DNA of 64,000 nucleotides from Ruminococcus sp. (lineage in GTDB: Bacteria; Bacillota; Clostridia; Oscillospirales; Ruminococcaceae), in NCBI GenBank assembly GCA_017478965.1, contig JAFVCV010000039.1, positions 1-64,000 of the forward strand, given 5' to 3'. Position numbers and translations under genes: made by a program. The notes under the pieces are model-generated. The model was given only the letters and a program-made list of their open reading frames with translations. It was not told where the DNA came from and searched no databases. Shown one piece after another: positions 1-64,000 of the stretch (the first letter of the stretch is position 1; every line of letters starts with the position of its first letter).

Positions 1-1460
1 GACAGGTTAGCGTAAAGGTTAGTGATCTCAGTCTTGAATGCTGCGAGAGCATCTTCATAAGAAGCGGTGTTGCCAAGGAAGTAGTCCTTCATAGCAGCCT
101 GGAACTTCTCGTTGCAGCCCTGGTCGTAAGCACTTACCTTGTTGTCCAGGCTGATCTTCTCAGCAGCTGCGGACAGCAGAGACAGGTGATCCTGACCGCC
201 CAGGAAAGGATTGCTGTAGCCAGCGTCTGTCAGCTTCTTGATGCCAGCCTTGTTGTTAGTGTAGTCCTGCTCGCCCTCGGTGATGGATGCCATGATGTCA
301 GCATCACAGGTCAGCTTGAGCATGATGTCCTTGGTGATCTCTACGTTGTCGGAAGTAGCGCAAGCGCAGAGCCATGTGCCGCCCCAGAAGTAAGACTGAG
401 GACCTTCGCAAGCTCTCCACTCACCGTAACCTCCGTTGCCTACCTCTTCCTTACCGCCGTCGTCTACAGCAGTCTCAAGGGTGTTAGGCAGCAGGGTGAA
501 AGGAATGCCCCATGTAGAGAAGAAGTAACCGAATACCTTACCGTCTACCTTCTGGCCTGCGGTCCACTCAGGATCCCACAGGGAGGTCTTGTTGTTGAAA
601 CCAGCGTCGGTGTAATCCTTGGTCTGGTCAACCCAAGCCTTGATCTGAGGATCAACAGTGATCTTGCCGTCAGCATCTACCCAAGGAGAAGATACGTTGT
701 TGGAGAAGCATCTGTATGTATCGTCGAAGCCGGATACCATGAAGATGCCAGCGTCCTTCATCTTCTGAGCAGTCTCTCTGAATGCATCCCAGTCCTTAAC
801 ATAGTTCTGTACCTCAGCAGGATCGTCGGTACCCAGAACATCTCTTGCATATACTGCATTGTACATGAACAGACCAGGAGTTGCCTGCCATGAAGTACCC
901 TTTACAGAACCGTTGGAATCGGTAACTGCGTCCAGAGTGTACTGATACATATTAGCAGTATCGTCCTTAGTAAGACCAACGCCGCTGTAGATATCCATAG
1001 TAGCGTCAGAGTTGCAGTACTTCAGAGCGTAGTCAGCCTCTACCAGGAACAGGTCGATCTTCATCTCGTCGTCAACCTGGGTCTGGAGAGCTTCGTCCAG
1101 CTTGGTCTGGTAAACGTTGTCAGCGTTGGGGTTGATCACCCAGTTAACTTCTACGCCGTCCCAGAGAGCTGTGTCCTTATTAGGCTCATAGTACTTCTCA
1201 AATCTGCTCTTGAACTCATCGTTCCAGCAGTAGATGTTGTAGACTTTGGTAGAATCCTTGCCTGTCAGGTCAGCGCCTGCATCGCCGGTGTCACCTGTAT
1301 CGCCGGTATCGCCGGTATCACTGCCGCTGTCAGCAGTACCAGCGTTGCCGCCGCTCTTGCTGTCAGCTGTGCTGTCATCAGTGCCGCCGCAAGCAGTCAG
1401 CATAGAACCTGCCAGGCAGAGTGAAAGTGCGCCTGCGAGCCATTTCTTCAGATTTGTCAT
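1..1460 (-). CDS. Carbohydrate ABC transporter substrate-binding lipoprotein (3' end outside window)
   Basis: Translated from the ATG at 1460, which follows GGAGGAAATTTATC, giving about 486 codons open to the window edge. The N-terminus is a lipoprotein signal with lipobox LTAC followed by Gly-Gly, so the mature protein is anchored on the outer face of the membrane. A low-complexity linker of repeated Gly-Asp-Thr units (about residues 36-55) tethers a family-1-like extracellular solute-binding domain. The C-terminus is missing. It lies 60 bp downstream of a LacI regulator on the same strand, so it probably feeds a sugar importer whose permease genes lie outside the window. The substrate cannot be read from sequence. 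The family call comes from overall similarity, with no single diagnostic motif. Confidence 0.8.
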   Translation of the reverse strand, partial: MTNLKKWLAGALSLCLAGSMLTACGGTDDSTADSKSGGNAGTADSGSDTGDTGDTGDTGDAGADLTGKDSTKVYNIYCWNDEFKSRFEKYYEPNKDTALWDGVEVNWVINPNADNVYQTKLDEALQTQVDDEMKIDLFLVEADYALKYCNSDATMDIYSGVGLTKDDTANMYQYTLDAVTDSNGSVKGTSWQATPGLFMYNAVYARDVLGTDDPAEVQNYVKDWDAFRETAQKMKDAGIFMVSGFDDTYRCFSNNVSSPWVDADGKITVDPQIKAWVDQTKDYTDAGFNNKTSLWDPEWTAGQKVDGKVFGYFFSTWGIPFTLLPNTLETAVDDGGKEEVGNGGYGEWRACEGPQSYFWGGTWLCACATSDNVEITKDIMLKLTCDADIMASITEGEQDYTNNKAGIKKLTDAGYSNPFLGGQDHLSLLSAAAEKISLDNKVSAYDQGCNEKFQAAMKDYFLGNTASYEDALAAFKTEITNLYANL

Positions 1461-1498
1461 GATAAATTTCCTCCTTATTGTGCATTATCATATTTGTT

Positions 1499-1519
1499 TT
1501 GTACGGTGTTTCCGTACAA
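1499..1519. promoter_or_regulatory. 8-5-8 inverted repeat between lacI-type gene and binding-protein gene
   Basis: TTGTACGG, 5-nt loop, CCGTACAA is a perfect inverted repeat. It sits just after the regulator's stop (1521) and 40 nt before the binding-protein start. No U-run follows on the minus strand, so it is not a standard terminator. It could be an operator or an intercistronic stability/processing hairpin. Confidence 0.5.
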
Positions 1520-1520
1520 G

Positions 1521-2585
1521 CTAATGCCTTTGATTAAGATCTGCGACCGATGCCCCTTCGATGAGCTGGCCGTCTACTGTGATCACTTCGGTAAAAGTGG
1601 TCTGTGGATTTTCGATCAGCGATACTAGCTGTTTCGCTGCCGCCGTGCCTATGGCAGTGGTGTCCTGCAAATAGGTAGTAAGTCTCGGCGAAAGCAGCTG
1701 TGAATAGGCTATCCCGTCATATCCCACCACAGATACGTCTCCCGGAACGCTCAGCCCCATGTCTTTCACGGCACTGAGCCCGCCCATCGCACTGTAATCG
1801 TCGGGCATGAATATGCAGCTGGGCCTGTCGCTGCCGCTGAGTAGTTTCTTCGTCAGGTCGTATGTCCTCTCAGGATTGTGATAATCCCCCGACAACAGCC
1901 AGTCGGGATTTATATCTATCCCTCTGTTCATACAGGCCTTGCAGAACCCTGCCTGCCTGCGCTCCGCTACTGCGCTCTTGTTGCCCTGTATGTAAGCTAT
2001 CTTCTTATGCCCCATGCCGGTGACATAATCGACAAGCTCCTCGATCCCCTTCTCGTTGTTGGACATTATCGCCGTTCTGCAGTCAAAAATATGGTCGATA
2101 GTCACCACCGGGATATCGCCGTTTATGACCTCGAACACGTCCTGAGTCGTGAAATCGGTACAGGCTATTATCACGCCGTCAACGTTGCGGTACTTGCAGT
2201 GCTCATAGGTAGACATCTTCTGCCTGCCGACATTCTTATTGATAAATGTAATGTCGTACCCCGCAGCCTCAGCCTCTGTCTTGAAACTGTTCAGCACCTT
2301 TGCGAAAAACTCGTGCGTAAGTCCGCTGCCTGCCTCGTCGGAGAACATGACGCCCAGGTTCAGGGTCCTGTTGGTCTTCAACGCCCTGGCCTGCGAATTG
2401 GGGAAATACCCCATCTCCTTGGCAGCCTTCAGCAGCTTCTCACGGGTCGCCTCGCTAACGTCCTTATGCCCGTTCAGCGCTTTGCTGACCGTTGCGACCG
2501 AAACGCCGCAGCGCACGGAAATATCTTTTAATGAAACCATCTGATGTTTCCGCCCACCCTTTCTGGAAGTACTGATACTTCTCAT
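1521..2585 (-). CDS. LacI family transcriptional regulator
   Basis: N-terminal LacI helix-turn-helix (VSLKDISVRCGVSVATVSKA, then LNGHKDVS) followed by a periplasmic-binding-protein-like sensor domain (about residues 75-350). Full length for the family at 354 aa. The first ATG has AAAGGA five bases upstream. An in-frame ATG at 2540 (MVSLKDIS) is the more typical family start, so the first 15 basic residues are uncertain. It precedes the sugar-binding lipoprotein on the same strand and presumably controls uptake of that sugar. AAACGTTT palindromes lie upstream of it, at 2624-2635 and 2663-2670, and are the likely operators for autoregulation. Confidence 0.9.
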   Translation of the reverse strand: MRSISTSRKGGRKHQMVSLKDISVRCGVSVATVSKALNGHKDVSEATREKLLKAAKEMGYFPNSQARALKTNRTLNLGVMFSDEAGSGLTHEFFAKVLNSFKTEAEAAGYDITFINKNVGRQKMSTYEHCKYRNVDGVIIACTDFTTQDVFEVINGDIPVVTIDHIFDCRTAIMSNNEKGIEELVDYVTGMGHKKIAYIQGNKSAVAERRQAGFCKACMNRGIDINPDWLLSGDYHNPERTYDLTKKLLSGSDRPSCIFMPDDYSAMGGLSAVKDMGLSVPGDVSVVGYDGIAYSQLLSPRLTTYLQDTTAIGTAAAKQLVSLIENPQTTFTEVITVDGQLIEGASVADLNQRH

Positions 2586-2623
2586 TTCTGTCCTTTTGCA
2601 GCCGGGCTTGTAATCGTTTTATT

Positions 2624-2670
2624 TTAAACGTTTAAGTAGCCCTGGGACCGTAAAAAGATTTCAAACGTTT
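2624..2670. promoter_or_regulatory. Putative LacI-type operators upstream of the regulator
   Basis: A perfect 12-nt palindrome TTAAACGTTTAA is at 2624-2635 and a second AAACGTTT core at 2663-2670. A third core is at 2971-2978. The central CG palindrome is typical of LacI-family operators. They lie 40-85 bp (and about 390 bp) upstream of the lacI-type gene. A clean sigma-A promoter for that gene was not found by eye. Confidence 0.55.
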
Positions 2671-3445
2671 CCGTCAATAAAAACTATACAATATTTCACC
2701 TGAAATTTCAAGTGCTTTTTCAAATTTTTTTGCTGTGTGTAATAAATTATGTAGCATTGAACAAACCTGGTTTATCTCTTTTGTGCAACCTGACAATTAA
2801 GCGTTTTATTTTGTTACCGTTCTGTAATAAAAACTCTTTCTGCGATCTTTTCTCCGGGCAGTTTAAAATGAAACGGTGTACAATATTTACATAAAAAAGA
2901 CAATTTTTTGATTAATAGTTCTAAAATGTAACAAAGAATTTGTGTACTTTTCGTAAAGGGATTTTCTATCAAACGTTTTCGGGTCGGGATTTAAGAAACT
3001 GTCAAACATTTGTGCAATTTCACAGGTCCTGAGGGCAGCCCCTGCCCCATAAGCGGTCCTCAGCGGGCAAGTGCAGCACAATATATGGTATACTGGTGAT
3101 TTATTGCGGTGAGAGGGCAGTTTCCGGCTCCAGGCGGAGCCGCTCGGCGGGCCACGGCAGGACTTCCGGGGAGGCTGAACTGTCTCCTGGGAGGACCAAG
3201 TACTTTAGTTAAAAATACTACCTAAAACGGTTTCGCAAAAAACGGTCTGCCAGCTTTCGGAGACAGCGAAAACCGTATTTCTGAGTTTTTGCGCAAAAAA
3301 GCCATTTTGCGCTCGCAGTCTGCCGGCAAAGCGGGAGCTGTTCAGAAAATATCCTGAAAAGACAGCGGACGGGACCGTACCGCTGCCGCTTTGACCGCCC
3401 ATAATGTAAATAAATCATTAAATTATCTCAGGACTCAAATAGCTC
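2671..3445. other. Long intergenic region without convincing genes
   Basis: AT-rich on the left (2671-3000) and rich in inverted repeats on the right (3110-3400). The short open frames here lack ribosome-binding sites and recognisable protein character. Visible items are a third AAACGTTT at 2971-2978, a TATACT at 3089-3094 without a good -35, and the hairpin-rich segment described separately. Confidence 0.6.
3111..3402. repeat. Hairpin-rich intergenic segment, possible dispersed repeat or structured RNA
   Basis: Several inverted repeats occur in under 300 nt. CGGCTCC/GGAGCCG (3125-3131 with 3136-3142) is enclosed by CAGTT/AACTG (3118-3122 with 3178-3182). ACGGTTTCGC pairs imperfectly with GCGAAAACCGT (about 3227-3277). 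GCGCAAAA/TTTTGCGC (3291-3298 with 3305-3312) is perfect. AGCGG/CCGCT arms flank a loop near 3363-3384. Two overlapping minus-strand open frames here have no ribosome-binding site. The pattern suggests a dispersed intergenic element or a structured transcript; nothing shows it is expressed. Confidence 0.4.
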
Positions 3446-3474
3446 TTGCAATTTATTGCGGTTTGTGGTATACT
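3446..3474 (+). promoter_or_regulatory. Sigma-A promoter for the GGDEF/EAL gene
   Basis: TTGCAA (3446-3451), 17-nt spacer, TATACT (3469-3474), about 100 nt upstream of the start codon. Confidence 0.7.
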
Positions 3475-3580
3475 ATATAATGAATTATTAGGTATGCTGC
3501 GGATTTATAGCTATTTTTCATAAAATGTTTTGCTTTTTTTACTATAGCGGACATAGGTTCCTTTGACAGGAGGCATGAAC

Positions 3581-6500
3581 TTGGATAAGCAAAGACCCCT
3601 GGTGGGGATAGTCGTGAACGAGGCTGATATGAGTTTTTACACTAAGTCTCTGTATTATATCCAGAAAGAGCTTTTCGCTGCGGACTGTGATGCGGCGGTA
3701 TTTTCCACGCTGCTGACCCAGAACGAGCAGGCGGAGGTGGAGAATTCTGTCTTCGACCTTATCAGCGGCGAGCTTATCGACGGGCTGATCGTCATTGCCA
3801 GCACCTTCAGGGACACGGAGGTCAGGAGGAAGATAAGCTCTCTGATAAAGTCCAAGGGCCTGCCCTGCGTTTTTGTAGAGGCTGAGGTGGAGGGCTATGA
3901 CTGTGTTATGTTCGACAACGATGAAAGCGCTATGACCGTAGCGGAGCATCTTGCTAACTGGCACGGGGTCAGGACTGTCTGCTATGTCAGCGGGGCGGAG
4001 GATTCGCCTTTTCACAACAGGGTGAAGGACAGCTTCATGAAGGCCTTTGAGCAGGTGGGGATAAGCGTGCCGGAGGGTGCGGTCTATCACGGCAGGGACT
4101 GGACGGACGATTACGGTCCTATCGCCAGGAGGATAATAAGCGGCGGACTGCCTGATGCGGTCGTCTGCTGCAGCGACTTCACTGCCGCTGGTATGCTGGG
4201 GGCCTTGTCTGAGGAGGGCATCAGGATACCTGAGGACGTTATCGTCACCGGGTTCAGCCGCAACGAGCCTTTTGAGACAGACTATATAAACATAACCTCC
4301 ATAGAAAGACGGCCCGAGCTGATGTCAAGAAAAGCAGTCAGGAGGTTCCTTGAAAAGATAGGGGTCGAGCCGGGCCCTGCACCGGAGGAGGAGCTGCTTT
4401 CCTGCCGGCTGTATAAGGGAGTGACCTGCGGCTGCGAGGGGATAAACTATCCCGTGATGGCCAGGGCGGCTCTTAACAGCATGACCTACCGCAGGACGGC
4501 TGATTTTGACTCTTACTATAATTTTATGCAGGAGACACTGATAAGCGCCGAAGATTTTGAAGACTATCTGTGGAAGCTGGACTGGTATACCCGTGACCTG
4601 GGGGACCTGGAGGGGTTCTGGCTGTGCCTTAACGACGGCATAATGCACTCCTCCAACGAGAACAGCCGCAGGTTCACGGACAGGATGTTCTTGACCTACA
4701 GAAAGATGGGGGATAACAGGTCTGTGGCCTTTGACCGGAGCTTTGACCGACGGGAGATACTGCCGGAGATGTTCGAGAGAAGGGACAGGCCGGCGGCCTT
4801 TATCTTCAACTGCATTCATTTCAACAATACCAGCTATGGCTATACAGTGCTTTCCTATGGGGACAGCGGGGCTTTCTATGACAGGCATTACGTCATGTGG
4901 CTCAGATATGCCGCCTGTGCCCTGGACAAGCAGCGCAGAAGGTTCATCTATAACGACGCCATAGCCGAGAAGGATATAAGAGATCCGCTGACGGGCCTGC
5001 TGAACGTCAGGGGATATAAACGGATAATGAGTGAACGCTGCGGAGACTTCAACAGGCCGGATAAGCTGCTAAGGGTCATTTCGGTGGACGTGGACAATCT
5101 CAAGGGCATCAACTCCGCCTACGGCTACAGGGAGGGGGACAAGGTCCTCCAGAAGATCTCGGTGCTGCTGAACAACAGCGTGGGAGATGAGGATATCTGT
5201 GCCAGGATAAGCGGCGATGAGTTCATTATCGCCGGGATACTTGATGCGGAGTCTCCGGTAGACGAGGTGCCAAGTAACCTGGAGAGAGGGCTTGACAAGA
5301 TGAACAACGAGGCCGGGGGCGGCTACGGCATACATATCTTCACCTCCAGGGTGAGTGCGCCCGTGACCTCAGAGGACATACTTGACACCCTGGTCTATGA
5401 GGCCAACTATCAGCGCAATCTGGTCAAGGACAACCATAACAAGGGCCGCAAAAAGTATTCTGCATCTCCGGCCTCCGACAGCGAGAGCTTTGACCCGGAG
5501 GAGAGAAAGACTGTGGCCAAGCTCCTGAACGACAATCTTTTCGAGTACCATTTCCAGCCCATAGTCGATGCGAGAAATGCGTCGATAGTGGCATATGAGG
5601 GACTTATGAGGTCCGCCGGGGGCGTCAAGCTGTCGCCTATCGCCATTTTGAGCCATGCTGCCGCAATGGGAAGGCTGGACGATGTGGAAAGGCATACCAT
5701 GAACAATCTTCTGTCCTATTTCCATGAGCACCCGGAAAAGTTCCGCAACAAGATGCTGTTCATAAATTCCATACCGTCATGTACCCTTCCGGACAAGGAG
5801 TTCGCAGAGCTGAGCAGCAAGTATTCCTTTGACAGGATAGTCATAGAGTTTACCGAGCAGACTGAGGCCAGCAGCGAACAGCTCAAAAAGATGCTGGAGA
5901 GGAGCAGCGGCACAGGGTTTAAGATCGCCATAGACGATTACGGTACAGGCTATTCAAACATCAGCTCTCTGCTGGCGTTCAGCCCTAACTGCGTCAAGGT
6001 CGACAGGAGCCTGATAATGAATATCCATGAGGACAACCGCAAGCAGCATTTCACCCGCAACATAATCGACTATGCCCATGACAACAATTTCATGGTGCTG
6101 GCCGAGGGCGTGGAAAAGGTGGAGGAGCTGAAGGTGCTCATAGCTATGGGCGTTGACCTTATACAGGGCTACCTCACCGCAAGGCCTGCCCCGGAGCCTG
6201 TTCAGAGCATAAATGCGGACATAGCTGACAAGATAAGGGAATTCAACAGGTCCAACGACCACCTGAGGCCCCGCAAGACCTATTTCACCGGGGAGGAGAA
6301 GGAAGTCTCGCTGATGGCCCTGGATTTCGATAATTTTACCGATATCTTCGTTAGCTCTGAGGAGTTCACCATCAAGGGGACCCGGAACCATCTGTCAAAT
6401 CTTGCCGTGAGGATAAAGGACGGCATCGAGTGCAGATTGATCCTTGAAGACGTATCCATGGCCGGGGAAAACAACGAGCCTTGCATCACCGTTGGCAAGA

Positions 6501-7306
6501 GCAGCAAGCTGACTCTGGAGATAAGGGGCGCTGTGAACATGACCGGTCCTATAAACGTGCCGGAGACAGCCAGCATTGAAGTAGTGGGAGAGGGCAGTCT
6601 CACGATGGGTTCTCAGAATACCGTGAGCTACGGCATCGGTGCGGACAGGGAACATTCCTACGGCAATATAGGGATATACCTAAAAAACAAGCTGCTCATA
6701 AGGCTGGACGGAGAGTTCTGCGTAGGCATAGGCGGCGGCTTCAACAACGGAGTGTCAAAGATAGTCATTGACGCTAAGGAGGTCGAGATAGACCTGAGCG
6801 GCAGACATCTGATCTGTATCGGCTGCATAGAGTCAACGGCCTATGTGGATATAAGGAACACCCGCCTGATAATGGCGAACCGTGGAGTCACCGGCACGGG
6901 TATAGGCAGCGTGAACAGGTGCCTGGTATCGGAGATACTTAACTGCGACCTGAGCTATGAGGCATCGGGGGACTCCATAACCGGCATAAGCGTTTTCAGC
7001 GACAACGGCAGCAGCGTCAATATCATGGAGAGCAGAGTGAGGATGGGGATCAAAGGCAAGAGCATAGTGGGAATAGGCTCTCCGGTGGGAGTCATAACCG
7101 TCACTGTTTCCGACTGCGAGCTGGATATAGAATGCGAGGGTGCCAGGGCAATCGGCATAGGCTGTCAGTCTCTTGACGGCGGAGTGCAGATACTGAGGTC
7201 CACCGGCAGGATATCCGCTTCCACCAGTCAGGGTGCGCCTGTGGTCGCCCCGGAGGGAAGGCTGGAGATAGACGAGAGCTGCTCTCTGGAGCTGATAAAG
7301 AACTGA
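3581..7306 (+). CDS. Cytoplasmic LacI-type sensor / GGDEF / EAL / beta-solenoid protein
   Basis: Predicted to make and/or degrade cyclic di-GMP in response to a bound ligand. The best start is TTG at 3581, since AGGAGG (3568-3573) sits 7 nt upstream; an ATG at 3575 is too close. It gives 1241 aa. Order: LacI-like periplasmic-binding domain (about 5-280) without a helix-turn-helix; a linker of unknown fold (about 285-470); GGDEF with signature SGDEF at 544-548 and no obvious RxxD inhibitory site; EAL (about 625-880) with the catalytic Glu in EGL (E673) and later motifs IEFTEQ, DDYGTGYSN, KVDRSL, AEGVE and QGY present; then about 330 residues of beta-rich repeats with recurring G-I-G motifs. 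No signal peptide or membrane segment is visible. The catalytic motifs look intact for the EAL half and plausible for the GGDEF half. Confidence 0.9.
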   Translation: MDKQRPLVGIVVNEADMSFYTKSLYYIQKELFAADCDAAVFSTLLTQNEQAEVENSVFDLISGELIDGLIVIASTFRDTEVRRKISSLIKSKGLPCVFVEAEVEGYDCVMFDNDESAMTVAEHLANWHGVRTVCYVSGAEDSPFHNRVKDSFMKAFEQVGISVPEGAVYHGRDWTDDYGPIARRIISGGLPDAVVCCSDFTAAGMLGALSEEGIRIPEDVIVTGFSRNEPFETDYINITSIERRPELMSRKAVRRFLEKIGVEPGPAPEEELLSCRLYKGVTCGCEGINYPVMARAALNSMTYRRTADFDSYYNFMQETLISAEDFEDYLWKLDWYTRDLGDLEGFWLCLNDGIMHSSNENSRRFTDRMFLTYRKMGDNRSVAFDRSFDRREILPEMFERRDRPAAFIFNCIHFNNTSYGYTVLSYGDSGAFYDRHYVMWLRYAACALDKQRRRFIYNDAIAEKDIRDPLTGLLNVRGYKRIMSERCGDFNRPDKLLRVISVDVDNLKGINSAYGYREGDKVLQKISVLLNNSVGDEDICARISGDEFIIAGILDAESPVDEVPSNLERGLDKMNNEAGGGYGIHIFTSRVSAPVTSEDILDTLVYEANYQRNLVKDNHNKGRKKYSASPASDSESFDPEERKTVAKLLNDNLFEYHFQPIVDARNASIVAYEGLMRSAGGVKLSPIAILSHAAAMGRLDDVERHTMNNLLSYFHEHPEKFRNKMLFINSIPSCTLPDKEFAELSSKYSFDRIVIEFTEQTEASSEQLKKMLERSSGTGFKIAIDDYGTGYSNISSLLAFSPNCVKVDRSLIMNIHEDNRKQHFTRNIIDYAHDNNFMVLAEGVEKVEELKVLIAMGVDLIQGYLTARPAPEPVQSINADIADKIREFNRSNDHLRPRKTYFTGEEKEVSLMALDFDNFTDIFVSSEEFTIKGTRNHLSNLAVRIKDGIECRLILEDVSMAGENNEPCITVGKSSKLTLEIRGAVNMTGPINVPETASIEVVGEGSLTMGSQNTVSYGIGADREHSYGNIGIYLKNKLLIRLDGEFCVGIGGGFNNGVSKIVIDAKEVEIDLSGRHLICIGCIESTAYVDIRNTRLIMANRGVTGTGIGSVNRCLVSEILNCDLSYEASGDSITGISVFSDNGSSVNIMESRVRMGIKGKSIVGIGSPVGVITVTVSDCELDIECEGARAIGIGCQSLDGGVQILRSTGRISASTSQGAPVVAPEGRLEIDESCSLELIKN

Positions 7307-7336
7307 TACTATTATATATATAACTGTATATAACGA

Positions 7337-7370
7337 CCGCCGCAGAGCGTAAGTTTTGCGGCGGCTTTTT
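7337..7370 (+). terminator. Intrinsic terminator after the GGDEF/EAL gene
   Basis: CCGCCGC (7337-7343) pairs with GCGGCGG (7358-7364), followed by C and five T. Confidence 0.85.
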
Positions 7371-7453
7371 GTGCGGTCTGCTGAGGTGCGGACCTTATTG
7401 CCTGCGATCTATGGCGAAAACGGCGCAAAAGTAGTGCAGGCGGAAAAAAGGAC

Positions 7454-7482
7454 TTGACATCAGGGGGCTTGGGGTGTATAAT
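7454..7482 (+). promoter_or_regulatory. Consensus sigma-A promoter for the lipoprotein gene
   Basis: TTGACA (7454-7459), 17-nt spacer, TATAAT (7477-7482), leaving a leader of about 105 nt before the ATG at 7597. Both hexamers match consensus exactly. Confidence 0.85.
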
Positions 7483-7596
7483 TATAGTGAACGACTTGAT
7501 TTATAATACATTTGTCGTTGAGCGTAATATGTGTAGCTGGGGAAAGAGCCGGCCCTTAGAAGAAAGATACCGGGCCTGGAAGGAAAGGAACGTGCT

Positions 7597-8619
7597 ATGA
7601 AAATGGGCAGGACCGCCGCCTGTCTTTGCGCCGCCGTGTTGGTCTGCGGACTTGCCGGGTGTAAGGGCAGCGAAGATAAGGATAAGAATAAAAACAGTCT
7701 TAACGACAGCAGCGCAGTGATCTCGGAGACTGTCACCCAGGAGCCGCAGCCGCAGGTGCAGGCTGTGCGCACGGCCAAGGACGGCAAGTATATCATGCAG
7801 GCCTATCAGTTCCTGCAGAGTGAGACTTACAGCATAAAGATAGGCTATACCGACCACAGGGGCAACAATGAGAGCATCTACCGTGTGGTGGACGGTGGGA
7901 ATTATTATCAGCTGGAGAGAAATGATATCGGCTGCGGGGGCAGTATCTTCCTTGACGGCAGCGGGTATGATTTCGACCTGGTCTGCGGGGTCTATAAGGA
8001 GAACCGCAGCAAGCGTCCGGAAAGCCTTATAGAGAGCGTGGTCGAGCAGGATCTGCCGGCGACCTCTACGCATATAGATCCCATAGATGCGCAGAAGTAT
8101 GCGGTGGAAGAGTATACCTATACGGGAGGCACTTTCATCACCGTAATGGATTTTTATTTTGACAGGGATTGCGGCCTGCCGGTCAAATACGTCACCCACT
8201 ATATGGTGGAGGAGGAGAACGGCGATGAGAGCAGGGAAGAGGTCAGGTATATAAGGGATATCTATCCGAAGGCCTTTTTCGGGCTGCCTGAGGACGCTGT
8301 CATAGATGCTCAGCCCACCGGTGGGGAGGATATCTCCACTGACGGTGAAGACTTTTTTGATATGGACATCACTACTGACTCGCAGGACGGGTCGCAGGAT
8401 ATAGACAGGTCTGTGTTCGACATCAGTTTTCTGGATAAGCTGATGGATTTCGACGACATGACCGGCGAACAGAAACAGGGTTTCTGCACAGCTATCTTCG
8501 TCACCGCAGGGGTGAGCACGGAGGAGCTGACCGGGGCAGGTTTCAATGATGAGTCGCTGAAAAATATATCTTTCGATGATTTCGTTTCTCTGGTCTATGA
8601 GTACGGCTACGACGAATAA
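7597..8619 (+). CDS. Secreted lipoprotein of unknown function
   Basis: 340 aa beginning with a short signal peptide and lipobox LAGC (Cys at about residue 22), then a charged low-complexity Lys/Asp stretch that acts as a linker. The remaining domain is not recognised. The C-terminal part (about 240-340) is acidic. The ribosome-binding site is AAGGAAAGGA just upstream of the ATG. A consensus promoter drives it, and the CBS-domain gene follows immediately, so they are probably co-transcribed. Function unknown; surface location is the only firm inference. Confidence 0.75.
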   Translation: MKMGRTAACLCAAVLVCGLAGCKGSEDKDKNKNSLNDSSAVISETVTQEPQPQVQAVRTAKDGKYIMQAYQFLQSETYSIKIGYTDHRGNNESIYRVVDGGNYYQLERNDIGCGGSIFLDGSGYDFDLVCGVYKENRSKRPESLIESVVEQDLPATSTHIDPIDAQKYAVEEYTYTGGTFITVMDFYFDRDCGLPVKYVTHYMVEEENGDESREEVRYIRDIYPKAFFGLPEDAVIDAQPTGGEDISTDGEDFFDMDITTDSQDGSQDIDRSVFDISFLDKLMDFDDMTGEQKQGFCTAIFVTAGVSTEELTGAGFNDESLKNISFDDFVSLVYEYGYDE

Positions 8620-8657
8620 TGTTCTTAGCCGGGAGTAATTTAAGGGATAATTGTGAC

Positions 8658-9110
8658 ATGAATATATTGAAGATACTAAAGCCTAAGGCGCTTATAGAAT
8701 ATCTTTATGACGACTATACCGCAAGGCAGACCCTGGAGAAGATGAAGAACCACGGCTTTTCGGCTGTCCCGGTGATAAACAGGAAGGGGCAGTTCGTCAA
8801 GACCATCTCCGAGGGGGACTTTCTCAGGTTCATGGTGGAGAAGGGTATGTACGACACCAGGGAGATGGAGAATTATCCCATCAGCAGCATACCGACCAAG
8901 GTCAATATGAGGACTGTGTATGTTTATTCCACCGTTGAGGACCTGATACTGCTGAGCATGAACCAGAACTTCGTGCCGGTGGTGGACGACAGGAATATTT
9001 TCATAGGTATAGTCACCAGAAGCGACATACTCAAATACTGCCACGACACTATAGATGACTATAAGAGGCTCTATGGCCCGCTGGAGGATACAGAGGCGGC
9101 CAGGGCATGA
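8658..9110 (+). CDS. CBS domain pair protein
   Basis: Two CBS motifs in tandem (about residues 8-65 and 75-135) form one Bateman module, which in this family binds adenine nucleotides or similar ligands. No other domain is attached. The start is placed at ATG 8658 (MNILKILKPKAL), matching the usual N-terminus of short clostridial CBS proteins. An upstream in-frame ATG at 8619 overlaps the previous stop and would add 13 unrelated residues. It lies between a lipoprotein gene and a D-Ala-D-Ala carboxypeptidase gene on the same strand. The ligand and effector partner cannot be told. Confidence 0.85.
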   Translation: MNILKILKPKALIEYLYDDYTARQTLEKMKNHGFSAVPVINRKGQFVKTISEGDFLRFMVEKGMYDTREMENYPISSIPTKVNMRTVYVYSTVEDLILLSMNQNFVPVVDDRNIFIGIVTRSDILKYCHDTIDDYKRLYGPLEDTEAARA

Positions 9111-9161
9111 GAGATATGTAATAAACAGGATATATATACCAAGAAAGGATCGGTAAGGAGA

Positions 9162-10388
9162 ATGAGAAGAAAAGCAAACAGAAAGGGCGGCGCAGGAGTC
9201 GTTGCGGTGCTGATAATGATAATCATAGTCGCTGTGGGTTCAGCGCTGATGATCGTTACGGGCAGGAGCAGCATAGCCATGAACGACAGGATACAGACGC
9301 CCATGCCCGAGGGCTATGACACGGACGAGACTCCCACCTTGCAGGAGACTGAGCCTGCGGTGGAGATAATCGACGAGCCTATAGTGCCGGAGGAGCCGGA
9401 GACTCTGGTCCCGGTGCTGGCTGATACATATGAGACCATAGACATATCTGATGCCGGGTTCAATACCGCAGTGCTGCTGGACGCTGACACCAATGAGATA
9501 CTGGCAGGGCTGAAGTACAATAAGAAGACTTACCCTGCATCTCTGACAAAACTGCTGACTATTCTGGTAGCTGCGGAGAATATCGACGACCTTAACGAGA
9601 AGTATACTTTCACCGCTGAGGACATTGACCCGCTCATCGACGAGAACGCATCGAGAGCAGGCTTTGAGGCCGGCGAGGCCGTCACTATGGAGGACCTGTT
9701 CTATGCGTCGATCTTAGTGAGCGGCGGCGACGGCACCAGGGGACTTGCCATGGCAGTGGCAGGCAGCGAAGAGGAGTTCACCAAGATGCTCAACGCCAAG
9801 GCTGCCGAGATGGGGCTGACGGATACCAATTTCGTCAACGCCAGCGGTCTGCACGATAAGCAGCACTATTCCACCGTTCAGGACATCGCAGTTATCACCA
9901 GGGCCTGCCTGAACAACGAGATCTGCCGCAAGGTGCTCTCCACCGATACCTATACCACCTCTGAGACTCCTGAGCATGAGAACGGCATAGTTCTTGAAAG
10001 TATTTTCCATTCAAGATACGGCGGCTATTATGTTGACGTTGACCAGGACGGCGAGGAGGACGCTGAACTTCTGGGCGGCAAGACCGGCTTTACGGACGAA
10101 GCAATGTATACGCTTTCTTCTGTAGTTACAATCAACGGTCACGACTTCATCTGTGTCATTACTAAGGACAGGTCTTCCGAGCAGGCAACTATAGATACTA
10201 TAGCTATTTTCGAGAAGTATCTCCCCGGCTCTAAGGTCGAGGCTGCAAAGGCCGACGAAAGCAAGGCCGCCGATGAGGACAGCGATGACAGCTCTGAGAC
10301 TGAGGAGGACGACGGCGCAGCAAAGGCTGATGAAGACGGCGTTGTGGTCCTGGCAGACAGCTCAAAGGACGAGGGCTATGAAGACTGA
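9162..10388 (+). CDS. D-alanyl-D-alanine carboxypeptidase (S11/PBP5 family)
   Basis: Trims the terminal D-Ala of peptidoglycan stem peptides outside the cell. An N-terminal signal-anchor hydrophobic segment (about 13-35) is followed by an S11 transpeptidase-like domain. The catalytic SLTK tetrad is at about S127-K130 and KTG at about K307. The middle SxN motif reads SGGD, a variant also seen in other clostridial members. The C-terminal 50 residues are an acidic, Asp/Glu/Lys/Ala-rich tail, presumably disordered, with no obvious PBP5 C-terminal beta domain or amphipathic anchor, so the N-terminal segment must tether it. The ribosome-binding site AAGGAG is directly upstream. Confidence 0.9.
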   Translation: MRRKANRKGGAGVVAVLIMIIIVAVGSALMIVTGRSSIAMNDRIQTPMPEGYDTDETPTLQETEPAVEIIDEPIVPEEPETLVPVLADTYETIDISDAGFNTAVLLDADTNEILAGLKYNKKTYPASLTKLLTILVAAENIDDLNEKYTFTAEDIDPLIDENASRAGFEAGEAVTMEDLFYASILVSGGDGTRGLAMAVAGSEEEFTKMLNAKAAEMGLTDTNFVNASGLHDKQHYSTVQDIAVITRACLNNEICRKVLSTDTYTTSETPEHENGIVLESIFHSRYGGYYVDVDQDGEEDAELLGGKTGFTDEAMYTLSSVVTINGHDFICVITKDRSSEQATIDTIAIFEKYLPGSKVEAAKADESKAADEDSDDSSETEEDDGAAKADEDGVVVLADSSKDEGYED

Positions 10389-10407
10389 GAACTGAATAAA
10401 AAAACAA

Positions 10408-10444
10408 GCAGGCTCCCGGAGGTTCCGGGGACCTGCTTTTTTTT
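10408..10444. terminator. Bidirectional terminator between dacA-type gene and aroE
   Basis: GCAGGCTCCCGG pairs with CCGGGGACCTGC (10408-10436, two imperfect pairs). It is followed by eight T on the plus strand and preceded by an A-run that serves the convergent aroE. Confidence 0.85.
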
Positions 10445-11285
10445 ATAGTTTGAAATCTCTCTCCACAGCCTGCTCCATCTCCTGGATTATAGAGCGGACC
10501 TCGCTGTCAGTGTAGGTGTCGCCGTCCCAGATCTCATGGGCCTTTACGGCCTGCCATACCAGCATAGCCATGCCTCCCTCGCACCTTTTGCCCATGGACT
10601 CCGCCTTTTGCAGCAGCCTTGTCTTGCGGGGGTTGTATATGACGTCAAATACCGCTTTGCTGGCAGCTATTATCTCATCACTCACCGGGCAGCCCTGCAC
10701 CCTGGGGTACATTCCCACCGGACAGGCGTTCATGAGAAGGTCATAGCTCTTTGAAGAGTCGATAGCATCGGTCCTTACGATGCTTACGTCCGCATCGGCT
10801 TTCATGGCCCTTATCTCCCTGACGCACTGTTCAGCCAGGGGGAGGTCCTTCTCCAGCACAGCGATGTAAAGTTCAGCCCCGGCCAGAGCGGCCTCAATGG
10901 CCATCATTCTTCCCACTCCGCCGCAGCCTATTAGCAGCACCCTGCCGCCAAGCTCTGCGTCCATGCTCCTGACAGTCTGCAAAAAGCCGTCGCAGTCGGT
11001 GTTAAAGCCCACATGGGCACTGTTGACGCAGTTGACGGAATTATACCTCTTAGCACTTTCGTCCAGGCTGTCGCAGTAGTTTATTATGCCTGTCTTATGG
11101 GGGATAGTGATGTTAAAGCCCTCCAGGCTCCTCAGATACTCAGCGTTCTCCGCCAGCTCCTCAGGCTTCAGCTCCAGGATCTCATATTCAGCTTTCCGCC
11201 CTCTCAGCTCAAAGAGCCTGCTGTGGATAGGCGGCGACATGGTGTGCTTGAGCGACTCGCCCAGCAAAGCGTATTTTTTCTTCAT
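10443..11285 (-). CDS. aroE: Shikimate dehydrogenase
   Basis: Reduces 3-dehydroshikimate to shikimate with NADPH in aromatic amino acid biosynthesis. The 280-aa length is normal. The N-terminal substrate domain has GESLKHTMSPPIHS and the catalytic lysine in NITIPHKTG (about K63). The NADP-binding Rossmann motif is GCGGVGRM (about 120), and NTDCDGF carries the conserved Asp. Start ATG at 11285 has AAGGAG eight bases upstream. It is the last gene of a minus-strand group with two small genes and dCMP deaminase; the other shikimate genes are not in the window. Confidence 0.93.
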   Translation of the reverse strand: MKKKYALLGESLKHTMSPPIHSRLFELRGRKAEYEILELKPEELAENAEYLRSLEGFNITIPHKTGIINYCDSLDESAKRYNSVNCVNSAHVGFNTDCDGFLQTVRSMDAELGGRVLLIGCGGVGRMMAIEAALAGAELYIAVLEKDLPLAEQCVREIRAMKADADVSIVRTDAIDSSKSYDLLMNACPVGMYPRVQGCPVSDEIIAASKAVFDVIYNPRKTRLLQKAESMGKRCEGGMAMLVWQAVKAHEIWDGDTYTDSEVRSIIQEMEQAVERDFKL

Positions 11286-11309
11286 AGATATCTCTCCTTA
11301 CCGACGGTT

Positions 11310-11603
11310 TTATAATACCCGGCCCTTGCCGACTTTTTTTGCGCCCTCGCAGATAAAGAACCGCCCGCCCTTTTTTCTCAGAGGACTGTAGTCAACGCCC
11401 TCATAGGCCAGCCTGATAGCCACGGTAAACGGCTTTCCCAGCCGGACGGCCATGCCCATGCCCCTGTAAAAGCTGACTCCCAGATGACCGGCGCCGTTTT
11501 CCGGCAGAAGATGGGGCCTGTAGCTATCTCCGTTTATCTCCGGAAGCGATTTCCTGCCCTCAGGAAAAAACTCACATTCTGCGGTGATGAATTCTTCTCT
11601 CAT
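11310..11603 (-). CDS. Small conserved-looking hypothetical protein
   Basis: 97 aa, no signal peptide or membrane segment. It looks like a small beta-barrel: the pattern YRPHLLPE...LGVSF resembles short proteins with an EF-Tu domain-2-like fold, but this is weak. It begins 4 nt after the XRE gene's stop and ends 25 nt before aroE, so it is translated as part of that transcript. No strong ribosome-binding site, so translational coupling is likely. Function unknown. Confidence 0.6.
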   Translation of the reverse strand: MREEFITAECEFFPEGRKSLPEINGDSYRPHLLPENGAGHLGVSFYRGMGMAVRLGKPFTVAIRLAYEGVDYSPLRKKGGRFFICEGAKKVGKGRVL

Positions 11604-11606
11604 CTG

Positions 11607-12377
11607 CTACTTCTTCGCCATCGACATAACGATAGCTTTCATGAGTTTCGGCATATGCGGAGCTTCCTGCCGGATAAGCTCCTTTAGCTGTTCCTTTCCC
11701 AGCTCCAGCATCTGGTCGTTCTCACCGATGAGATCTACCACATACTTTCCCTTGGGTTCCTGACCGATGGCAAGATGCGCCATGGCCGTCAGACCGAAGG
11801 CCGCCTTGATGGCTATGGCAAATAGCCCGATGGCGTAGACCCCCAGGGCTATGGACCCTATGGCCATATACCCCAGGGCCATGGCCCCCAGAGCCAGTCC
11901 GCCGGCGGACAGCCCTCCCAGGCTCACAAGCCCTAAGCTCATTCCCCCGAAGGAAAAAACTCCCATGCTCATGCCCCCGATGGAGAATATCCCCCTGGAA
12001 AATCCCCCTATGGAAACCACGCCGCTGGCCATATTCCCGATGGCGATTATGCCCTTAGCCTTGTAGTTGGCTCCCTGGCCGGAATTTATGTGTACCAGGG
12101 GCAGGCCCATGACAGTGGTACTGCTCTTGTATTCCTTGTGGGTCGGGTCGGTGAAGCTCTCCTTGTCAGGGTACGCCTGAGCCGTTTTCCCCAGCAAATA
12201 GTCCGTGGGAACATGGAAGACCTCGCTCAGCTCCATTACCAAATCAAGGCCCGGCTCTGAAAGGCCCCTTTCCCAGTCGTCTATGACCTTGGGGTCAACG
12301 CCTATCATCTCCCCCAGCAGCTCCTGGGACCACTGACGCTGGTTCCTGAGCTCATAAAGCCTGTCTCTGAAGGTCAT
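11607..12377 (-). CDS. XRE-family regulator with glycine-rich repeat domain
   Basis: N-terminal Cro/CI-type helix-turn-helix (about residues 1-60 from ATG 12377; RDRLYELRNQRQWSQELLGE). The central 100 residues are short repeats of about 7-8 residues built on IGG/LGG/ALG steps, rich in Gly, Ser, Ala, Met and Phe. The C-terminal 45 residues are helical and charged. The start at 12377 has AGGAGAGGGG upstream; an ATG at 12401 overlapping the dCMP deaminase stop is the alternative. The repeat section could be a membrane-inserting or amyloid-like glycine-zipper region, or a tight beta-solenoid. The DNA-binding call is firm; the repeat's role is unknown. Confidence 0.75.
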   Translation of the reverse strand: MTFRDRLYELRNQRQWSQELLGEMIGVDPKVIDDWERGLSEPGLDLVMELSEVFHVPTDYLLGKTAQAYPDKESFTDPTHKEYKSSTTVMGLPLVHINSGQGANYKAKGIIAIGNMASGVVSIGGFSRGIFSIGGMSMGVFSFGGMSLGLVSLGGLSAGGLALGAMALGYMAIGSIALGVYAIGLFAIAIKAAFGLTAMAHLAIGQEPKGKYVVDLIGENDQMLELGKEQLKELIRQEAPHMPKLMKAIVMSMAKK

Positions 12378-12397
12378 GCTCTTACCCCTCTCCTGTT

Positions 12398-12877
12398 TCA
12401 AAGTTTTATGGTGACTGTTCTGTCAGAGAAACCGTATTTTCTCATCTTCACCCCGGCCATATCGAACATTCTCTTCGAGGCCCTTACGCCGTCGGTATCC
12501 GCATACTTGTCATCTCCGTAGACGACTTCTTTTATCCCGCTCTGTATTATGGCCTTTGCGCACTCGTTGCAGGGGAATAGAGAAACGTATATCCTGGCGT
12601 TTTTAAGGCTGCCGGTGGAGCGGTTGAGGATAGCGTTCAGCTCTGCATGACAGACGAAGGGGTACTTTGTTTCAAGATAATCCCCCTCCCTCTCCCAGGG
12701 CATCTCATCATCGTCACAGCCCGTAGGCATACCGTTATACCCTACAGACAGTATCTTATTGTCCTCAGAAACGATGCAGGCGCCTACCTGCGTGTTTGAA
12801 TCCTTGCTCCTCTGAGCGGAGAGCAGAGATATGCCCATAAAGTATTCGTCCCAGGTTATGTAGTCTGTACGTTTCAT
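12398..12877 (-). CDS. Deoxycytidylate (dCMP) deaminase / ComEB type
   Basis: Deaminates dCMP to dUMP for dTTP supply. Zinc-site motifs are HAELNAIL (the catalytic Glu follows the His) and PCNECAK. ATG at 12877 is chosen because GGAGG lies 7 nt upstream and because the promoter -10 (12915-12920) overlaps the longer ORF's first codon, ruling that start out. The resulting 159 aa is the usual length. First gene of the dcd-XRE-small ORF-aroE group. Confidence 0.9.
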   Translation of the reverse strand: MKRTDYITWDEYFMGISLLSAQRSKDSNTQVGACIVSEDNKILSVGYNGMPTGCDDDEMPWEREGDYLETKYPFVCHAELNAILNRSTGSLKNARIYVSLFPCNECAKAIIQSGIKEVVYGDDKYADTDGVRASKRMFDMAGVKMRKYGFSDRTVTIKL

Positions 12878-12914
12878 GAAAGGACCTCCTTTTATCAAAT
12901 GATCTTCGTTTCTC

Positions 12915-12943
12915 ATTATAACACACCTATTCCCAAAAGTAAA
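12915..12943 (-). promoter_or_regulatory. Sigma-A promoter for the dCMP deaminase group
   Basis: On the minus strand TTTACT (12938-12943), 17-nt spacer, TATAAT (12915-12920). This decides the downstream start at 12877. Confidence 0.7.
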
Positions 12944-12971
12944 GAGCTTTTCTCCCCCTTTGACCAGAAAG

Positions 12972-12995
12972 CCCCCTGCTCCAGAAAGCAGGGGG
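12972..12995 (-). terminator. Hairpin at the end of the V-ATPase operon
   Basis: CCCCCTGCT / AGCAGGGGG with a 6-nt loop, just after the DUF308 stop. Strong stem but only a short, interrupted T tract on the minus strand, so a factor-independent terminator is likely but not certain. Confidence 0.6.
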
Positions 12996-13000
12996 TGATA

Positions 13001-13588
13001 TCATATGTCAATATATTCCTTATCGTCCGAGCCGCTGTCTCTGCGGTACTGTTTCAGCACTCTTCCGGCTGAGAAGCAGCCTGCGATATTTGATATCCCT
13101 GAGATCAGCAGCGCTATCCCCAGGACAGTCAGTGCGATATCTGTCAGGAAAAACGGGTTCACAAGTATTATCAGCCCTATGACCGCCGTGCAGATACCCG
13201 GTATCAGCGCCCTCTTGTACATAGGCGAACCGGAGCTGCGGATATTCATAGCGTCCTGGATATTGACTATACCGCTGACAAGCATATATATGCCGAAGAT
13301 GACTGCGATGACCTTTGGGATAAAATCAGGTCTGATGTTTATGAATATGCCTGCCGCTAAGAAAATAACGCCTGATGTGAGTCCGGTGGCCTGGGCGGGG
13401 GCATTTCGGCTGTCAAGAAAGTACTTCACTATCCTTATCACACCGTAAAGGCAGATAAGGCTGCCGATGACATAGCCGATGGCATTGGTGAAAAAGTGCG
13501 GGTCAGCAATGAGTGCCGCCCCAAGTATGATGCAAAACAGTGAGAGTACCCAGTAGCTCTTCATGGCGTTTCTGAGCTTATCCGTCAT
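13001..13588 (-). CDS. DUF308 (HdeD-like) membrane protein
   Basis: 195 aa with about six hydrophobic segments arranged as repeated pairs, as in HdeD/DUF308 proteins of unknown function. Its start overlaps the stop of V-ATPase subunit D by 4 nt (ATGA), so it is translationally coupled and is the last gene of that operon. A role in assembly or in membrane/pH homeostasis around the ATPase is only suggested by position. Confidence 0.8.
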   Translation of the reverse strand: MTDKLRNAMKSYWVLSLFCIILGAALIADPHFFTNAIGYVIGSLICLYGVIRIVKYFLDSRNAPAQATGLTSGVIFLAAGIFINIRPDFIPKVIAVIFGIYMLVSGIVNIQDAMNIRSSGSPMYKRALIPGICTAVIGLIILVNPFFLTDIALTVLGIALLISGISNIAGCFSAGRVLKQYRRDSGSDDKEYIDI

Positions 13589-14247
13589 AAAGCGTCCCCT
13601 CCTTCTTTGATCTGTTCTTTTTCGGCTTGCTCAGCCTTCTTTATCTTCACGGCCTTTATGACCTTCATGCGTGAGAATTCCTCTCTCTCCTTCTCCTCCA
13701 GAGAATTTGAGATGAACTTCACCGTTTCTTCGTCCCTGGGAATGATTATGTTTTGCAGGGCGTTCGCACGGCGCTGAGTTTTCTTGATGGCCACCGAGAG
13801 CCTGTAGATACTGTTTTCTACCTCGGCTAGGGTGACGGTCTTGCGTTTTACTTCTTCAAAGGCCAGGTAGGCTCTGTCAAGCTGCGAGTTCGTCCTTGCA
13901 AAGCCGTAGCAGACCTCCACAGGCCTTTGCTCAAGGCTGACCTGCGGCAGCTCCACGCCCATGACGCTTTTTGAGGAAAGCTCCACCCCGTCCTCCACAG
14001 GCATACATTCCGCATAAGGGAGTATGACGCCCATGGACATATTTGCGATCTGAAGCATAGAGTAGGCCTCTTTATAGGTATCCTCTATAGAGGAACGCAG
14101 CTCCTTGGCTTTTTCCACCAGGGTCATTATCTCCCTGATGAGTATGTTCCTCTTCCTGTCCAGCAGTTCGTAGCCCATTGCGGCCAGCTGGAGATTTTTT
14201 TTGGATAATATCAGGTTCCCCTTGGTAGGGAACAGCTGCTGTGCCAT
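13585..14247 (-). CDS. ntpD: V-type ATP synthase subunit D
   Basis: Central-stalk rotor subunit connecting the A3B3 head to the membrane ring. The 220-aa protein is largely helical, starting with the family's PTKGNLI...KKNLQLA segment and ending in a charged Lys/Glu tail. It follows subunit B by 15 nt, in the A-B-D order usual for these operons. Confidence 0.93.
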   Translation of the reverse strand: MAQQLFPTKGNLILSKKNLQLAAMGYELLDRKRNILIREIMTLVEKAKELRSSIEDTYKEAYSMLQIANMSMGVILPYAECMPVEDGVELSSKSVMGVELPQVSLEQRPVEVCYGFARTNSQLDRAYLAFEEVKRKTVTLAEVENSIYRLSVAIKKTQRRANALQNIIIPRDEETVKFISNSLEEKEREEFSRMKVIKAVKIKKAEQAEKEQIKEGGDAL

Positions 14248-14262
14248 AGGCTGCCTCCTGTC

Positions 14263-15660
14263 TTAACCGAATCTTACTGCGGCCTTTTCGCTGTCGTAGT
14301 ATTTTCCCAGATGCTCGTCATCCACTCTGTCCAGCTCGCTCTTTGGCAGTGTTGAAAGCAGCAGCCAGCCTAGGTCGAGAGTTTCCTCGATGCTGCGGTT
14401 AGTTTCAAAGCCCTGGTTTATAAAATGCTCCTCGAAAAGGCTGCCGAACTTCATATATGCCTTGTCTGCGGCACTGAGCTCCTCCTCGCCTATGACTGAG
14501 GCTAAGCTTCTGGCGTCCTGCACCTTTGCGTAGGCGGCAAACAGCTGGTTTGCGCACATCTGATGGTCCTCTCTGGTGTAGCCCTCACCGATGCCGTCCT
14601 TCATGAGCCTTGAAAGGCTGGGCAGTATGGAAACGCCGGGATAGATGCCGCTCTGGTCAAGGGTCCTGTCAAGTACTATCTGTCCCTCAGTGATATATCC
14701 CGTCAGGTCAGGGACCGGGTGGGTGATATCGTCGTTAGGCATTGTGAGGATCGGTATCTGTGTCACCGACCCGGAGGAACCCTTGACTATGCCGGCCCTT
14801 TCGTAGATAGAGGCCAGGTCCGAATACAGATATCCGGGATATCCCTTACGGCCCGGTATCTCGCCCTTTGAAGATGAGAACTCACGCAAAGCCTCGGCGT
14901 AGGAGGTCATATCGGTCAGGATGACCAGAATGTGCATATTCTTTTCAAATGCCAGATACTCAGCGCAGGTCAGTGCGCACCTTGGGGTCAGTATCCTCTC
15001 GATGATAGGGTCGTTGGAAAGGTTGAGGAACATGGACACTCTGGAAAGAACGCCTGTCTCCTCAAAGCACCTCCTGAAATAATCCGCCACGTCGTTTTTG
15101 ACGCCCATCGCCCCGAAGACCACAGCGAAGTCCTGACCGTTCTCATCGGCTATCTTGGCCTGTCTCACTATCTGCACTGCCAGTTTGTTGTGTGAAAGGC
15201 CCGACCCTGAGAATATGGGCAGCTTCTGTCCTCTTATAAGGGTCATCAGTGCGTCGATGGAGGAGATCCCCGTATTTATGTAGTTTCTGGGATAAACTCT
15301 CGATACCGGATTTATCGGGCTGCCGTTTATGTCTCTGCTCTTCTCGGCCACTATATCCCCCAGGCCGTCTATAGGCCTGCCGGCGCCGTTGAAGATACGC
15401 CCCAGCATCTCACCCGACAAGGGCAGCTCCATAGGCCTGCCCTCGAAAGCGGTGGTGGTGTTGGTCAGCGAAAGGCCTTTGGTGCCCTCGAATACCTGAA
15501 GGACTGCCTTGTCCTCATAGACCTCCACCACTCTGGCCAGTCTCTGGGTGCCGTCGTTAAGGGTTATGGAGGCTATCTCGTCATAGGAAACGTCCTTACA
15601 CTTTTCAAGGACTACCAGTGGTCCGTTTATCTCGCTCAGACCTATGTACTTGATATCCAA
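14263..15660 (-). CDS. ntpB: V-type ATP synthase subunit B
   Basis: Non-catalytic head subunit, 465 aa. It has the general fold of the catalytic subunit but no Walker A lysine: the corresponding site reads SGSGLSHNK, as expected. The conserved sequence around [12 protein letters not shown] is present. It abuts subunit A with no gap (A stops at 15661). Confidence 0.95.
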
Positions 15661-17427
15661 TCAGACCACCTCCGATGCTGCGCTGCTGTACCACTCTGCC
15701 ATCTGCCTGCTGTATTGCTCAAAAAGCTCCGGCTTGTCGTTGGGTATGTCGTATTTTATCTTTATGAGCTTTTCAGAGAACCCGTTGGACATTATCTTCC
15801 CGGCGTCAACGCCCTTTGCAAGTGCCTGCTTTGAAAGCTCGTAATATTCAAGTATCGTCTTCATCATCAGATACTGCTTTTCCAGCGGGACGTAGGTGTC
15901 GTCCTTATGGTAAGCGTTCTGCTGCAAAAAGCCGACCCTCACCACTCTCGCTGTCTCTATCAGCAGTTTCTGATCGTCCGGCAGCACATCGGTACCCATG
16001 AGCTTTACTATCTCCATAAGAGAATTCTCTGTGGCAAGGATATTCGATATCTGCTGTCTCACCTCCATGAAGTCTGCGGAAACATTGGCGCTGTAATAAC
16101 CGGCCAGCTCGTCGGTGTACTCAGAGTAGCTGCTCATCCAGTTTATTGCAGGATAGTGTCTGGCATAGGCCAGGGCCTTATCCAGCGCCCAGAAACAGCG
16201 CACGAAACGCTTTGTGTTCTGCGTCACAGGCTCGGAGAAATCCGACCCCTGGGGAGAAACTGCGCCGATTATGGTAACTGAGCCTTCTTTGCCGTTAAGG
16301 GTCTTCACATAGCCGGCCCTCTCATAGAATTCCGAGATCCTTGAAGGCAGATAAGCTGGGAAGCCCTCCTCCGCCGGCATTTCCTCCAGTCGGCCCGAGA
16401 TCTCTCTCAGGGCCTCGGCCCATCTTGAAGTGGAGTCGGCCATTATGGCGATATGATAGCCCATGTCCCTGTAATATTCCGCCAGGGTTATGCCTGTGTA
16501 GATAGATGCCTCTCTTGCGGCTACAGGCATATTGGAGGTGTTTGCTATCATGGTGGTCCTGTCGGTCAGGGGCCTGTTGGTATGGGGGTCGATAAGCTCT
16601 GCGAACTCTTCAAGTACCTGCGTCATCTCGTTCCCACGCTCTCCGCAGCCGATATAAACTATTATGTCCGCATCGCACCACTTTGCCAGCTGGTGCTGGG
16701 TCATGGTCTTGCCGGTGCCGAAGCCGCCCGGTATAGCGGCGGTGCCGCCCTTGGCGATGGGGGCTATGGTGTCTATGACTCTCTGTCCGGTTATCAGGGG
16801 CCTGGACATAGGCAGTCTCTGTGCGCAGGGCCTCGGGGTCCTTATGGGCCACCTCTGGCAAAGGGTCAGCTCCTCTACACGTCCCAGTTCATCTTTGACC
16901 TTGCAGACAACATCGTTTACAGTATAGCCGCCGTCTTCGGCAGTCCAGATGACCTCGCCGCCCCTGGAGAGAGGTGAGAGCATACACTTATGTACTATCA
17001 GCGCAGTCTCCGGGCAGGTACAGTAAATGTCTCCGGCGCTGAGCTTATCGCCGGTCTTCACGGTCATAGTGACATTGTACTTCTTTTGCGTATCCAGAGA
17101 GGACACCTCTGCGCCGTCGCCTATGAATGCGCCGCTTATCTCTTCCAGCTTTTTAAGGGGCCTTTCAATGCCGTCATACATATTGTCCAGTATGCCCGGT
17201 CCTAAAAGGGCCGACATAGGCGCACCCGTGCCGAAGACCGGCTCGCCGGGCTTCAGTCCCGTTGTGCCCTCATAGACCTGTATAGTAGTCTCCTTTGCGC
17301 TTACCCTGATGACCTCAGCGATGAGCCTTTTATTGCCCACATATACCATTTCCTGCATGGAGAAGGAAACGCTGTCCCGCACGGTGACAACAGGGCCGTT
17401 TATCGAATATATCTTGTCAGTCGTCAT
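15661..17427 (-). CDS. ntpA: V-type ATP synthase catalytic subunit A
   Basis: Hydrolyses or synthesises ATP in the peripheral head. The P-loop is GGFGTGKT (about residues 232-239); the glycine-rich variant differs from the commoner GPFGSGKT but keeps the Lys-Thr. The family's extra domain before the P-loop and SRWAEALREISGRLEEMPAE are present. The 588-aa length is normal. No partial duplication or frameshift. Confidence 0.95.
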   Translation of the reverse strand: MTTDKIYSINGPVVTVRDSVSFSMQEMVYVGNKRLIAEVIRVSAKETTIQVYEGTTGLKPGEPVFGTGAPMSALLGPGILDNMYDGIERPLKKLEEISGAFIGDGAEVSSLDTQKKYNVTMTVKTGDKLSAGDIYCTCPETALIVHKCMLSPLSRGGEVIWTAEDGGYTVNDVVCKVKDELGRVEELTLCQRWPIRTPRPCAQRLPMSRPLITGQRVIDTIAPIAKGGTAAIPGGFGTGKTMTQHQLAKWCDADIIVYIGCGERGNEMTQVLEEFAELIDPHTNRPLTDRTTMIANTSNMPVAAREASIYTGITLAEYYRDMGYHIAIMADSTSRWAEALREISGRLEEMPAEEGFPAYLPSRISEFYERAGYVKTLNGKEGSVTIIGAVSPQGSDFSEPVTQNTKRFVRCFWALDKALAYARHYPAINWMSSYSEYTDELAGYYSANVSADFMEVRQQISNILATENSLMEIVKLMGTDVLPDDQKLLIETARVVRVGFLQQNAYHKDDTYVPLEKQYLMMKTILEYYELSKQALAKGVDAGKIMSNGFSEKLIKIKYDIPNDKPELFEQYSRQMAEWYSSAASEVV

Positions 17428-17503
17428 TTGAATCTCTCACACCCTCAGTAAAGGTATATCAAGGGAAAGCCCCAAACAGCATGGCTGTCCCCTGATCTCT
17501 TTT

Positions 17504-18091
17504 TCATATCACAAGCCCGGCCTTGCCTGCAAAGCCCTTGCGCTGTGCGGCAAAGCTGTTGTCAAAGGTCATGTCCAGGGCCAGGTTGTCCTGCGAAAAG
17601 ACCGCCATCACCCCGCCTAAAACGATGCTGTCGCTCAGAGCCACCTCAAAGCTGCCGCCGGCAGTGAGCCTGTCCTTCAGAGCGCTGTCCTTAGGGGATA
17701 TGAGCAGTCTGCCCTTTTTGCCCGGGGCCTTCCTGGCGCATTCCTCTGCCATTTGGATCATGAGCTTTTCGTACTCAGCAGTTTTGCGGTAGTCCTCCAG
17801 CTGCTGTCTCACGCTGTCAAAGACCTTCTCTATGATCTCTTCCCTGCAAAGCAGCACCCTTCTCTTGGCCTCCAGCCTGCCCGAGGACGCCTTCCTCAGG
17901 GCGGCGGCGTTATATTCGCTGTCCGCAGCCTCCTTAGCGGTCCTTATGACCCTTTCGGCCTCCCGCTCAGCCTCCCTTATCAGCTCGCTGCACTCCTTCT
18001 CGGTGCCGCTTATGAGTTCCTCGGCATTAGCGGCTGCATCGTCGAAGACTGCCTGCTTGAATTTTTCAAGCTTTTGTGTCTGGTCTATCAT
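17504..18091 (-). CDS. ntpE: V-type ATP synthase subunit E
   Basis: Peripheral-stalk subunit, 195 aa. A long N-terminal coiled coil (about 5-110, heptad-like Glu/Ala/Lys/Arg) leads to a C-terminal globular domain. Placed directly upstream of the A-B-D block with a 76-nt gap. It would pair with the short coiled-coil subunit at 22171-22473. Confidence 0.9.
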   Translation of the reverse strand: MIDQTQKLEKFKQAVFDDAAANAEELISGTEKECSELIREAEREAERVIRTAKEAADSEYNAAALRKASSGRLEAKRRVLLCREEIIEKVFDSVRQQLEDYRKTAEYEKLMIQMAEECARKAPGKKGRLLISPKDSALKDRLTAGGSFEVALSDSIVLGGVMAVFSQDNLALDMTFDNSFAAQRKGFAGKAGLVI

Positions 18092-18157
18092 AAAAACTCC
18101 TCGATGCTCCGGCGGTAAGATCTGCCGGAGACAGATATGAAACTTTATTCTCGGTTT

Positions 18158-18466
18158 TTACAGCTTTATCCCCACAGCTTCAGCCAGATACTTTGAGATC
18201 GTATCGCTTATATTTGCTGTGGCGTGTCTGTCGGGTATCTCCACGATAAGGGGCGCTGCACGGCTGAGCTTATAGCTCATGACCTTTTCCTCGCACTGCT
18301 TGAGAGCCAGCTCCGTTATCAGCACTATCCCGACGTTCTCCATCTCCATGGCCCTGTCAAGAGCACCGCTGACCTCATCATGAGTGTGTACCACTGTGCC
18401 TTCGATACCTGCCAGGCGCATACCCATAAGGGTATCGATATTGTCGCTTATCAGGTAAAATCTCAT
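18158..18466 (-). CDS. ntpG: V-type ATP synthase subunit F
   Basis: Small rotor-associated subunit, 102 aa, with a CheY-like Rossmann fold pattern (MRFYLISDNIDTLMGMRLAG at the N-terminus, VGIVLITE in the middle). Starts 2 nt after the subunit K stop, consistent with coupling. Confidence 0.9.
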   Translation of the reverse strand: MRFYLISDNIDTLMGMRLAGIEGTVVHTHDEVSGALDRAMEMENVGIVLITELALKQCEEKVMSYKLSRAAPLIVEIPDRHATANISDTISKYLAEAVGIKL

Positions 18467-18468
18467 TT

Positions 18469-18912
18469 TTAACCGCCTACGCTGGAAACGATGAGTATGG
18501 ATATGAGCAGGCCGTAAAGAGCGATACCTTCGCCGAGAACGACGAATATCAGCGCCTTGACAAAGTTCTTGGGGTCCTCCGAGGTAGCGCCTATAGCGGC
18601 AGGTGCGCCTGCTGCAACGGCGATGCCGGAGCCTATGCAGGAAAGACCTACGGCTAAGGCTGCGGCCAGATAACCGATGCCTGCGCCCATGGAAACAGCG
18701 GTCTTTACAGTCTCACCCTCCTCAGCGGCAAAGCTCACCAGGTGGCCGAAAGGCACGATGATGGCAGTGAGCATAACGCCGGCGAAGGTGCAGAGATTGC
18801 CGATGAAAGCGCCCTTAGGGGACTTTCCGTTCTTTATCTTCTTTGCCATGAACACAAACGGCATCATCAGCAGCACTACGGCTGCCAGGGGCAGTAACAT
18901 TAATTTCAGCAT
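18469..18912 (-). CDS. ntpK: V-type ATP synthase proteolipid subunit K
   Basis: Membrane rotor ring subunit, 147 aa with four hydrophobic segments. The ion-binding glutamate lies in the last helix (VLGEGIALYG, about E128). Only the C-terminal hairpin carries the full glycine-rich proteolipid pattern; the N-terminal half is divergent, as in other 16-kDa bacterial V-type rings with one carboxylate per two hairpins. Whether the coupling ion is H+ or Na+ cannot be decided by eye. Confidence 0.9.
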   Translation of the reverse strand: MLKLMLLPLAAVVLLMMPFVFMAKKIKNGKSPKGAFIGNLCTFAGVMLTAIIVPFGHLVSFAAEEGETVKTAVSMGAGIGYLAAALAVGLSCIGSGIAVAAGAPAAIGATSEDPKNFVKALIFVVLGEGIALYGLLISILIVSSVGG

Positions 18913-18960
18913 AATTTATTCCTCCAGTATTCGGGTCCGGGAAAGCCGGCCTGTAATTAT

Positions 18961-20913
18961 TTATATATCTGTGCGGCTGTCAAAGCTTACGGCGATGGGC
19001 TCGAAGGCCTTGCCGTCGCCCTCATAGAAACGTGAGAACATCTCATAGAATTCCAGCCTGATTATCTGAATGGCAACTATCATGCCCTCCATGGCCATGA
19101 CGAACAGGTTGCCTATGACGAGCACGGCGGGCTTTCCGGCGGTGCTGACCATATCCATAAGGGTCATCACCACCATCATCATTCCTGCATGGGAGAGCAC
19201 GAAACCGCCCACTCTCAGGAAAGACATGGTGTTTGAGACATAGCTCAGGGCATACTCGAACATCTCGAAGAAGTTCTCCACGATGAAGTTGCCCACCGTC
19301 ATATCCTCCTCGTCCTCAGACAGCCTCCACTGCTTATACTTCACCGCCGCCGCAAAGGGCACACGGCAGAATACGCAGATGACGGGGATAACTATCAGCA
19401 GTATGACGAAGGGTGCGCTCATTACCTTTATCTTCAGCAGCATAGTGCAGACCACGCCCACGCACACCGAGGCGTACAGCACAAGTCCGGCGATGCCGTT
19501 GCTCCCGAAGACGGCCTTTTCTATGTTGCCTTCTTTAAAGCCCACATAGATATTGAGTATCATTGAGATAAGTATCATCGCAATGCCTATCCCCACGGCA
19601 GTTATCAGTATAAAGCTGGTCTGCTTGAAGACCTTCAGCGGCAGGAATCCTATCCCAATGCTCTCGAACACCGGGTCCAGCAATTCCTCATATCCGAAGA
19701 AGGAACCGTAAAGCGTACCGAATACCATGCTCGAAAGTCCCACTCTCGAAACCATTCCTCCGGCCCGCTTGTCAAGCTTTTTGCTGACAAAGAACCCGCC
19801 CAGGAAAAGCAGCAGCCCCTGTCCAAGGTCCCCGAACATTATGCCGAAGAGCAGCGTATAGGTCAGCGCCACGAAGGCCGTGGGGTTGAACCCGCCGTAT
19901 TTCGGCAGGCCGTACATCTCCACCAGCATACCGAAAGGCCTGGTGAACCAGGAGTTTTTCAGCACTGACGGCGGTGTGCAGTAAGCGTCAGCATCCGGCG
20001 GCAGCAGCACTACCTCAACCTCGCTGCTGTCCTCGAAGAGCTTTTTAAAGCTCTCTTCCTTCTTCTTGGGTATAAATCCCTTTATGTAGAATTTTTCCTT
20101 CACAGCCCCCACCTTTCGGTGCAGCTCGAAGATATCGAACTTTTTCTTAGCCGCCGTGTAGGCTTTTTTTATCACATCGCTGTGCTTTTTCGCCAGCTCG
20201 CTTATGTCCTTCTCCAGCCGTTCTATCTCGGCTTTCTTTTCGTCTATGCTGCGGCCCAGTTTTGCAAGGGCCTCGTCGGTGTTGCCCGAAACGTAATCCG
20301 GTATCCTTATCCTTTCAAAGAACATGGAGCGGAAAATACTGTCTACCAGCTCCTTGTCGCCGTCGGCGCAGAAATACATCCCCCAGCAGAAGTCCCTGGT
20401 GGTCTCAAAGGGGACAAAGAAAAAGGTCTGGTCGTAATACTGTAGTTTTGCCAGGTTGTCCGCCGGCAGTCTTCCTACCCGGCAGGCGGTGTGCTTTAAG
20501 GAGAATATCTTCTGGAAGTCACTGTTAAGACCTTTGAGGTGATCTATCTGCAAGACCGCCCCCTCCAGCTCAGACACCTCTCTTGCGGCGTCTTTTTTGA
20601 GCCTGCTCTTTTCCTCTATCTCGTCGTCCATGCTGTCGGCCAGCTGCATGAAGTCCTCGGCGCTGTAGTTTATATACCTATCGTCCGGGCTTTCCGTCAG
20701 CTCAATGTCCATTTCCGACGCTAAGGAAGAAAAGGCCTTCATAGGGACCCCGTAGGGATTCTTCTCATTAAGCAGCCTGACCTCGCTGTTCTGCTCGTTC
20801 TTGAAAGCCGGCTCCATATGGAAACACCCGCTCTCGCAGCACTTCTCCAGCACCCGGTCCAGGTCCTCGAACCTGCCGATGATGTTGACAAGCGCCATTT
20901 TTTCGATTGCCAT
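18961..20913 (-). CDS. ntpI: V-type ATP synthase subunit I
   Basis: Membrane stator subunit forming the ion half-channels. 650 aa: an N-terminal cytoplasmic half with two coiled-coil stretches (about 70-130 and 200-270) and a C-terminal half with about seven or eight membrane helices, including the conserved FGDLGQG and the region with the essential Arg near the C-terminus. A 188-nt gap with tandem hairpin repeats separates it from subunit C upstream. Confidence 0.93.
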   Translation of the reverse strand: MAIEKMALVNIIGRFEDLDRVLEKCCESGCFHMEPAFKNEQNSEVRLLNEKNPYGVPMKAFSSLASEMDIELTESPDDRYINYSAEDFMQLADSMDDEIEEKSRLKKDAAREVSELEGAVLQIDHLKGLNSDFQKIFSLKHTACRVGRLPADNLAKLQYYDQTFFFVPFETTRDFCWGMYFCADGDKELVDSIFRSMFFERIRIPDYVSGNTDEALAKLGRSIDEKKAEIERLEKDISELAKKHSDVIKKAYTAAKKKFDIFELHRKVGAVKEKFYIKGFIPKKKEESFKKLFEDSSEVEVVLLPPDADAYCTPPSVLKNSWFTRPFGMLVEMYGLPKYGGFNPTAFVALTYTLLFGIMFGDLGQGLLLFLGGFFVSKKLDKRAGGMVSRVGLSSMVFGTLYGSFFGYEELLDPVFESIGIGFLPLKVFKQTSFILITAVGIGIAMILISMILNIYVGFKEGNIEKAVFGSNGIAGLVLYASVCVGVVCTMLLKIKVMSAPFVILLIVIPVICVFCRVPFAAAVKYKQWRLSEDEEDMTVGNFIVENFFEMFEYALSYVSNTMSFLRVGGFVLSHAGMMMVVMTLMDMVSTAGKPAVLVIGNLFVMAMEGMIVAIQIIRLEFYEMFSRFYEGDGKAFEPIAVSFDSRTDI

Positions 20914-21027
20914 GATCTGTAACCATCTCCCTTGTGTCCGGCAGAGCTGCCGGGCAGGCAGTTTTTATTTTTTCCCAGTTTCTGCGTGAACGCAGGCTGA
21001 GCTGATGAACCTCATAAAAGAGCAGCC

Positions 21028-21123
21028 GGCTGTGACACCATACTTAAAGAGTCACCAGCTGTGACACCATACTTAAAGAGTCACCAGCTGTGACACCATA
21101 CTTAAAGAGTCACAAGCTGTGAC
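21028..21123 (-). repeat. 29-bp tandem hairpin repeats between V-ATPase subunits C and I
   Basis: TGTGACACC begins at 21031, 21060 and 21089 and a partial copy TGTGAC at 21118, an exact 29-bp period. Each unit carries GTGAC...GTCAC, extendable to a near-perfect AGCTG(G)TGAC hairpin. The stop codon of subunit C (21102-21104) lies inside the array, so the array looks like a tandem duplication of that gene's 3' end. 29 is not a multiple of three, but the extra copies lie after the stop and do not alter the protein. No spacers, so not CRISPR. Confidence 0.9.
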
Positions 21124-22136
21124 TCTATGACCGCAGTCTCCACCCCGTAGCGTATGCCCTCGATTATCCTTATAAGATTTGAAACGTCTATATCGCACAG
21201 CTGCACGAAGGTGAACATGGCCACCGGTGCATTGGTGCTGCTTGCAAGCTGTGAGCGCAGCCTTCTTATCTTAACGCTGTTTATCTCCAGCTCGATATTG
21301 TCCGTGTCCGGCGAGCCTTTGCCGTAGACCGTCCGGTTTATCATTTCCATCATCTCTGCGGCGTCCTCGGCCTCGTAGAGCCTTTCCATGGCCTTTTTGC
21401 CTATGCCGTAGAACTGGAGCGACTGTTTTTTTATGACCTCAGGAGGATAGCCGAAATAGGCCTTCATCCTGTAAGCATTTATTATGTTGCGGCAGTCGAT
21501 GTCCTTTAAGATAAGGTCCCTAAGCTCCGCTTCGGTGCTGCCGGAATAGTGCTTTTCCACCTGTTCGAGCATATCCTGATAGTACTGCGTCCTCAGTCTC
21601 AGCTCACATTCGGTGTAGTCGGCCTTGCCGTCCTCTCTGACCGGCAGCTTTCTCAGCAGCTTATAGTAGGCCGTGCCCCTGAGCTTTTCCACCAGCTCCT
21701 CAAAGGTCTGCGCTGTGCTTATCTCGGTGTACCTGTCGTCCAGATATCTTACCAGATATCCCGGCATATCCGACAGATAGGCAGTCTCCAGAGAAGAGTT
21801 TATCCGGTTTATGACCGAAAGTATGCACTCTATCTCGTTTCGCTTTATCAGAAACGAAAAAAACGGCTCCTTATCCAGTCCCTGGAAACGGCAGAGCCTG
21901 ATGTAAGTCTCGAAATTCTCCTTCATCAGCAGCTCCTCCAGATATCCTCTGTGGACCGTGTTCGGGTCTACCTCCGCAAGAACGCCGCTGAACCTGGAGG
22001 ACCTGGCCAGATACTCGCAGGCTTCAGGTATGGTCCTGAGGGCTGCCAGCTCTCTGTAATTGTCTATGGTGAAAAGCTGCGCATACTTGGCCCTTATCTT
22101 GGCGGAGGTCGCATTGGTGCTGTAGCCTTCAAGCAT
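21102..22136 (-). CDS. ntpC: V-type ATP synthase subunit C
   Basis: Helical funnel-shaped subunit (d/C type) linking the central stalk to the membrane ring, 344 aa, normal length. Its C-terminal residues (ESQLVTL) are encoded within the first-transcribed copy of the 29-bp repeat. Position is unusual compared with Enterococcus ntpFIKECGABD: here C is second, before I. Confidence 0.88.
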   Translation of the reverse strand: MLEGYSTNATSAKIRAKYAQLFTIDNYRELAALRTIPEACEYLARSSRFSGVLAEVDPNTVHRGYLEELLMKENFETYIRLCRFQGLDKEPFFSFLIKRNEIECILSVINRINSSLETAYLSDMPGYLVRYLDDRYTEISTAQTFEELVEKLRGTAYYKLLRKLPVREDGKADYTECELRLRTQYYQDMLEQVEKHYSGSTEAELRDLILKDIDCRNIINAYRMKAYFGYPPEVIKKQSLQFYGIGKKAMERLYEAEDAAEMMEMINRTVYGKGSPDTDNIELEINSVKIRRLRSQLASSTNAPVAMFTFVQLCDIDVSNLIRIIEGIRYGVETAVIESQLVTL

Positions 22137-22170
22137 ATGTCTGAACTCCTTTTATCTTTTCACAGGCCCC

Positions 22171-22473
22171 TCAGCTGCCGCTGATGACCGCATCGAATAT
22201 CTCCTTCTCCCAGCGGCCGTGCTCCTTCTCATAAAGAGCCTTGAATTCTTCTATCCGGCGGTCTTCCGGGCTGTCGGTGCCTTTCTCCCCGGCATCGCCG
22301 GCGCTTTCCAGCCTCTGCCTGCGGTAGGCCTCGGCCTCAGCCTTCGCCTTGTCTTTTATCTCCTGCGCCCTTATCTCTGCGTTTTTAAGCAGCTCTGAGC
22401 GTTTGTTGCGGGCCTCTTCGAGCTTTTCCTCGGCCTGCCTGTCTGTCTCTAATATCTCACTGATGATATCCAT
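22171..22473 (-). CDS. V-type ATP synthase peripheral-stalk subunit (G/H)
   Basis: 100 aa, mostly an Ala/Glu/Lys/Arg coiled coil (about 8-60) typical of the stalk partner of subunit E. First gene of the operon, directly downstream of a strong promoter at 22568-22596. The C-terminal third is less typical, so the assignment rests on coiled-coil character and position. Confidence 0.8.
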   Translation of the reverse strand: MDIISEILETDRQAEEKLEEARNKRSELLKNAEIRAQEIKDKAKAEAEAYRRQRLESAGDAGEKGTDSPEDRRIEEFKALYEKEHGRWEKEIFDAVISGS

Positions 22474-22567
22474 TTTATATCACTTCCCAAAAAAGAGATA
22501 GGTGCCGGCCCGGAGCAAGGGCCATGACCCCGGAAACTGCCCTTTACACCGACCCGATTTAACTTTT

Positions 22568-22596
22568 ATTGTACAACTTTTTCTGTGAAATTTCAA
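22568..22596 (-). promoter_or_regulatory. Sigma-A promoter of the V-ATPase operon
   Basis: Minus strand TTGAAA (22591-22596), 17-nt spacer, TACAAT (22568-22573), giving a 5' leader of roughly 85-90 nt. Confidence 0.75.
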
Positions 22597-22763
22597 GAAA
22601 TGCCGGTTCTTTTCTGCAATTTAGACAACAGAAATCAAACTGACGGTCAGTTTTTAGAAATATTGGATAAATTTCAAATATAATTTCGTATTCTGACAGT
22701 CACAGAAAAACTTTTTTACCGCACTTCATGCTTTATTAATATTATCTATACAATTTTATGTAC

Positions 22764-22792
22764 TTGACAAAAGCGTCGAAAAGTGGTATATT
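22764..22792 (+). promoter_or_regulatory. Sigma-A promoter of the ACT regulator-hom operon
   Basis: TTGACA (22764-22769), 17-nt spacer, TATATT (22787-22792). Confidence 0.8.
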
Positions 22793-22793
22793 T

Positions 22794-22810
22794 GTATTTG
22801 TTGCAAATAC
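22794..22810 (+). promoter_or_regulatory. 7-3-7 palindrome at the transcription start of the hom operon
   Basis: GTATTTG TTG CAAATAC, a perfect inverted repeat starting 2 nt after the -10 and covering the expected start site. The position fits a repressor operator, perhaps for the HTH/ACT protein encoded next. Confidence 0.55.
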
Positions 22811-22835
22811 AGTTGTTTGCCGGAGGTGAACTCGA

Positions 22836-23300
22836 TTGAAAAATACGGGGGAGAGAACGGAGAAAACATCGGGCCTTGTGATAGTCAACAGCGAGGTGCT
22901 GCCTGACATCGTGCTGAAGGTCCTGGCTGCCAAGCGAATGAGGGCCAGGGGCGAGGTATCGACCTCTACGGAGGCCTGCCGTGCGGTGGGGATATCAAGG
23001 AGCGCCTACTATAAATATAAGGACTCGGTGTTCAACTATGAGGAAAGGCTCACCAACAACATAGTCTCTGTATACTGTATACTCAGGGACGAGAAGGGGG
23101 TGCTGTCCTCCATCATCTCCAGGCTATATGAGCTCAATACCAATATATTGACCATAAACCAGAATATACCCGTGGACTCCGTGGCGACGGTGACGTTTTC
23201 GGTCAGGTTCGACAGGGATCAGCTGAACACCTCAGTGCTGACGGAGGAGCTTTCGAGGATAAGCGGAGTGGTGGAGGTCAAGATAATCTCCGGAGAATGA
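22836..23300 (+). CDS. ACT domain protein, UPF0735/PheB type, with N-terminal HTH-like segment
   Basis: 154 aa. Start is TTG at 22836, with GGAGGTG 7 nt upstream. The N-terminal half contains a helix-turn-helix-like segment (STEACRAVGISRSAYYKYKD, about 42-61). The C-terminal half (about 75-152) is an ACT domain, a fold that binds amino acids. Followed 58 nt later by homoserine dehydrogenase, so it probably senses an amino acid of the aspartate family or an aromatic one. In Bacillus the homologue sits beside pheA. A regulator role is inference from the HTH-like segment. Confidence 0.85.
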   Translation: MKNTGERTEKTSGLVIVNSEVLPDIVLKVLAAKRMRARGEVSTSTEACRAVGISRSAYYKYKDSVFNYEERLTNNIVSVYCILRDEKGVLSSIISRLYELNTNILTINQNIPVDSVATVTFSVRFDRDQLNTSVLTEELSRISGVVEVKIISGE

Positions 23301-23358
23301 GCGGCGGCAGTATTGCAAAGTGAAAGATGAAGGATAAGTAAAGAAAGAGGAATCATTT

Positions 23359-24609
23359 ATGAGCAGTAAAGGCAATGTGGCAGTAATAGGCTACGGTGTG
23401 GTAGGCTCCGGCACGGTGGAGCTTTTCAACAAAAATCTCGAGGCGATAAAGAAGAAGGTCGGCAGGGACTGCGGCATCAAGTATATACTTGATATCAGAG
23501 ATTTTCCCGAGTCGCCCTACAAGGATATCATAGTACATGATTTTGAGACTGTACTCAACGACGATGAGATAGAAGTTGTGGCAGAGGTAGTGGGCGGCAC
23601 CACTTTTGCTTATGACTACACAAAGCGCCTGCTGGAAAAGGGCAAGAGCGTGGTGACCTCCAACAAGGCTCTGGTGGCTGCAAAGGGCGCAGAGCTGCTG
23701 AGGATCGCCAGGGAACACAATTGCAGCTATCTTTTCGAGGCCAGCGTAGGAGGCGGTATCCCTATCATAAGGCCCATCTACAAGTGCCTGGCCGGCAACG
23801 AGATACAGCAGATATCCGGTATCCTCAACGGTACCACCAATTTCATACTGACCAAGATGATAAAGGATTCCATGAGCTTTGAGGACGCTCTGAAATTAGC
23901 CCAGCAGCTGGGCTATGCGGAGGCGGACCCCTCTGCGGACGTGGAGGGCGACGACGCCTGCCGCAAGATCTGCATACTTGGCTCCTTAGCCTTCGGCAAG
24001 CATATATACCCTTCCATGGTGCATAAGTCCGGCATCACCAGGATAACTCTGGACGATGTGGAGTATGCTGCCAACGCCGGTTATGTCATAAAGCTCATCG
24101 GCTCGGTGAAAAAGCTCTCTGACGGCAGTCTCAGCGCTATCGTGTGTCCCAGACTGGTGCCTAAGAGCAATATGCTCGCCAGTGTTGACGAGGTGTATAA
24201 CGCCATCAGCGTCACCGGCGACGGCGTGGGCGACGTGCTGTTTTATGGCCAGGGCGCCGGAAAGCTGCCCACCGCATCGGCTGTGGTGGGGGACATCATC
24301 GACTGTCTCAAACATATCCATAAGGGTCTTAATATCTTCTGGGAGGATTCCAGTCTTGACGAGAAGTTCGTGGTAAGGTACAAGGACATAAACGCATCTA
24401 TGTATGTAAGGATAAAGGCAGATAATGCGGCTGCGCTCAAGCCTGCCGTTTCCGAGATGTTCGGCAAGGTGATGTATATCGAAAGGGAGAACAGGCCCGA
24501 TGACGAGCTGGCCTTCATCACCCCCAATATGGTGGAGAGCGATATCGACGCCGACCTGGCAGTTCTGGCCGAGTCTGCGGAGATCGCAAGCAAGATAAGG
24601 CTTTTCTGA
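23359..24609 (+). CDS. hom: Homoserine dehydrogenase
   Basis: Reduces aspartate semialdehyde to homoserine, the branch to threonine and methionine. 416 aa: N-terminal NAD(P)-binding motif GYGVVGSG (about 11-18), SNKALVA around the catalytic lysine, catalytic-domain signature GILNGTTNFIL, and a C-terminal ACT domain (about 335-416) for feedback by threonine. GAGGAA ribosome-binding site before the ATG. It shares a transcript with the ACT/HTH gene; metY at 35.6-36.9 kb uses the O-acetyl derivative of its product. Confidence 0.95.
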   Translation: MSSKGNVAVIGYGVVGSGTVELFNKNLEAIKKKVGRDCGIKYILDIRDFPESPYKDIIVHDFETVLNDDEIEVVAEVVGGTTFAYDYTKRLLEKGKSVVTSNKALVAAKGAELLRIAREHNCSYLFEASVGGGIPIIRPIYKCLAGNEIQQISGILNGTTNFILTKMIKDSMSFEDALKLAQQLGYAEADPSADVEGDDACRKICILGSLAFGKHIYPSMVHKSGITRITLDDVEYAANAGYVIKLIGSVKKLSDGSLSAIVCPRLVPKSNMLASVDEVYNAISVTGDGVGDVLFYGQGAGKLPTASAVVGDIIDCLKHIHKGLNIFWEDSSLDEKFVVRYKDINASMYVRIKADNAAALKPAVSEMFGKVMYIERENRPDDELAFITPNMVESDIDADLAVLAESAEIASKIRLF

Positions 24610-24691
24610 GGACGGCTCAGTTGATACTTACCAACAATTTTTAACTGTTTGAGGTCTGATTTGTGGTTTCGGCCGAAATTGGAAAAAGCTA

Positions 24692-24720
24692 TTGACAAAC
24701 GGAAAAGTTTGATGTATAAT
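24692..24720 (+). promoter_or_regulatory. Consensus sigma-A promoter of glnN
   Basis: TTGACA (24692-24697), 17-nt spacer, TATAAT (24715-24720). Both hexamers are exact consensus, so control must act after initiation, consistent with the leader described next. Confidence 0.88.
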
Positions 24721-24731
24721 CATACACGTAA

Positions 24732-24780
24732 ACAGCAATGGCGCTGTGGATACCGATGAGGGTGTCCGCAGCGTCTTTTT
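24732..24780 (+). promoter_or_regulatory. Putative ANTAR-type antiterminator/terminator leader of glnN
   Basis: P1: ACAGC/GCTGT stem with hexaloop AATGGC (24732-24747; A at loop position 1, G at position 4). P2: GGATACC/GGTGTCC with hexaloop GATGAG (24748-24767). A competing terminator pairs 24740-24754 with 24761-24775 (15 bp) and ends in TTTTT (24776-24780). P1's 3' arm is part of the terminator's 5' arm, so P1 and the terminator exclude each other. Two hexaloop hairpins before a terminator is the arrangement recognised by ANTAR-domain antiterminators. P2's loop starts with G rather than A, a deviation. Confidence 0.7.
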
Positions 24781-24801
24781 ATTTATATTGGAGGGATAAA
24801 T

Positions 24802-26883
24802 ATGAAAAACGTACCCGAGATCTTCGGTTCGGACGTGTTCAATGAATCTGTGATGAGAGAGAGACTGCCGAAGGCTACCTATAAGGCTCTGAAAAAGACC
24901 ATCGACAACGGCGATCCGCTTGGCTCTGAGGTGGCTAACATCGTGGCCAACGCCATGAAGGACTGGGCAGTTGAAAAGGGCTGCACTCACTATACTCACT
25001 GGTTCCAGCCTATGACAGGCCTTACCGCAGAAAAGCTGGACAGCTTTATCTCGCCCACCGACGACGGTCACGTTATCATGGAGTTCTCAGGCAAGGAACT
25101 CATAAAGGGTGAGCCTGACGCTTCTTCTTTCCCCTCCGGCGGACTGAGGGCTACCTTCGAGGCCAGGGGCTACACCGCATGGGACCCTACCTCATATGCT
25201 TTTATCAAGGAGCAGACACTTTGCATCCCTACAGCCTTCTGTTCCTATAACGGCGAGGCTCTGGATAAGAAAACACCTCTGCTCAGGTCCATGGAGGCCA
25301 TCAACAGATCGGCCCTGAGAGTCCTGAAACTCTTCGGCTCCGATGCTACGAGAGTAGTCTCTAACGTTGGCCCCGAGCAGGAATACTTCCTGGTGGACAG
25401 AGAGATGTATTCCCACAGAAAGGATATGATCTTCACCGGCAGGACCCTTTTCGGCGCACCGGCTCCTAAGGGACAGGAGCTTGAGGACCACTATTTCGGC
25501 ACCATCAAGACCAGAGTCGCAGCTTATATGAAGGACCTGGACGAGCAGCTCTGGAGACTTGGCATCTATGCCAAGACCAAGCATAACGAGGTGGCTCCCG
25601 CTCAGCATGAGCTGGCCCCCATCTATGGCACTACGAATATCGCCACCGACCACAACCAGCTGACTATGGAGATAATGAAGAGGACCGCAAGAAAACACGG
25701 CTTCAAGTGCCTTCTCCACGAAAAACCCTTTGCAGGCATCAACGGCTCCGGCAAGCACAATAACTGGTCGATATCCACCAACACCGGCGTCAATCTTCTT
25801 GAACCCGGCAAGACCCCCGCTGAGAACGCACAGTTCCTGCTGTTCCTGACGGCGGTCATAAAGGCGGTCTATGATTATCAGGACGTGCTGAGAGCCAGTG
25901 TGGCCACTGCGGGCAACGACCACAGACTTGGGGCAAACGAGGCTCCTCCGGCCATCATATCAATATTCCTGGGTGATGAGCTGACTGCGGTGCTGGACGC
26001 TATCGTCAACGGCTACAAGTATGAGGGCGAGCACGTGGAGATGGAGATAGGCGTTGACGTTCTTCCTCATTTCCCCAAGGATACTACGGACCGGAACAGG
26101 ACCTCGCCTTTCGCCTTTACAGGCAACAAGTTCGAGTTCAGGAGCCCCGGTTCAAGGCTCTCCTGCGCAGGACCGAATACGGTCATCAATACCATCGTTG
26201 CAAAGGTGCTGGACGATTTTGCAGACGTTCTCGAAAAGGCGCCTAACTTCCAGGATGCTCTGGACGACCTTATCAAGAATACCATAAAAGAGAGCAAGGA
26301 CATCATCTTCAATGGCAACGGCTATTCCGACGAATGGGTGGCAGAGGCTGAGAAGAGGGGACTGCTCAATCTGAAGAGCACTCCTGAGGCCGTGCCTACA
26401 TATCTGGCGCCCAAGAACGTGGAGCTGTTCTCGAAGTACGGAGTATATTCCGAGACTGAGCTGAGATCCAGGGTGGAGATATTGCTTGACGAATACTGCA
26501 AGACCATCAACATCGAGGCCCTGACTATGATCGACATGACCAAGAAGGATATCCTGCCTGCGGTGGCCTCCTACATCAAGGACCTGGCAAAGACCTCGGC
26601 CCTTGCAAAGGACTGCGGCGCAGATACGGGCTTTGAGGACGACCTGGTGAAGAGACTTTCGTCTCTCGCCTCCCAGACCTACAAGAAACTGACCGCTCTT
26701 GAAGAAGCCGAGACAGGCGCAAGGGATCTGGACGATGTGGAGGAACTTTCACGCTACTACCACGACAGCGTGTTCGTGGCAATGGGCGAGCTGAGGGCAG
26801 TGGCAGACGAGATAGAGACTCTGGTTGGCGAGAAGTACTGGCCTTATCCGACTTACGGTCAGCTGCTGTTCTATGTAAAATAA
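24802..26883 (+). CDS. glnN: Glutamine synthetase type III
   Basis: ATP-dependent amidation of glutamate to glutamine, the main entry of ammonium. 693 aa, the normal length for the GSIII family, far longer than GSI. Conserved stretches include [23 protein letters not shown] (ammonium/glutamate site) and the NAE-rich segment [12 protein letters not shown]. Ribosome-binding site GGAGGG before the ATG. Preceded by a consensus promoter and an antitermination-type leader; the ammonium transporter follows directly, again behind such a leader. Confidence 0.96.
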
Positions 26884-26915
26884 GATCTCCCCTGAGGGGA
26901 ACAGAATAATAACAG

Positions 26916-26970
26916 GCACAAGGAAGTGCATAGAGACTGAGAGATGTATCCGGTCCCTATGCACTTTTTA
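26916..26970 (+). promoter_or_regulatory. Putative ANTAR-type antiterminator/terminator leader between glnN and amt
   Basis: P1: GCAC/GTGC with hexaloop AAGGAA (26916-26929; A1 and G4). P2: GACTG, bulged A, GA / TC CGGTC with hexaloop GATGTA (26935-26955). Competing terminator: GTGCATAG (26926-26933) with CTATGCAC (26957-26964), then TTTTTATTTTT. As at glnN, P1's 3' arm is the terminator's 5' arm. The amt start follows at 26991. It also serves as the conditional terminator of glnN. Confidence 0.7.
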
Positions 26971-26990
26971 TTTTTACTGGAGGGATATAT

Positions 26991-28763
26991 ATGTTGAAAG
27001 TTTTAGCTGATGCGCCCGCTGCGGGCGGCTACAGTGCGGTCAGCACCGTGTGGGTGCTGGTGGGGGCGGCCCTGGTATTCTTCATGCAGGCCGGGTTCGC
27101 CATGGTGGAGACCGGATTTACCAGAGCAAAGAACGCCGGCAACATCATAATGAAGAACCTGATGGATTTCTGTATCGGAACGCCTATCTTCTGGCTCGTG
27201 GGCTTTGGCATAATGTTCGGCAGCGGGTCCTTTATAGGAGCCTATAAGGGCATAGCCGCTGAGAGCGCTTACGGTGCAGTTTCACCTGACGGTGTACCGT
27301 TTTTCGCTTATTTCATTTTCCAGACCGTATTCTGCGCCACGGCAGCGACCATCGTTTCCGGAGCCATGGCTGAGAGAACTAAGTTCATCTCCTACTGCAT
27401 ATATTCGGCAGCTATCAGCCTGATAGTCTACCCCATCGAGGCCCATTGGATCTGGGGCGGCGGCTGGCTGTCGGAGATGGGGTTCCACGATTTTGCCGGC
27501 TCGACCTGCGTTCATATGGCCGGCGGCGTGGCAGCCTTCGTGGGCGCTGCGATCCTAGGACCCCGTATCGGAAAATACGACAAGAACGGCAAGGCCAGGG
27601 CTATCCCCGGACACAACCTTACCCTTGGCGCCCTGGGCTGCTGTATCCTGTGGTTCTGCTGGTTCGGCTTTAACGGAGCATCCACGGTCTCCATGGAGGG
27701 CGAGGCTATTAGCCTGGCAGGAAAGGTGTTCACCACCACGAACCTGGCTGCGGCAGTTGCGACCCTGGTCTGCATGATCTTCACCTGGGTCAAGTATAAA
27801 AAGCCCGATGTTTCCATGACCCTTAACGCATCTCTGGCAGGTCTGGTGGCCATCACTGCCGGCTGCGACACTGTAAGCCCTGTTTCGGCTGCCATCATCG
27901 GTACTGTCTCCGGCGTGCTGGTAGTATTTGGCGTTGAGTTCATTGACCAGGTGCTGAAAATAGACGATCCTGTGGGCGCCTGCGGCGTTCACCTCTGCAA
28001 CGGCCTTTGGGGCACCGTCGCCGTGGGACTGTTCTCTGACGGGACCATGGGCGAAAAGGGACTTTTCACAGGCGGCGGCGCACATCTGCTTGGCATACAG
28101 GCCCTTGGCGCCCTGGCAGTCATCGCCTGGGTGGCAGGCACCATGTTTATCATCTTTGAGGCCATCAAGCATACCATCGGGCTGAGAGCCTCTGAACAGG
28201 AAGAGATAATCGGTCTTGACGTTACCGAGCACGGCCTGGTATCCTCCTACGCCGACTTCGCACCTACCATGAGCCAGGCTGCCCTGTCCTACACCAAGGA
28301 GGACGCAAAGAGCGTGAAGAAGGTCGAAAGGCCCGCATCTGCTGTCCCTGTGGAAAAGGCCATCGAGGTAAATTCCTACACGGCCGGTGCTGACAGGACC
28401 AAGATGACCAAGGTAGTCATCATTTGCAGCCAGACCAAGCTGAGGTCCCTGGTAGATGCCCTTGAAAGCATCAACGTCACCGGTGTGACCATAACCAACG
28501 TCCTGGGCTGCGGTATGCAGAAGGGACAGCCTGAGTACTACAGAGGCGCTGTGGTGGAGGCCAGCCTCATACCTAAGGTAAAGGTAGAGGTGGTGGTCTG
28601 CAAGGTGGCCCCTCGCAATGTCATTGATACTGCCAAAAGCGTGCTTTACACCGGCCATTACGGCGACGGTAAGATATTTGTATACGACGTTGAGAACGTC
28701 GTCAAGGTAAGGACCTCGGAGGAGGGCTATGACGCCCTCCAGGACAGCGGCGAGAGCGCCTGA
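26991..28763 (+). CDS. amt: Ammonium transporter with fused C-terminal PII (GlnB/GlnK) domain
   Basis: 590 aa. Residues 1 to about 420 are an Amt/Mep channel with 11 hydrophobic segments, starting with the typical MVETGFTRAKNAGN region and including FGFNG and the pore-lining His segments. Residues about 470-575 form a PII domain (TKVVIICSQTKLRSLVDAL; a T-loop segment containing PEYYRG; TGHYGDGKIFVYDVENV). PII normally plugs Amt when nitrogen is plentiful; fusion makes the valve covalent. GGAGGG ribosome-binding site before the ATG. Confidence 0.95.
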   Translation: MLKVLADAPAAGGYSAVSTVWVLVGAALVFFMQAGFAMVETGFTRAKNAGNIIMKNLMDFCIGTPIFWLVGFGIMFGSGSFIGAYKGIAAESAYGAVSPDGVPFFAYFIFQTVFCATAATIVSGAMAERTKFISYCIYSAAISLIVYPIEAHWIWGGGWLSEMGFHDFAGSTCVHMAGGVAAFVGAAILGPRIGKYDKNGKARAIPGHNLTLGALGCCILWFCWFGFNGASTVSMEGEAISLAGKVFTTTNLAAAVATLVCMIFTWVKYKKPDVSMTLNASLAGLVAITAGCDTVSPVSAAIIGTVSGVLVVFGVEFIDQVLKIDDPVGACGVHLCNGLWGTVAVGLFSDGTMGEKGLFTGGGAHLLGIQALGALAVIAWVAGTMFIIFEAIKHTIGLRASEQEEIIGLDVTEHGLVSSYADFAPTMSQAALSYTKEDAKSVKKVERPASAVPVEKAIEVNSYTAGADRTKMTKVVIICSQTKLRSLVDALESINVTGVTITNVLGCGMQKGQPEYYRGAVVEASLIPKVKVEVVVCKVAPRNVIDTAKSVLYTGHYGDGKIFVYDVENVVKVRTSEEGYDALQDSGESA

Positions 28764-28809
28764 GGACTGCCCGTATTAGTTTTGCACTTCACTAGACCCA
28801 TCTTAACAG

Positions 28810-28852
28810 AAAAGGACCTGCGTGCTGAATGACCTCGGTAGCAGGCCCTTTT
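28810..28852 (+). terminator. Terminator after amt
   Basis: AAAAGGACCTGC (28810-28821) with GCAGGCCCTTTT (28841-28852), one mismatch, ending in a T tract. Confidence 0.75.
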
Positions 28853-28905
28853 CATTTATTGTCGGTATGCACAGATATGATGAACGGAATTTTACAGAAA
28901 AACAC

Positions 28906-28934
28906 TTGATAAATTTTATTTAATATGCTATAAT
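28906..28934 (+). promoter_or_regulatory. Sigma-A promoter of the mutarotase-like gene
   Basis: TTGATA (28906-28911), 17-nt spacer, TATAAT (28929-28934). Confidence 0.8.
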
Positions 28935-28983
28935 AAATTGTATATAAATTCCGGTCTTATTTTTTGAAAAGGGGTAATGAAAG

Positions 28984-29988
28984 TTGAATAAGATAGATCT
29001 TGAATACAGCTTTAAGGGCATCAAGTGCGTGAAGATGCAGTCGGATAAGTATACCGCTGTCATCGCACCCTCCATGGGCGCAGCAGTGCTCAGGATGAGG
29101 GACGACCAGAATGACCTGGAGATATTCAGATATAAGAAATATGTGGACGCAGATACCATCGACGGACAGAGGGAGATCTGGGGCCTGCCGACCCTTTATC
29201 TGCCGAACCGGTTCGATAAGGGCATATTGAAGACCTCTGACAGCGTTTATAACCTTCCCATAAACGAACCGCTTTTTGATAATTTTATCCATGGCTGGGT
29301 ACACAAGAGGGCCCACGAGATAGAGTGCTATTCTGAAGAGGGCGGCAAGTGCGTGCTGATAACCTCCTATGTCTTTGATGAGAACGATGAGATGTATCAG
29401 TACTTCCCGGTGGATTTCAAGATATCCTATACCTTTACTCTGTCAAAGGACGGGCTGCTTCAGGAGATCTATCTGACCTCCTACAGCGACAAGGCCCTGC
29501 CTGTGACCATCTGCACCCATACCTGTCTTAATGCTCCCCTTAAAGACGGCGGCAGCGAGGCCGATATGAGACTGTGCGTTCCGGTGGGGGAGAAGTGTGA
29601 GCTGAACAGAAGGTGCCTGCCTACTGAAAGGCTCCTGCCCTTAGCTGACTGGGACAGGGAGTATAAGCTTGGCACCAAGGTCCCTACAGGACAGGTCATC
29701 GACAATGATATGTATACCGCCGTCATGGGCAGCTATAACGGGCGGGACCTCTACGGCGCATACGTAAAGGATATCAACAGCGGCCATGTGCTGATAAACG
29801 AAGTTTCCAAGGAATTCAGGTTCTGGAATATGTGGAACCACAGCGGCGACAAGGGGTATTTCTGCCCTGAGCCTATGACGGCTATGATAAATTCCCCTAA
29901 TCTCAGCCTTCCCCGTGAGCAGACAGGATATACAGAGATAAGCAGGGGAGAGACTTTCAAGTGCTGGCAGAGGTTCTATACCGAGTGA
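28984..29988 (+). CDS. Aldose 1-epimerase-like (galactose mutarotase fold) protein
   Basis: 334 aa starting at TTG 28984, with AAAGGGGT 8 nt upstream. No signal peptide. Overall beta-sandwich pattern and aromatic/His positions (HGWVHKRAHE, CTHTCLNAP, FWNMWNHSG) fit the galactose mutarotase-like superfamily, which interconverts sugar anomers. The catalytic residues cannot be assigned with certainty. It stands upstream of cellobiose phosphorylase, which consumes one anomer of its substrates, so anomer supply is a reasonable role. Confidence 0.65.
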   Translation: MNKIDLEYSFKGIKCVKMQSDKYTAVIAPSMGAAVLRMRDDQNDLEIFRYKKYVDADTIDGQREIWGLPTLYLPNRFDKGILKTSDSVYNLPINEPLFDNFIHGWVHKRAHEIECYSEEGGKCVLITSYVFDENDEMYQYFPVDFKISYTFTLSKDGLLQEIYLTSYSDKALPVTICTHTCLNAPLKDGGSEADMRLCVPVGEKCELNRRCLPTERLLPLADWDREYKLGTKVPTGQVIDNDMYTAVMGSYNGRDLYGAYVKDINSGHVLINEVSKEFRFWNMWNHSGDKGYFCPEPMTAMINSPNLSLPREQTGYTEISRGETFKCWQRFYTE

Positions 29989-30005
29989 GAGAGCGGTGGG
30001 GGACT

Positions 30006-30878
30006 GTGCGTAAAAGCAGATGTTCAGGAATAGGTGCGGCGGCGCTGGCGCTCGCTGCGGCTCTGGTGTGCGTGGGCTGCGAGTGGGACGGCTATGCGGA
30101 CAGCGGCCTGGACCCCGTCTACACCCACGGCAGCAGCCGGCCTGCGGTCACAGTGCCTGTTGAAGAGCAGGAGAGCGGCTCTGACAGCTCGCAGCAGGAG
30201 GACCTTGTCACCAGGGCCAAGATGACGGTGGCGCTGTGGTTCGAGAGCTACAGCGAGGGGGACTATGAGGGATGCAAGGCCCTTTCAACGGACAGCTATA
30301 ACGCAGCGAGCGAAACGGACAGGCTTTTCAATAAAAGCTGGCCCGGCAGCTGCGAGATAGGGTTCTACGGCTTTCCTGAGGAAAATAAGGAGGGCGGCAG
30401 GACCGTGGTGACAGTGAATTTCCAGGCGTCGCCGGAAAAGGAGGGCGTGGAGCCGCTGCTTTGCAGGGCTGCGGTGGTCTTTGAGGACGGCGATGGCGGT
30501 GAAGAGACCGGCCGGGTGGACCTCATAGAAGAGGTCGAGGGGACCGTCATGGCGTCCCGCCGGGCCAGGGAAAGGGCGAAAGAGCTTTACAGGCTGTCTG
30601 TCAAGTATATAGATTACGTCAACAGTATAAACTATGGCTTTGATACCGTATCGGACCCCAACGAGATAGGCGAGCAGGACGTGCTCTATTTCACGGGGAA
30701 GATACTTCCGGGGGACGGTATGCACCACAGCGACGAGGTAACTGACTTTATGAATTATCTGCGGGCGGACTTCTTCAAGGAGGAGAGCGAGATCGCAGAT
30801 ATAGCCATAAAGGACGGACAGGTACTCTATGTTTATTATGAAAAGGATGGGGTCAGTGCGACCTGCCCTGAGTCCTGA
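30006..30878 (+). CDS. Lipoprotein of unknown function
   Basis: 290 aa from GTG 30006 (GTGCGTAAAAGC), with GGTGGGGG just upstream; a longer reading frame begins at 29961 inside the previous gene. N-terminal signal peptide with lipobox-like CVGC (Cys at about 24), then a Ser/Glu-rich linker and an unrecognised domain. It starts 17 nt after the mutarotase-like gene's stop, so they share a transcript. No catalytic motif seen. Confidence 0.7.
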   Translation: MRKSRCSGIGAAALALAAALVCVGCEWDGYADSGLDPVYTHGSSRPAVTVPVEEQESGSDSSQQEDLVTRAKMTVALWFESYSEGDYEGCKALSTDSYNAASETDRLFNKSWPGSCEIGFYGFPEENKEGGRTVVTVNFQASPEKEGVEPLLCRAAVVFEDGDGGEETGRVDLIEEVEGTVMASRRARERAKELYRLSVKYIDYVNSINYGFDTVSDPNEIGEQDVLYFTGKILPGDGMHHSDEVTDFMNYLRADFFKEESEIADIAIKDGQVLYVYYEKDGVSATCPES

Positions 30879-30895
30879 AAGGGACACTGAAGAAG

Positions 30896-30962
30896 AAAAT
30901 TAATTGATACGGGACCGGGCGGCCCTTGGGGACGCTGATGGTGCGGGACCGTGATTAATTTT
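30896..30962 (+). promoter_or_regulatory. Inverted-repeat leader upstream of cellobiose phosphorylase
   Basis: AAAATTAAT (30896-30904) pairs with ATTAATTTT (30954-30962) and, inside it, ACGG (30909-30912) with CCGT (30949-30952), enclosing a GC-rich 36-nt loop. CGGGACCG occurs twice. Could be an operator or an mRNA-stabilising leader. No convincing sigma-A promoter was found just upstream of the gene. Confidence 0.45.
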
Positions 30963-30992
30963 AAATACATATATTGAAAGGTGGATATTTCA

Positions 30993-33446
30993 ATGAAATT
31001 CGGCTCATTTGACGACGTTAACAAGGAATACGTCATCACTAACCCAAGGACGCCTTATCCCTGGATAAACTATCTGGGCACGCAGGAGTTCTTCTCACTG
31101 ATCTCCAACACAGCAGGCGGCTACAGCTTTTTTAAGGACGCCAGACTGAGAAGGATAACCCGTTACCGCTATAACAATGTTCCTGTCGATATGGGCGGCA
31201 GGTATTTCTACATCAACGAGGGCGGCACAGTGTGGAACCCCGGCTGGAGCCCTGTGAAGACCGAGCTTGACGCATATTCATGCCGTCACGGTATGGGCTA
31301 TACCATAATCAAGGGCGAGAAGAACGGCCTGGAGGCCGAAGTCACCTTCTTCGTTCCTGTTGACTACAACGGCGAGGTACAGAAGGTAGTGCTGAAGAAC
31401 AAGTCCGGCGGGAAGAAGAGCTTCAAGCTGTTCTCATTCTTAGAGTGGTGTCTCTGGAATGCTTCTGACGACGGCGAGAATTTCCAGCGCAACTTCAATA
31501 CCGGCGAGGTGGAGATAGAGGGCTCGACCATCTACCACAAGACCGAGTATAAGGAGAGAAGAGACCATTTTGCTTTCTATACCGTAAATGCCGATATCTG
31601 CGGCTTTGATACCGACAGGGAGACTTTCATGGGCGGTATCTACAACGGCTTTGCAAATCCCGGCACCGTCTTTGAGGGCAAGGCTGCCAATTCAGTGGCT
31701 GACGGCTGGTCGCCGGTGGCTTCTCACTGCCTGGACATCACCCTTGATGCAGGGGAGGAGAAGGCTCTGGTGTTCGTGCTCGGTTATGTTGAGAACGGCA
31801 AGGATAAGTGGAACGCCGACGGCACCATGAACAAGAGCAAGGCCTATGCTATGATAGAGTCCATGAATACCGCAGAGAAGGCCGACAAGGCCTTAGCTGA
31901 GCTGAAGGCAAGCTGGGAGGCACTGCTTTCGCAGTATCATGTTGAGACAGCTGACGATAAGCTCAACAGAATGGTAAATATCTGGAACCAGTATCAGTGC
32001 ATGGTGACTTTCAATATGTCAAGATCCGCTTCCTATTTCGAGAGCGGCATCGGCAGAGGCATGGGCTTTCGTGACTCTAACCAGGACCTGCTGGGATTTG
32101 TTCATCAGATACCTGACAGAGCCAGGGAGAGGATACTTGATCTTGCTGCCACTCAGTATGAGGACGGCGGATGCTATCATCAGTATCAGCCTCTTACCAA
32201 GAAGGGCAACGATGCGATCGGCGGCGATTTCTCCGATGACCCGCTGTGGATGATACTTTCCACTTCTCAGTACATAAAGGAGACCGGCGACTACAGCATA
32301 CTGGACGAGAAGGTGCCTTACGACAACGATGAGAGCAAGGCACAGAGCATGATGCACCACCTGAAACAGAGCTTCTGGCACGTTGCCAACGCTGTTGGTC
32401 CTCACGGACTGCCGCTGGCTATGAGAGCTGACTGGAACGACTGTCTGAACCTGAGCTGCCATTCCGACACTCCGGGTGAGAGCTTCCAGACCTATACCTC
32501 GCCTAAGTACGGCGACGAGAAGTTCAGCCGTGTGGCCGAGTCTGTGCTGGTGGCTGCAATGATGGCTTATATCGGACCTGAGTATGTGGCTCTGTGCAAG
32601 TACAAGGGCGACGAAGAAGAGGCAAAGAAGGCTCAGGACGCCATCGACGCTATGAATAAGAACACTCTGGAGTCCGCATGGGACGGCGAGTGGTTCCTCA
32701 GAGCCTATGACGACTTCGGCAAGAAGGTAGGCTCACACGAGTGTGAGGAGGGCAAGATATTCATTGAGCCTCAGGGCTTTGCAGTTATGGCAGGCCTTGG
32801 CAGGGAGAGCGGCAAGGACGTTATCACCATGAACAGCGTCAAGAAGTATCTTGACAGCAAGTATGGTCTGGTACTCAATAATCCTGCATTCACAAGATAC
32901 TATAAGGAATACGGTGAGATCTCCACTTATCCTGCCGGATATAAGGAGAACGCCGGTATATTCTGCCACAATAATGCCTGGATAATCTGCGCAGAGGCTG
33001 CCATCGGAAGAGGCGACCAGGCCTTTGAGTATTACAGCAAGATCGCTCCTGCATATCTTGAGGACATTTCTGACCTCCACAGGACCGAGCCTTATGTTTA
33101 CGCTCAGATGATCGCCGGCAAGGACGCAAGCAGACACGGCGAGGCCAAGAACAGCTGGCTCACCGGTACCGCTTCATGGAACTTCGTGGCTATATCCCAG
33201 TTTATTCTGGGCTGCATACCCGACTTTGACGGCCTGAAGATAGACCCCTCTATCCCTGCTGCATGGGACGGGTTCAAGCTGACCAGAAAGTTCCGTGGAA
33301 ACACCTACGATATAACGGTGAAGAACCCTGACCACGTATGCAAGGGCATCAAGGAAGTCACCGTTGACGGGACTAAGATAAACGGCAACGTTCTGCCTGT
33401 ATTTGAGAACGGCACTTCTCATGAGGTAGAGGTCGTTATGGGCTAA
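30993..33446 (+). CDS. cbp: Cellobiose phosphorylase (GH94)
   Basis: Phosphorolyses cytoplasmic cellobiose to glucose 1-phosphate and glucose, saving ATP during cellulose use. ATG 30993 (MKFGSFDD) is used, with AAAGGTGG 8 nt upstream, giving 817 aa, the usual length. The GH94 catalytic acid is the Asp of ADWND (about D480). The N-terminal sequence [20 protein letters not shown] and the C-terminal barrel segments match characterised cellobiose phosphorylases of ruminococci and clostridia. No signal peptide, so cytoplasmic. Codon use is strongly biased, suggesting high expression. Confidence 0.95.
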
Positions 33447-33460
33447 GACCAAAAGCAAAG

Positions 33461-33495
33461 AACTTCCCTCCGTAAAAACGGGGGGAAGTTTTTTT
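33461..33495 (+). terminator. Terminator after cellobiose phosphorylase
   Basis: AACTTCCCTCCG (33461-33472) with CGGGGGGAAGTT (33479-33490), 6-nt loop, followed by a run of T. Confidence 0.88.
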
Positions 33496-33547
33496 GCACA
33501 AAAAAAGACCGCAGTCACAACGACAGCGGTCCGTTCTGCAACAGTTA

Positions 33548-33826
33548 TCAGTCCTGCTCCTTCATCTTAGCGAAACACTCGCTGCAATAAACAGGCCTGT
33601 CCTCTCTGGGCTGGAAGGGTATGATAGCCTCTCCGCCGCAGGCAGCACAAACTGCCTTGTAGGTCTGTCTGCCAGACCTGGACGCAGCCTTTCTTGCATC
33701 CCTGCAAGCCTTGCATCTCTGAGGTTCATTGGTGAAACCTTTCTCTGCAAAAAACTCCTGCTCACCTGCTGTGAAAACGAACTCATTCCCACAATCCTTG
33801 CATATTAATGTCTTGTCCTCAAACAT
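33548..33826 (-). CDS. Small zinc-ribbon protein
   Basis: 92 aa with three Cys pairs: CKDCG (about 8-12), CKACR (about 38) and CAACG then CSEC (about 58 and 82). The layout fits two treble-clef zinc ribbons of the probable zinc-ribbon domain family found in Firmicutes. Function in the family is not established; nucleic-acid binding is commonly assumed. Downstream of the SigH-like gene on the same strand, with a 140-nt tRNA-like element between them. Confidence 0.8.
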   Translation of the reverse strand: MFEDKTLICKDCGNEFVFTAGEQEFFAEKGFTNEPQRCKACRDARKAASRSGRQTYKAVCAACGGEAIIPFQPREDRPVYCSECFAKMKEQD

Positions 33827-33864
33827 AACTCTTACCTCAACCTTTTTAAAAATTTAGTATTTGA

Positions 33865-34004
33865 TGCCAGCAGTCGGACTTGCACCGACACCTTTGCGAG
33901 AAAGACTCTAAACTCCCAAAAATTCCCCAAAAACCATGCAGTTAAAAAGACTTTAAAGGCTTTAAATTCCTTCACCGAACGCTCTGCGATTAAGCTATAC
34001 GGCA
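33865..34004 (-). ncRNA. tRNA-like element with long insert and no CCA
   Basis: On the minus strand: TGCCG (5' end, 34004) can pair with TGGCA at the 3' end (33865). A D-arm follows T8-A9: stem GCTT/GAGC (33992-33995 with 33981-33984) and loop AATCGCA with conserved A14, G19 and A21. The T-arm is GTCGG, loop TGCAAGT, CCGAC (33873-33889). The 90 nt between D- and T-arms contain no proper anticodon arm. Position 18 is C instead of G and position 55 is G instead of T, so the elbow pair would be C18-G55. Acceptor pairs 6 and 7 are mismatched. Either a decayed tRNA with an insertion or a regulatory tRNA mimic. Confidence 0.4.
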
Positions 34005-34034
34005 ATATCTGCTATTTTCATCACTGTCAGTCCA

Positions 34035-34625
34035 TCAGCCCCTGCTCTTTTTCAGGTCAGAGAACAGCGTCCTCAGCTTCCTGCGGACCCTCTGTACCGC
34101 ATTGTTCACAGCCTTGCGGTCTGTCCCCACCCGGCGGGCTATCTCTTCGTATCCCATACCGTCAAGATAAAGCTTGAACACCTGCCATTCCAGCTGAGAA
34201 AGCACAGGGCTTATCCGGCTGTAAAGCTCCTCCATCTGCGCCTGCTCTACCACTATGTTCTCCGGGATCAGACTGAGGTCGTCACAAAGCTGCTCCTCCA
34301 GTAATTCCGGGCTGAGCTCCTCACCGCCGCTCTTCTGCCCTTTCAGGTAGCCGAACATGGCGTTGCGCATACAGGTCACTGCATACGCCGAAAAGCTGCC
34401 CTTCTTTTCATCAAAGCTGTTGACGGACCGCAGCAGGGCTATCAGCCCCTCCTGGATAAGGTCGTCCACCATCTGCTCCCTGTGCTCCCGGCCTGTGGCG
34501 GGGGCGAACCGGCGGGCGAGCATCTCCACCGTGGGTATATACTTAGCTATAAGCGCTGAAACGGCATTTTTATCTCCGCTTGCCTTCAGCGCAAGCTCCT
34601 CATCGGTGAGAACAGTGGCTTCCAT
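34035..34625 (-). CDS. RNA polymerase sigma factor, SigH-like
   Basis: 196 aa. Region 2 (about 25-95) contains DDLIQEGLIALLRSVNSFD and the recognition helix of 2.4. Region 4 (about 135-190) has an HTH ending in KAVNNAVQRVRRKLR, as in SigH/Spo0H. Region 3 is absent, the normal arrangement. A SigH role in entry to sporulation or competence is plausible given spoIIA in this window, but other short sigma-70 factors are possible. Well-placed minus-strand promoter at 34674-34702. Confidence 0.75.
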   Translation of the reverse strand: MEATVLTDEELALKASGDKNAVSALIAKYIPTVEMLARRFAPATGREHREQMVDDLIQEGLIALLRSVNSFDEKKGSFSAYAVTCMRNAMFGYLKGQKSGGEELSPELLEEQLCDDLSLIPENIVVEQAQMEELYSRISPVLSQLEWQVFKLYLDGMGYEEIARRVGTDRKAVNNAVQRVRRKLRTLFSDLKKSRG

Positions 34626-34673
34626 TCAAAACTCCCTGGATGATATACAAAAGGTACAAACTGATGTATAGTA

Positions 34674-34702
34674 ATCATAACATTTTTTTAATAATAAGTC
34701 AA
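34674..34702 (-). promoter_or_regulatory. Sigma-A promoter of the SigH-like gene
   Basis: Minus strand TTGACT (34697-34702), 17-nt spacer, TATGAT (34674-34679). Confidence 0.75.
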
Positions 34703-34854
34703 GCGTTAACAAAAAATTCTTTTAATTTTCTAAAAAATTCGTAATATCGTACATATTCTCGTTTAATTCTTTGTGATTTTACACCAAGCTATCCTAAATA
34801 TTGAAACAAAATACCACTTTTATTCAGGTCACAGAGTTTTCCAGACGGGAAAGC

Positions 34855-34902
34855 TCCTATAGGAAAAATGGGGTTGACAACAGGACGGAAATGTTGTATA
34901 CT
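34855..34902 (+). promoter_or_regulatory. Promoter of the Rrf2 regulator with upstream palindrome
   Basis: TTGACA (34874-34879), 17-nt spacer, TATACT (34897-34902). A TCCTATAGGA palindrome lies at 34855-34864, directly upstream of the -35. It shares CCTA/TAGG half-sites with the two metY operators. A GCCCCT/AGGGGC hairpin follows in the leader (about 34935-34961). Confidence 0.65.
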
Positions 34903-34995
34903 TTAATCATATTATTTGAATAGGATTTATAATCGCCCCTGCTTTCTCTGTGTATAGGGGCAGACACAGAAAAAATTTCAAAACGGAGGTAGTTT

Positions 34996-35430
34996 ATGAA
35001 GATATCGACCAAGGGCAGATATGCTTTAAGGCTGATGACGGACCTGGCTATGCACATGGAGGACGGGTATGTACCCATAAAGGCCGTAGCCGAAAGGCAG
35101 GAGATAAGCGATAAGTATTTGGAACAGATCATTTCCATACTGAGCCGTGCGGGCTACGTCCGCAGCATCAGGGGGGCTGGCGGCGGCTACAGGCTGGCCT
35201 ACCCGCCGGAGAAGTACACGGTGGGTATGATACTGAGGCTCACCGAGGGCAGTTTAGCGCCGGTGTCCTGTCTTGAAACGGAGGAAAATCTGTGCGAAAG
35301 GGCCGAGAAGTGCCCGACGCTCTTCATATGGGAAAAGCTCTATGCTGCCATAAACGACGTGGTGGACAACATCACCATTGCTGATATAGTGGAGCGAAGC
35401 ACCAACGGGGCGGATTTTTACAATATATAG
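34996..35430 (+). CDS. Rrf2/IscR/CymR family transcriptional regulator
   Basis: 144 aa: winged HTH starting with KISTKGRYALRLMTDLA and the wing SIRGAGGGY, then a segment with three cysteines (C-x7-C-x5-C, about residues 92-106) that in IscR-type members holds an Fe-S cluster; CymR types lack it. Convergent with metY, whose promoter carries paired CCTA-N9-TAGG palindromes. A role sensing Fe-S or cysteine status and controlling metY is inferred from this. Confidence 0.88.
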   Translation: MKISTKGRYALRLMTDLAMHMEDGYVPIKAVAERQEISDKYLEQIISILSRAGYVRSIRGAGGGYRLAYPPEKYTVGMILRLTEGSLAPVSCLETEENLCERAEKCPTLFIWEKLYAAINDVVDNITIADIVERSTNGADFYNI

Positions 35431-35465
35431 GACCGACCCCACGGATCGGATCCCGAACATCGAAC

Positions 35466-35503
35466 AAAAAGCTCATTCCCTTTTTATGGGGAATGAGCTT
35501 TTT
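35466..35503. terminator. Bidirectional terminator between Rrf2 gene and metY
   Basis: AAAAAGCTCATTCCC (35466-35480) with GGGAATGAGCTTTTT (35489-35503): a 15-bp perfect stem with U-runs in both directions. Confidence 0.9.
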
Positions 35504-35568
35504 ATCTGGTACTTTTTGGTATGGTATATTTATGGCAAGATATCTGTTTTCAGGAGGTCGCTTGGTCC

Positions 35569-36870
35569 TTATTTCAGGGCCTCGAAGGCAGTTGCAAGGT
35601 CCTCGATGATGTCGTCGATGTGCTCGGTGCCGATGGAAAGCCTGATGGTGTTAGGCTTGATACCCTGGTCGAGCAGCTCTTCCTCGTTGCACTCGGAATG
35701 AGTGGTGGAGGCCGGGTGGATAGCAAGGGACTTCACGTCAGCCACATTGGCAAGCAGTGAGAAAAGCTGCAGATTGTCGATGAACTTCTGCGCCTCAGCA
35801 GCACCGCCCTTTATCTCGAAGGTGAATATAGAACCGCCGCCGTTGGGGAAGTACTTCTTGTAAAGGGCCTTCTGCTCCTCGCTGTCGGTGACAGAGGGGT
35901 GGTTGACCTTTTCCACCAGAGGCTGGTCTTTCAGGAACTGAACGACTTTCAGTGCGTTCTCCACGTGTCTCTCAACTCTCAGTGACAGTGTTTCCAGGCC
36001 CTGGAGGAAGATGAATGCGTGAACAGGGGACAGGGTAGAACCGATGTCTCTCAGCAGTATAGCTCTTATGTAGGTAACATAAGCCGCAGCGCCGACGTCT
36101 TTGGCGAAGCTGACACCGTGGTAGCTCACATTAGGCTCCACCAGCCATGGGTGCTTGCCGGAAGATATCCAGTCGAATTTTCCGCTGTCAACTATCACGC
36201 CGCCGATGGTAGTGCCGTGACCGCCGATGAACTTGGTTGCGGAATGAACGACGATATCAGCGCCGTATTCGATAGGCCTTACCAGGTAAGGCGTAGCGAA
36301 GGTATTGTCAACTATCAGCGGTATCTTATGGGCATGGGCGATGGCGGCTATCTTCTCGATGTCCACCACCTCGGAATTGGGGTTGCCCAGTGTCTCTATC
36401 TCGATGGCTGTGGTGTTGTCCTTTATGGCTGCCTCGATGCCCTCGTAGTCAAAGGGGTCAACGAAAGTAGTCTCGATGCCGTAGGCCGGCAGAGTATGCT
36501 TCAAGAGATTGTAGGTGCCGCCATAGATGTTCTTTGCAGCGACCACATGGTTTCCTGCGTGGGCAACGGCCTGTATAGCATAGGTCAGTGCAGCAGCGCC
36601 GGAGGAAACGCCCAGGGCTGCAACGCCGCCCTCCAGGGAAGCTATCCTTTCCTCAAAGGTGCCCTGGGTGGGGTTAGTCAGTCTGCCGTATATGTTGCCG
36701 GCGTCCCTCAGACCGAAACGGTCAGTAGCGTGTTCGGAATTATGGAACACATAGGAAGAAGTCAGGTAGATAGGCACTGCCCTTGCGTCAGTGACGGGGT
36801 CCGGCTTTTCCTGGCCTGCATGGAGCTGTCTCGTCTCAAATCTAAGCTTTCTCTCATTTATATTACTCAT
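35569..36870 (-). CDS. metY: O-acetylhomoserine sulfhydrylase
   Basis: PLP enzyme that makes homocysteine from O-acetylhomoserine and sulfide. 433 aa, the length of the MetY group and longer than MetB/MetC. The PLP lysine is in SATKFIGGHG (about K205); the N-terminal ETRQLHAGQ and VPIYLTSSYVF are typical. It lies downstream of a strong promoter with two palindromes and a leader of about 200 nt that may encode a Cys-containing peptide. Confidence 0.93.
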   Translation of the reverse strand: MSNINERKLRFETRQLHAGQEKPDPVTDARAVPIYLTSSYVFHNSEHATDRFGLRDAGNIYGRLTNPTQGTFEERIASLEGGVAALGVSSGAAALTYAIQAVAHAGNHVVAAKNIYGGTYNLLKHTLPAYGIETTFVDPFDYEGIEAAIKDNTTAIEIETLGNPNSEVVDIEKIAAIAHAHKIPLIVDNTFATPYLVRPIEYGADIVVHSATKFIGGHGTTIGGVIVDSGKFDWISSGKHPWLVEPNVSYHGVSFAKDVGAAAYVTYIRAILLRDIGSTLSPVHAFIFLQGLETLSLRVERHVENALKVVQFLKDQPLVEKVNHPSVTDSEEQKALYKKYFPNGGGSIFTFEIKGGAAEAQKFIDNLQLFSLLANVADVKSLAIHPASTTHSECNEEELLDQGIKPNTIRLSIGTEHIDDIIEDLATAFEALK

Positions 36871-36945
36871 TTGTGATTACCTCTTTCTGTAAGTTATTGT
36901 TTGTTTTAATATCCCGCAGCTGTATGCTGCTCATTACGGCCTATA

Positions 36946-37011
36946 TCAACATCGCTCGCCGCACATTCGTATATGGGGCGAAACATTCAGCCCCCGTCTT
37001 ACAGAGCTCAC
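36946..37011 (-). CDS. Candidate Cys-containing leader peptide of metY
   Basis: GTG at 37011 with AGGTG six bases upstream opens a 21-residue frame ending ...RMCGERC-stop. Cys codons are at the third-last sense position before the final GER and at the very end. It lies inside the metY leader, about 65 nt after the expected transcription start and 75 nt before metY. A GTG three codons earlier is in frame. CGGC/GCCG and GCAGC/GCTGC hairpins follow. A cysteine-sensing leader would suit a sulfhydrylase; there is no U-run terminator, so control would be translational. Speculative. Confidence 0.35.
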   Translation of the reverse strand: MSSVRRGLNVSPHIRMCGERC

Positions 37012-37048
37012 AGAGAACACCTGCCTTTAGATGATTAATCTTATTATT

Positions 37049-37065
37049 CCTAGTGAGTTTCTAGG
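37049..37065 (-). promoter_or_regulatory. metY operator 2 (CCTAG-N7-CTAGG)
   Basis: Perfect 5-7-5 palindrome in the early transcribed region. It has the same architecture as the copy at 37099-37115; centres are 50 bp apart, close to five helical turns. Confidence 0.6.
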
Positions 37066-37082
37066 ATTGCTTTGCTGAAATT

Positions 37083-37115
37083 ATAATATCATATTTTTCC
37101 TATCATGTCAATAGG
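37083..37115 (-). promoter_or_regulatory. metY promoter with overlapping operator 1
   Basis: Minus strand TTGACA (37106-37111), 17-nt spacer, TATTAT (37083-37088). CCTAT-N7-ATAGG (37099-37115) covers the -35, placing a dimeric repressor over it. Confidence 0.75.
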
Positions 37116-37199
37116 TTTTGAGGATATTTTTCAACTTTGTGAGTTTTGCACACTCAAAGCCGCTGACTTAGCCTTCCTGAGGTGATTTTTCACAATGGC

Positions 37200-37231
37200 A
37201 AAAGAAATGCCCCCCGCCGAAAGGTGGGGGC
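37200..37231 (-). terminator. Probable terminator after htpG
   Basis: GCCCCC...GGGGGGC hairpin (37209-37231) followed on the minus strand by ATTTCTTTT. The rest of 37116-37358 shows nothing else. Confidence 0.6.
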
Positions 37232-37358
37232 AGCAGTAAATCTTTGGTTTTGGGTACTTATAACAAAGCATTACGTGGACAGCGCAGATAAAGGTGCCGG
37301 ACCATGAGGCAATATCCGCCTATCGCTGATGCTCCGGTGTGAGAACTTTGGTCACCAT

Positions 37359-39251
37359 TTACTTTGTCATAAGCTCGCAGACCAGGTTAGCGAACTCTAC
37401 CGGATCGTCGATATTCATGCCCTCGATGAGCAGAGCCTGGTCGTAGAGCATCTTTGAATACTTCGTCAGGGTGTCCTTATCCTCAGCATAAAGTGATCTC
37501 AGCTTTTCAAAGATCGGGTGGCCGGGGTTTATCTCCAGGGCCTTTTCAGCCTTGACCCTGTTTGAATCGTTCTGCGGCATGGCATTCAGGACCTTTTCCA
37601 TCTCGATACTGATGGGGCCGCCGTCGGAGGACAGGCACACAGGGTGGGTCTTGAGCTTCTTAGAAAGGCGGACAGTCTTCGCCTTGTCCTTGATGGCCTC
37701 CTGCATGAAGGTGAACATATCCTTGTTCTCCTCATCGAGCTTTTTCAGCTCCTCCTTTTCCTCCTCGGTGTCAAGGTCAACATCTGCGTCGCTGATGGAC
37801 TTGAAGGTCTTTCCGTCGTAGTTTATCATTACTTTAAGGGTGAACTCGTCCACGTCCTGAGTAAGATAGAGGACTTCGATGCCCTTGTCCTTTATCTTCT
37901 CCATCTGCGGCAGCATATCTATCCTCTCCTTAGTCTCTCCGCAGGCGTAATAGATATGCTCCTGTCCCTCCTTCATTCTTGAAACATACTCGCTGAGGGT
38001 GACGTTCTTGCCGTCCTCAAAGCTGGACTTGAACATCAGCAGGTCTTTAAGTGTCTCGTTGGCTGCGCCGTAGCTCTGATAGATGCCGAACTTGAATTGC
38101 AGCCCGAAGACCTCGTAGAACTTCTCATACTTCTCCCTGTCGTTCTTGAGCATTTTCGCAAGCTCGTTCTTGATGGACTTTTCCAGGTTCTTGGCGATTA
38201 TTTTCAGCTGTCTGTCCTGCTGCAAAAGCTCACGGGAGATATTCAGCGAAAGGTCCTCGCTGTCCACAACGCCCTTGACAAAGCTGAACCAGTCCGGCAG
38301 CAGATCGGCGCATTTGTCCATTATCAGCACGCCGCTGGAATAGAGCTGAAGGCCCTTTTCATAGTCCTTTGAATAATAGTCGAAGGGCGCCCTTGCAGGT
38401 ATATAGAGCAGAGCGTCATAGGTGGCAAGGCCCTCGTTCTTAGAATGGATATGGGCGACCGGAGGCTCATAGTCCATGAATTTCTCGGTGTAGAAATTGT
38501 TGTAGTCCTCCTCAGTCAGCTCATTCTTGTTGCGTTTCCAGATAGGGGTCATGCTGTTGAGGGTCTCGACCTCTCTGGTTATCTCCGGGTCCTTGCCCTC
38601 TTCAGTATAGTGAGTATGCTCCACCTCCATCCTGATCGGGAAACGGATATAATCAGAATACTTCTTTACCAGGGACTGTATCTGGAACTGGTCGCAGTAT
38701 CTTGAATACTTCTCGTCCTCAGTGTCGTCCTTCAGGAACATGGTGATGACAGTGCCTGCGGTATCCTTCTCGGCTTCCTCGATGGTGTAGCCGTCAACTC
38801 CGTCGGACTTCCAGAGATATGCCTTGTCGCTGCCAAAGGCCTTTGAGAGCACCTGCACTTCCTTAGCTACCATGAAGGTGGAATAAAAGCCCACGCCGAA
38901 CTGGCCGATTATGTCAACGTCCTCCCCAAGGTCGTTCTCCTTCTTGAAAGCCAAGGACCCGGACTGAGCGATGGTGCCAAGATTGTTCTCCAGTTCCTCC
39001 TCGGTCATGCCGATGCCGTTATCGCTTACAGTAACGGTCTTCTTGTCCTTGTCAACGGCGATGGTGATGGCAAAATCGTCCTTTCCCATTCCCACAGAGG
39101 TATCGGTCAGGGACTTGAAATAGAGCTTGTCTATGGCGTCGCTGGCATTTGAGATCAGCTCTCTTAAAAATATCTCCTTATGGGTATAGATGGAATTTAT
39201 CATCATATCCAGTAGTCTTTTTGACTCAGCTTTGAATTCCTTATGCTGCAT
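37359..39251 (-). CDS. htpG: Chaperone HtpG (Hsp90)
   Basis: ATP-dependent cytosolic chaperone. 630 aa with the GHKL ATPase domain (FLRELISNASDAIDKL about 29-44; DNGIGM about 79-84; GQFGVGFYS about 115-123), middle domain and C-terminal dimerisation domain. Directly controlled by a perfect CIRCE element upstream, so it should be in the HrcA heat-shock regulon; in Bacillus subtilis htpG is not. Confidence 0.96.
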   Translation of the reverse strand: MQHKEFKAESKRLLDMMINSIYTHKEIFLRELISNASDAIDKLYFKSLTDTSVGMGKDDFAITIAVDKDKKTVTVSDNGIGMTEEELENNLGTIAQSGSLAFKKENDLGEDVDIIGQFGVGFYSTFMVAKEVQVLSKAFGSDKAYLWKSDGVDGYTIEEAEKDTAGTVITMFLKDDTEDEKYSRYCDQFQIQSLVKKYSDYIRFPIRMEVEHTHYTEEGKDPEITREVETLNSMTPIWKRNKNELTEEDYNNFYTEKFMDYEPPVAHIHSKNEGLATYDALLYIPARAPFDYYSKDYEKGLQLYSSGVLIMDKCADLLPDWFSFVKGVVDSEDLSLNISRELLQQDRQLKIIAKNLEKSIKNELAKMLKNDREKYEKFYEVFGLQFKFGIYQSYGAANETLKDLLMFKSSFEDGKNVTLSEYVSRMKEGQEHIYYACGETKERIDMLPQMEKIKDKGIEVLYLTQDVDEFTLKVMINYDGKTFKSISDADVDLDTEEEKEELKKLDEENKDMFTFMQEAIKDKAKTVRLSKKLKTHPVCLSSDGGPISIEMEKVLNAMPQNDSNRVKAEKALEINPGHPIFEKLRSLYAEDKDTLTKYSKMLYDQALLIEGMNIDDPVEFANLVCELMTK

Positions 39252-39315
39252 TTTCCATACTCTCCTTTATATCATAAAAATATCTGGCTTTTTCTTTCCC
39301 CTGAAGGGCAACTGG

Positions 39316-39342
39316 TTAGCACTCTCGTCTTTTGAGTGCTAA
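39316..39342. promoter_or_regulatory. CIRCE operator (HrcA binding site)
   Basis: TTAGCACTC-N9-GAGTGCTAA, an exact match to the CIRCE consensus, just downstream of the htpG -10. Confidence 0.95.
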
Positions 39343-39346
39343 ATAT

Positions 39347-39374
39347 ATTATATCGCATTGTAAAAGAATTTCAA
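39347..39374 (-). promoter_or_regulatory. Sigma-A promoter of htpG
   Basis: Minus strand TTGAAA (39369-39374), 16-nt spacer, TATAAT (39347-39352). The CIRCE starts 4 nt after the -10. Confidence 0.8.
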
Positions 39375-39489
39375 GTGGTTACATAAAATATGTGTATTTT
39401 ATTTACAAAAGCTTAATATTTCACATGGCCGGACCGTGCTGCTCAATGGGAAAGCACTGTCAAGGCCGGCAAAACACTTCCTCAGACTC

Positions 39490-39518
39490 TTGCAATTCCG
39501 GCCAAAAGATGTTATAAT
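39490..39518 (+). promoter_or_regulatory. Sigma-A promoter of the CPBP protease gene
   Basis: TTGCAA (39490-39495), 17-nt spacer, TATAAT (39513-39518). Confidence 0.75.
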
Positions 39519-39553
39519 GTAAAAGATACCGCACCGTGAAAGGAGGAGAGACC

Positions 39554-40627
39554 TTGGACTTCAACAATACGCCGCAGGGTTTTAGCTATGACAGCGGACA
39601 GAACGTCAATATTATTTTTCCTTCCGAGGAAAGAATGAGGAGAAAACAGTCCATCGCCAAGGACTGCGGGAAAATGGGCGCAATGCTCATAATCTACCAT
39701 GTCATGAGCGACCTGCTGATGTATGTATTCTATCTTGTGACCTATGCGGTGCTGACAAAGACCGTGACGCTGAGCGTTTCCGAGGCGGCCACATATCTGG
39801 TAAGGGAGCATTACGGGCTGGTGACCTCCACCTCCTTTACCATGGGGCTTAACCTTGCGGCAACACTTCCCACCCTGGCGGTGGTGCTAATCCTGGGGAA
39901 GGCAGTCTTCAAGGCGGACTTCAACGGGTTTTTCCACCCGGAAAAAAAGGGCTTCGCTGCCGGAGCCAGATGGTCCCCGGCCTGCTTTGTCATAAATATG
40001 ATAATATCCATGATGCTGTATTATGTCATGGCGTTTCTGAATAATGCGGGTGTTACGGTCCCGGAGGCAGACTTCACCATAAACCGGCCCTCGATCCTGG
40101 CGGTGGTCACGCAGTTTTTATATGTGGTCGTCATAGCGCCGATCATCGAAGAGACTCTTTACCGTGGGGTCATACTTGGCATGATATCCAGATACGGGAA
40201 GGGTGCGGCGGTCCTGTTCTCGGCCTTAGCCTTCGGGCTGATGCACGGGAATGTCCCTCAGGCCGTATCGGCTTTCCTGACCGGTATCCTCTATGCCTCC
40301 ATCGCCGTCAACTGCGGTTCCATAATACCCTCCATACTGATACACAGCTTTAACAATCTTATCGCAAATTTCTCCACTCTTGCCAACGCCCTGGGGATAC
40401 CCCATTCGGATATGGCCCTGAGCATCATCGAGATACTCATAGGTCTTGTGGGCGTATACGTGCTGATGACCTACTACCGTCAGCTCAGGTACTCTGAGGA
40501 CCGCTCCAAACAGGAGCTGGCTGAGGACAGGAAGAGCATTTTCACCAACCCTGTGCTGCTTATATACCTTGCCATACTTATATACGAGATGGTCAATGAC
40601 CTGATCGAGGCAAATATTCGGGTGTGA
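39554..40627 (+). CDS. CPBP family intramembrane glutamic endopeptidase
   Basis: Membrane protein with about eight hydrophobic segments and the CPBP (CAAX/Abi) motifs: EETLYRG (Glu-Glu pair, about residue 206), FGLMHGN (His) and HSFNN. Start is TTG 39554, with AGGAGG 7 nt upstream; the GTG at 39536 has no ribosome-binding site. 357 aa. Family members cleave within membranes or protect against own bacteriocins; the substrate here is unknown. Confidence 0.88.
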   Translation: MDFNNTPQGFSYDSGQNVNIIFPSEERMRRKQSIAKDCGKMGAMLIIYHVMSDLLMYVFYLVTYAVLTKTVTLSVSEAATYLVREHYGLVTSTSFTMGLNLAATLPTLAVVLILGKAVFKADFNGFFHPEKKGFAAGARWSPACFVINMIISMMLYYVMAFLNNAGVTVPEADFTINRPSILAVVTQFLYVVVIAPIIEETLYRGVILGMISRYGKGAAVLFSALAFGLMHGNVPQAVSAFLTGILYASIAVNCGSIIPSILIHSFNNLIANFSTLANALGIPHSDMALSIIEILIGLVGVYVLMTYYRQLRYSEDRSKQELAEDRKSIFTNPVLLIYLAILIYEMVNDLIEANIRV

Positions 40628-40650
40628 AAAGGCTGAGCGCAAAGCGGATA

Positions 40651-40707
40651 ACAGCGGATAATAAAGGCGCCGCCCCGTGCGGCGTGACTTTATTGTCCGC
40701 TGTTTTT
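40651..40707 (+). terminator. Strong terminator after the CPBP gene
   Basis: ACAGCGGATAATAAAG (40651-40666) pairs with CTTTATTGTCCGCTGT (40688-40703), one G-U pair. An inner GCGCCGC/GCGGCGT stem is present and T follows. About 23 bp in all. Confidence 0.92.
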
Positions 40708-40847
40708 GTCTTCGACACGGACGGACAAAATAACACATTAGGCCGAAAATTTTGATTGTTTTTATTTAATTTGCACAAGTATTGCTTTTGGACGGTATAA
40801 TAAAACTGTGCTCTTAAATAAATCACAAGCAAAATTATATAATTTGC

Positions 40848-40876
40848 TTGACAAATTATTTATGCGGTGCTATACT
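40848..40876 (+). promoter_or_regulatory. Sigma-A promoter of the RHH protein gene
   Basis: TTGACA (40848-40853), 17-nt spacer, TATACT (40871-40876). The start codon is only about 20 nt downstream of the expected start site. Confidence 0.8.
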
Positions 40877-40904
40877 GTTATCAGAGTCAGAAGAGGTGAT
40901 GGCA

Positions 40905-41573
40905 GTGGAAAAAAGCGTTTACAGCATAGTGCTTTCGGACCAGGTGGTCGAGGCTGTGGACAGAATGGCTTATTCTGTGGGGACCAGCAGGTCAAATCTC
41001 ATAAACCAGATCTTGGCCGAGCATTTGCAGCTCATGACCCCGGAGATGAGGATGAGGGAGATATTCACCGCTATCCAGCAGCTCATGGAGCCGCAGTTTC
41101 GGCTCATGGAGCAAAGCTCGGAGGCCATGATGTCCATAAAAAGTCCGGTGCGGTACAAGTATAAGCCCACTGTGCGCTACAGTATAGAGCTGACCAGGGA
41201 TATGAGCAGCCGGGTGGCAAAGCTGAAGGTCTTTTTCAGGACCAAGAGCGGGCAGCTCATTGCAGACGCCAACGTTTTTTTCAGCGGCTGGCAGGCTATG
41301 GAGGACAAGTATCTGGGCGGCATTTACAAGGACGGCGTTCCGGCGGCGTCCGGCGAGGGCAGGTATGAGAGGGATTTTTATTCTCCTGATGCAGCCGCTC
41401 TCAGCGACGTGCAGATAGCGGGGTCGATAGCCGGGTATATAAGGCTGATGGACAGGTGTATACAGCTCTATTTTGACGGACTGAGCCGGGGAAAGGATAA
41501 CGGCAGAGAGATCGAGGAAGAATACAGGAGATATATAAAAGAAAAAGGGGAGGTCCCCAAAGGCCCCTGGTAA
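40905..41573 (+). CDS. Ribbon-helix-helix (CopG-like) protein of unknown function
   Basis: GTG 40905 is the best start (AGAGG 8 nt upstream); ATG 40899 is too close to it, and the longer frame begins inside the -35. 222 aa. Residues 3-45 resemble an RHH DNA-binding motif (VYSIVLSDQVVEAVDRMAYS, then SRSNLINQILAEHL). The rest is an unrecognised domain with a beta-rich segment (RYKYKPTVRYSIELTRDMSS) reminiscent of a self-recognition or sensor fold. The short leader leaves room for autorepression. Function unknown. Confidence 0.65.
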   Translation: MEKSVYSIVLSDQVVEAVDRMAYSVGTSRSNLINQILAEHLQLMTPEMRMREIFTAIQQLMEPQFRLMEQSSEAMMSIKSPVRYKYKPTVRYSIELTRDMSSRVAKLKVFFRTKSGQLIADANVFFSGWQAMEDKYLGGIYKDGVPAASGEGRYERDFYSPDAAALSDVQIAGSIAGYIRLMDRCIQLYFDGLSRGKDNGREIEEEYRRYIKEKGEVPKGPW

Positions 41574-41603
41574 TATTCAGCCAAACCAGGAGTTGTTTGA
41601 AAG

Positions 41604-41656
41604 AGGTCAGGGGAATGACCTTTATTCAGAAAGGTTTTGCCAGATGCGCAGCGCAT
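41604..41656 (+). promoter_or_regulatory. Palindromes upstream of clpB
   Basis: AGGTCA-N6-TGACCT (41604-41621) and GATGCGC-A-GCGCATC (41642-41656). The first is symmetrical, unlike the directly repeated CtsR heptamer, and there is no CIRCE. A clear sigma-A promoter was not found in 41574-41771. Confidence 0.5.
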
Positions 41657-41771
41657 CAGATCGCAGCACCGGTGCATTTCACGATCGGTCTAAAGTAAAC
41701 AAAAGCCGGATATGTTTTTTCGCCTGGGCGGAAAACATGAGCCGGAAACAATATAAGAGGAGGACGAGAGT

Positions 41772-44396
41772 ATGGATATCAATAAATTCACCGAGAAGTC
41801 AGTGTCGGCTTTGCAGGAGGCACAGTCCATAGCTGCCAGAAACAGCAACCAGGCTGTGGACCAGGAGCATCTTCTCATCGCCCTTTGTCAGGACGAGAAT
41901 GGGCTGATCCCTCAGCTGCTGACAAATATGGGGATAGATACCGCACAGTTTATGGAGAGCCTGGAAAGAGCGGTGGACAGGATACCTAAGGTCACTATGG
42001 GCGGCGGCGCCCAGGGGCAGGTGTTCATTTCACAGGACCTTAACAGGGCCTTCGCAGAGGCCGAGTCAAAGGCTTCGAGAATGAAGGACGAGTATGTGTC
42101 GGTGGAGCATATTTTCATGGCCATAATAGAGTGCGCCAACAGACAGGTCAGCGAGATAATGAACACCTTCGGCATCGACGAGAGCCGGTTCCTTGGGGTG
42201 CTCAAAAACGTCAGGGGCGACGCAAAGGTCACCAGCCAGAAACCTGAGGAGACCTATGACGTGCTGAAAAAGTACGGGCAGGAGCTGGTGGGCCTTGCAA
42301 GGCAGAACAAGCTTGACCCCGTCATAGGCAGGGACTCCGAGATAAGGAACACCATCAGGATACTGTCAAGAAAGACCAAGAACAACCCCGTCCTCAGAGG
42401 CGAGCCGGGCGTTGGAAAGACCGCTGTAGCCGAGGGACTGGCCCAGAGGATAGTCAGCGGCGACGTGCCGGACAGCCTGAAGGACAGGCAGATATTCTCT
42501 CTTGACCTTGGCTCCCTTATCGCAGGCGCTAAGTTCAGGGGCGAGTTCGAGGAAAGGTTCAAGGCCGTGGTGGAGGCCATAAAGAAGTCTGAGGGCAGGA
42601 TAATACTGTTCATCGACGAGCTCCATACCATAGTCGGCGCAGGCAAGTCCGACGGCGCTATGGACGCTGGAAATCTTTTGAAACCCATGCTTGCCAGGGG
42701 CGAGCTGCACTGCATAGGCGCTACCACCCTGAATGAGTACAGGCAGTTCATCGAGAAAGACAAGGCTCTGGAAAGAAGGTTCCAGCCGGTGATGATCGAC
42801 GAGCCTACCGTTGAAGACACCATTTCTATCCTCAGGGGACTCAAAGAGAGGTACGAGGTCTTCCACGGCGTGAAGATACAGGACCAGGCCCTTATCACTG
42901 CCGCTGTGCTTTCGGACAGATATATAACCGACAGGTTCCTGCCGGATAAGGCCATAGACCTGGTGGACGAAGCCTGCGCACTTATCAGGACCGAGATGGA
43001 CTCCATGCCCACGGAGCTTGACGAGATAAGGCGGAAGATCCTGCGTCATGAGATAGAGGAAACGGTCCTCAAAAAAGAGGACGACAAGCTTGCCGCCGAG
43101 CAGCTCTCTGAGGTACAGAAAGAGCTGGCTGAGATGAGGTCTCAGTACGATGAGATGAAGGCCAAGTGGGAGAACGAGAAGAACGCCATCTCCAAGGTAC
43201 AGAAGCTCCGTGAGGACATCGAGGAGTGTTCCAAGGAGATGAAACAGGCCGAGAGGGATTATGACCTGAGCAAGCTGGCCGAATTGCAGTACGGCAGGAT
43301 GGTAGAGCTGAGAAAGCAGCTGGAGGAGGAAGAGGCTAAGGCCGAAAGCTCCGGCAAGAAGAACACTCTGCTCAGAGATAAAGTCACCGAGGACGAGATC
43401 GCAAGGATAATCTGCCGCTGGACAGGCATACCTGTGGCAAAGCTCATGGAGGGGGAGAGAGAAAAGCTGCTGAGGCTCCAGGATATCCTCCACCAGAGGG
43501 TCATCGGGCAGAACGAAGCGGTGGAGAAGGTCAGCGAGGCCATACTGCGTTCAAGGGCTGGCATCGCAAATCCCAACACTCCCATAGGCTCATTCCTGTT
43601 CTTAGGACCCACCGGCGTAGGAAAGACGGAGCTGGCCAAGTCCTTAGCACAGGCGCTTTTTGATGACGAGAACAATATGGTAAGGATAGATATGTCGGAA
43701 TACATGGAGAAATTCAGCGTAAGCCGTCTTATCGGAGCGCCTCCCGGATACGTGGGCTATGAGGAAGGCGGACAGCTCACCGAGGCCGTCAGAAGAAAGC
43801 CTTACTCGGTGGTACTTCTGGACGAGGTAGAAAAGGCCCATCCGGACGTTTTCAATATCCTTCTGCAAGTCCTTGATGACGGCAGGGTCACTGATTCCCA
43901 GGGCAGGACGGTAGACTTCAAGAACACCGTCATAATACTGACCTCGAACCTGGGGTCCCCATATATCCTGGAGGGCATCAACGAAGAGGGCGAGATCTCG
44001 GAGGAGGCCAAAAAGCAGGTGGACGCACTGCTGAAAAAGCAGTTCAGGCCGGAATTCCTGAACCGTCTTGACGAGATAGTTTACTATAAGCCTTTGATGA
44101 AGGAGGAGATACACGGTATCTGCGGGCTGATGTTAAAGAGCCTTGGCAAGAGGCTGCAGGACCGCAGGCTGACCATGGAGGTCAGCGACGCCGCAAAGGA
44201 CGCAATAGTCGAGCAGGGCTACGACATGATGTTCGGCGCAAGACCTTTGAGAAGGTTCATCCAGAGCCATATCGAGACTCTTATCGCAAAGAAGATCATT
44301 GCCGACGACCCGGAGCCTGACAGCACCGTAAAGGTAGACTATCAGGAGGGCAGGTTCACCGTGGAAGTCGTTGCGCCGGCAAAACAGGACAGCTGA
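41772..44396 (+). CDS. clpB: ATP-dependent chaperone ClpB
   Basis: Hsp100 disaggregase, 874 aa: N-domain (about 1-145), first AAA+ with Walker A GEPGVGKT (about 213), a long coiled-coil middle domain (about 405-535), second AAA+ with GPTGVGKT (about 615), and C-terminal small domain. The middle domain's presence separates ClpB from ClpA/ClpC. GAGGAGGA ribosome-binding site. Confidence 0.96.
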   Translation: MDINKFTEKSVSALQEAQSIAARNSNQAVDQEHLLIALCQDENGLIPQLLTNMGIDTAQFMESLERAVDRIPKVTMGGGAQGQVFISQDLNRAFAEAESKASRMKDEYVSVEHIFMAIIECANRQVSEIMNTFGIDESRFLGVLKNVRGDAKVTSQKPEETYDVLKKYGQELVGLARQNKLDPVIGRDSEIRNTIRILSRKTKNNPVLRGEPGVGKTAVAEGLAQRIVSGDVPDSLKDRQIFSLDLGSLIAGAKFRGEFEERFKAVVEAIKKSEGRIILFIDELHTIVGAGKSDGAMDAGNLLKPMLARGELHCIGATTLNEYRQFIEKDKALERRFQPVMIDEPTVEDTISILRGLKERYEVFHGVKIQDQALITAAVLSDRYITDRFLPDKAIDLVDEACALIRTEMDSMPTELDEIRRKILRHEIEETVLKKEDDKLAAEQLSEVQKELAEMRSQYDEMKAKWENEKNAISKVQKLREDIEECSKEMKQAERDYDLSKLAELQYGRMVELRKQLEEEEAKAESSGKKNTLLRDKVTEDEIARIICRWTGIPVAKLMEGEREKLLRLQDILHQRVIGQNEAVEKVSEAILRSRAGIANPNTPIGSFLFLGPTGVGKTELAKSLAQALFDDENNMVRIDMSEYMEKFSVSRLIGAPPGYVGYEEGGQLTEAVRRKPYSVVLLDEVEKAHPDVFNILLQVLDDGRVTDSQGRTVDFKNTVIILTSNLGSPYILEGINEEGEISEEAKKQVDALLKKQFRPEFLNRLDEIVYYKPLMKEEIHGICGLMLKSLGKRLQDRRLTMEVSDAAKDAIVEQGYDMMFGARPLRRFIQSHIETLIAKKIIADDPEPDSTVKVDYQEGRFTVEVVAPAKQDS

Positions 44397-44399
44397 AAT

Positions 44400-44438
44400 A
44401 ACAGACACCTCTGCAGGTAGTTGCAGAGGTGTCTGTTT
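44400..44438. terminator. Terminator between clpB and the NUDIX gene
   Basis: ACAGACACCTCTGCA (44401-44415) with TGCAGAGGTGTCTGT (44422-44436), a perfect 15-bp stem serving two convergent genes. Confidence 0.85.
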
Positions 44439-44884
44439 CACTTTTCACTTTTCGCCGTTTCCGCTATCTCCGGGTGGAGCTTCAGTATCTCCAGCATATG
44501 CCCTATGTTGCCCTCGCCGGCGTAGTATCTCATGTCAAAAAGGTCGGCGGCAGTGCTTTCCCACAAAAGCTCGTTCTCATCGCCGCTGACAGTTTTCATC
44601 TCTCTGAGCTGTCCGGCGTAGACTTCCACATAGCAGAAGTCCAGGGGATAGTCAAAGGTCATGAGCCTTGTGAGGGTGACGTCTTCACGGCCAAGGCCGC
44701 TTTCCTCCCAAAGCTCCCTGTAGGCGGCGTCAAGGTGGTCCTCGCCCGGCTCTATCTTGCCGCCCACCAGGTTTTTCAGGCCCTTGTAGGGGTCTTTGCG
44801 CCTTCTGCACATCAGAAGCTTCCCGCCCCCAGGGTCAAGGACCATTATGCAGTTATATCCCTGTACTTTTTTTGGCTCATCCAT
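44438..44884 (-). CDS. NUDIX hydrolase (MutT-like)
   Basis: Nudix box GGKIEPGEDHLDAAYRELWE, then ESG: the GX5EX7REUXEEXGU pattern is complete, so active hydrolysis of a nucleoside diphosphate derivative is expected. Start placed at ATG 44884 with GGAGG 10 nt upstream (148 aa); the longer frame to 44971 overlaps the end of the preceding gene. RRRKDPYKGLKNLVGG resembles 8-oxo-dGTP hydrolases, but specificity is not certain. Confidence 0.88.
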   Translation of the reverse strand: MDEPKKVQGYNCIMVLDPGGGKLLMCRRRKDPYKGLKNLVGGKIEPGEDHLDAAYRELWEESGLGREDVTLTRLMTFDYPLDFCYVEVYAGQLREMKTVSGDENELLWESTAADLFDMRYYAGEGNIGHMLEILKLHPEIAETAKSEK

Positions 44885-44951
44885 ATCTTTACGTCCTCCG
44901 CTGCGTTCAGTGACCTTAAAAAGTCCGCAGGAGCTTTCCTGCGGACCCTTG

Positions 44952-45287
44952 CTATCTTCTGAGTATTTCATTTATGGCTTTTTCCGCCTCCGAGTGGGAC
45001 CGCTCCGTTCCCTTCTCCTCACGGCCCAGCCTTATCATATCCTCCAGTATCTCCGCAGAGCTGTGCTTTTTCTCACGGCCCCTGAGATACCTTATGAGCA
45101 TTACCGCCGCCGCAGCCACGATCACCCCCAGCACTATGACCGCAGAGCCATAGCAGGCCATTGCCAGCTGCCCGCCGGAGACCTTGCCCGCCCGGGCCTT
45201 GATGCCAAGGGCCGCTGCTGACGCTAAGCCAATGGCTGTCAGTCCCACCGCAGCCAGCATAAAGCCGATGATGCGAAAGCCCCTCAT
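44952..45287 (-). CDS. Small two-helix membrane protein
   Basis: 111 aa with hydrophobic segments at about 6-30 and 44-66, and a charged C-terminal cytoplasmic tail. It starts 1 nt after the nadA stop and is therefore likely co-translated. Not recognised; no link to NAD synthesis is evident beyond position. Confidence 0.6.
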   Translation of the reverse strand: MRGFRIIGFMLAAVGLTAIGLASAAALGIKARAGKVSGGQLAMACYGSAVIVLGVIVAAAAVMLIRYLRGREKKHSSAEILEDMIRLGREEKGTERSHSEAEKAINEILRR

Positions 45288-45288
45288 C

Positions 45289-46221
45289 TCAGCCGCCCAG
45301 CCTTATCATCTCGTTTATGCAGCCTATGGCGGCGCTTATCTCTTCCTCAGTCATCTTTATCTCGAATGCGCCCTCACTGTCTCCCTCGCCTATGGCCTTT
45401 ACAGTGCTGTAAACGTCCATAAGGGTGGTGAGCTTCATGTTCGGGCAGATTATCTTCTTGGAGAGCACATAGAACTTTTTCTCCGGGAACCGGTACTGCA
45501 AATGCTCGGCTATGGAGATCTCTGTGCCGATGATGAATTCCTTTGCGTCAGACTTAGCCGCAAAGTCCATTATCCCCGAGGTTGAGCCGGCATAGTCCGC
45601 CATCTTAGTCACCGCCGGTATACATTCCGGGTGGACAAGCACCAGTGCGTCCGGGTGGGCGGCCCTGGCATTTTCCATATCCCTCACCGTCACCGACGCA
45701 TGGACCGGACAGCCGCCCTGCAAAAGCTTTATATCCTTATCGGGACATTCCTCAGCCACGAAGGACCCAAGGTTGCAGTCCGGGATAAAGAGTATCTTTT
45801 TATCCTCCATTCCCCTGACTATCTTCACAGCCGAAGATGAGGTGACGCATACGTCGCAGACGGCCTTCAGTTTTGCAGTGGTGTTGATGTAGCAGACCAC
45901 CTTCCTGTCCGGCTCGGCAGCTTTAAGGGCTGCTATCATCTCCGGCTCCATCTGCTCCGCCATCGGGCAGCCTGCTTCGGGGTTGGCCAGGAACACCCGC
46001 TTGTCAGGAGAGAGCATCTTTGCCGTCTCAGCCATAAAATGGACCCCGCACATCAGGATATTCCTGCTTTTCACCTTTGCGGCCTCCACGCTCAGCTTGT
46101 AGGAGTCGCCGGTTATGTCGGCTATCTCCACTATCTCCCTTGCCTGGTAGCTGTGGGCAAGTATGCAGATGTCCTTTTCCTTTTTAAGCTTTAGGATCTC
46201 GTCCTGAATATCACGCAGCAT
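45289..46221 (-). CDS. nadA: Quinolinate synthase A
   Basis: Makes quinolinate from iminoaspartate and dihydroxyacetone phosphate using a [4Fe-4S] cluster. 310 aa. The three cluster cysteines are visible in MCGVHFM, LQGGCPVH and KIICPNM. The short N-terminus and TSSSAVKI are normal. nadB and nadC, usual partners in Firmicutes, are not adjacent, so iminoaspartate must come from elsewhere. Confidence 0.93.
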   Translation of the reverse strand: MLRDIQDEILKLKKEKDICILAHSYQAREIVEIADITGDSYKLSVEAAKVKSRNILMCGVHFMAETAKMLSPDKRVFLANPEAGCPMAEQMEPEMIAALKAAEPDRKVVCYINTTAKLKAVCDVCVTSSSAVKIVRGMEDKKILFIPDCNLGSFVAEECPDKDIKLLQGGCPVHASVTVRDMENARAAHPDALVLVHPECIPAVTKMADYAGSTSGIMDFAAKSDAKEFIIGTEISIAEHLQYRFPEKKFYVLSKKIICPNMKLTTLMDVYSTVKAIGEGDSEGAFEIKMTEEEISAAIGCINEMIRLGG

Positions 46222-46279
46222 AGCTCATCACCTCATTAGGTCATTAGGCGGGGAGGCCCCGTCTTTCATATTTAATAAA

Positions 46280-46308
46280 AGTATACAATACCTGGGAATG
46301 ATTGTCAA
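46280..46308 (-). promoter_or_regulatory. Sigma-A promoter of nadA
   Basis: Minus strand TTGACA (46303-46308), 17-nt spacer, TATACT (46280-46285). Confidence 0.82.
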
Positions 46309-46321
46309 GCCTTTTTTCATC

Positions 46322-46358
46322 AAAAAACGCTGTCTCCCGCCTAAGACAGGGGACAGCG
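46322..46358 (-). terminator. Terminator after sigF
   Basis: Minus strand CGCTGTC/GACAGCG (46352-46358 with 46328-46334) followed by six T (46327-46322). Confidence 0.75.
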
Positions 46359-46394
46359 CCGCATAACTTTTTTCATTTCCTGGCGGGGCAGGCC

Positions 46395-47066
46395 TCAGGT
46401 CAGGGCTTCCCGGAGCCGGGCAAGTATTTTTTTCTCCCGCCTGGAGACCTGTACCTGGGTCATGCCAAGTGCGGCTGCGGTAAGGGTCTGGGTCTTGCGG
46501 CAGAAATACCGCAGGTAGATGAGCCTGCGGTCCTCGGCGGGCAGTGCTGAAAGGACCTGTGAAAGGGCGATGCGGTCGGTTATGGCCAGGTCCGGAGCCT
46601 CCACAGGCAGGTCGGTCTGGCCTCCGCCGTCTTCATCGCTGCTGTCCGTCAGGCTTATGGGCGGCATGGCCACGTTCAGGGCCTCGATGACATTTTCCTC
46701 GTCCTCGCCGCTGAGTTTACAAAGCTCGCTTATGGCGGGTTCCCGTCCGTGTTTCAGAGAAAAATCATCCCTGAGCCGGCTTATCCTCAGGGACAGCTCC
46801 TTGGCGGAACGGGAGACCTTGACGGTGCCGCCGTCACGGAAGAGCCGCTTTATCTCTCCTAAGATCACCGGCACCGCATAAGTGGAGAACTTCACTCCAC
46901 GCTCCGGGTCGAAGGCCCTGACTGCCTTCATCAGCCCTATGCACCCGGCGCCGTAAAGGTCGTCATAGTCTATCCCCCTGCCCCTGAAACGGTTGGCGCA
47001 GAGCCTTACTAAGCCTAAGTTCTCCTCCGGGTCCGGCATGGTCCGGCCGCAGTCTTTTTCGGTCAT
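46395..47066 (-). CDS. sigF: Sporulation sigma factor F
   Basis: Forespore-specific sigma factor. 223 aa with regions 2 (GAGCIGLMKAVRAFDPERG), 3 and 4 (a C-terminal HTH with LGMTQVQVSRREKKILARLR). The start overlaps spoIIAB's stop by 4 nt. Identity as SigF rather than SigG follows from being third in spoIIAA-spoIIAB-sigF. Confidence 0.92.
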   Translation of the reverse strand: MTEKDCGRTMPDPEENLGLVRLCANRFRGRGIDYDDLYGAGCIGLMKAVRAFDPERGVKFSTYAVPVILGEIKRLFRDGGTVKVSRSAKELSLRISRLRDDFSLKHGREPAISELCKLSGEDEENVIEALNVAMPPISLTDSSDEDGGGQTDLPVEAPDLAITDRIALSQVLSALPAEDRRLIYLRYFCRKTQTLTAAALGMTQVQVSRREKKILARLREALT

Positions 47067-47524
47067 AGCCTGTCCCTGCGGGAGGTCACGGTCCGCTCCA
47101 TTATGACCGTGGTGCCCTTTCCCAGCGTACTTCTGACCCTGACGTCCTCCATAAAGCTCTCCATTATGGCAAAGCCAAGGCCGGCCCGTTCGTCCTCAGG
47201 GCGGGTGGTGAAAAGGGGCTCCATGGCCTTTTCCACATCGGCTATCCCGCAGCCCTTGTCCTGTATCTTTATGCTTATCCTTCCCCCCTCAAATATCCTC
47301 AGCAGCAGCAGGACCTGACCGGGCTTTTCCCGGTAGCCGTGGACGATGGCGTTGGTGACTCCCTCGGAAACGGCGGTCTTGATGTCTGAAAGCTCGTCCA
47401 CACAGGGGTCGAGCTGGGAAAGAAAGCCGCTGACGGCTATGCGGGCGAACCGCTCGTTCTCCGAATAGGCCGGGAAGATCAGCTTCATCTCGTTAATTAT
47501 TCTGCGGGATCCTGTCCGTGGCAT
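47063..47524 (-). CDS. spoIIAB: Anti-sigma F factor / Ser kinase
   Basis: GHKL-type kinase that holds SigF inactive and phosphorylates SpoIIAA. The N-box EGVTNAIVHGY and G-motifs DKGCGI and GLGFAIM are present. The start is uncertain: ATG 47524 has AAGGAG 12 nt upstream and overlaps spoIIAA by 32 nt; ATG 47488 would begin 4 nt after the spoIIAA stop. The sequence just before the second ATG still resembles the family N-terminus, which favours the longer form. Confidence 0.9.
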   Translation of the reverse strand: MPRTGSRRIINEMKLIFPAYSENERFARIAVSGFLSQLDPCVDELSDIKTAVSEGVTNAIVHGYREKPGQVLLLLRIFEGGRISIKIQDKGCGIADVEKAMEPLFTTRPEDERAGLGFAIMESFMEDVRVRSTLGKGTTVIMERTVTSRRDRL

Positions 47525-47891
47525 CTGTGCTTTTCGCTCCTTTCTCAGTTTCCTTGTTCTCAGGCAGCAGGCCGTCAAGCTCGTCCTTTATGGGGGTGAG
47601 CCTGTCTATGCCAGCAAGCTTCAGTACCTTCTTTATGTAGGAAGGCGGTCTTGTTACCACCACCCGCCCGCCGTGGTCCTGCATGAGCTTGTAGCGGCCC
47701 ATTATAAGTCCTATGCCGGAGCTGTCCATAAAGGTCACACCGATAAAGTCTATTATCAGCAGCTCCGGCCGGACAAGCTTTATCTCCCTGTCGATCTCTG
47801 TGCGTATAAGCCCGGCGGTGTGATGGTCAAGGTCGCCGGTCAGCTTTGCAAGGGTCACGCCGCCTGCGGTCGTTATCTCAGTCAATATCAT
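47493..47891 (-). CDS. spoIIAA: Anti-sigma F factor antagonist
   Basis: STAS-domain protein with the phosphorylatable serine in FMDSSGIGLI. Dephosphorylated form displaces SigF from SpoIIAB. ATG 47891 (MILTEITTAGG) is used, with AAAGGA very close; a TTG at 47885 has better spacing (9 nt). The C-terminal 25 residues are a polar tail longer than in Bacillus. Confidence 0.88.
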   Translation of the reverse strand: MILTEITTAGGVTLAKLTGDLDHHTAGLIRTEIDREIKLVRPELLIIDFIGVTFMDSSGIGLIMGRYKLMQDHGGRVVVTRPPSYIKKVLKLAGIDRLTPIKDELDGLLPENKETEKGAKSTDATDRIPQNN

Positions 47892-48133
47892 CAGTCCTTT
47901 CTGACTTCCAGCGATACCCGGACAGGTCAGGCGCTGTCTCAAAGAAAAACTCTGCGGCAGAGCTCTGAGCCTGGCCCGGTATCTGAATTTTCCGTTAATA
48001 TGATAACACCGGGGAAAGAAAAAAACTGTCGTTTTGGGTAGGGGCCTTTCGCAAAAGTCACCAAGAGCGGGCTTGCGGCTTTGTTTAAAAAGTCAAAAAT
48101 TTTGTATAAAATAAAAAAATTATACTTACTCTG

Positions 48134-48162
48134 TGGACAAGGGCGCCGGGTGAGTTTATAAT
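48134..48162 (+). promoter_or_regulatory. Sigma-A promoter of the aquaporin gene
   Basis: TGGACA (48134-48139), 17-nt spacer, TATAAT (48157-48162), giving a leader of about 90 nt. Confidence 0.78.
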
Positions 48163-48201
48163 ATAGTAAACGGCATGAAATACGGCCGTTCACAGTATCA
48201 T

Positions 48202-48250
48202 GATATCCCGTGGGGATATCCGTATGTTTTACGCAAGGCGTAAAGGAGGT
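48202..48250 (+). promoter_or_regulatory. Two perfect hairpins ending at the ribosome-binding site of the aquaporin gene
   Basis: GATATCCC-GTG-GGGATATC (48202-48220) and TTTACGC-AAG-GCGTAAA (48228-48244). The second stem ends on the AAA of the Shine-Dalgarno AAAGGAGGT (48242-48250), so folding could affect initiation. A weaker AACGG/CCGTT hairpin precedes them. Confidence 0.5.
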
Positions 48251-48258
48251 CGTTTAAA

Positions 48259-48972
48259 ATGAAAAATATGAAAAAGTACATCGCTGAGGTCATAGGCACC
48301 TGTGTGCTGGTGACTCTTGGCTGCGGCACCGCTATGCTGGTGGGCTGCGATGCTGCCAGCGGCGGGGGCTATATCCTGACCGCTCTGGCCTTTGGTCTGG
48401 TCATCGTGGGAATGGCCTACTGTGTGGGCAACATCTCCGGCTGTCACATCAACCCGGCGGTTTCCTTAGGAGTTTTTATGAACGGCGGCATGACTGCTGC
48501 GGATCTCTGCGGCTACGTGGTGTCACAGTGCATAGGCTCAGTGCTTGGGTCGGCTATCCTGGCTATTATCTTCACCCTGGGCGGCGTTGAGGACAAGACA
48601 GGCGGCTACGGCGCCAACGCACTCGGAAATGTGAACGGCAGCTATCTGGCCGGCCTGGTGGTGGAGCTGGTGCTGACCTTCGTTTTCGTGCTGACCATAC
48701 TGGGCGTCACCTCGAAGAAAGCCGGCCACGGCTCCTTCGGCGGCCTTATAATCGGCCTGACCCTGACCCTGGTACACATTCTCGGCATAGGCCTGACCGG
48801 CACATCTGTGAACCCGGCCAGAAGTCTTGGCCCTGCCATTTTTGCAGCAGTCTCCGGCAACACCGACCCCATTATCCAGCTGTGGGTGTTCATAGTCGGT
48901 CCCTTAGCAGGCGCAGCCCTTGCTGCACTGACTTACAAGTACCTCTCTTCTGAGGACAAGGCTGAGAAGTAA
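48259..48972 (+). CDS. Aquaporin (MIP family)
   Basis: Membrane channel, 237 aa with six membrane helices and both NPA loops: HINPAVSLG (about 68) and SVNPARSLGPA (about 185). The second NPA is followed by Arg of the selectivity filter. Short loop lengths resemble the AqpZ water-channel type rather than GlpF. Ribosome-binding site AAAGGAGGT. Confidence 0.92.
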   Translation: MKNMKKYIAEVIGTCVLVTLGCGTAMLVGCDAASGGGYILTALAFGLVIVGMAYCVGNISGCHINPAVSLGVFMNGGMTAADLCGYVVSQCIGSVLGSAILAIIFTLGGVEDKTGGYGANALGNVNGSYLAGLVVELVLTFVFVLTILGVTSKKAGHGSFGGLIIGLTLTLVHILGIGLTGTSVNPARSLGPAIFAAVSGNTDPIIQLWVFIVGPLAGAALAALTYKYLSSEDKAEK

Positions 48973-48985
48973 AGCGGCTGTACAG

Positions 48986-49018
48986 AGTGCGGTCCCCGGC
49001 GGGGGCTGCACTTTTTTT
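48986..49018 (+). terminator. Terminator after the aquaporin gene
   Basis: AGTGC...GCACT outer stem with GTCCCC/GGGGGCT inner stem, followed by seven T (49012-49018). Confidence 0.85.
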
Positions 49019-49029
49019 GGCACGGGGTC

Positions 49030-49058
49030 TTGAAATCCGGGGGAAACTGTGCTATTAT
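49030..49058 (+). promoter_or_regulatory. Sigma-A promoter of the clostripain gene
   Basis: TTGAAA (49030-49035), 17-nt spacer, TATTAT (49053-49058). Confidence 0.7.
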
Positions 49059-49093
49059 AATGATATATTTGCATATTTAAGGGAGGTAAATAT

Positions 49094-51421
49094 ATGGCGG
49101 ATAACAGACCAAGAGCCAGACAAAAAAATGTGACTTCCGGCGGCAGCGGCGTCCATAGGCGTGAAAGCGTCGGCACCGGCAGGGTCGGCGGCGGCAGCTC
49201 AGGCGGTCCCGGCGGCTCCGGGGGACCCAGCAGAGCGGCTATCGGCGGCGGCGGTTCGCTGCTGGTGGTGGCGGTAGTGCTGCTGATGAAGATATTCGGC
49301 GGGGGCGGCAGCGGCGGCACCGGGCTGACCGGCAGCTCAGGCGGTTCCTCGGCCTCTTTTCCTTCGGGCTTTTCACAGAGCGTGGGCAGCGGATATGTGG
49401 CCAGCGCCGGCGGTAAGGTCAATACCGACGTGGCAGCAGGGTCCAGGGCAAAGTACACCAGCATAAAGGGCGGCGGCAAGGACACTGTTACCCTGATGGT
49501 CTATATGTGCGGCACGGACCTGGAGAGCAAGTACGGCATGGCTTCCAACGACCTTAACGAGATGGCAGCGGCAAAGTACGGCAGCAATGTGAATATCATC
49601 GTTTACACCGGCGGCTGCAAGGAATGGAAGACCAGCGGCATAAGCAATAAGGTCAACCAGATATATCAGGTAAAGGACGGGGGACTGAAGTCTCTGGTCA
49701 AGGATGACGGCTCGAAGGCCATGACTGACCCGGATACCCTTTCTTCTTTCATCAAATACTGCAATAAGAATTTCCCGGCGGACCGCAGCGACCTTATCCT
49801 CTGGGACCACGGCGGCGGCTCAGTCAGCGGCTACGGCTATGACGAGAAGAACAAGAACGGCGGCTCCATGAACCTTGCGGGCATAAGCAAGGCCCTTAAA
49901 GCCGGCGGGGTGAAATTCGATTTCGTGGGCTTTGACGCCTGCCTTATGGCTACCGCAGAGACCGCCCTGATGCTCAATGACTATGCTGACTATATGATAG
50001 CCTCTGAGGAAACTGAGCCGGGCATCGGATGGTATTATACCAACTGGCTCACCCAGCTGGGCAGCAACACCTCTATGTCAACTCTTGACATCGGCAAGGT
50101 GATTATCGACGATTTCGTGGCCGAGTGCGGCAGGAAGTGCCCCAGCAGCGCCACTACCCTTTCCATCATCGACCTGGCGGAATTTGCTAATACTGTGCCG
50201 GAGGACCTGGCAGGCTTTGCAAAGTCGGTCAGCGGCAAGATAAACGACAAGGACTATAAGAGCATTTCGGACGCAAGAAACAATACCAGAGAGTTCGCAA
50301 AGTCCTCAAAGATAGACCAGGTGGATCTGGTGAACCTGGCGGACAATGTGGGGACCCCTGAGGCCAAGGAGCTGGCAGCTTCGCTCAAAAACGCTGTGAA
50401 GTATAACCGCACCTCCTCAAATATCTCGGACGCTTACGGCGTTTCCATCTATTTCCCCTATAAGAGGACCTCATATGTTGACACCGCCTGTGTGACATAC
50501 AGCCAGATAGGTATGGACGATGAGTACAGCAAGTGCATAAGACAGTTCGCAAAGCTGGAGACCAGCGGCCAGATAGCTGCCGGAGGTACGGCCTCTCCTG
50601 TCGAGTCTCTGTTCGGGGGACTGACCGGCGGTTCCAGCGGCAGCGCCGATATCATAAGCGGACTGCTTGGATCGTTCTTAGGAGGCAGCGGAAGGAGCAT
50701 CGCAGGCCTTGACAGCGGGAATACGGACTTCATGCGCAGCGCCGATATCTCCGACGATACAGCTGCGGACTATATCGCACTGAACTCCTTCGACCCTTCA
50801 AAGCTGACCTGGACGGAAAAGGACGGCAAATATACCCTTTCCCTCACTGAGGAGCAGTGGTCGATGGTACATCTGCTGGACCTGAATATGTTCTACGACG
50901 ACGGGGCCGGTTATGTGGATATGGGCCTTGATAACGTGTTCTCTTTCGAGGACGGCAAGCTGGTGGCTGACACTGAGAAGAACTGGCTGTCCATAAACGG
51001 TCAGCCGGTGGCGTATTACCATACCGACACCACCGAGCTTGGGGGCGACAAGTATGTCATAAGCGGCTATGTGCCTGTGCTCCTTAACGGTGAAAGGGCA
51101 AGCCTTATCATCAAGTTCGACAACGACAGGCCTGGCGGCTATGTGGCCGGGGCCAGCAGCGACTATGTTAACGGCGAGACTGAGACTATAGCGAAGAGCG
51201 TAGAGTCCCTTTCAGAGGGCGACAAGATAGACTTCCTTTGTGATTTTTACAGTTATGACGGCGTTTATCAGGAAAGCTACAAGCTTGGCAGCCAGATGAC
51301 CGTGGGCAAGCAGCTGACGGTATCGAACACAGATGTAGGCGACGGCGAGGTAAGGCTGATGTACAAGTTCACGGATATCTATAACCAGGACTACTGGACA
51401 GAGGCCATAAAGATCAAGTAG
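49094..51421 (+). CDS. Clostripain-type cysteine peptidase (C11)
   Basis: 775 aa. A basic, Gly/Ser-rich N-terminus of about 50 residues, one membrane helix (about 55-67), a second Gly/Ser linker, then a C11 caspase-like domain (about 130-480) with catalytic His in LWDHGGGS (H239) and Cys in GFDACLMA (C283). The C-terminal 250 residues are beta-rich and unassigned. The N-terminus is cytoplasmic and the protease domain is outside, anchored to the membrane. Family members cut after Arg or Lys. The Gly/Ser linkers are unusual in density. Confidence 0.9.
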   Translation: MADNRPRARQKNVTSGGSGVHRRESVGTGRVGGGSSGGPGGSGGPSRAAIGGGGSLLVVAVVLLMKIFGGGGSGGTGLTGSSGGSSASFPSGFSQSVGSGYVASAGGKVNTDVAAGSRAKYTSIKGGGKDTVTLMVYMCGTDLESKYGMASNDLNEMAAAKYGSNVNIIVYTGGCKEWKTSGISNKVNQIYQVKDGGLKSLVKDDGSKAMTDPDTLSSFIKYCNKNFPADRSDLILWDHGGGSVSGYGYDEKNKNGGSMNLAGISKALKAGGVKFDFVGFDACLMATAETALMLNDYADYMIASEETEPGIGWYYTNWLTQLGSNTSMSTLDIGKVIIDDFVAECGRKCPSSATTLSIIDLAEFANTVPEDLAGFAKSVSGKINDKDYKSISDARNNTREFAKSSKIDQVDLVNLADNVGTPEAKELAASLKNAVKYNRTSSNISDAYGVSIYFPYKRTSYVDTACVTYSQIGMDDEYSKCIRQFAKLETSGQIAAGGTASPVESLFGGLTGGSSGSADIISGLLGSFLGGSGRSIAGLDSGNTDFMRSADISDDTAADYIALNSFDPSKLTWTEKDGKYTLSLTEEQWSMVHLLDLNMFYDDGAGYVDMGLDNVFSFEDGKLVADTEKNWLSINGQPVAYYHTDTTELGGDKYVISGYVPVLLNGERASLIIKFDNDRPGGYVAGASSDYVNGETETIAKSVESLSEGDKIDFLCDFYSYDGVYQESYKLGSQMTVGKQLTVSNTDVGDGEVRLMYKFTDIYNQDYWTEAIKIK

Positions 51422-51496
51422 TTCTCCGGGCGGTACGATCTGCCAGCGAAGGGAAACGTTCACAAAAAATTTACAAAAGAATATGATCGAAAAAAG

Positions 51497-51534
51497 CCAG
51501 ACTCCTTGACAAACGCCGGGGAGTCTGGTATAAT
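51497..51534 (+). promoter_or_regulatory. rplJ promoter framed by a 9-bp inverted repeat
   Basis: TTGACA (51506-51511), 17-nt spacer, TATAAT (51529-51534). CCAGACTCC (51497-51505) and GGAGTCTGG (51520-51528) form a perfect inverted repeat. Its left arm ends right before the -35 and its right arm ends right before the -10. It may also act as the terminator hairpin of the upstream gene. Confidence 0.8.
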
Positions 51535-51553
51535 ATATAAGCATTCGTATTCT

Positions 51554-51644
51554 AAAGACAGTCGGCAGCGTGAAAGCGCAGTAAGCCCGGCCGAGGAAAA
51601 GGAACGCAAAGTTATAAGAAGGCTTTGTTTCTCTTTCTGTCTTT
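51554..51644 (+). ncRNA. L10 ribosomal protein leader
   Basis: AAAGACAG (51554-51561) pairs with CTGTCTTT (51637-51644) enclosing GC-rich hairpins, immediately upstream of rplJ-rplL. This is the place and layout of the L10 leader bound by the L10(L12)4 complex for feedback control. A T-rich tract (51660-51666) follows. Confidence 0.75.
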
Positions 51645-51709
51645 GGACGGAAGGAGTTCTTTTTTAGTATACGCTTTGCAAAATAGCTGCAAAGAGGTGA
51701 AACTTAAAA

Positions 51710-52219
51710 ATGCCAAGTGAAAAGACTTTACTTGCCAAGCAGGAAAGGGTCGCTGAACTGACTGAGATGCTGAAGAATTCAGCAGCAGGCGTTCTGGTGA
51801 GCTATGAGGGCATCACCGTTGAACAGGACACCAAGCTCAGAAAGGAAATGAGAGAGGCCGGCATAAAGTACTTCGTTGAGAAGAACACCATGCTGAGATT
51901 TGCATTCAACAATGCAGGTCTGGAGAGCCTGAACAGCGTTCTGGAGGGCACTACCGCTATCGCTATCTCCAACGATGACCAGACGGCTCCTGCAAGGATC
52001 TTAGGCAAGTTCGCAGAGGAGTCCAAGCTGGAGAGCTTCAAGCTGAAGGCCGGCTACATCGGTGAGGAGATCTATGATGAGAACGGCGTTCTCGCACTTT
52101 CCAAGATCCCTTCCAGAGATGTACTGCTCGCACAGCTGGTCGGTTCTCTCCAGGGTCCTATCCAGAAACTGGCTGCTACGCTGCAGGCTGTTGTGGACAA
52201 GGAGAACGGTGCTGCTTGA
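51710..52219 (+). CDS. rplJ: 50S ribosomal protein L10
   Basis: 169 aa. The N-terminal rRNA-binding half begins PSEKTLLAKQERVAELTEML; the C-terminal helix binds L7/L12 dimers. AAAGAGGTG ribosome-binding site. Autoregulated through the leader upstream. Confidence 0.96.
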   Translation: MPSEKTLLAKQERVAELTEMLKNSAAGVLVSYEGITVEQDTKLRKEMREAGIKYFVEKNTMLRFAFNNAGLESLNSVLEGTTAIAISNDDQTAPARILGKFAEESKLESFKLKAGYIGEEIYDENGVLALSKIPSRDVLLAQLVGSLQGPIQKLAATLQAVVDKENGAA

Positions 52220-52342
52220 TAGCAGCGTGAGCTCAAAAGGCTTTGAACACGGCGCACTTACGGCATGACAGGCCTCGTGAGGCGGCGTTCGACGAATTGA
52301 AGAAGGCCTGCATAAAACTATTGATAAAGGAGAATGAAAATC

Positions 52343-52717
52343 ATGGCTTCTGAGAAGATTATGAATTTTGTAGAAGAGATCAAGACACTGTCCGTTCTCG
52401 AGCTGAAAGAGCTCGTAGACGCAATCCAGGAAGAGTTCGGCGTAACAGCAGTTATGACCGCTGGCCCCGCTGTTGGCGGCGCTGCAGGTGCTGCTGAGGC
52501 TGAGAAGACCGAGTTCGACGTAGTTCTCGTAAGCTTTGGCGACGCTAAGATGGGCGTTATCAAGGCTGTTAAGGAGATCACCGGTCTTGGCCTGAAGGAG
52601 GCTAAGGCTCTGGTCGAGGAGGCTCCTAAGGCTGTTAAGGAGGCTGCTCCTAAGGCTGAGGCTGAGGAGATCAAGGCTAAGCTCGAGGCTGCCGGCGCTA
52701 CTGTTGAGCTGAAGTAA
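52343..52717 (+). CDS. rplL: 50S ribosomal protein L7/L12
   Basis: 124 aa: N-terminal dimerisation domain ([20 protein letters not shown]), Ala/Gly-rich hinge (about 45-58) and C-terminal factor-binding domain ([17 protein letters not shown]). ATG 52343 is chosen, with AAAGGAG 10 nt upstream. The 120-nt gap after rplJ holds a CAGGCC/GGCCTG hairpin that might adjust the higher L12 stoichiometry. Confidence 0.96.
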
Positions 52718-52733
52718 TATTATCAGACATATG

Positions 52734-52763
52734 AAAGCTCCCGTTTCGGCGGGAGCTTTTTGT
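52734..52763 (+). terminator. Terminator after rplL
   Basis: AAAGCTCCCG (52734-52743) with CGGGAGCTTT (52750-52759), then T. Confidence 0.9.
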
Positions 52764-52870
52764 GTTTCTGGGGGGGTGCTGTATCCGCCTTTACGAAAAC
52801 GTTTGAGCATTATGTGCAAAGTCACTTAAAACTATGGCAAAATTTTTCACGGCGATTTCTGCGAAAAAGG

Positions 52871-52912
52871 TTGACCGGGAGGATTTTAAATGGTATAATA
52901 GATACAAGTATC
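52871..52912 (+). promoter_or_regulatory. Promoter of the MBOAT cluster with start-site palindrome
   Basis: TTGACC (52871-52876), 17-nt spacer, TATAAT (52894-52899), then GATAC-AA-GTATC (52901-52912) at the expected start of transcription, a likely operator. Confidence 0.75.
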
Positions 52913-52971
52913 GCATTTTGTGATATTGTATTGCTTTTTATCGAAAAATTACAGTGTGAGGAGAAGTTCAA

Positions 52972-54393
52972 GTGGTTTTCGCAGATCTGTTTTTCCTGTA
53001 TTTCTACCTGCCGGTGTGCCTGATGCTTTATTTTGCCACACGAAGCATAAAGGTCAGAAATGCAGTGCTGATAATGTTCTCGCTGGTGTTCTATGCCTGG
53101 GGAGAGCCTATTTGGGTGAGCATACTGTTCGTTTCGGCTTTGGTGGACTATGTCAACGGCCGGGTCATAGAGAAATATCCCGAGAGCGGAAAGGCGAAGG
53201 CGGCGGTGGTGTGGTCGCTCATATTCAACTTAGGACTGCTGGTAGGCTTTAAATACACCGGCTTTATCGTGGAGAACTTTAACGCCGTGACCGGACTTGG
53301 GGTGAAGGTGCCGAAGATAAGGCTGCCTATAGGCATCTCGTTTTACACCTTCCAGACCATTTCCTATACTATCGACTGCTATTGGGGCAAGGTGAAGCCC
53401 CAGAGGAGCTTTGGCAGATTTCTGCTTTATGTGTCCCTGTTCCCGCAGCTGGTGGCCGGGCCTATCGTAAGGTATTCAGTCATCGGCGAGGAGATAGAGG
53501 ACAGGAAGACCACCGTCAAGGATTTCTCCGACGGCTTTTCAAGAGTGATCTTAGGCCTTGGCAAGAAGGTCATAATCGCCAACAATATCAGCACCGTGGT
53601 CACTTCCGTTTTCGGCAACGCCGCCAACAGTTATCAGAATGTGGGTTCTTTGTCAGTGGCAGGCACCTGGTACGGGGCGATAATGGTGGCCCTCTGGTAT
53701 TATTTCGACTTTTCCGGGTACTCTGATATAGCCATCGGGCTTGGAAGGATATTCGGTTTCCACTTCGATGAGAACTTCAAATATCCCTTCATCTGCCGGA
53801 CAGTTTCTGAGTTCTGGCAGAGGTGGCATATCTCCCTTTCGTCGTTTTTCAGAGACTACGTGCTCTATGTGCCGATCTTCGGCAAGAGAAGGAAATACGG
53901 CGGACTTTTCCTGGTGTGGTTCCTGACGGGGCTCTGGCACGGCGCCAGCTGGAATTTCATATTCTGGGGCCTTTACTACGGCATATTCATTTTTGCAGAG
54001 ACACTCATAGGCAAGAAGAAGATGAAGAAGATGCCGGCAGTGGCTGCACATATCTATACGAAAATAGTCATCGTGGTCGGATTTGGCATTTTCTATTTTG
54101 AAAATCTGGGAGCCCTGGGGAAATTCTTCAAGGGCCTGGTGGGCGCCAACGGAAATCCGCTGACGGATCAGTTCACGAGCCATACATTTATGAGCAATCT
54201 GTGGCTGTTCATCGCAGCGGTGTTCTTCAGCCTGCCGGTCATTCCGAAGCTGAAGGAGAAGGCTTTCAAAAAGGAGGGCACAGCCTATCTTATACAGTCT
54301 GCGGGTATACTGACCAACGCACTTATACTCGTGGTGAGCAGTCTTCTGCTGGTAAATACCACCAACAATCCGTTCTTGTATTTCAGATTTTAG
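52972..54393 (+). CDS. MBOAT family O-acyltransferase
   Basis: Membrane acyltransferase with about 11 hydrophobic segments, 473 aa. Catalytic histidine in LTGLWHGASWNF (H323); the LPQLVAGPIVRY and SEFWQRWHISLSSF regions are those of the AlgI/DltB/PatA branch, which moves acyl groups from the cytoplasm onto surface polymers. Start is GTG 52972, with GAGGAG 8 nt upstream. First gene of a five-gene cluster. Confidence 0.93.
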   Translation: MVFADLFFLYFYLPVCLMLYFATRSIKVRNAVLIMFSLVFYAWGEPIWVSILFVSALVDYVNGRVIEKYPESGKAKAAVVWSLIFNLGLLVGFKYTGFIVENFNAVTGLGVKVPKIRLPIGISFYTFQTISYTIDCYWGKVKPQRSFGRFLLYVSLFPQLVAGPIVRYSVIGEEIEDRKTTVKDFSDGFSRVILGLGKKVIIANNISTVVTSVFGNAANSYQNVGSLSVAGTWYGAIMVALWYYFDFSGYSDIAIGLGRIFGFHFDENFKYPFICRTVSEFWQRWHISLSSFFRDYVLYVPIFGKRRKYGGLFLVWFLTGLWHGASWNFIFWGLYYGIFIFAETLIGKKKMKKMPAVAAHIYTKIVIVVGFGIFYFENLGALGKFFKGLVGANGNPLTDQFTSHTFMSNLWLFIAAVFFSLPVIPKLKEKAFKKEGTAYLIQSAGILTNALILVVSSLLLVNTTNNPFLYFRF

Positions 54394-54407
54394 GCAGGTG
54401 AGGGAGC

Positions 54408-57347
54408 ATGAGCAATAACGACAAGAAAAACAATAACGAGCACAGCCATGATATCCTCGACCTGGAGGCGCTGTCAAAGGCCTATGAGGAAAGTCTCAGC
54501 GCCCTGAGCTTTGACAGTGCGCCAAAGACCAAGCCCAGCGGCAGCAGGGACCTGAGGTCCGCCAGGAGGGAGACCGACAGGCTGCTCAGGGGCGGCGAGG
54601 AGCTTAAAGACGCCAGAAGGCTCACCGAGCAGGACAGAAGGCTGGAGCAGATGCGCAAAAACAAGGAAAGGCTCAGTCACAGCGTCTGGACCAGCGAGCC
54701 GGTAGTAAAGCCGAGAAAAAGCGCATGGCTGGATAATGCCAACGATCAGGCCAGGCAGAGCGGTGAGAGAGCTAAGGCCGAAGCATCGGCTCTTGGCAGC
54801 TCAGGGACCTCTGAGCCGCTGATATTGGCCCAGCATGGCAGCACACCGGCACAGAGGCAGGCCCAGGGGGATATACTGGCTCCCCTGGTAAGGACCGGTC
54901 CGGAGGACAGCCGGGAGCAAAGGCCGGATGAAAGGACCGGCCGCCGCAGAAGAAGGCGGGAGGAGCGCTATCCGGAACAGCCGGAGTTTCGCAGCAAGAC
55001 CCAGATAACCATGAAGATACCGGACAAGACCTACAGGGAATATCAGGTCAATGCCGTGAATAATGACGACAGCGTCAGAAAGACCGTAGATCTGGAGATG
55101 CCGGCGTCGAAGATGCTTACCGAGCGTGAACTGATGGAGCGGGAACAGGCCGCCGTAAAGGCAAGGCAGGAAGAAGAGGCCCGTGCCGCAAGCAGCAATT
55201 ATGCCAGGAGCGTCATAGATGATATACTAGGTAATATCAACGCCGAGGAGGAGGCGAAAAAGGCCGCCCTTGGAACTATCAGTGAGCAGCTGGAGGCCGG
55301 GAAACAGGAGAATGAAGAGGTCGGGCAAGCTGATGCTCTGACAGACACTGCCGCTGAAGATAACGTTAAGGCAGAGGACCGTCCTGAGGAAAGCCCCGAT
55401 GAGGAGACTTCGCAGCTGCCCGGGGAAGAGGGAACTGAGGAGCCTGAGGAGCAGGCTGTACCTCAGGAGGAGACAGATACCGCTGAGCCGGCGGCTGTGA
55501 GCCTTAAAAAGGAAAATGTAAGGGTAACGCCCAAGCTGACCCCTGAGAGCGAGTACGATTTTGCGGATATGATAAGCAGGGTCAGGGCCGACAAGAAGAA
55601 AAGAGCCGCCGACGTGGCCGAAGAGGAGCCTGAAAAGGCAGACGGCAGTGAGGAGGAGCAGGCTCAGGAAACTTTGACGGAGCCTGAGAAGACCGACGGG
55701 ACTGCTGAGGACACCGAAAGGACCGCACCCGCAGAGGAGGCAGAGACTGAGGAGAACGCTGGCAGCGTAGAAAATGCAGCAGCTGCCCATGAGACGCAGA
55801 AACCCACCGAGGGACAGGGACCCAGACCTGTGCATAAGAAAAAGCGTCTCAAGCGCAGGAAAGAGAACAAGTATCACGAGATGGAGTTCAGCTTTATAAA
55901 CAGCATCATGAGCCTGGGCCTGCTCTTCACCGTGGCTGTGTCTCTGGTGGTGCTGGAAAGAGAGAGCGGTTTTATCCATTCGGAGAACAGGAACCTGGCA
56001 GAATTCCCCACATTCAGCGTGAAGTCCTATTTTGACGGACAGTTCACCAAGGGGATAACCGAGTATTATACAGATACCATTCCCGGGAGGGAGACCTTCA
56101 AGAAGTTCGGTTCGGAATTTTCAAAACATCTTGGCATTAATACTGACGATATGGTAGTTAAGGGCAGCCACAAGACTGCCGAGAAGGAGGAGCTTGACGA
56201 GGAGAAGGTAGCGGCCATCACTACCGTTACCGCTAATTTGCAGCCCAAGCCCAGCACCACCACTACTACCAGGCCCGGTGAGACCACGACTACCACCACA
56301 AGAGTATCCGAGGAGGTAGTGGAGCTGCCGGAGATCCTTGACGACGGACAGTGGGAAGGCGACGTCATAGTATTCGGCAAAGGCGAGAACGTCAGGGCCG
56401 TGGCAGGATATTACGGAATGTTCGAGTACGGCAAGATGTATGCCGAAACTATAAACAAGTGGAAGGAAGAGCTGCCGGACGTAAATGTCTACAATATGTC
56501 CATACCCACCTCTTCGGCTTATTATCTGCCCAAGAGCTTCAGAGATACTGTCTCCGACCAGAAGGATAATATCGACAATATCGCCTCGGAGCTGAAGGGC
56601 ATCATAAACGTTGACGTGTTCAATGACCTGGCAAAGCATACGGACGAGTATATCTATTCCAGGACCGACCACCACTGGCAGCCCAGGGGAGCTTATTACG
56701 CAGGCAAGGTCTTTGCGGACAAGGCAGGCATAGATTATCCAGACTTAAAGACCTATGACGAGTGGAAGATAGAAGGGTTCCTTGGGACCATGTATGCCTA
56801 CAGCGACTATGACAGCGAGCTTGCGGCCAACCCGGATACCTTTATCTACTATAAGCCCGACAACAGCTACAGTGTGACCTATTATGACACCGACTTCACC
56901 GCACCCAGGTCCGGGGACCTGTTCTTTGACTACGCCGAGGGCGTTTACTGCTATTCCGCTATACTTGACGTTGACTGGGAGGTAGCGGAGATAGAGACAG
57001 ATGTGAAGAACGGAAGGACCCTTGTCATCTTCAAGGACAGCTTCGGCAACGCCCTGGTGCCTTTCATGACCCACGGGTTCGAGAAGATATATGTGTGCGA
57101 TTTCAGGTATTTTGATAACAACGCCATAGACTTCTGCAAGAAGGTCGGCTGCACTGACCTGCTGTTTGCCATCTCTGTGACCTCCTGCGCTACCGAGATG
57201 CACATTCAGGCAATAAACAACTGCCGTGTGCAGGATAATGTTAATCCCGCCATCACCGAGGTGGAGAGCGCCGAGGTGCCGGAGCAGGCCGAATATGAGG
57301 GCGGCGAAACGACTGCCTCTGTCTCAGGCGGAAACGACGATCTGTAA
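54408..57347 (+). CDS. DHHW/AlgX-like extracytoplasmic protein with large cytoplasmic extension
   Basis: 979 aa. Residues 1 to about 490 are highly charged, low-complexity and without recognisable domain, presumably in the cytoplasm; one membrane helix follows (about 497-518). The external part has a Thr-rich linker with runs of six Thr (about 620-635) and a SGNH/DHHW domain with signature TDHHW (D754-W757). DHHW proteins accompany MBOATs and complete acyl transfer outside the cell, as DltD or AlgX do. It starts 15 nt after the MBOAT gene. The long cytoplasmic arm is unusual and could recruit the FkbH and carrier proteins. Confidence 0.85.
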   Translation: MSNNDKKNNNEHSHDILDLEALSKAYEESLSALSFDSAPKTKPSGSRDLRSARRETDRLLRGGEELKDARRLTEQDRRLEQMRKNKERLSHSVWTSEPVVKPRKSAWLDNANDQARQSGERAKAEASALGSSGTSEPLILAQHGSTPAQRQAQGDILAPLVRTGPEDSREQRPDERTGRRRRRREERYPEQPEFRSKTQITMKIPDKTYREYQVNAVNNDDSVRKTVDLEMPASKMLTERELMEREQAAVKARQEEEARAASSNYARSVIDDILGNINAEEEAKKAALGTISEQLEAGKQENEEVGQADALTDTAAEDNVKAEDRPEESPDEETSQLPGEEGTEEPEEQAVPQEETDTAEPAAVSLKKENVRVTPKLTPESEYDFADMISRVRADKKKRAADVAEEEPEKADGSEEEQAQETLTEPEKTDGTAEDTERTAPAEEAETEENAGSVENAAAAHETQKPTEGQGPRPVHKKKRLKRRKENKYHEMEFSFINSIMSLGLLFTVAVSLVVLERESGFIHSENRNLAEFPTFSVKSYFDGQFTKGITEYYTDTIPGRETFKKFGSEFSKHLGINTDDMVVKGSHKTAEKEELDEEKVAAITTVTANLQPKPSTTTTTRPGETTTTTTRVSEEVVELPEILDDGQWEGDVIVFGKGENVRAVAGYYGMFEYGKMYAETINKWKEELPDVNVYNMSIPTSSAYYLPKSFRDTVSDQKDNIDNIASELKGIINVDVFNDLAKHTDEYIYSRTDHHWQPRGAYYAGKVFADKAGIDYPDLKTYDEWKIEGFLGTMYAYSDYDSELAANPDTFIYYKPDNSYSVTYYDTDFTAPRSGDLFFDYAEGVYCYSAILDVDWEVAEIETDVKNGRTLVIFKDSFGNALVPFMTHGFEKIYVCDFRYFDNNAIDFCKKVGCTDLLFAISVTSCATEMHIQAINNCRVQDNVNPAITEVESAEVPEQAEYEGGETTASVSGGNDDL

Positions 57348-57361
57348 AGGAAAGCTTTGAT

Positions 57362-59134
57362 ATGAAAGAACTAGAGTATCCCTTTGACAGCGGATATATA
57401 ATGAAAAAGAAAAAGTCTCTGAGAAGGCAGCTGACTCTTGACACTGAAGGCTTTCAGAAAAAGAGGATAGCCGTGCTGGGCGGCTCCACCACGGCTGATA
57501 TCGTGAAGGTCCTGGAGCTGTTTTTGCTTGATAACGGCATCGAACCGGAGTTTTATGAGAGCGAGTACGGACAGTACAGACAGGACGCACTTTTCCCGAA
57601 CAGTGAGCTGGACAGGTTCAAGCCGGATATCATCTATATCCATACCAGTTTCAGAAATCTCAGTTTCAGGCCCACGCCGAGAATGTCTGCCCAGCAGATA
57701 GAAGAGGGGCTGGAGAACGAAACTGATGGTCTCAGACAGATCTGGGACAGCCTTAAAGAAAGGTTCGGCTGCCCGGTGATACAGAACAATTTTGAGCTGC
57801 CGCCCTACAGGCTTTTAGGAAATACGGACGCCTGGGACAGAAGGGGCGCTGTGAATTTCGTCACCAGGCTGAACATGAGGATATATGAGGAGATAGAAAA
57901 GCGGGACGGCCTTTATCTCAACGACATAAACTGGCTCAGCGCAGACTACGGCCTGGAGAAGTGGACGGCTCCGGAATACTGGTATATGTATAAGTACTGC
58001 CTTAATATCGACGCTATACCGGTGCTGGCTTTCAATATCGCCACTATAATAAAGGCCATTTTCGGCCGCAATAAAAAGGCACTTGCCCTGGACCTTGACA
58101 ATACCCTCTGGGGAGGGATAGTCGGGGACGACGGGGTGGAGGCTCTTGCCATAGGGCAGGAGACTGCGGAGGCCATGGGATTTTATCAGTGGCAGGAGTA
58201 TGTGAAGAGCCTTAAAGATATCGGCGTGCTGCTGACGGTCTGCTCGAAGAACGAGGAGGAGAACGCCATAGCAGGCCTTGAACACCCGGAGGGAGTGCTG
58301 AGGCCTGATGACTTCACGGTCATAAAGGCCAACTGGCTGCCGAAGTCGCAGAACATCATCGAAACCGCCGCCGAGATAAATATATTGCCTGAGGCCATAG
58401 TTCTGGCGGACGACAATCCCGCAGAAAGGGACATCGTCAGGGCAGAGGGCATCGTGGCACCGGACATCGGCGAGGTGAACGATTATATAAGGGTCATCGA
58501 CAGGTCGGGCTTTTTCGAGCCGGTGGGACTTTCAGAGGACGATCTGAGACGGAGCGAGATGTACAGGGAGAACGCTCTGAGAAAGCAGGCGCAGTCTAAG
58601 TATCAGAGCTATGAGGACTATCTTGCGGCTATGGATATGAAGGCGGAGATAGGGCCTTTCCCGGCGGTCTATATACAAAGGCTGTCGCAGCTGGCCAATA
58701 AGAGCAATCAGTTCAACGTTACCACCAGGAGGTATACGCCCTCGGAGATGGAGAGCGTGGCCCAAAGCCCGGACTATATCACCCTTTACGGAAAGCTGGC
58801 GGACAAATTCGGCGACAACGGCGTAGTCTCAGAGGTCATCGGCAGGGTAGAGGGGGAAACGCTCCATATCGACCTGTGGCTCATGAGCTGCCGTGTCCTC
58901 AAAAGGGACATGGAGTTTGCCATGCTGGACGAGCTGGTGAGAGCTTGCCGTGAAAGGGGAATAAGCTGTGTCATAGGGTATTATTACCCCACGGCCAAGA
59001 ACAAGATGGTGAGAGAGCTTTTCGGCACCTTTGGCTTTGATAAGATAAGTGAGGACGAAGAGGGGAACGCTGTCTGGAAACTTGATATAAAGGACTACGT
59101 GAACAAGAACCACGTCATTGCCGTTAACGCTTAG
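57362..59134 (+). CDS. FkbH-like HAD-superfamily protein (HAD-IIIC)
   Basis: 590 aa, cytoplasmic. The N-terminal part (about 30-230) includes RIAVLGGSTTADIVKVLELF. The HAD domain starts at ALDLDNTLWGG (motif DxDxT, D244/D246/T248) with TVCSKNEEEN and LADDNPAERDIV as later motifs. The C-terminal 180 residues resemble a GNAT-like domain. FkbH proteins of this size load a glyceryl group from 1,3-bisphosphoglycerate onto an acyl carrier protein and remove the phosphate; the carrier gene follows here. Starts 14 nt after the DHHW gene. Confidence 0.88.
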   Translation: MKELEYPFDSGYIMKKKKSLRRQLTLDTEGFQKKRIAVLGGSTTADIVKVLELFLLDNGIEPEFYESEYGQYRQDALFPNSELDRFKPDIIYIHTSFRNLSFRPTPRMSAQQIEEGLENETDGLRQIWDSLKERFGCPVIQNNFELPPYRLLGNTDAWDRRGAVNFVTRLNMRIYEEIEKRDGLYLNDINWLSADYGLEKWTAPEYWYMYKYCLNIDAIPVLAFNIATIIKAIFGRNKKALALDLDNTLWGGIVGDDGVEALAIGQETAEAMGFYQWQEYVKSLKDIGVLLTVCSKNEEENAIAGLEHPEGVLRPDDFTVIKANWLPKSQNIIETAAEINILPEAIVLADDNPAERDIVRAEGIVAPDIGEVNDYIRVIDRSGFFEPVGLSEDDLRRSEMYRENALRKQAQSKYQSYEDYLAAMDMKAEIGPFPAVYIQRLSQLANKSNQFNVTTRRYTPSEMESVAQSPDYITLYGKLADKFGDNGVVSEVIGRVEGETLHIDLWLMSCRVLKRDMEFAMLDELVRACRERGISCVIGYYYPTAKNKMVRELFGTFGFDKISEDEEGNAVWKLDIKDYVNKNHVIAVNA

Positions 59135-59170
59135 GAGCAGGCGGCAGAAATTTCGCAGGAGGTGACAAAG

Positions 59171-59413
59171 ATGAACATGAAGGAACTTAAAAAAAGACTG
59201 ACGGACGTTTTCAGGGACGTTTTTGACGATGACAGTATAGTTATCGACGAGAACACCACCGCTGACGATATTGATGACTGGGACTCCATCGAGCATATCA
59301 CCCTGATCGGCGCTGTGGAGGAGGAGTTCGGTATGCGCTTCAAGATGGGCGAGGTATCGGGCATGAACAACGTTGGTGAGATGATGAAGATCATCGCAGA
59401 GAGAGGAAAGTAA
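59171..59413 (+). CDS. Acyl carrier protein
   Basis: 80 aa from ATG 59171, with AGGAGG 8 nt upstream. The phosphopantetheine serine is in WDSIEHITLI (S39). Four-helix pattern and acidic character as in carrier proteins. Unlike the usual FASII acpP it stands beside FkbH and MBOAT genes, so it is probably a dedicated carrier, the counterpart of DltC. Confidence 0.92.
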   Translation: MNMKELKKRLTDVFRDVFDDDSIVIDENTTADDIDDWDSIEHITLIGAVEEEFGMRFKMGEVSGMNNVGEMMKIIAERGK

Positions 59414-59455
59414 GGCTTTATGAAAAAGGCCGGTATAAGCATTTGGAGGTAAAAG

Positions 59456-60013
59456 ATGGACTTCAGGCTTTGTTTGGGAGTGAGCGTGACGGGCAGCGAG
59501 GGGCTTGAAAGCAGCTTTTCGGTCTCCGGACAAGAGGTCAGGGGACTGCTGAGCGCCGAGCTGATATTAAAGTGCGCCGAGGGCTTTTTAGAGACAGTGC
59601 CTGAGCCGGTGTTCTTCTTTCTGGAGCTGCCGATGGAAAACGGCGGTGAGGGATATCAGGTCTATTACCTTGACAACTGCACCAGGGAGGTCGCCGGGGC
59701 CATTATAAAGCGCTACGGGCAGCTTCTGGCGGAGGACGGGCTTTGCAGGTTCGGCTTTGGTTCCAACAGGACTGAGGAGGAGATCTATTTCACGGATTAT
59801 CAGGAATTCTCGGTCTATAGTCTCAGCCCCGGCAAGGTCAGGGATATGCTGAAAAAGCTGGGCTGTAGGGAGACGGAGGAGCCTTCATCACTCTGGGACC
59901 TTATGAGCGATGAAGAGCCGGGGACCCTTTCAGGGATAGAGATAGAGGGGGAAACGGTGTTCGATATACCGGAAAACCTGAAGGATGCTGGAATGTACCA
60001 AGCGCAGCAATAA
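59456..60013 (+). CDS. Unrecognised protein of the MBOAT/FkbH cluster
   Basis: 185 aa, acidic, no signal peptide or membrane helix. A predominantly beta N-terminal half (FFFLELPMEN, YYLDNCTREV) and a middle stretch with ITRYGQLL-like alternation. TTGGAGG before the ATG, 42 nt after the carrier protein gene, same strand, so co-transcription is likely. No function assigned; a cytosolic helper of the acyl-transfer pathway is possible. Confidence 0.65.
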   Translation: MDFRLCLGVSVTGSEGLESSFSVSGQEVRGLLSAELILKCAEGFLETVPEPVFFFLELPMENGGEGYQVYYLDNCTREVAGAIIKRYGQLLAEDGLCRFGFGSNRTEEEIYFTDYQEFSVYSLSPGKVRDMLKKLGCRETEEPSSLWDLMSDEEPGTLSGIEIEGETVFDIPENLKDAGMYQAQQ

Positions 60014-60109
60014 AAACGCACCAAGACAATAGTCTTTGGAAAGGGGCCTGGGGGATCACTCTTTCTTCAGCGCCGAAAGCCGGAGATAAAGATTACGGGG
60101 AGGAATACT

Positions 60110-60640
60110 ATGAACATCTGGCATGACATTTCATCAAAGGCCGTTAATAAGGAGAAATTCACCGCAGTGGTGGAGATACCGAAAGGCTCGAAGGTAAAGT
60201 ATGAGCTTGACAAGACTACGGGGCTGCTGAAAATGGACAGGATACTTTATACCTCTACTCACTATCCTGCCAATTACGGTTTCATACCCCGGACCTTTGC
60301 AGAGGACGGGGACCCGCTGGACGTGCTGGTGCTCTGCTCGGAGACTCTTGAACCTTTGTCCCTGGTCGATTGCTATCCTATAGGCATGATAACCATGATG
60401 GACAACGGGGCGGCGGACGAAAAGATAATCTGCATACCCTTCAATGACCCTACATACAACGTCTATAAGGATATCAGCGAGCTGCCTAACCATATCTTTG
60501 ACGAGATGAAACACTTTTTTACCGTCTATAAGGCCCTGGAGAACAAGGACACCGTCATTGACGACGTGAAAGGCCCCGATGACGCCAAGGCCATCATCGA
60601 CAGCTGCATAGACAGGTATATAGAGAAATACTGCAAATAG
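60110..60640 (+). CDS. ppa: Inorganic pyrophosphatase, family I
   Basis: Cytoplasmic hydrolysis of pyrophosphate. 176 aa with [24 protein letters not shown] and the metal-binding [11 protein letters not shown]. Typical family-I length. It follows the MBOAT cluster by 96 nt and may be partly read through from it. Confidence 0.95.
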
Positions 60641-60653
60641 TTCTGACAGTAAT

Positions 60654-60685
60654 AAAACTCCCTCTGCGTCCGCAGGGGGAGTTTT
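60654..60685. terminator. Bidirectional terminator between ppa and the XRE gene
   Basis: AAAACTCCCTCTGC (60654-60667) with GCAGGGGGAGTTTT (60672-60685), 4-nt loop, U-runs both ways. Confidence 0.9.
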
Positions 60686-60700
60686 GGCGTATATGGCAAT

Positions 60701-61279
60701 TCATTTTCCAAGAATAAGGTAAAACAGCAGGAATATGACCATGGACAGCAGGGCGGAGCCTATGGCGAGAAGTATCTTCTGATAGGGCCGCTTGGCCTCC
60801 TCACGTGCCTGTTCGATCTCGTCAAGGGACTTGCCCTCTAAAAAGGCTGTCAGCTCCCGGTAGGTCTGGACGTTGTTCTTCTTTTTCAGGCTCTCTACCT
60901 TCAGTGCGGATATCATCACCACAGTGAAGTACAGAAAAAGTATCACCGTCCCAAGCACTCCCCCGAACTTTATCAGTGGGTAGGGAATAATGAAAGCTAT
61001 CAGCAGCATTACTGAAAATATGCCGCCCCATTTGTTCATTTCTCCGATATCGGCCTTATGTATCTGTTTTTTCATGATCTCCACATCTCCTTTTAAAAGC
61101 TCGTCAACGGAGACTTTGAAGATGTCGCTGAGGATAAGCAGTGAGTGAACGTCCGGATAGCTCTTTTCGTTTTCCCAGTTTGAAACGGTCTGCCGGCTAA
61201 CGAAGGCTTTCTCAGCAAATTCGTCCTGGTTCCAGCCGTGCTGCTTTCTCAGTTTTCTGATGGTGTTCCCCAGTTCCAT
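60701..61279 (-). CDS. XRE-family regulator with C-terminal membrane helices
   Basis: 192 aa from ATG 61279, with AGGAG 8 nt upstream. N-terminal HTH (LGNTIRKLRKQHGWNQDEFA, then EKAFVSRQTVSNWEN), then three membrane segments (about 88-108, 112-132, 168-190). Membrane-tethered XRE proteins of this size are common in Firmicutes and often act with a small partner membrane protein, here the gene at 61346-61585. Ligand unknown. Confidence 0.85.
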   Translation of the reverse strand: MELGNTIRKLRKQHGWNQDEFAEKAFVSRQTVSNWENEKSYPDVHSLLILSDIFKVSVDELLKGDVEIMKKQIHKADIGEMNKWGGIFSVMLLIAFIIPYPLIKFGGVLGTVILFLYFTVVMISALKVESLKKKNNVQTYRELTAFLEGKSLDEIEQAREEAKRPYQKILLAIGSALLSMVIFLLFYLILGK

Positions 61280-61320
61280 ATTCTCAGCTCCTGACATATT
61301 CGATGATGCGGTATAAAGTC

Positions 61321-61349
61321 ATCATACCACATTTTGTGCGTTTGTTCAA
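61321..61349 (-). promoter_or_regulatory. Sigma-A promoter of the XRE gene
   Basis: Minus strand TTGAAC (61344-61349), 17-nt spacer, TATGAT (61321-61326), overlapping the end of the upstream small gene. Confidence 0.7.
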
Positions 61350-61585
61350 GAGCTTTTTACGGCGCCGGGCCCGTTCCGGCTCTCAGGGGCGTTACCGTCT
61401 TCTTCAAAGGACTTGCAGGCGTGAATGTCATCATAGGCGGACTTTATGCCTGCGGATACTCCCCATTTGATAATGAAGTACAAAAGCACCAGTACTATTA
61501 TCAGAGTGCCGCTGCTGATGCCAAGCTCCCGGGTGAGCCTGCCAAGGGTCTGTAGGGTTTCCATTTCTGTGATAGATATGCTCAT
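61346..61585 (-). CDS. Small membrane protein
   Basis: 79 aa with one hydrophobic helix (about 27-45, LIIVLVLLYFIIKWGV) and a polar C-terminus. The ribosome-binding site AAGGAGG with 8-nt spacing shows it is a real gene. It precedes the membrane-tethered XRE regulator by 66 nt on the same strand. It resembles short DUF6019-like proteins; function unknown. Confidence 0.75.
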   Translation of the reverse strand: MSISITEMETLQTLGRLTRELGISSGTLIIVLVLLYFIIKWGVSAGIKSAYDDIHACKSFEEDGNAPESRNGPGAVKSS

Positions 61586-61666
61586 AGTGTTTCCTCCTTA
61601 TGGTCTGAGCCTTGTTTTTCTGTGTCCTTATCATAACACTTTTTCTGGCCGTCCGCCACCCAGGGT

Positions 61667-61712
61667 CTTTTACATTTTTGCCTGAAAAGCATATGTAAAA
61701 GGCTTTTTACAT
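61667..61712. promoter_or_regulatory. Cluster of TTTTACAT motifs upstream of the small membrane protein
   Basis: CTTTTACAT (61667-61675) and its inverse ATGTAAAAG (61693-61701), and a further TTTTACAT at 61705-61712. Possible operator for the XRE regulator. Confidence 0.4.
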
Positions 61713-62005
61713 TGCGTATTTACGGGCTTTTTGTAAACTCTGGCAAAAATGTCCGGCTCATGCTGCCTGCTGCCGCCGGGAAGAAAAATTTTGTGCATAA
61801 CAGAAAAAATATATGCGCTTATATAATTATTTTCACAAAATCCCCCCAGGGTTTTTGTGGCGTTCATCAAAACTGTGCTAAAGATAAGGCAGGGTGAACA
61901 TTACAAAATGTAATAATTAAATTACTTAACCATATAATAAGGCAATATTGTCATAAAAGCGGCTGCCTGGCGACTGTATCTGGTAGAAAATTACTTAAAA
62001 AGCTA
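61713..62005. other. AT-rich intergenic region, no gene seen
   Basis: Contains runs of TTAAAT/AATTACTTA and short inverted repeats (CATTACAAAATGTAAT at about 61909-61920) but no open frame with a ribosome-binding site. Confidence 0.5.
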
Positions 62006-62034
62006 TTGACGTATACAAGCTATTGTGGTACAAT
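62006..62034 (+). promoter_or_regulatory. Sigma-A promoter upstream of the small ORF
   Basis: TTGACG (62006-62011), 17-nt spacer, TACAAT (62029-62034). It is about 400 nt upstream of mraZ. Confidence 0.65.
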
Positions 62035-62052
62035 ATTATCAGGAAAGGTCAT

Positions 62053-62157
62053 ATGACAAGAAAATCGGCATTTCCGGACCATCATCTGAGCAGCCCTGAG
62101 CGGGTACGCAGTTTTTTTCGCCGCCCTAAATGTGCCGGCAAAAAAAGGCCTGGATAA
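62053..62157 (+). CDS. Candidate 34-residue basic peptide
   Basis: ATG 62053 with GGAAAGG just upstream, 18 nt after a good -10. The peptide is strongly basic, with Arg/Lys clusters FFRRPK and GKKRPG, one Cys and no membrane helix. It could be a small protein or a leader. No homologue recalled, and codon use is not informative at this length. Confidence 0.3.
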   Translation: MTRKSAFPDHHLSSPERVRSFFRRPKCAGKKRPG

Positions 62158-62318
62158 CTAAATATAGTATGCGACAAAGTTCATAAAAAATTTACAAAAT
62201 TACATGACGGTTACAGATGGTGTCGAAAACCTGTCCTGACTAGCCCCCCGGAGGACGTTGGAAAATCAAGTGTACAATAAATCCCCCTTATATGATGAGA
62301 ATTCGGGCAAAATTACGA

Positions 62319-62347
62319 TTGCAATTTCTGATTTTTTATTGTATAAT
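62319..62347 (+). promoter_or_regulatory. Sigma-A promoter of the mraZ operon
   Basis: TTGCAA (62319-62324), 17-nt spacer, TATAAT (62342-62347). Confidence 0.82.
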
Positions 62348-62353
62348 GGTCTT

Positions 62354-62390
62354 GGTGGTAAAAAGTGTGATTTGGTGCCATCAAGTGAAA
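62354..62390 (+). promoter_or_regulatory. MraZ box: four GTG repeats at 10-bp spacing
   Basis: GTG at 62355, 62365, 62375 and 62385, each preceded by a T/A-G or A-A step. MraZ binds such direct repeats spaced by one helical turn. They start about at the +1, so MraZ would block its own promoter. Confidence 0.8.
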
Positions 62391-62436
62391 AGAAATGCCT
62401 GCGTTTTGTGCGGCAGTGGGAAAAGGGGTGAGAGTA

Positions 62437-62937
62437 TTGGCACAAAAGCTGTCTGAGACAGATGCTTTGGAAACGGCGGAAGATGAGCTGAGCCTGGAGG
62501 CTATGCTGGGTCTTGATGATACTCTCATGGGGACCTTTTACCTTACGATGGACGCAAAGGGAAGAATGAGCTTTCCTTCAAAGCTCAGAGAGGTCATCGG
62601 GGACAGGTTCATAGTCACCAAGGGACTGGACGGGTGCCTTTATGTATATTCCTGCACGGAGTTCAGGGAGATGACCCGGAGACTGAAGACCAAGCCTATG
62701 GCTGAGGCCAGGCTGTTCTCACGGAGCTTTGTGGGCTATGCCACCGTGGCTGAAACGGATAAGAACGGCCGCATACTTATCCCCCAGGCACTCAGGGAGT
62801 GCGCAGGGCTGAGCAAGGACGTGGTCGTGGTGGGCGTTATCGACCGCTGCGAGATATGGTCCAAGGAGAAGTGGGAGCTTTATAACAGCGATAATGAGGA
62901 CAGGCTGGCTGCGACCCTGGAGGGTCTGCAGCTCTGA
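62437..62937 (+). CDS. mraZ: Transcriptional regulator MraZ
   Basis: First gene of the division and cell wall cluster. Start TTG 62437 is the one with AAGGGG 8 nt upstream, giving 166 aa with about 30 acidic residues before the MGTFYLTMDAKGR motif with which MraZ normally begins. Two SpoVT/AbrB-like swapped-hairpin repeats with DAKGRMSFP and DKNGRILIP. A start at 62527 would give the usual length but has no ribosome-binding site. Confidence 0.92.
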   Translation: MAQKLSETDALETAEDELSLEAMLGLDDTLMGTFYLTMDAKGRMSFPSKLREVIGDRFIVTKGLDGCLYVYSCTEFREMTRRLKTKPMAEARLFSRSFVGYATVAETDKNGRILIPQALRECAGLSKDVVVVGVIDRCEIWSKEKWELYNSDNEDRLAATLEGLQL

Positions 62938-62962
62938 GGACGGTCCTGCGGGAATACAGATA

Positions 62963-63946
62963 ATGGAGATCAATAATAATACTACGGAGTTCAGACATAT
63001 CCCGGTGCTTTTTGACGAGTGCATGGAGGGGCTGGATATCAGGCCCGACGGGGTCTACTGTGACGGTACCGCCGGCGGCGCAGGCCATTCAAGGGGGATC
63101 GCCGGACGGCTCGATCCTGAGAGAGGGCTGCTCATAGCTATCGACCGGGACCCGGAGGCAGCGGCGGTGGCCACGGAAAGGCTGAAAGGGCTGCCCGCAA
63201 GGGTGGTGAAGGGGAACTATTCACAGATAGATGAGATCTTCGCCGGCCTTGGCATAGACCGGGCGGACGGGATACTTATGGACCTTGGTGTGTCATCCTA
63301 TCAGCTGGATAAGGCTGAGAGAGGATTTTCCTATCACAGTGATGCGCCGCTGGATATGAGAATGAGCAGGGACGGACTTTCTGCTAAGGACGTGGTCAAC
63401 GGCTACGATGAGCAGAGACTGGCTAAGATACTCTTTGAGTACGGCGAGGAGAAATTCTCGAGGAATATCGCTAAGAAGATAGTGGAGAGCAGGGCATTGA
63501 AGCCTATAGAGACCACTATGGAACTTTCGGAGATAGTCAGGGCGGCGGTCCCGCAGAGGGCAAGGCGGGAGAAAAATCCCTGCAAGAAGACCTTCCAGGC
63601 TATCAGGATAGAGGTCAACAGTGAGCTTGAACACCTGAGCAGCGCTCTTGATAAGGCCTTTGACCTGCTGAACATGGGGGGGAGGCTCTGCATAATAACC
63701 TTTCACAGCCTGGAGGACAGGCTGGTAAAGCAGAGGTTCAGGGCATTTAGCACAGGCTGCATCTGCCCGCCGGATTTTCCGGTGTGCGTCTGCGGGAAGA
63801 CGCCGGCTGGAAGACTGGTCAACAGAAAGCCTATAGAGCCTTCTGAGGAGGAGCTGAGGACCAATAACCGCAGCAGGAGCGCAAAGCTGAGGATAATTGA
63901 AAAGCTCCATGACAGAGATGATAGAGAGATAAAGATAGAAGTATAA
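62963..63946 (+). CDS. rsmH: 16S rRNA (cytosine1402-N4)-methyltransferase
   Basis: Methylates C1402 of 16S rRNA with SAM. ATG 62963 (MEINNNTTEFRHIPVL) gives 327 aa. The SAM motif is DGTAGGAGHS, then MDLGVSSYQLD and TFHSLEDR, all typical. Follows mraZ by 25 nt. The remaining 54 nt to the window edge show no start with a ribosome-binding site. Confidence 0.95.
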   Translation: MEINNNTTEFRHIPVLFDECMEGLDIRPDGVYCDGTAGGAGHSRGIAGRLDPERGLLIAIDRDPEAAAVATERLKGLPARVVKGNYSQIDEIFAGLGIDRADGILMDLGVSSYQLDKAERGFSYHSDAPLDMRMSRDGLSAKDVVNGYDEQRLAKILFEYGEEKFSRNIAKKIVESRALKPIETTMELSEIVRAAVPQRARREKNPCKKTFQAIRIEVNSELEHLSSALDKAFDLLNMGGRLCIITFHSLEDRLVKQRFRAFSTGCICPPDFPVCVCGKTPAGRLVNRKPIEPSEEELRTNNRSRSAKLRIIEKLHDRDDREIKIEV

Positions 63947-64000
63947 AGAAAAGTGTAAGATTTTGGTAAATACCGTTTGGCAGGCGTTCATGCCTGAGGG

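Follow-up and report, generated by a model that had tools for sequence, protein, structure and literature searches.

An FkbH–acyl carrier protein pair conserved beside an MBOAT–DHHW transferase pair in Ruminococcaceae suggests a carrier-fed route for acylation of a surface polymer

The 64,000-nucleotide stretch of Ruminococcus sp. DNA analyzed here (the window; contig JAFVCV010000039.1) contains, at the coordinates of the original prediction, five open reading frames in tight succession on the plus strand (Table 1), separated by gaps of 14, 14, 27, and 42 bases. The first four, which span positions 52972–59413 on one strand, encode an MBOAT acyltransferase, a DHHW-family SGNH transferase, an FkbH protein, and an acyl carrier protein (ACP), and are referred to below as the cassette. 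The fifth gene had been counted as part of the same cluster, but its relatives are confined to four of the collected loci (L086, L092, L227, and, weakly, L067), and in L227, from genome G113, a homolog is retained where FkbH and ACP are absent; we therefore rejected it as a member of the acylation set and regard it as probably a neighbor. Farther downstream of the pyrophosphatase that follows, the window also holds an MraZ gene.

Table 1. Genes at the locus, with lengths and family matches
Feature	Position	Strand	Length and start	Family match or remark
MBOAT acyltransferase	52972..54393	+	473 aa, GTG start	PF03062, 78.9 bits (cut-off 27)
DHHW-family SGNH transferase	54408..57347	+	979 aa	PF14286, 149 bits, residues 526-896
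FkbH protein	57362..59134	+	590 aa	TIGR01686, 261.6 bits (cut-off 146.65); FkbH_N (PF21211)
Acyl carrier protein (ACP)	59162..59413	+	83 aa	PF00550, 21.2 bits, barely above the cut-off of 20.8
Fifth gene	59456..60013	+	185 aa	No match in the Pfam or NCBIfam scans
Inorganic pyrophosphatase	60110-60640			3' of the fifth gene in the window

The MBOAT has a catalytic histidine, His323, that is conserved in all 45 cassette MBOATs, 15 control MBOATs, and eight DltB proteins of our alignment, and it ends in the hexapeptide FLYFRF, a motif of the FXYXXF acyl-shuttle type whose tyrosine, Tyr470, is kept in 45/45 aligned cassette sequences. Such a motif closes 45 of 46 cassette MBOATs and none of the eight DltB proteins; in the accessible part of a 2025 account, MBOATs other than DltB bear FXYXXF at their own C terminus, whereas the Dlt system has the motif on the microprotein DltX (PMC12148441). 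The MBOAT had been said to match DltB in type, which holds at the superfamily level only. Specifically, the window protein scores 143.3 bits against the DltB model TIGR04091 (cut-off 375), a model on which many of the ordinary Clostridia MBOATs listed score from 150 up to about 180 bits, and in a tree of 114 MBOATs built by a quick method 45 cassette MBOATs group in a single clade (SH-aLRT 100%) that is separate from the eight curated DltB proteins. With a score so far under the cut-off and a separate clade, its identification as DltB was rejected.

Hydropathy divides the DHHW protein into a charged N-terminal part of ~490 residues, one membrane span at ~497–515, and an outer catalytic domain. 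The catalytic residues are Ser878 in KDSFGN, TDHHW at 753–757 (DHH(W) at 754–757), and a DxRY motif, DFRY, at 898–901. The domain matches two solved structures, 4NZK (417 bits) and Bacillus cereus PatB1 (5V8D); the portion of PMC9487903 available identifies the former as EUBSIR_00411 of Eubacterium siraeum and the latter as an O-acetyltransferase of secondary cell-wall polysaccharide. The protein had been taken for the counterpart of DltD, an equation that fails, the Pfam and NCBIfam scans giving DHHW (PF14286) and no DltD family. Because the shuttle motif is fused to the MBOAT and the DHHW domain matches 4NZK and PatB1, the two proteins are not DltB and DltD but make up an export half that resembles PatA1/PatB1: the MBOAT histidine and FXYXXF, together with the serine, DHH(W), and DxRY of the DHHW partner, are all in place, as in MBOAT–SGNH systems of the PatA1/PatB1 type. 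The new element relative to PatA1/PatB1 lies on the cytoplasmic side, where FkbH and ACP are added.

The FkbH protein comprises an N-terminal FkbH_N domain, a HAD domain, and a C-terminal part with the conserved Cys510 (MSCRV), a cysteine of the kind that presumably carries the acyl group in the FkbH proteins that have been studied. In the HAD domain, DLDNT supplies Asp244 and Asp246, followed by Ser295 and by Asp350–Asp351 in DDNPAE; 3SLR is a relative. With these catalytic motifs in place and a TIGR01686 score over the cut-off, the protein belongs to the FkbH family, and among 130 distinct FkbH proteins collected, DxD and DD.P.E are kept in all and the SC[RK] motif of Cys510 in 129. The ACP is likewise identified by its PF00550 match together with a phosphopantetheine serine, Ser42 in DWDSIEH, that shows no variation across 18 aligned cassette ACPs. 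The loading of ACPs by FkbH proteins with glyceryl from 1,3-bisphosphoglycerate is described in the accessible parts of PMC7489565, where the assignments are predicted, and of PMC8949500, in which FkbH also replaces the adenylation domain in peptide synthases. That FkbH occupies the place of the adenylating enzyme DltA, as originally proposed, is borne out by the TIGR01686 match. When mutual exclusion of DltA and the cassette was considered, the best DltA match in the window's own genome (G000) came from contig C47 and scored 246.8 bits (cut-off 559.85), and just one of 148 family genomes passed that cut-off, so that no contrast between DltA and the cassette can be drawn.

The same 148 genomes, drawn from the GTDB family of the window, were surveyed for FkbH, and 58 gave a match. 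In the neighborhoods fetched from 46 of these 58, the order MBOAT–DHHW–FkbH–ACP on one strand with short gaps recurs in 16, from 13 other genera, and thus covers 14 genera with the window. A survey of the best 80 of at least 586 named FkbH loci, in which parts were counted within five called genes of FkbH, found that 33 have MBOAT, DHHW, and ACP all near FkbH and that 24 have MBOAT and ACP but lack DHHW; in 13 the ACP is the only one of the three, and 10 show other combinations. The group of 33 consists of records named Ruminococcus, Oscillospiraceae, Neglectibacter, and uncultured Clostridia, and the group of 24 is mostly Lachnospiraceae. Among the matches listed, Ruminococcus sp. RGIG4311 (L086) is the closest named relative, with 79% identity in the MBOAT and 68% in FkbH. 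The set therefore persists in relatives, as a neighborhood survey proposed along with the original prediction had asked, and is conserved beyond chance.

Many other family neighborhoods hold FkbH and ACP with no MBOAT nearby, and in some of them a MaoC-like gene and an SDR come next. Enzymes of this kind bear on the alternative that the carrier route holds and yet transfers something other than plain glyceryl, either because the ACP-bound C3 unit is converted, to lactyl for instance, or because FkbH has drifted to another acyl phosphate. In L102 a MaoC dehydratase and an SDR reductase lie between FkbH–ACP and the MBOAT, and in L099 a split transketolase follows FkbH–ACP; either would remodel the unit. 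However, the neighbor families show no modifying enzyme in the window cassette or recurring in the cassette loci, and the FkbH uses described in the available parts of PMC7489565, PMC8949500, and PMC10143770 all load glyceryl or glycerate; a different unit is thus unlikely. The cassette neighbors, examined with crude gene calling and with each family assigned by the first residues of a single member, likewise include no consistent polymer gene among the families present in at least three of 47 cassette loci. This would fit a set that makes an acylated lipid or small molecule instead of acting on a surface polymer, a most improbable reading given that FkbH–MBOAT loci elsewhere sit among polysaccharide genes and that in the one characterized case, in the part of PMC9487903 at hand, a DHHW protein acts outside the membrane on wall polysaccharide.

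MBOAT–DHHW pairs without FkbH are common: all 14 DHHW-paired control MBOATs, from other Clostridia, lack it. Together with PatB1, which is the nearest characterized DHHW enzyme (PMC9487903, available part), such pairs would suit a second alternative, in which the MBOAT and DHHW proteins form an ordinary acetyl-CoA-fed O-acetyltransferase and FkbH–ACP is a co-transcribed passenger of another pathway. This we consider very unlikely. The gene order is conserved across genera, and the donor side of the MBOAT is altered: between the conserved FRD and WHG, controls read YIPLGGNR, cassettes YLLYVPIFGKRRKY or close to it, and the window MBOAT YVLYVPIFGKRRKYGG. When the 45 cassette MBOATs were compared with 15 controls (the 14 above and the MBOAT of contig C9 from the window's own genome), Phe303 was found in 44/45 against Gly in 15/15, Gln283 in 44/45 against Arg in 15/15, and Trp138 in 45/45 against Arg in 13/15, so that both control-type arginines, Arg138 and Arg283, are lost from the cassettes. 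Seven of the top 31 discriminating positions fall in 296–310 (hypergeometric p ~1e-5, with region and cut chosen post hoc). The cassette loop aligns with the DltB stretch between the same landmarks, and residues 298–313 of Lactobacillus plantarum DltB were modeled to bind DltC (PMC9338922, in the part available). In Neisseria gonorrhoeae PatA, the loop is YIPLGGSKKG and the C terminus FIYANF (the latter from the accessible text of PMC12148441).

In a census of 138 distinct MBOATs, with an ACP counted as linked if within 6.5 kb, PLGG was absent from 71 of 75 MBOATs linked to FkbH and ACP, from 4/4 linked to an adenylating enzyme, from 8/8 DltB proteins, and from the one linked to an ACP alone. 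It was present in 33 of 44 with neither FkbH/ACP nor an adenylating enzyme nearby and in four of the six that have FkbH yet lack an ACP at that distance (L060, L064, L101, and L114). Leaving aside the eight loci L227–L234, the counts of non-PLGG and PLGG loops are 84/4 for carrier-linked MBOATs and 6/36 for the others, for which Fisher's test gives p 2e-21, a value that is far too small since the entries share ancestry; both the PLGG pattern and the framing of the test were set after the data had been seen. Thresholds of 2.5, 4, 5, 6.5, and 8 kb were compared. At 4 kb the counts are 63/3 and 34/38, and the window itself is missed because DHHW genes are long, which is why 6.5 kb was used; at 2.5 kb, FkbH–ACP gives 19 non-PLGG and 1 PLGG, and FkbH only gives 39 and 6. 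One FkbH–ACP entry, L147, has an adenylating-type neighbor and its own ACP closer than FkbH, and of the adenylating-enzyme entries, L084, L218, and L225 have an ACP beside them, L208 only at E up to 0.01. The altered loop is evidence, albeit indirect, that the MBOAT may take its group from the ACP. Four FkbH–ACP-linked MBOATs (L088, L159, L209, and the second copy of L128) and the four FkbH-only MBOATs keep PLGG, and therefore an FkbH neighborhood alone does not fix the donor.

Because these loci had been found through FkbH, the reverse search was made with a profile of the cassette MBOAT against the 148 family genomes. It returned 26 cassette-clade MBOATs, 25 at 640 bits or more and a copy from G049 broken by N (L081). 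The loop is altered in 25 of the 26, and 24 of those 25 genomes hold FkbH. FkbH adjoins the MBOAT in 17 of the 26 genomes and lies elsewhere in seven (G015, G056, G071, G099, G103, G108, and G132), several of them on short or broken contigs; in G016, a genome 55% complete, the loop is altered and no FkbH was found. The next-scoring sister lineage consists of 10 MBOAT–DHHW loci from 10 genomes, all with PLGG, and FkbH occurs in none of the 10.

The exception within the clade is G113 (99% complete, two contigs), which has a cassette-clade MBOAT with PLGG and no FkbH in the genome. Its locus follows the window in running from MBOAT and DHHW to a fifth-gene homolog, pyrophosphatase, and, more distantly, MraZ, but FkbH and ACP are missing. 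The genes upstream, compared by eye over their first residues, look like those that precede cassettes L058, L087, L113, and L160. The G113 MBOAT is closer to the window protein than to controls except at 281–325, a segment that shares 66% identity with the window protein against 83% with two controls, and Arg138, Arg283, Gly303, and Asn305 are restored. In a careful tree from which the loop and position 138 were removed, it falls within the cassette clade (100/99) and within an 11-member subclade that includes the window (100/99), its exact sister having support of 62/2. Since the protein nests in the clade even without the loop in the tree, its PLGG state is derived and, in this single case, goes with loss of FkbH and ACP. 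A passenger pair would not lead one to expect that an MBOAT losing FkbH and ACP regains PLGG and both arginines, nor that FkbH–ACP recurs with another MBOAT clade and in Alphaproteobacteria.

That second MBOAT clade is linked to FkbH and ACP in Lachnospiraceae, where a different, longer insert occupies the loop site. It also includes cases with an adenylating enzyme, namely a locus on contig C47 of the window's own genome, L218, and L225, and thus, within one kind of MBOAT, the putative loader is either an AMP-binding enzyme or FkbH. In a tblastn search of plasmids, FkbH was found in 117 records, 40 of them from Sinorhizobium. In one record of S. meliloti pSymB (CP140948), genes U8C33_12690 to 12705 encode an MBOAT, a 409-aa protein, an ACP, and an FkbH-matching HAD hydrolase. 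The 409-aa protein is annotated as a TonB-dependent receptor. Inspection by eye shows GGSTT, DPGHVY, and a single hydrophobic stretch at the N terminus; Pfam gave no match to the protein, and neither it nor the 350-aa partner in L110 matched the sequence of a solved structure up to E 1. From motifs seen by eye, both partners may be SGNH-like. MBOAT, FkbH, and ACP also lie together in Rhodobacteraceae SC52, and the MBOATs of both S. meliloti and SC52 lack PLGG and end in FXYXXF. Two other alphaproteobacterial FkbH–ACP pairs have no adjoining MBOAT, and the pair in Niveispirillum is followed by a WcbI-type polysaccharide acetyltransferase.

Collectively, we consider it probable that the four genes form a carrier-protein-fed MBOAT–SGNH pathway in which FkbH loads glyceryl on the ACP for export to a surface polymer. 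By the chemistry of these families, FkbH would take the glyceryl of 1,3-bisphosphoglycerate, remove the phosphate, and charge the phosphopantetheine of the ACP with D-glyceryl; with loading from 1,3-bisphosphoglycerate, no ATP-using adenylating enzyme would be needed. The MBOAT would bind glyceryl-ACP at its cytoplasmic loop and pass the glyceryl across the membrane to Tyr470 in its C-terminal FLYFRF, and Ser878 of the DHHW protein would take it over and esterify the outer polymer. The sequences themselves display the parts and their catalytic residues, a conserved gene order, a shuttle motif fused to the MBOAT, and a loop state associated with carrier presence, and knowledge of the families suggests that the transferred unit would be glyceryl. 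The route originally proposed, from FkbH through ACP, MBOAT, and DHHW to a surface polymer, stands as the best reading of the gene order, the carrier-linked loop, the loss in G113, and the alphaproteobacterial sets. Its label as a Dlt system does not survive: DltA is absent from the cluster, the MBOAT is under the TIGR04091 cut-off and itself carries the shuttle motif, and no DltD family is present.

The cassette shares with Dlt (DltABCDX, teichoic acid D-alanylation) a carrier charged in the cytoplasm, an MBOAT, an SGNH-fold transferase, and an acyl-Tyr shuttle motif, but it has FkbH for DltA, DHHW for DltD, and the shuttle motif fused to a sub-cut-off MBOAT in place of DltX. With PatA1/PatB1 and PatA/PatB it has in common an MBOAT with a fused C-terminal FXYXXF and a DHHW-family partner with DHHW and DxRY; unlike them, it adds FkbH and ACP and its donor loop is no longer PLGG. 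In the accessible portion of the 2025 account (PMC12148441), MBOAT/SGNH pathways other than Dlt are without a carrier protein. FkbH and ACP are common to the cassette and the loading steps of tetronates, methoxymalonyl-ACP, cystomanamide, vioprolide, and suomilide; in polyketide and peptide pathways, however, they feed intracellular natural products, whereas the cassette ACP adjoins an export transferase pair. The C47 locus (adenylating enzyme, ACP, PLP decarboxylase, MBOAT, and SGNH) resembles the cassette in its ACP, MBOAT, and membrane-anchored third protein and differs in its AMP-binding loader (PF00501) and in an MBOAT of another clade. Among open-licence papers, a scope mostly outside subscription journals, none joins FkbH with a surface-acylation MBOAT; in the available part of an aeruginosin paper (PMC10143770), FkbH belongs to a peptide synthase, where it loads glycerate, an MBOAT is assigned to a different step, and an ACP is also present. 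Thus, neither the components nor the logic of transfer is new, but the FkbH loading of such a system is, within the open-licence literature.

A broader proposal, which to us stands evenly poised between acceptance and rejection, is that this is a third way of charging envelope acyltransferases. 1,3-Bisphosphoglycerate would yield glyceryl-ACP via FkbH, with neither an adenylating enzyme nor acyl-CoA, for MBOAT–DHHW export to a surface polymer; the route would be widespread in gut Clostridia and would occur in at least two MBOAT clades and in rhizobia, and the switch of an MBOAT between CoA and carrier donors would amount to one cytoplasmic loop and two arginines, with G113 showing it in reverse. 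If this is true, many gut Clostridia and a plant symbiont would bear a glycerate ester on their surface that is charged straight from a glycolytic intermediate, tying envelope decoration to sugar flux. Moreover, the FRD–WHG loop with positions 138 and 283 would offer a sequence test for CoA versus carrier donors in bacterial MBOATs, one open to mutation. Glyceric acid derivatives are carried by the flagellin of Campylobacter jejuni. The accessible part of a paper on the flagellar glycan of that species names an fkbH-domain gene, cj1302 (PMC7099621).

At FkbH-MBOAT pairs in four compared loci (L060, L064, L101 and L114), no ACP was found nearby, and the PLGG motif of the donor-side loop, usual in MBOATs without a linked carrier, is retained in 4/4 of these MBOATs, all of which adjoin FkbH without an ACP within 6.5 kb. 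Elsewhere, the C3 unit may be remodeled before it reaches the MBOAT. In L102, L108, and other Lachnospiraceae loci, genes for FkbH, ACP, a MaoC dehydratase, an SDR, and an MBOAT lie amid sugar-nucleotide or polysaccharide genes, and the product of such loci could be a lactyl-type decoration. The gene set of L099 looks as if the C3 unit were lengthened by two carbons ahead of export.

The window's own genome (G000) also carries an adenylating-enzyme set, L084, the five genes of which are consecutive and include a decarboxylase of the ornithine/DAP type and a membrane-anchored 398-aa protein. Together these genes make up a Dlt-like set, which may serve in the export of a group bearing an amine.

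The N-terminal part of the window DHHW protein is probably disordered; it is likewise long in L073, L076, and L086 and short in most aligned relatives.

Coordinates of the features and loci discussed, with two side observations
Feature	Location	Description
Clostripain-family (C11) protease	window 49094-51421	775 aa, N-terminal part glycine-rich
DHHW N-terminal part	window 54408-55880	~490 residues, charged, ahead of membrane span
L084	G000 contig C47, 6084-11914, outside window	AMP-binding enzyme, ACP, PLP-dependent decarboxylase, MBOAT, 398-aa protein
L099	7995-14527	FkbH, then split transketolase, MaoC, ACP, SDR, MBOAT
L208	4111-8627	tandem pair of adenylating enzymes, small ACP-like gene, short MBOAT
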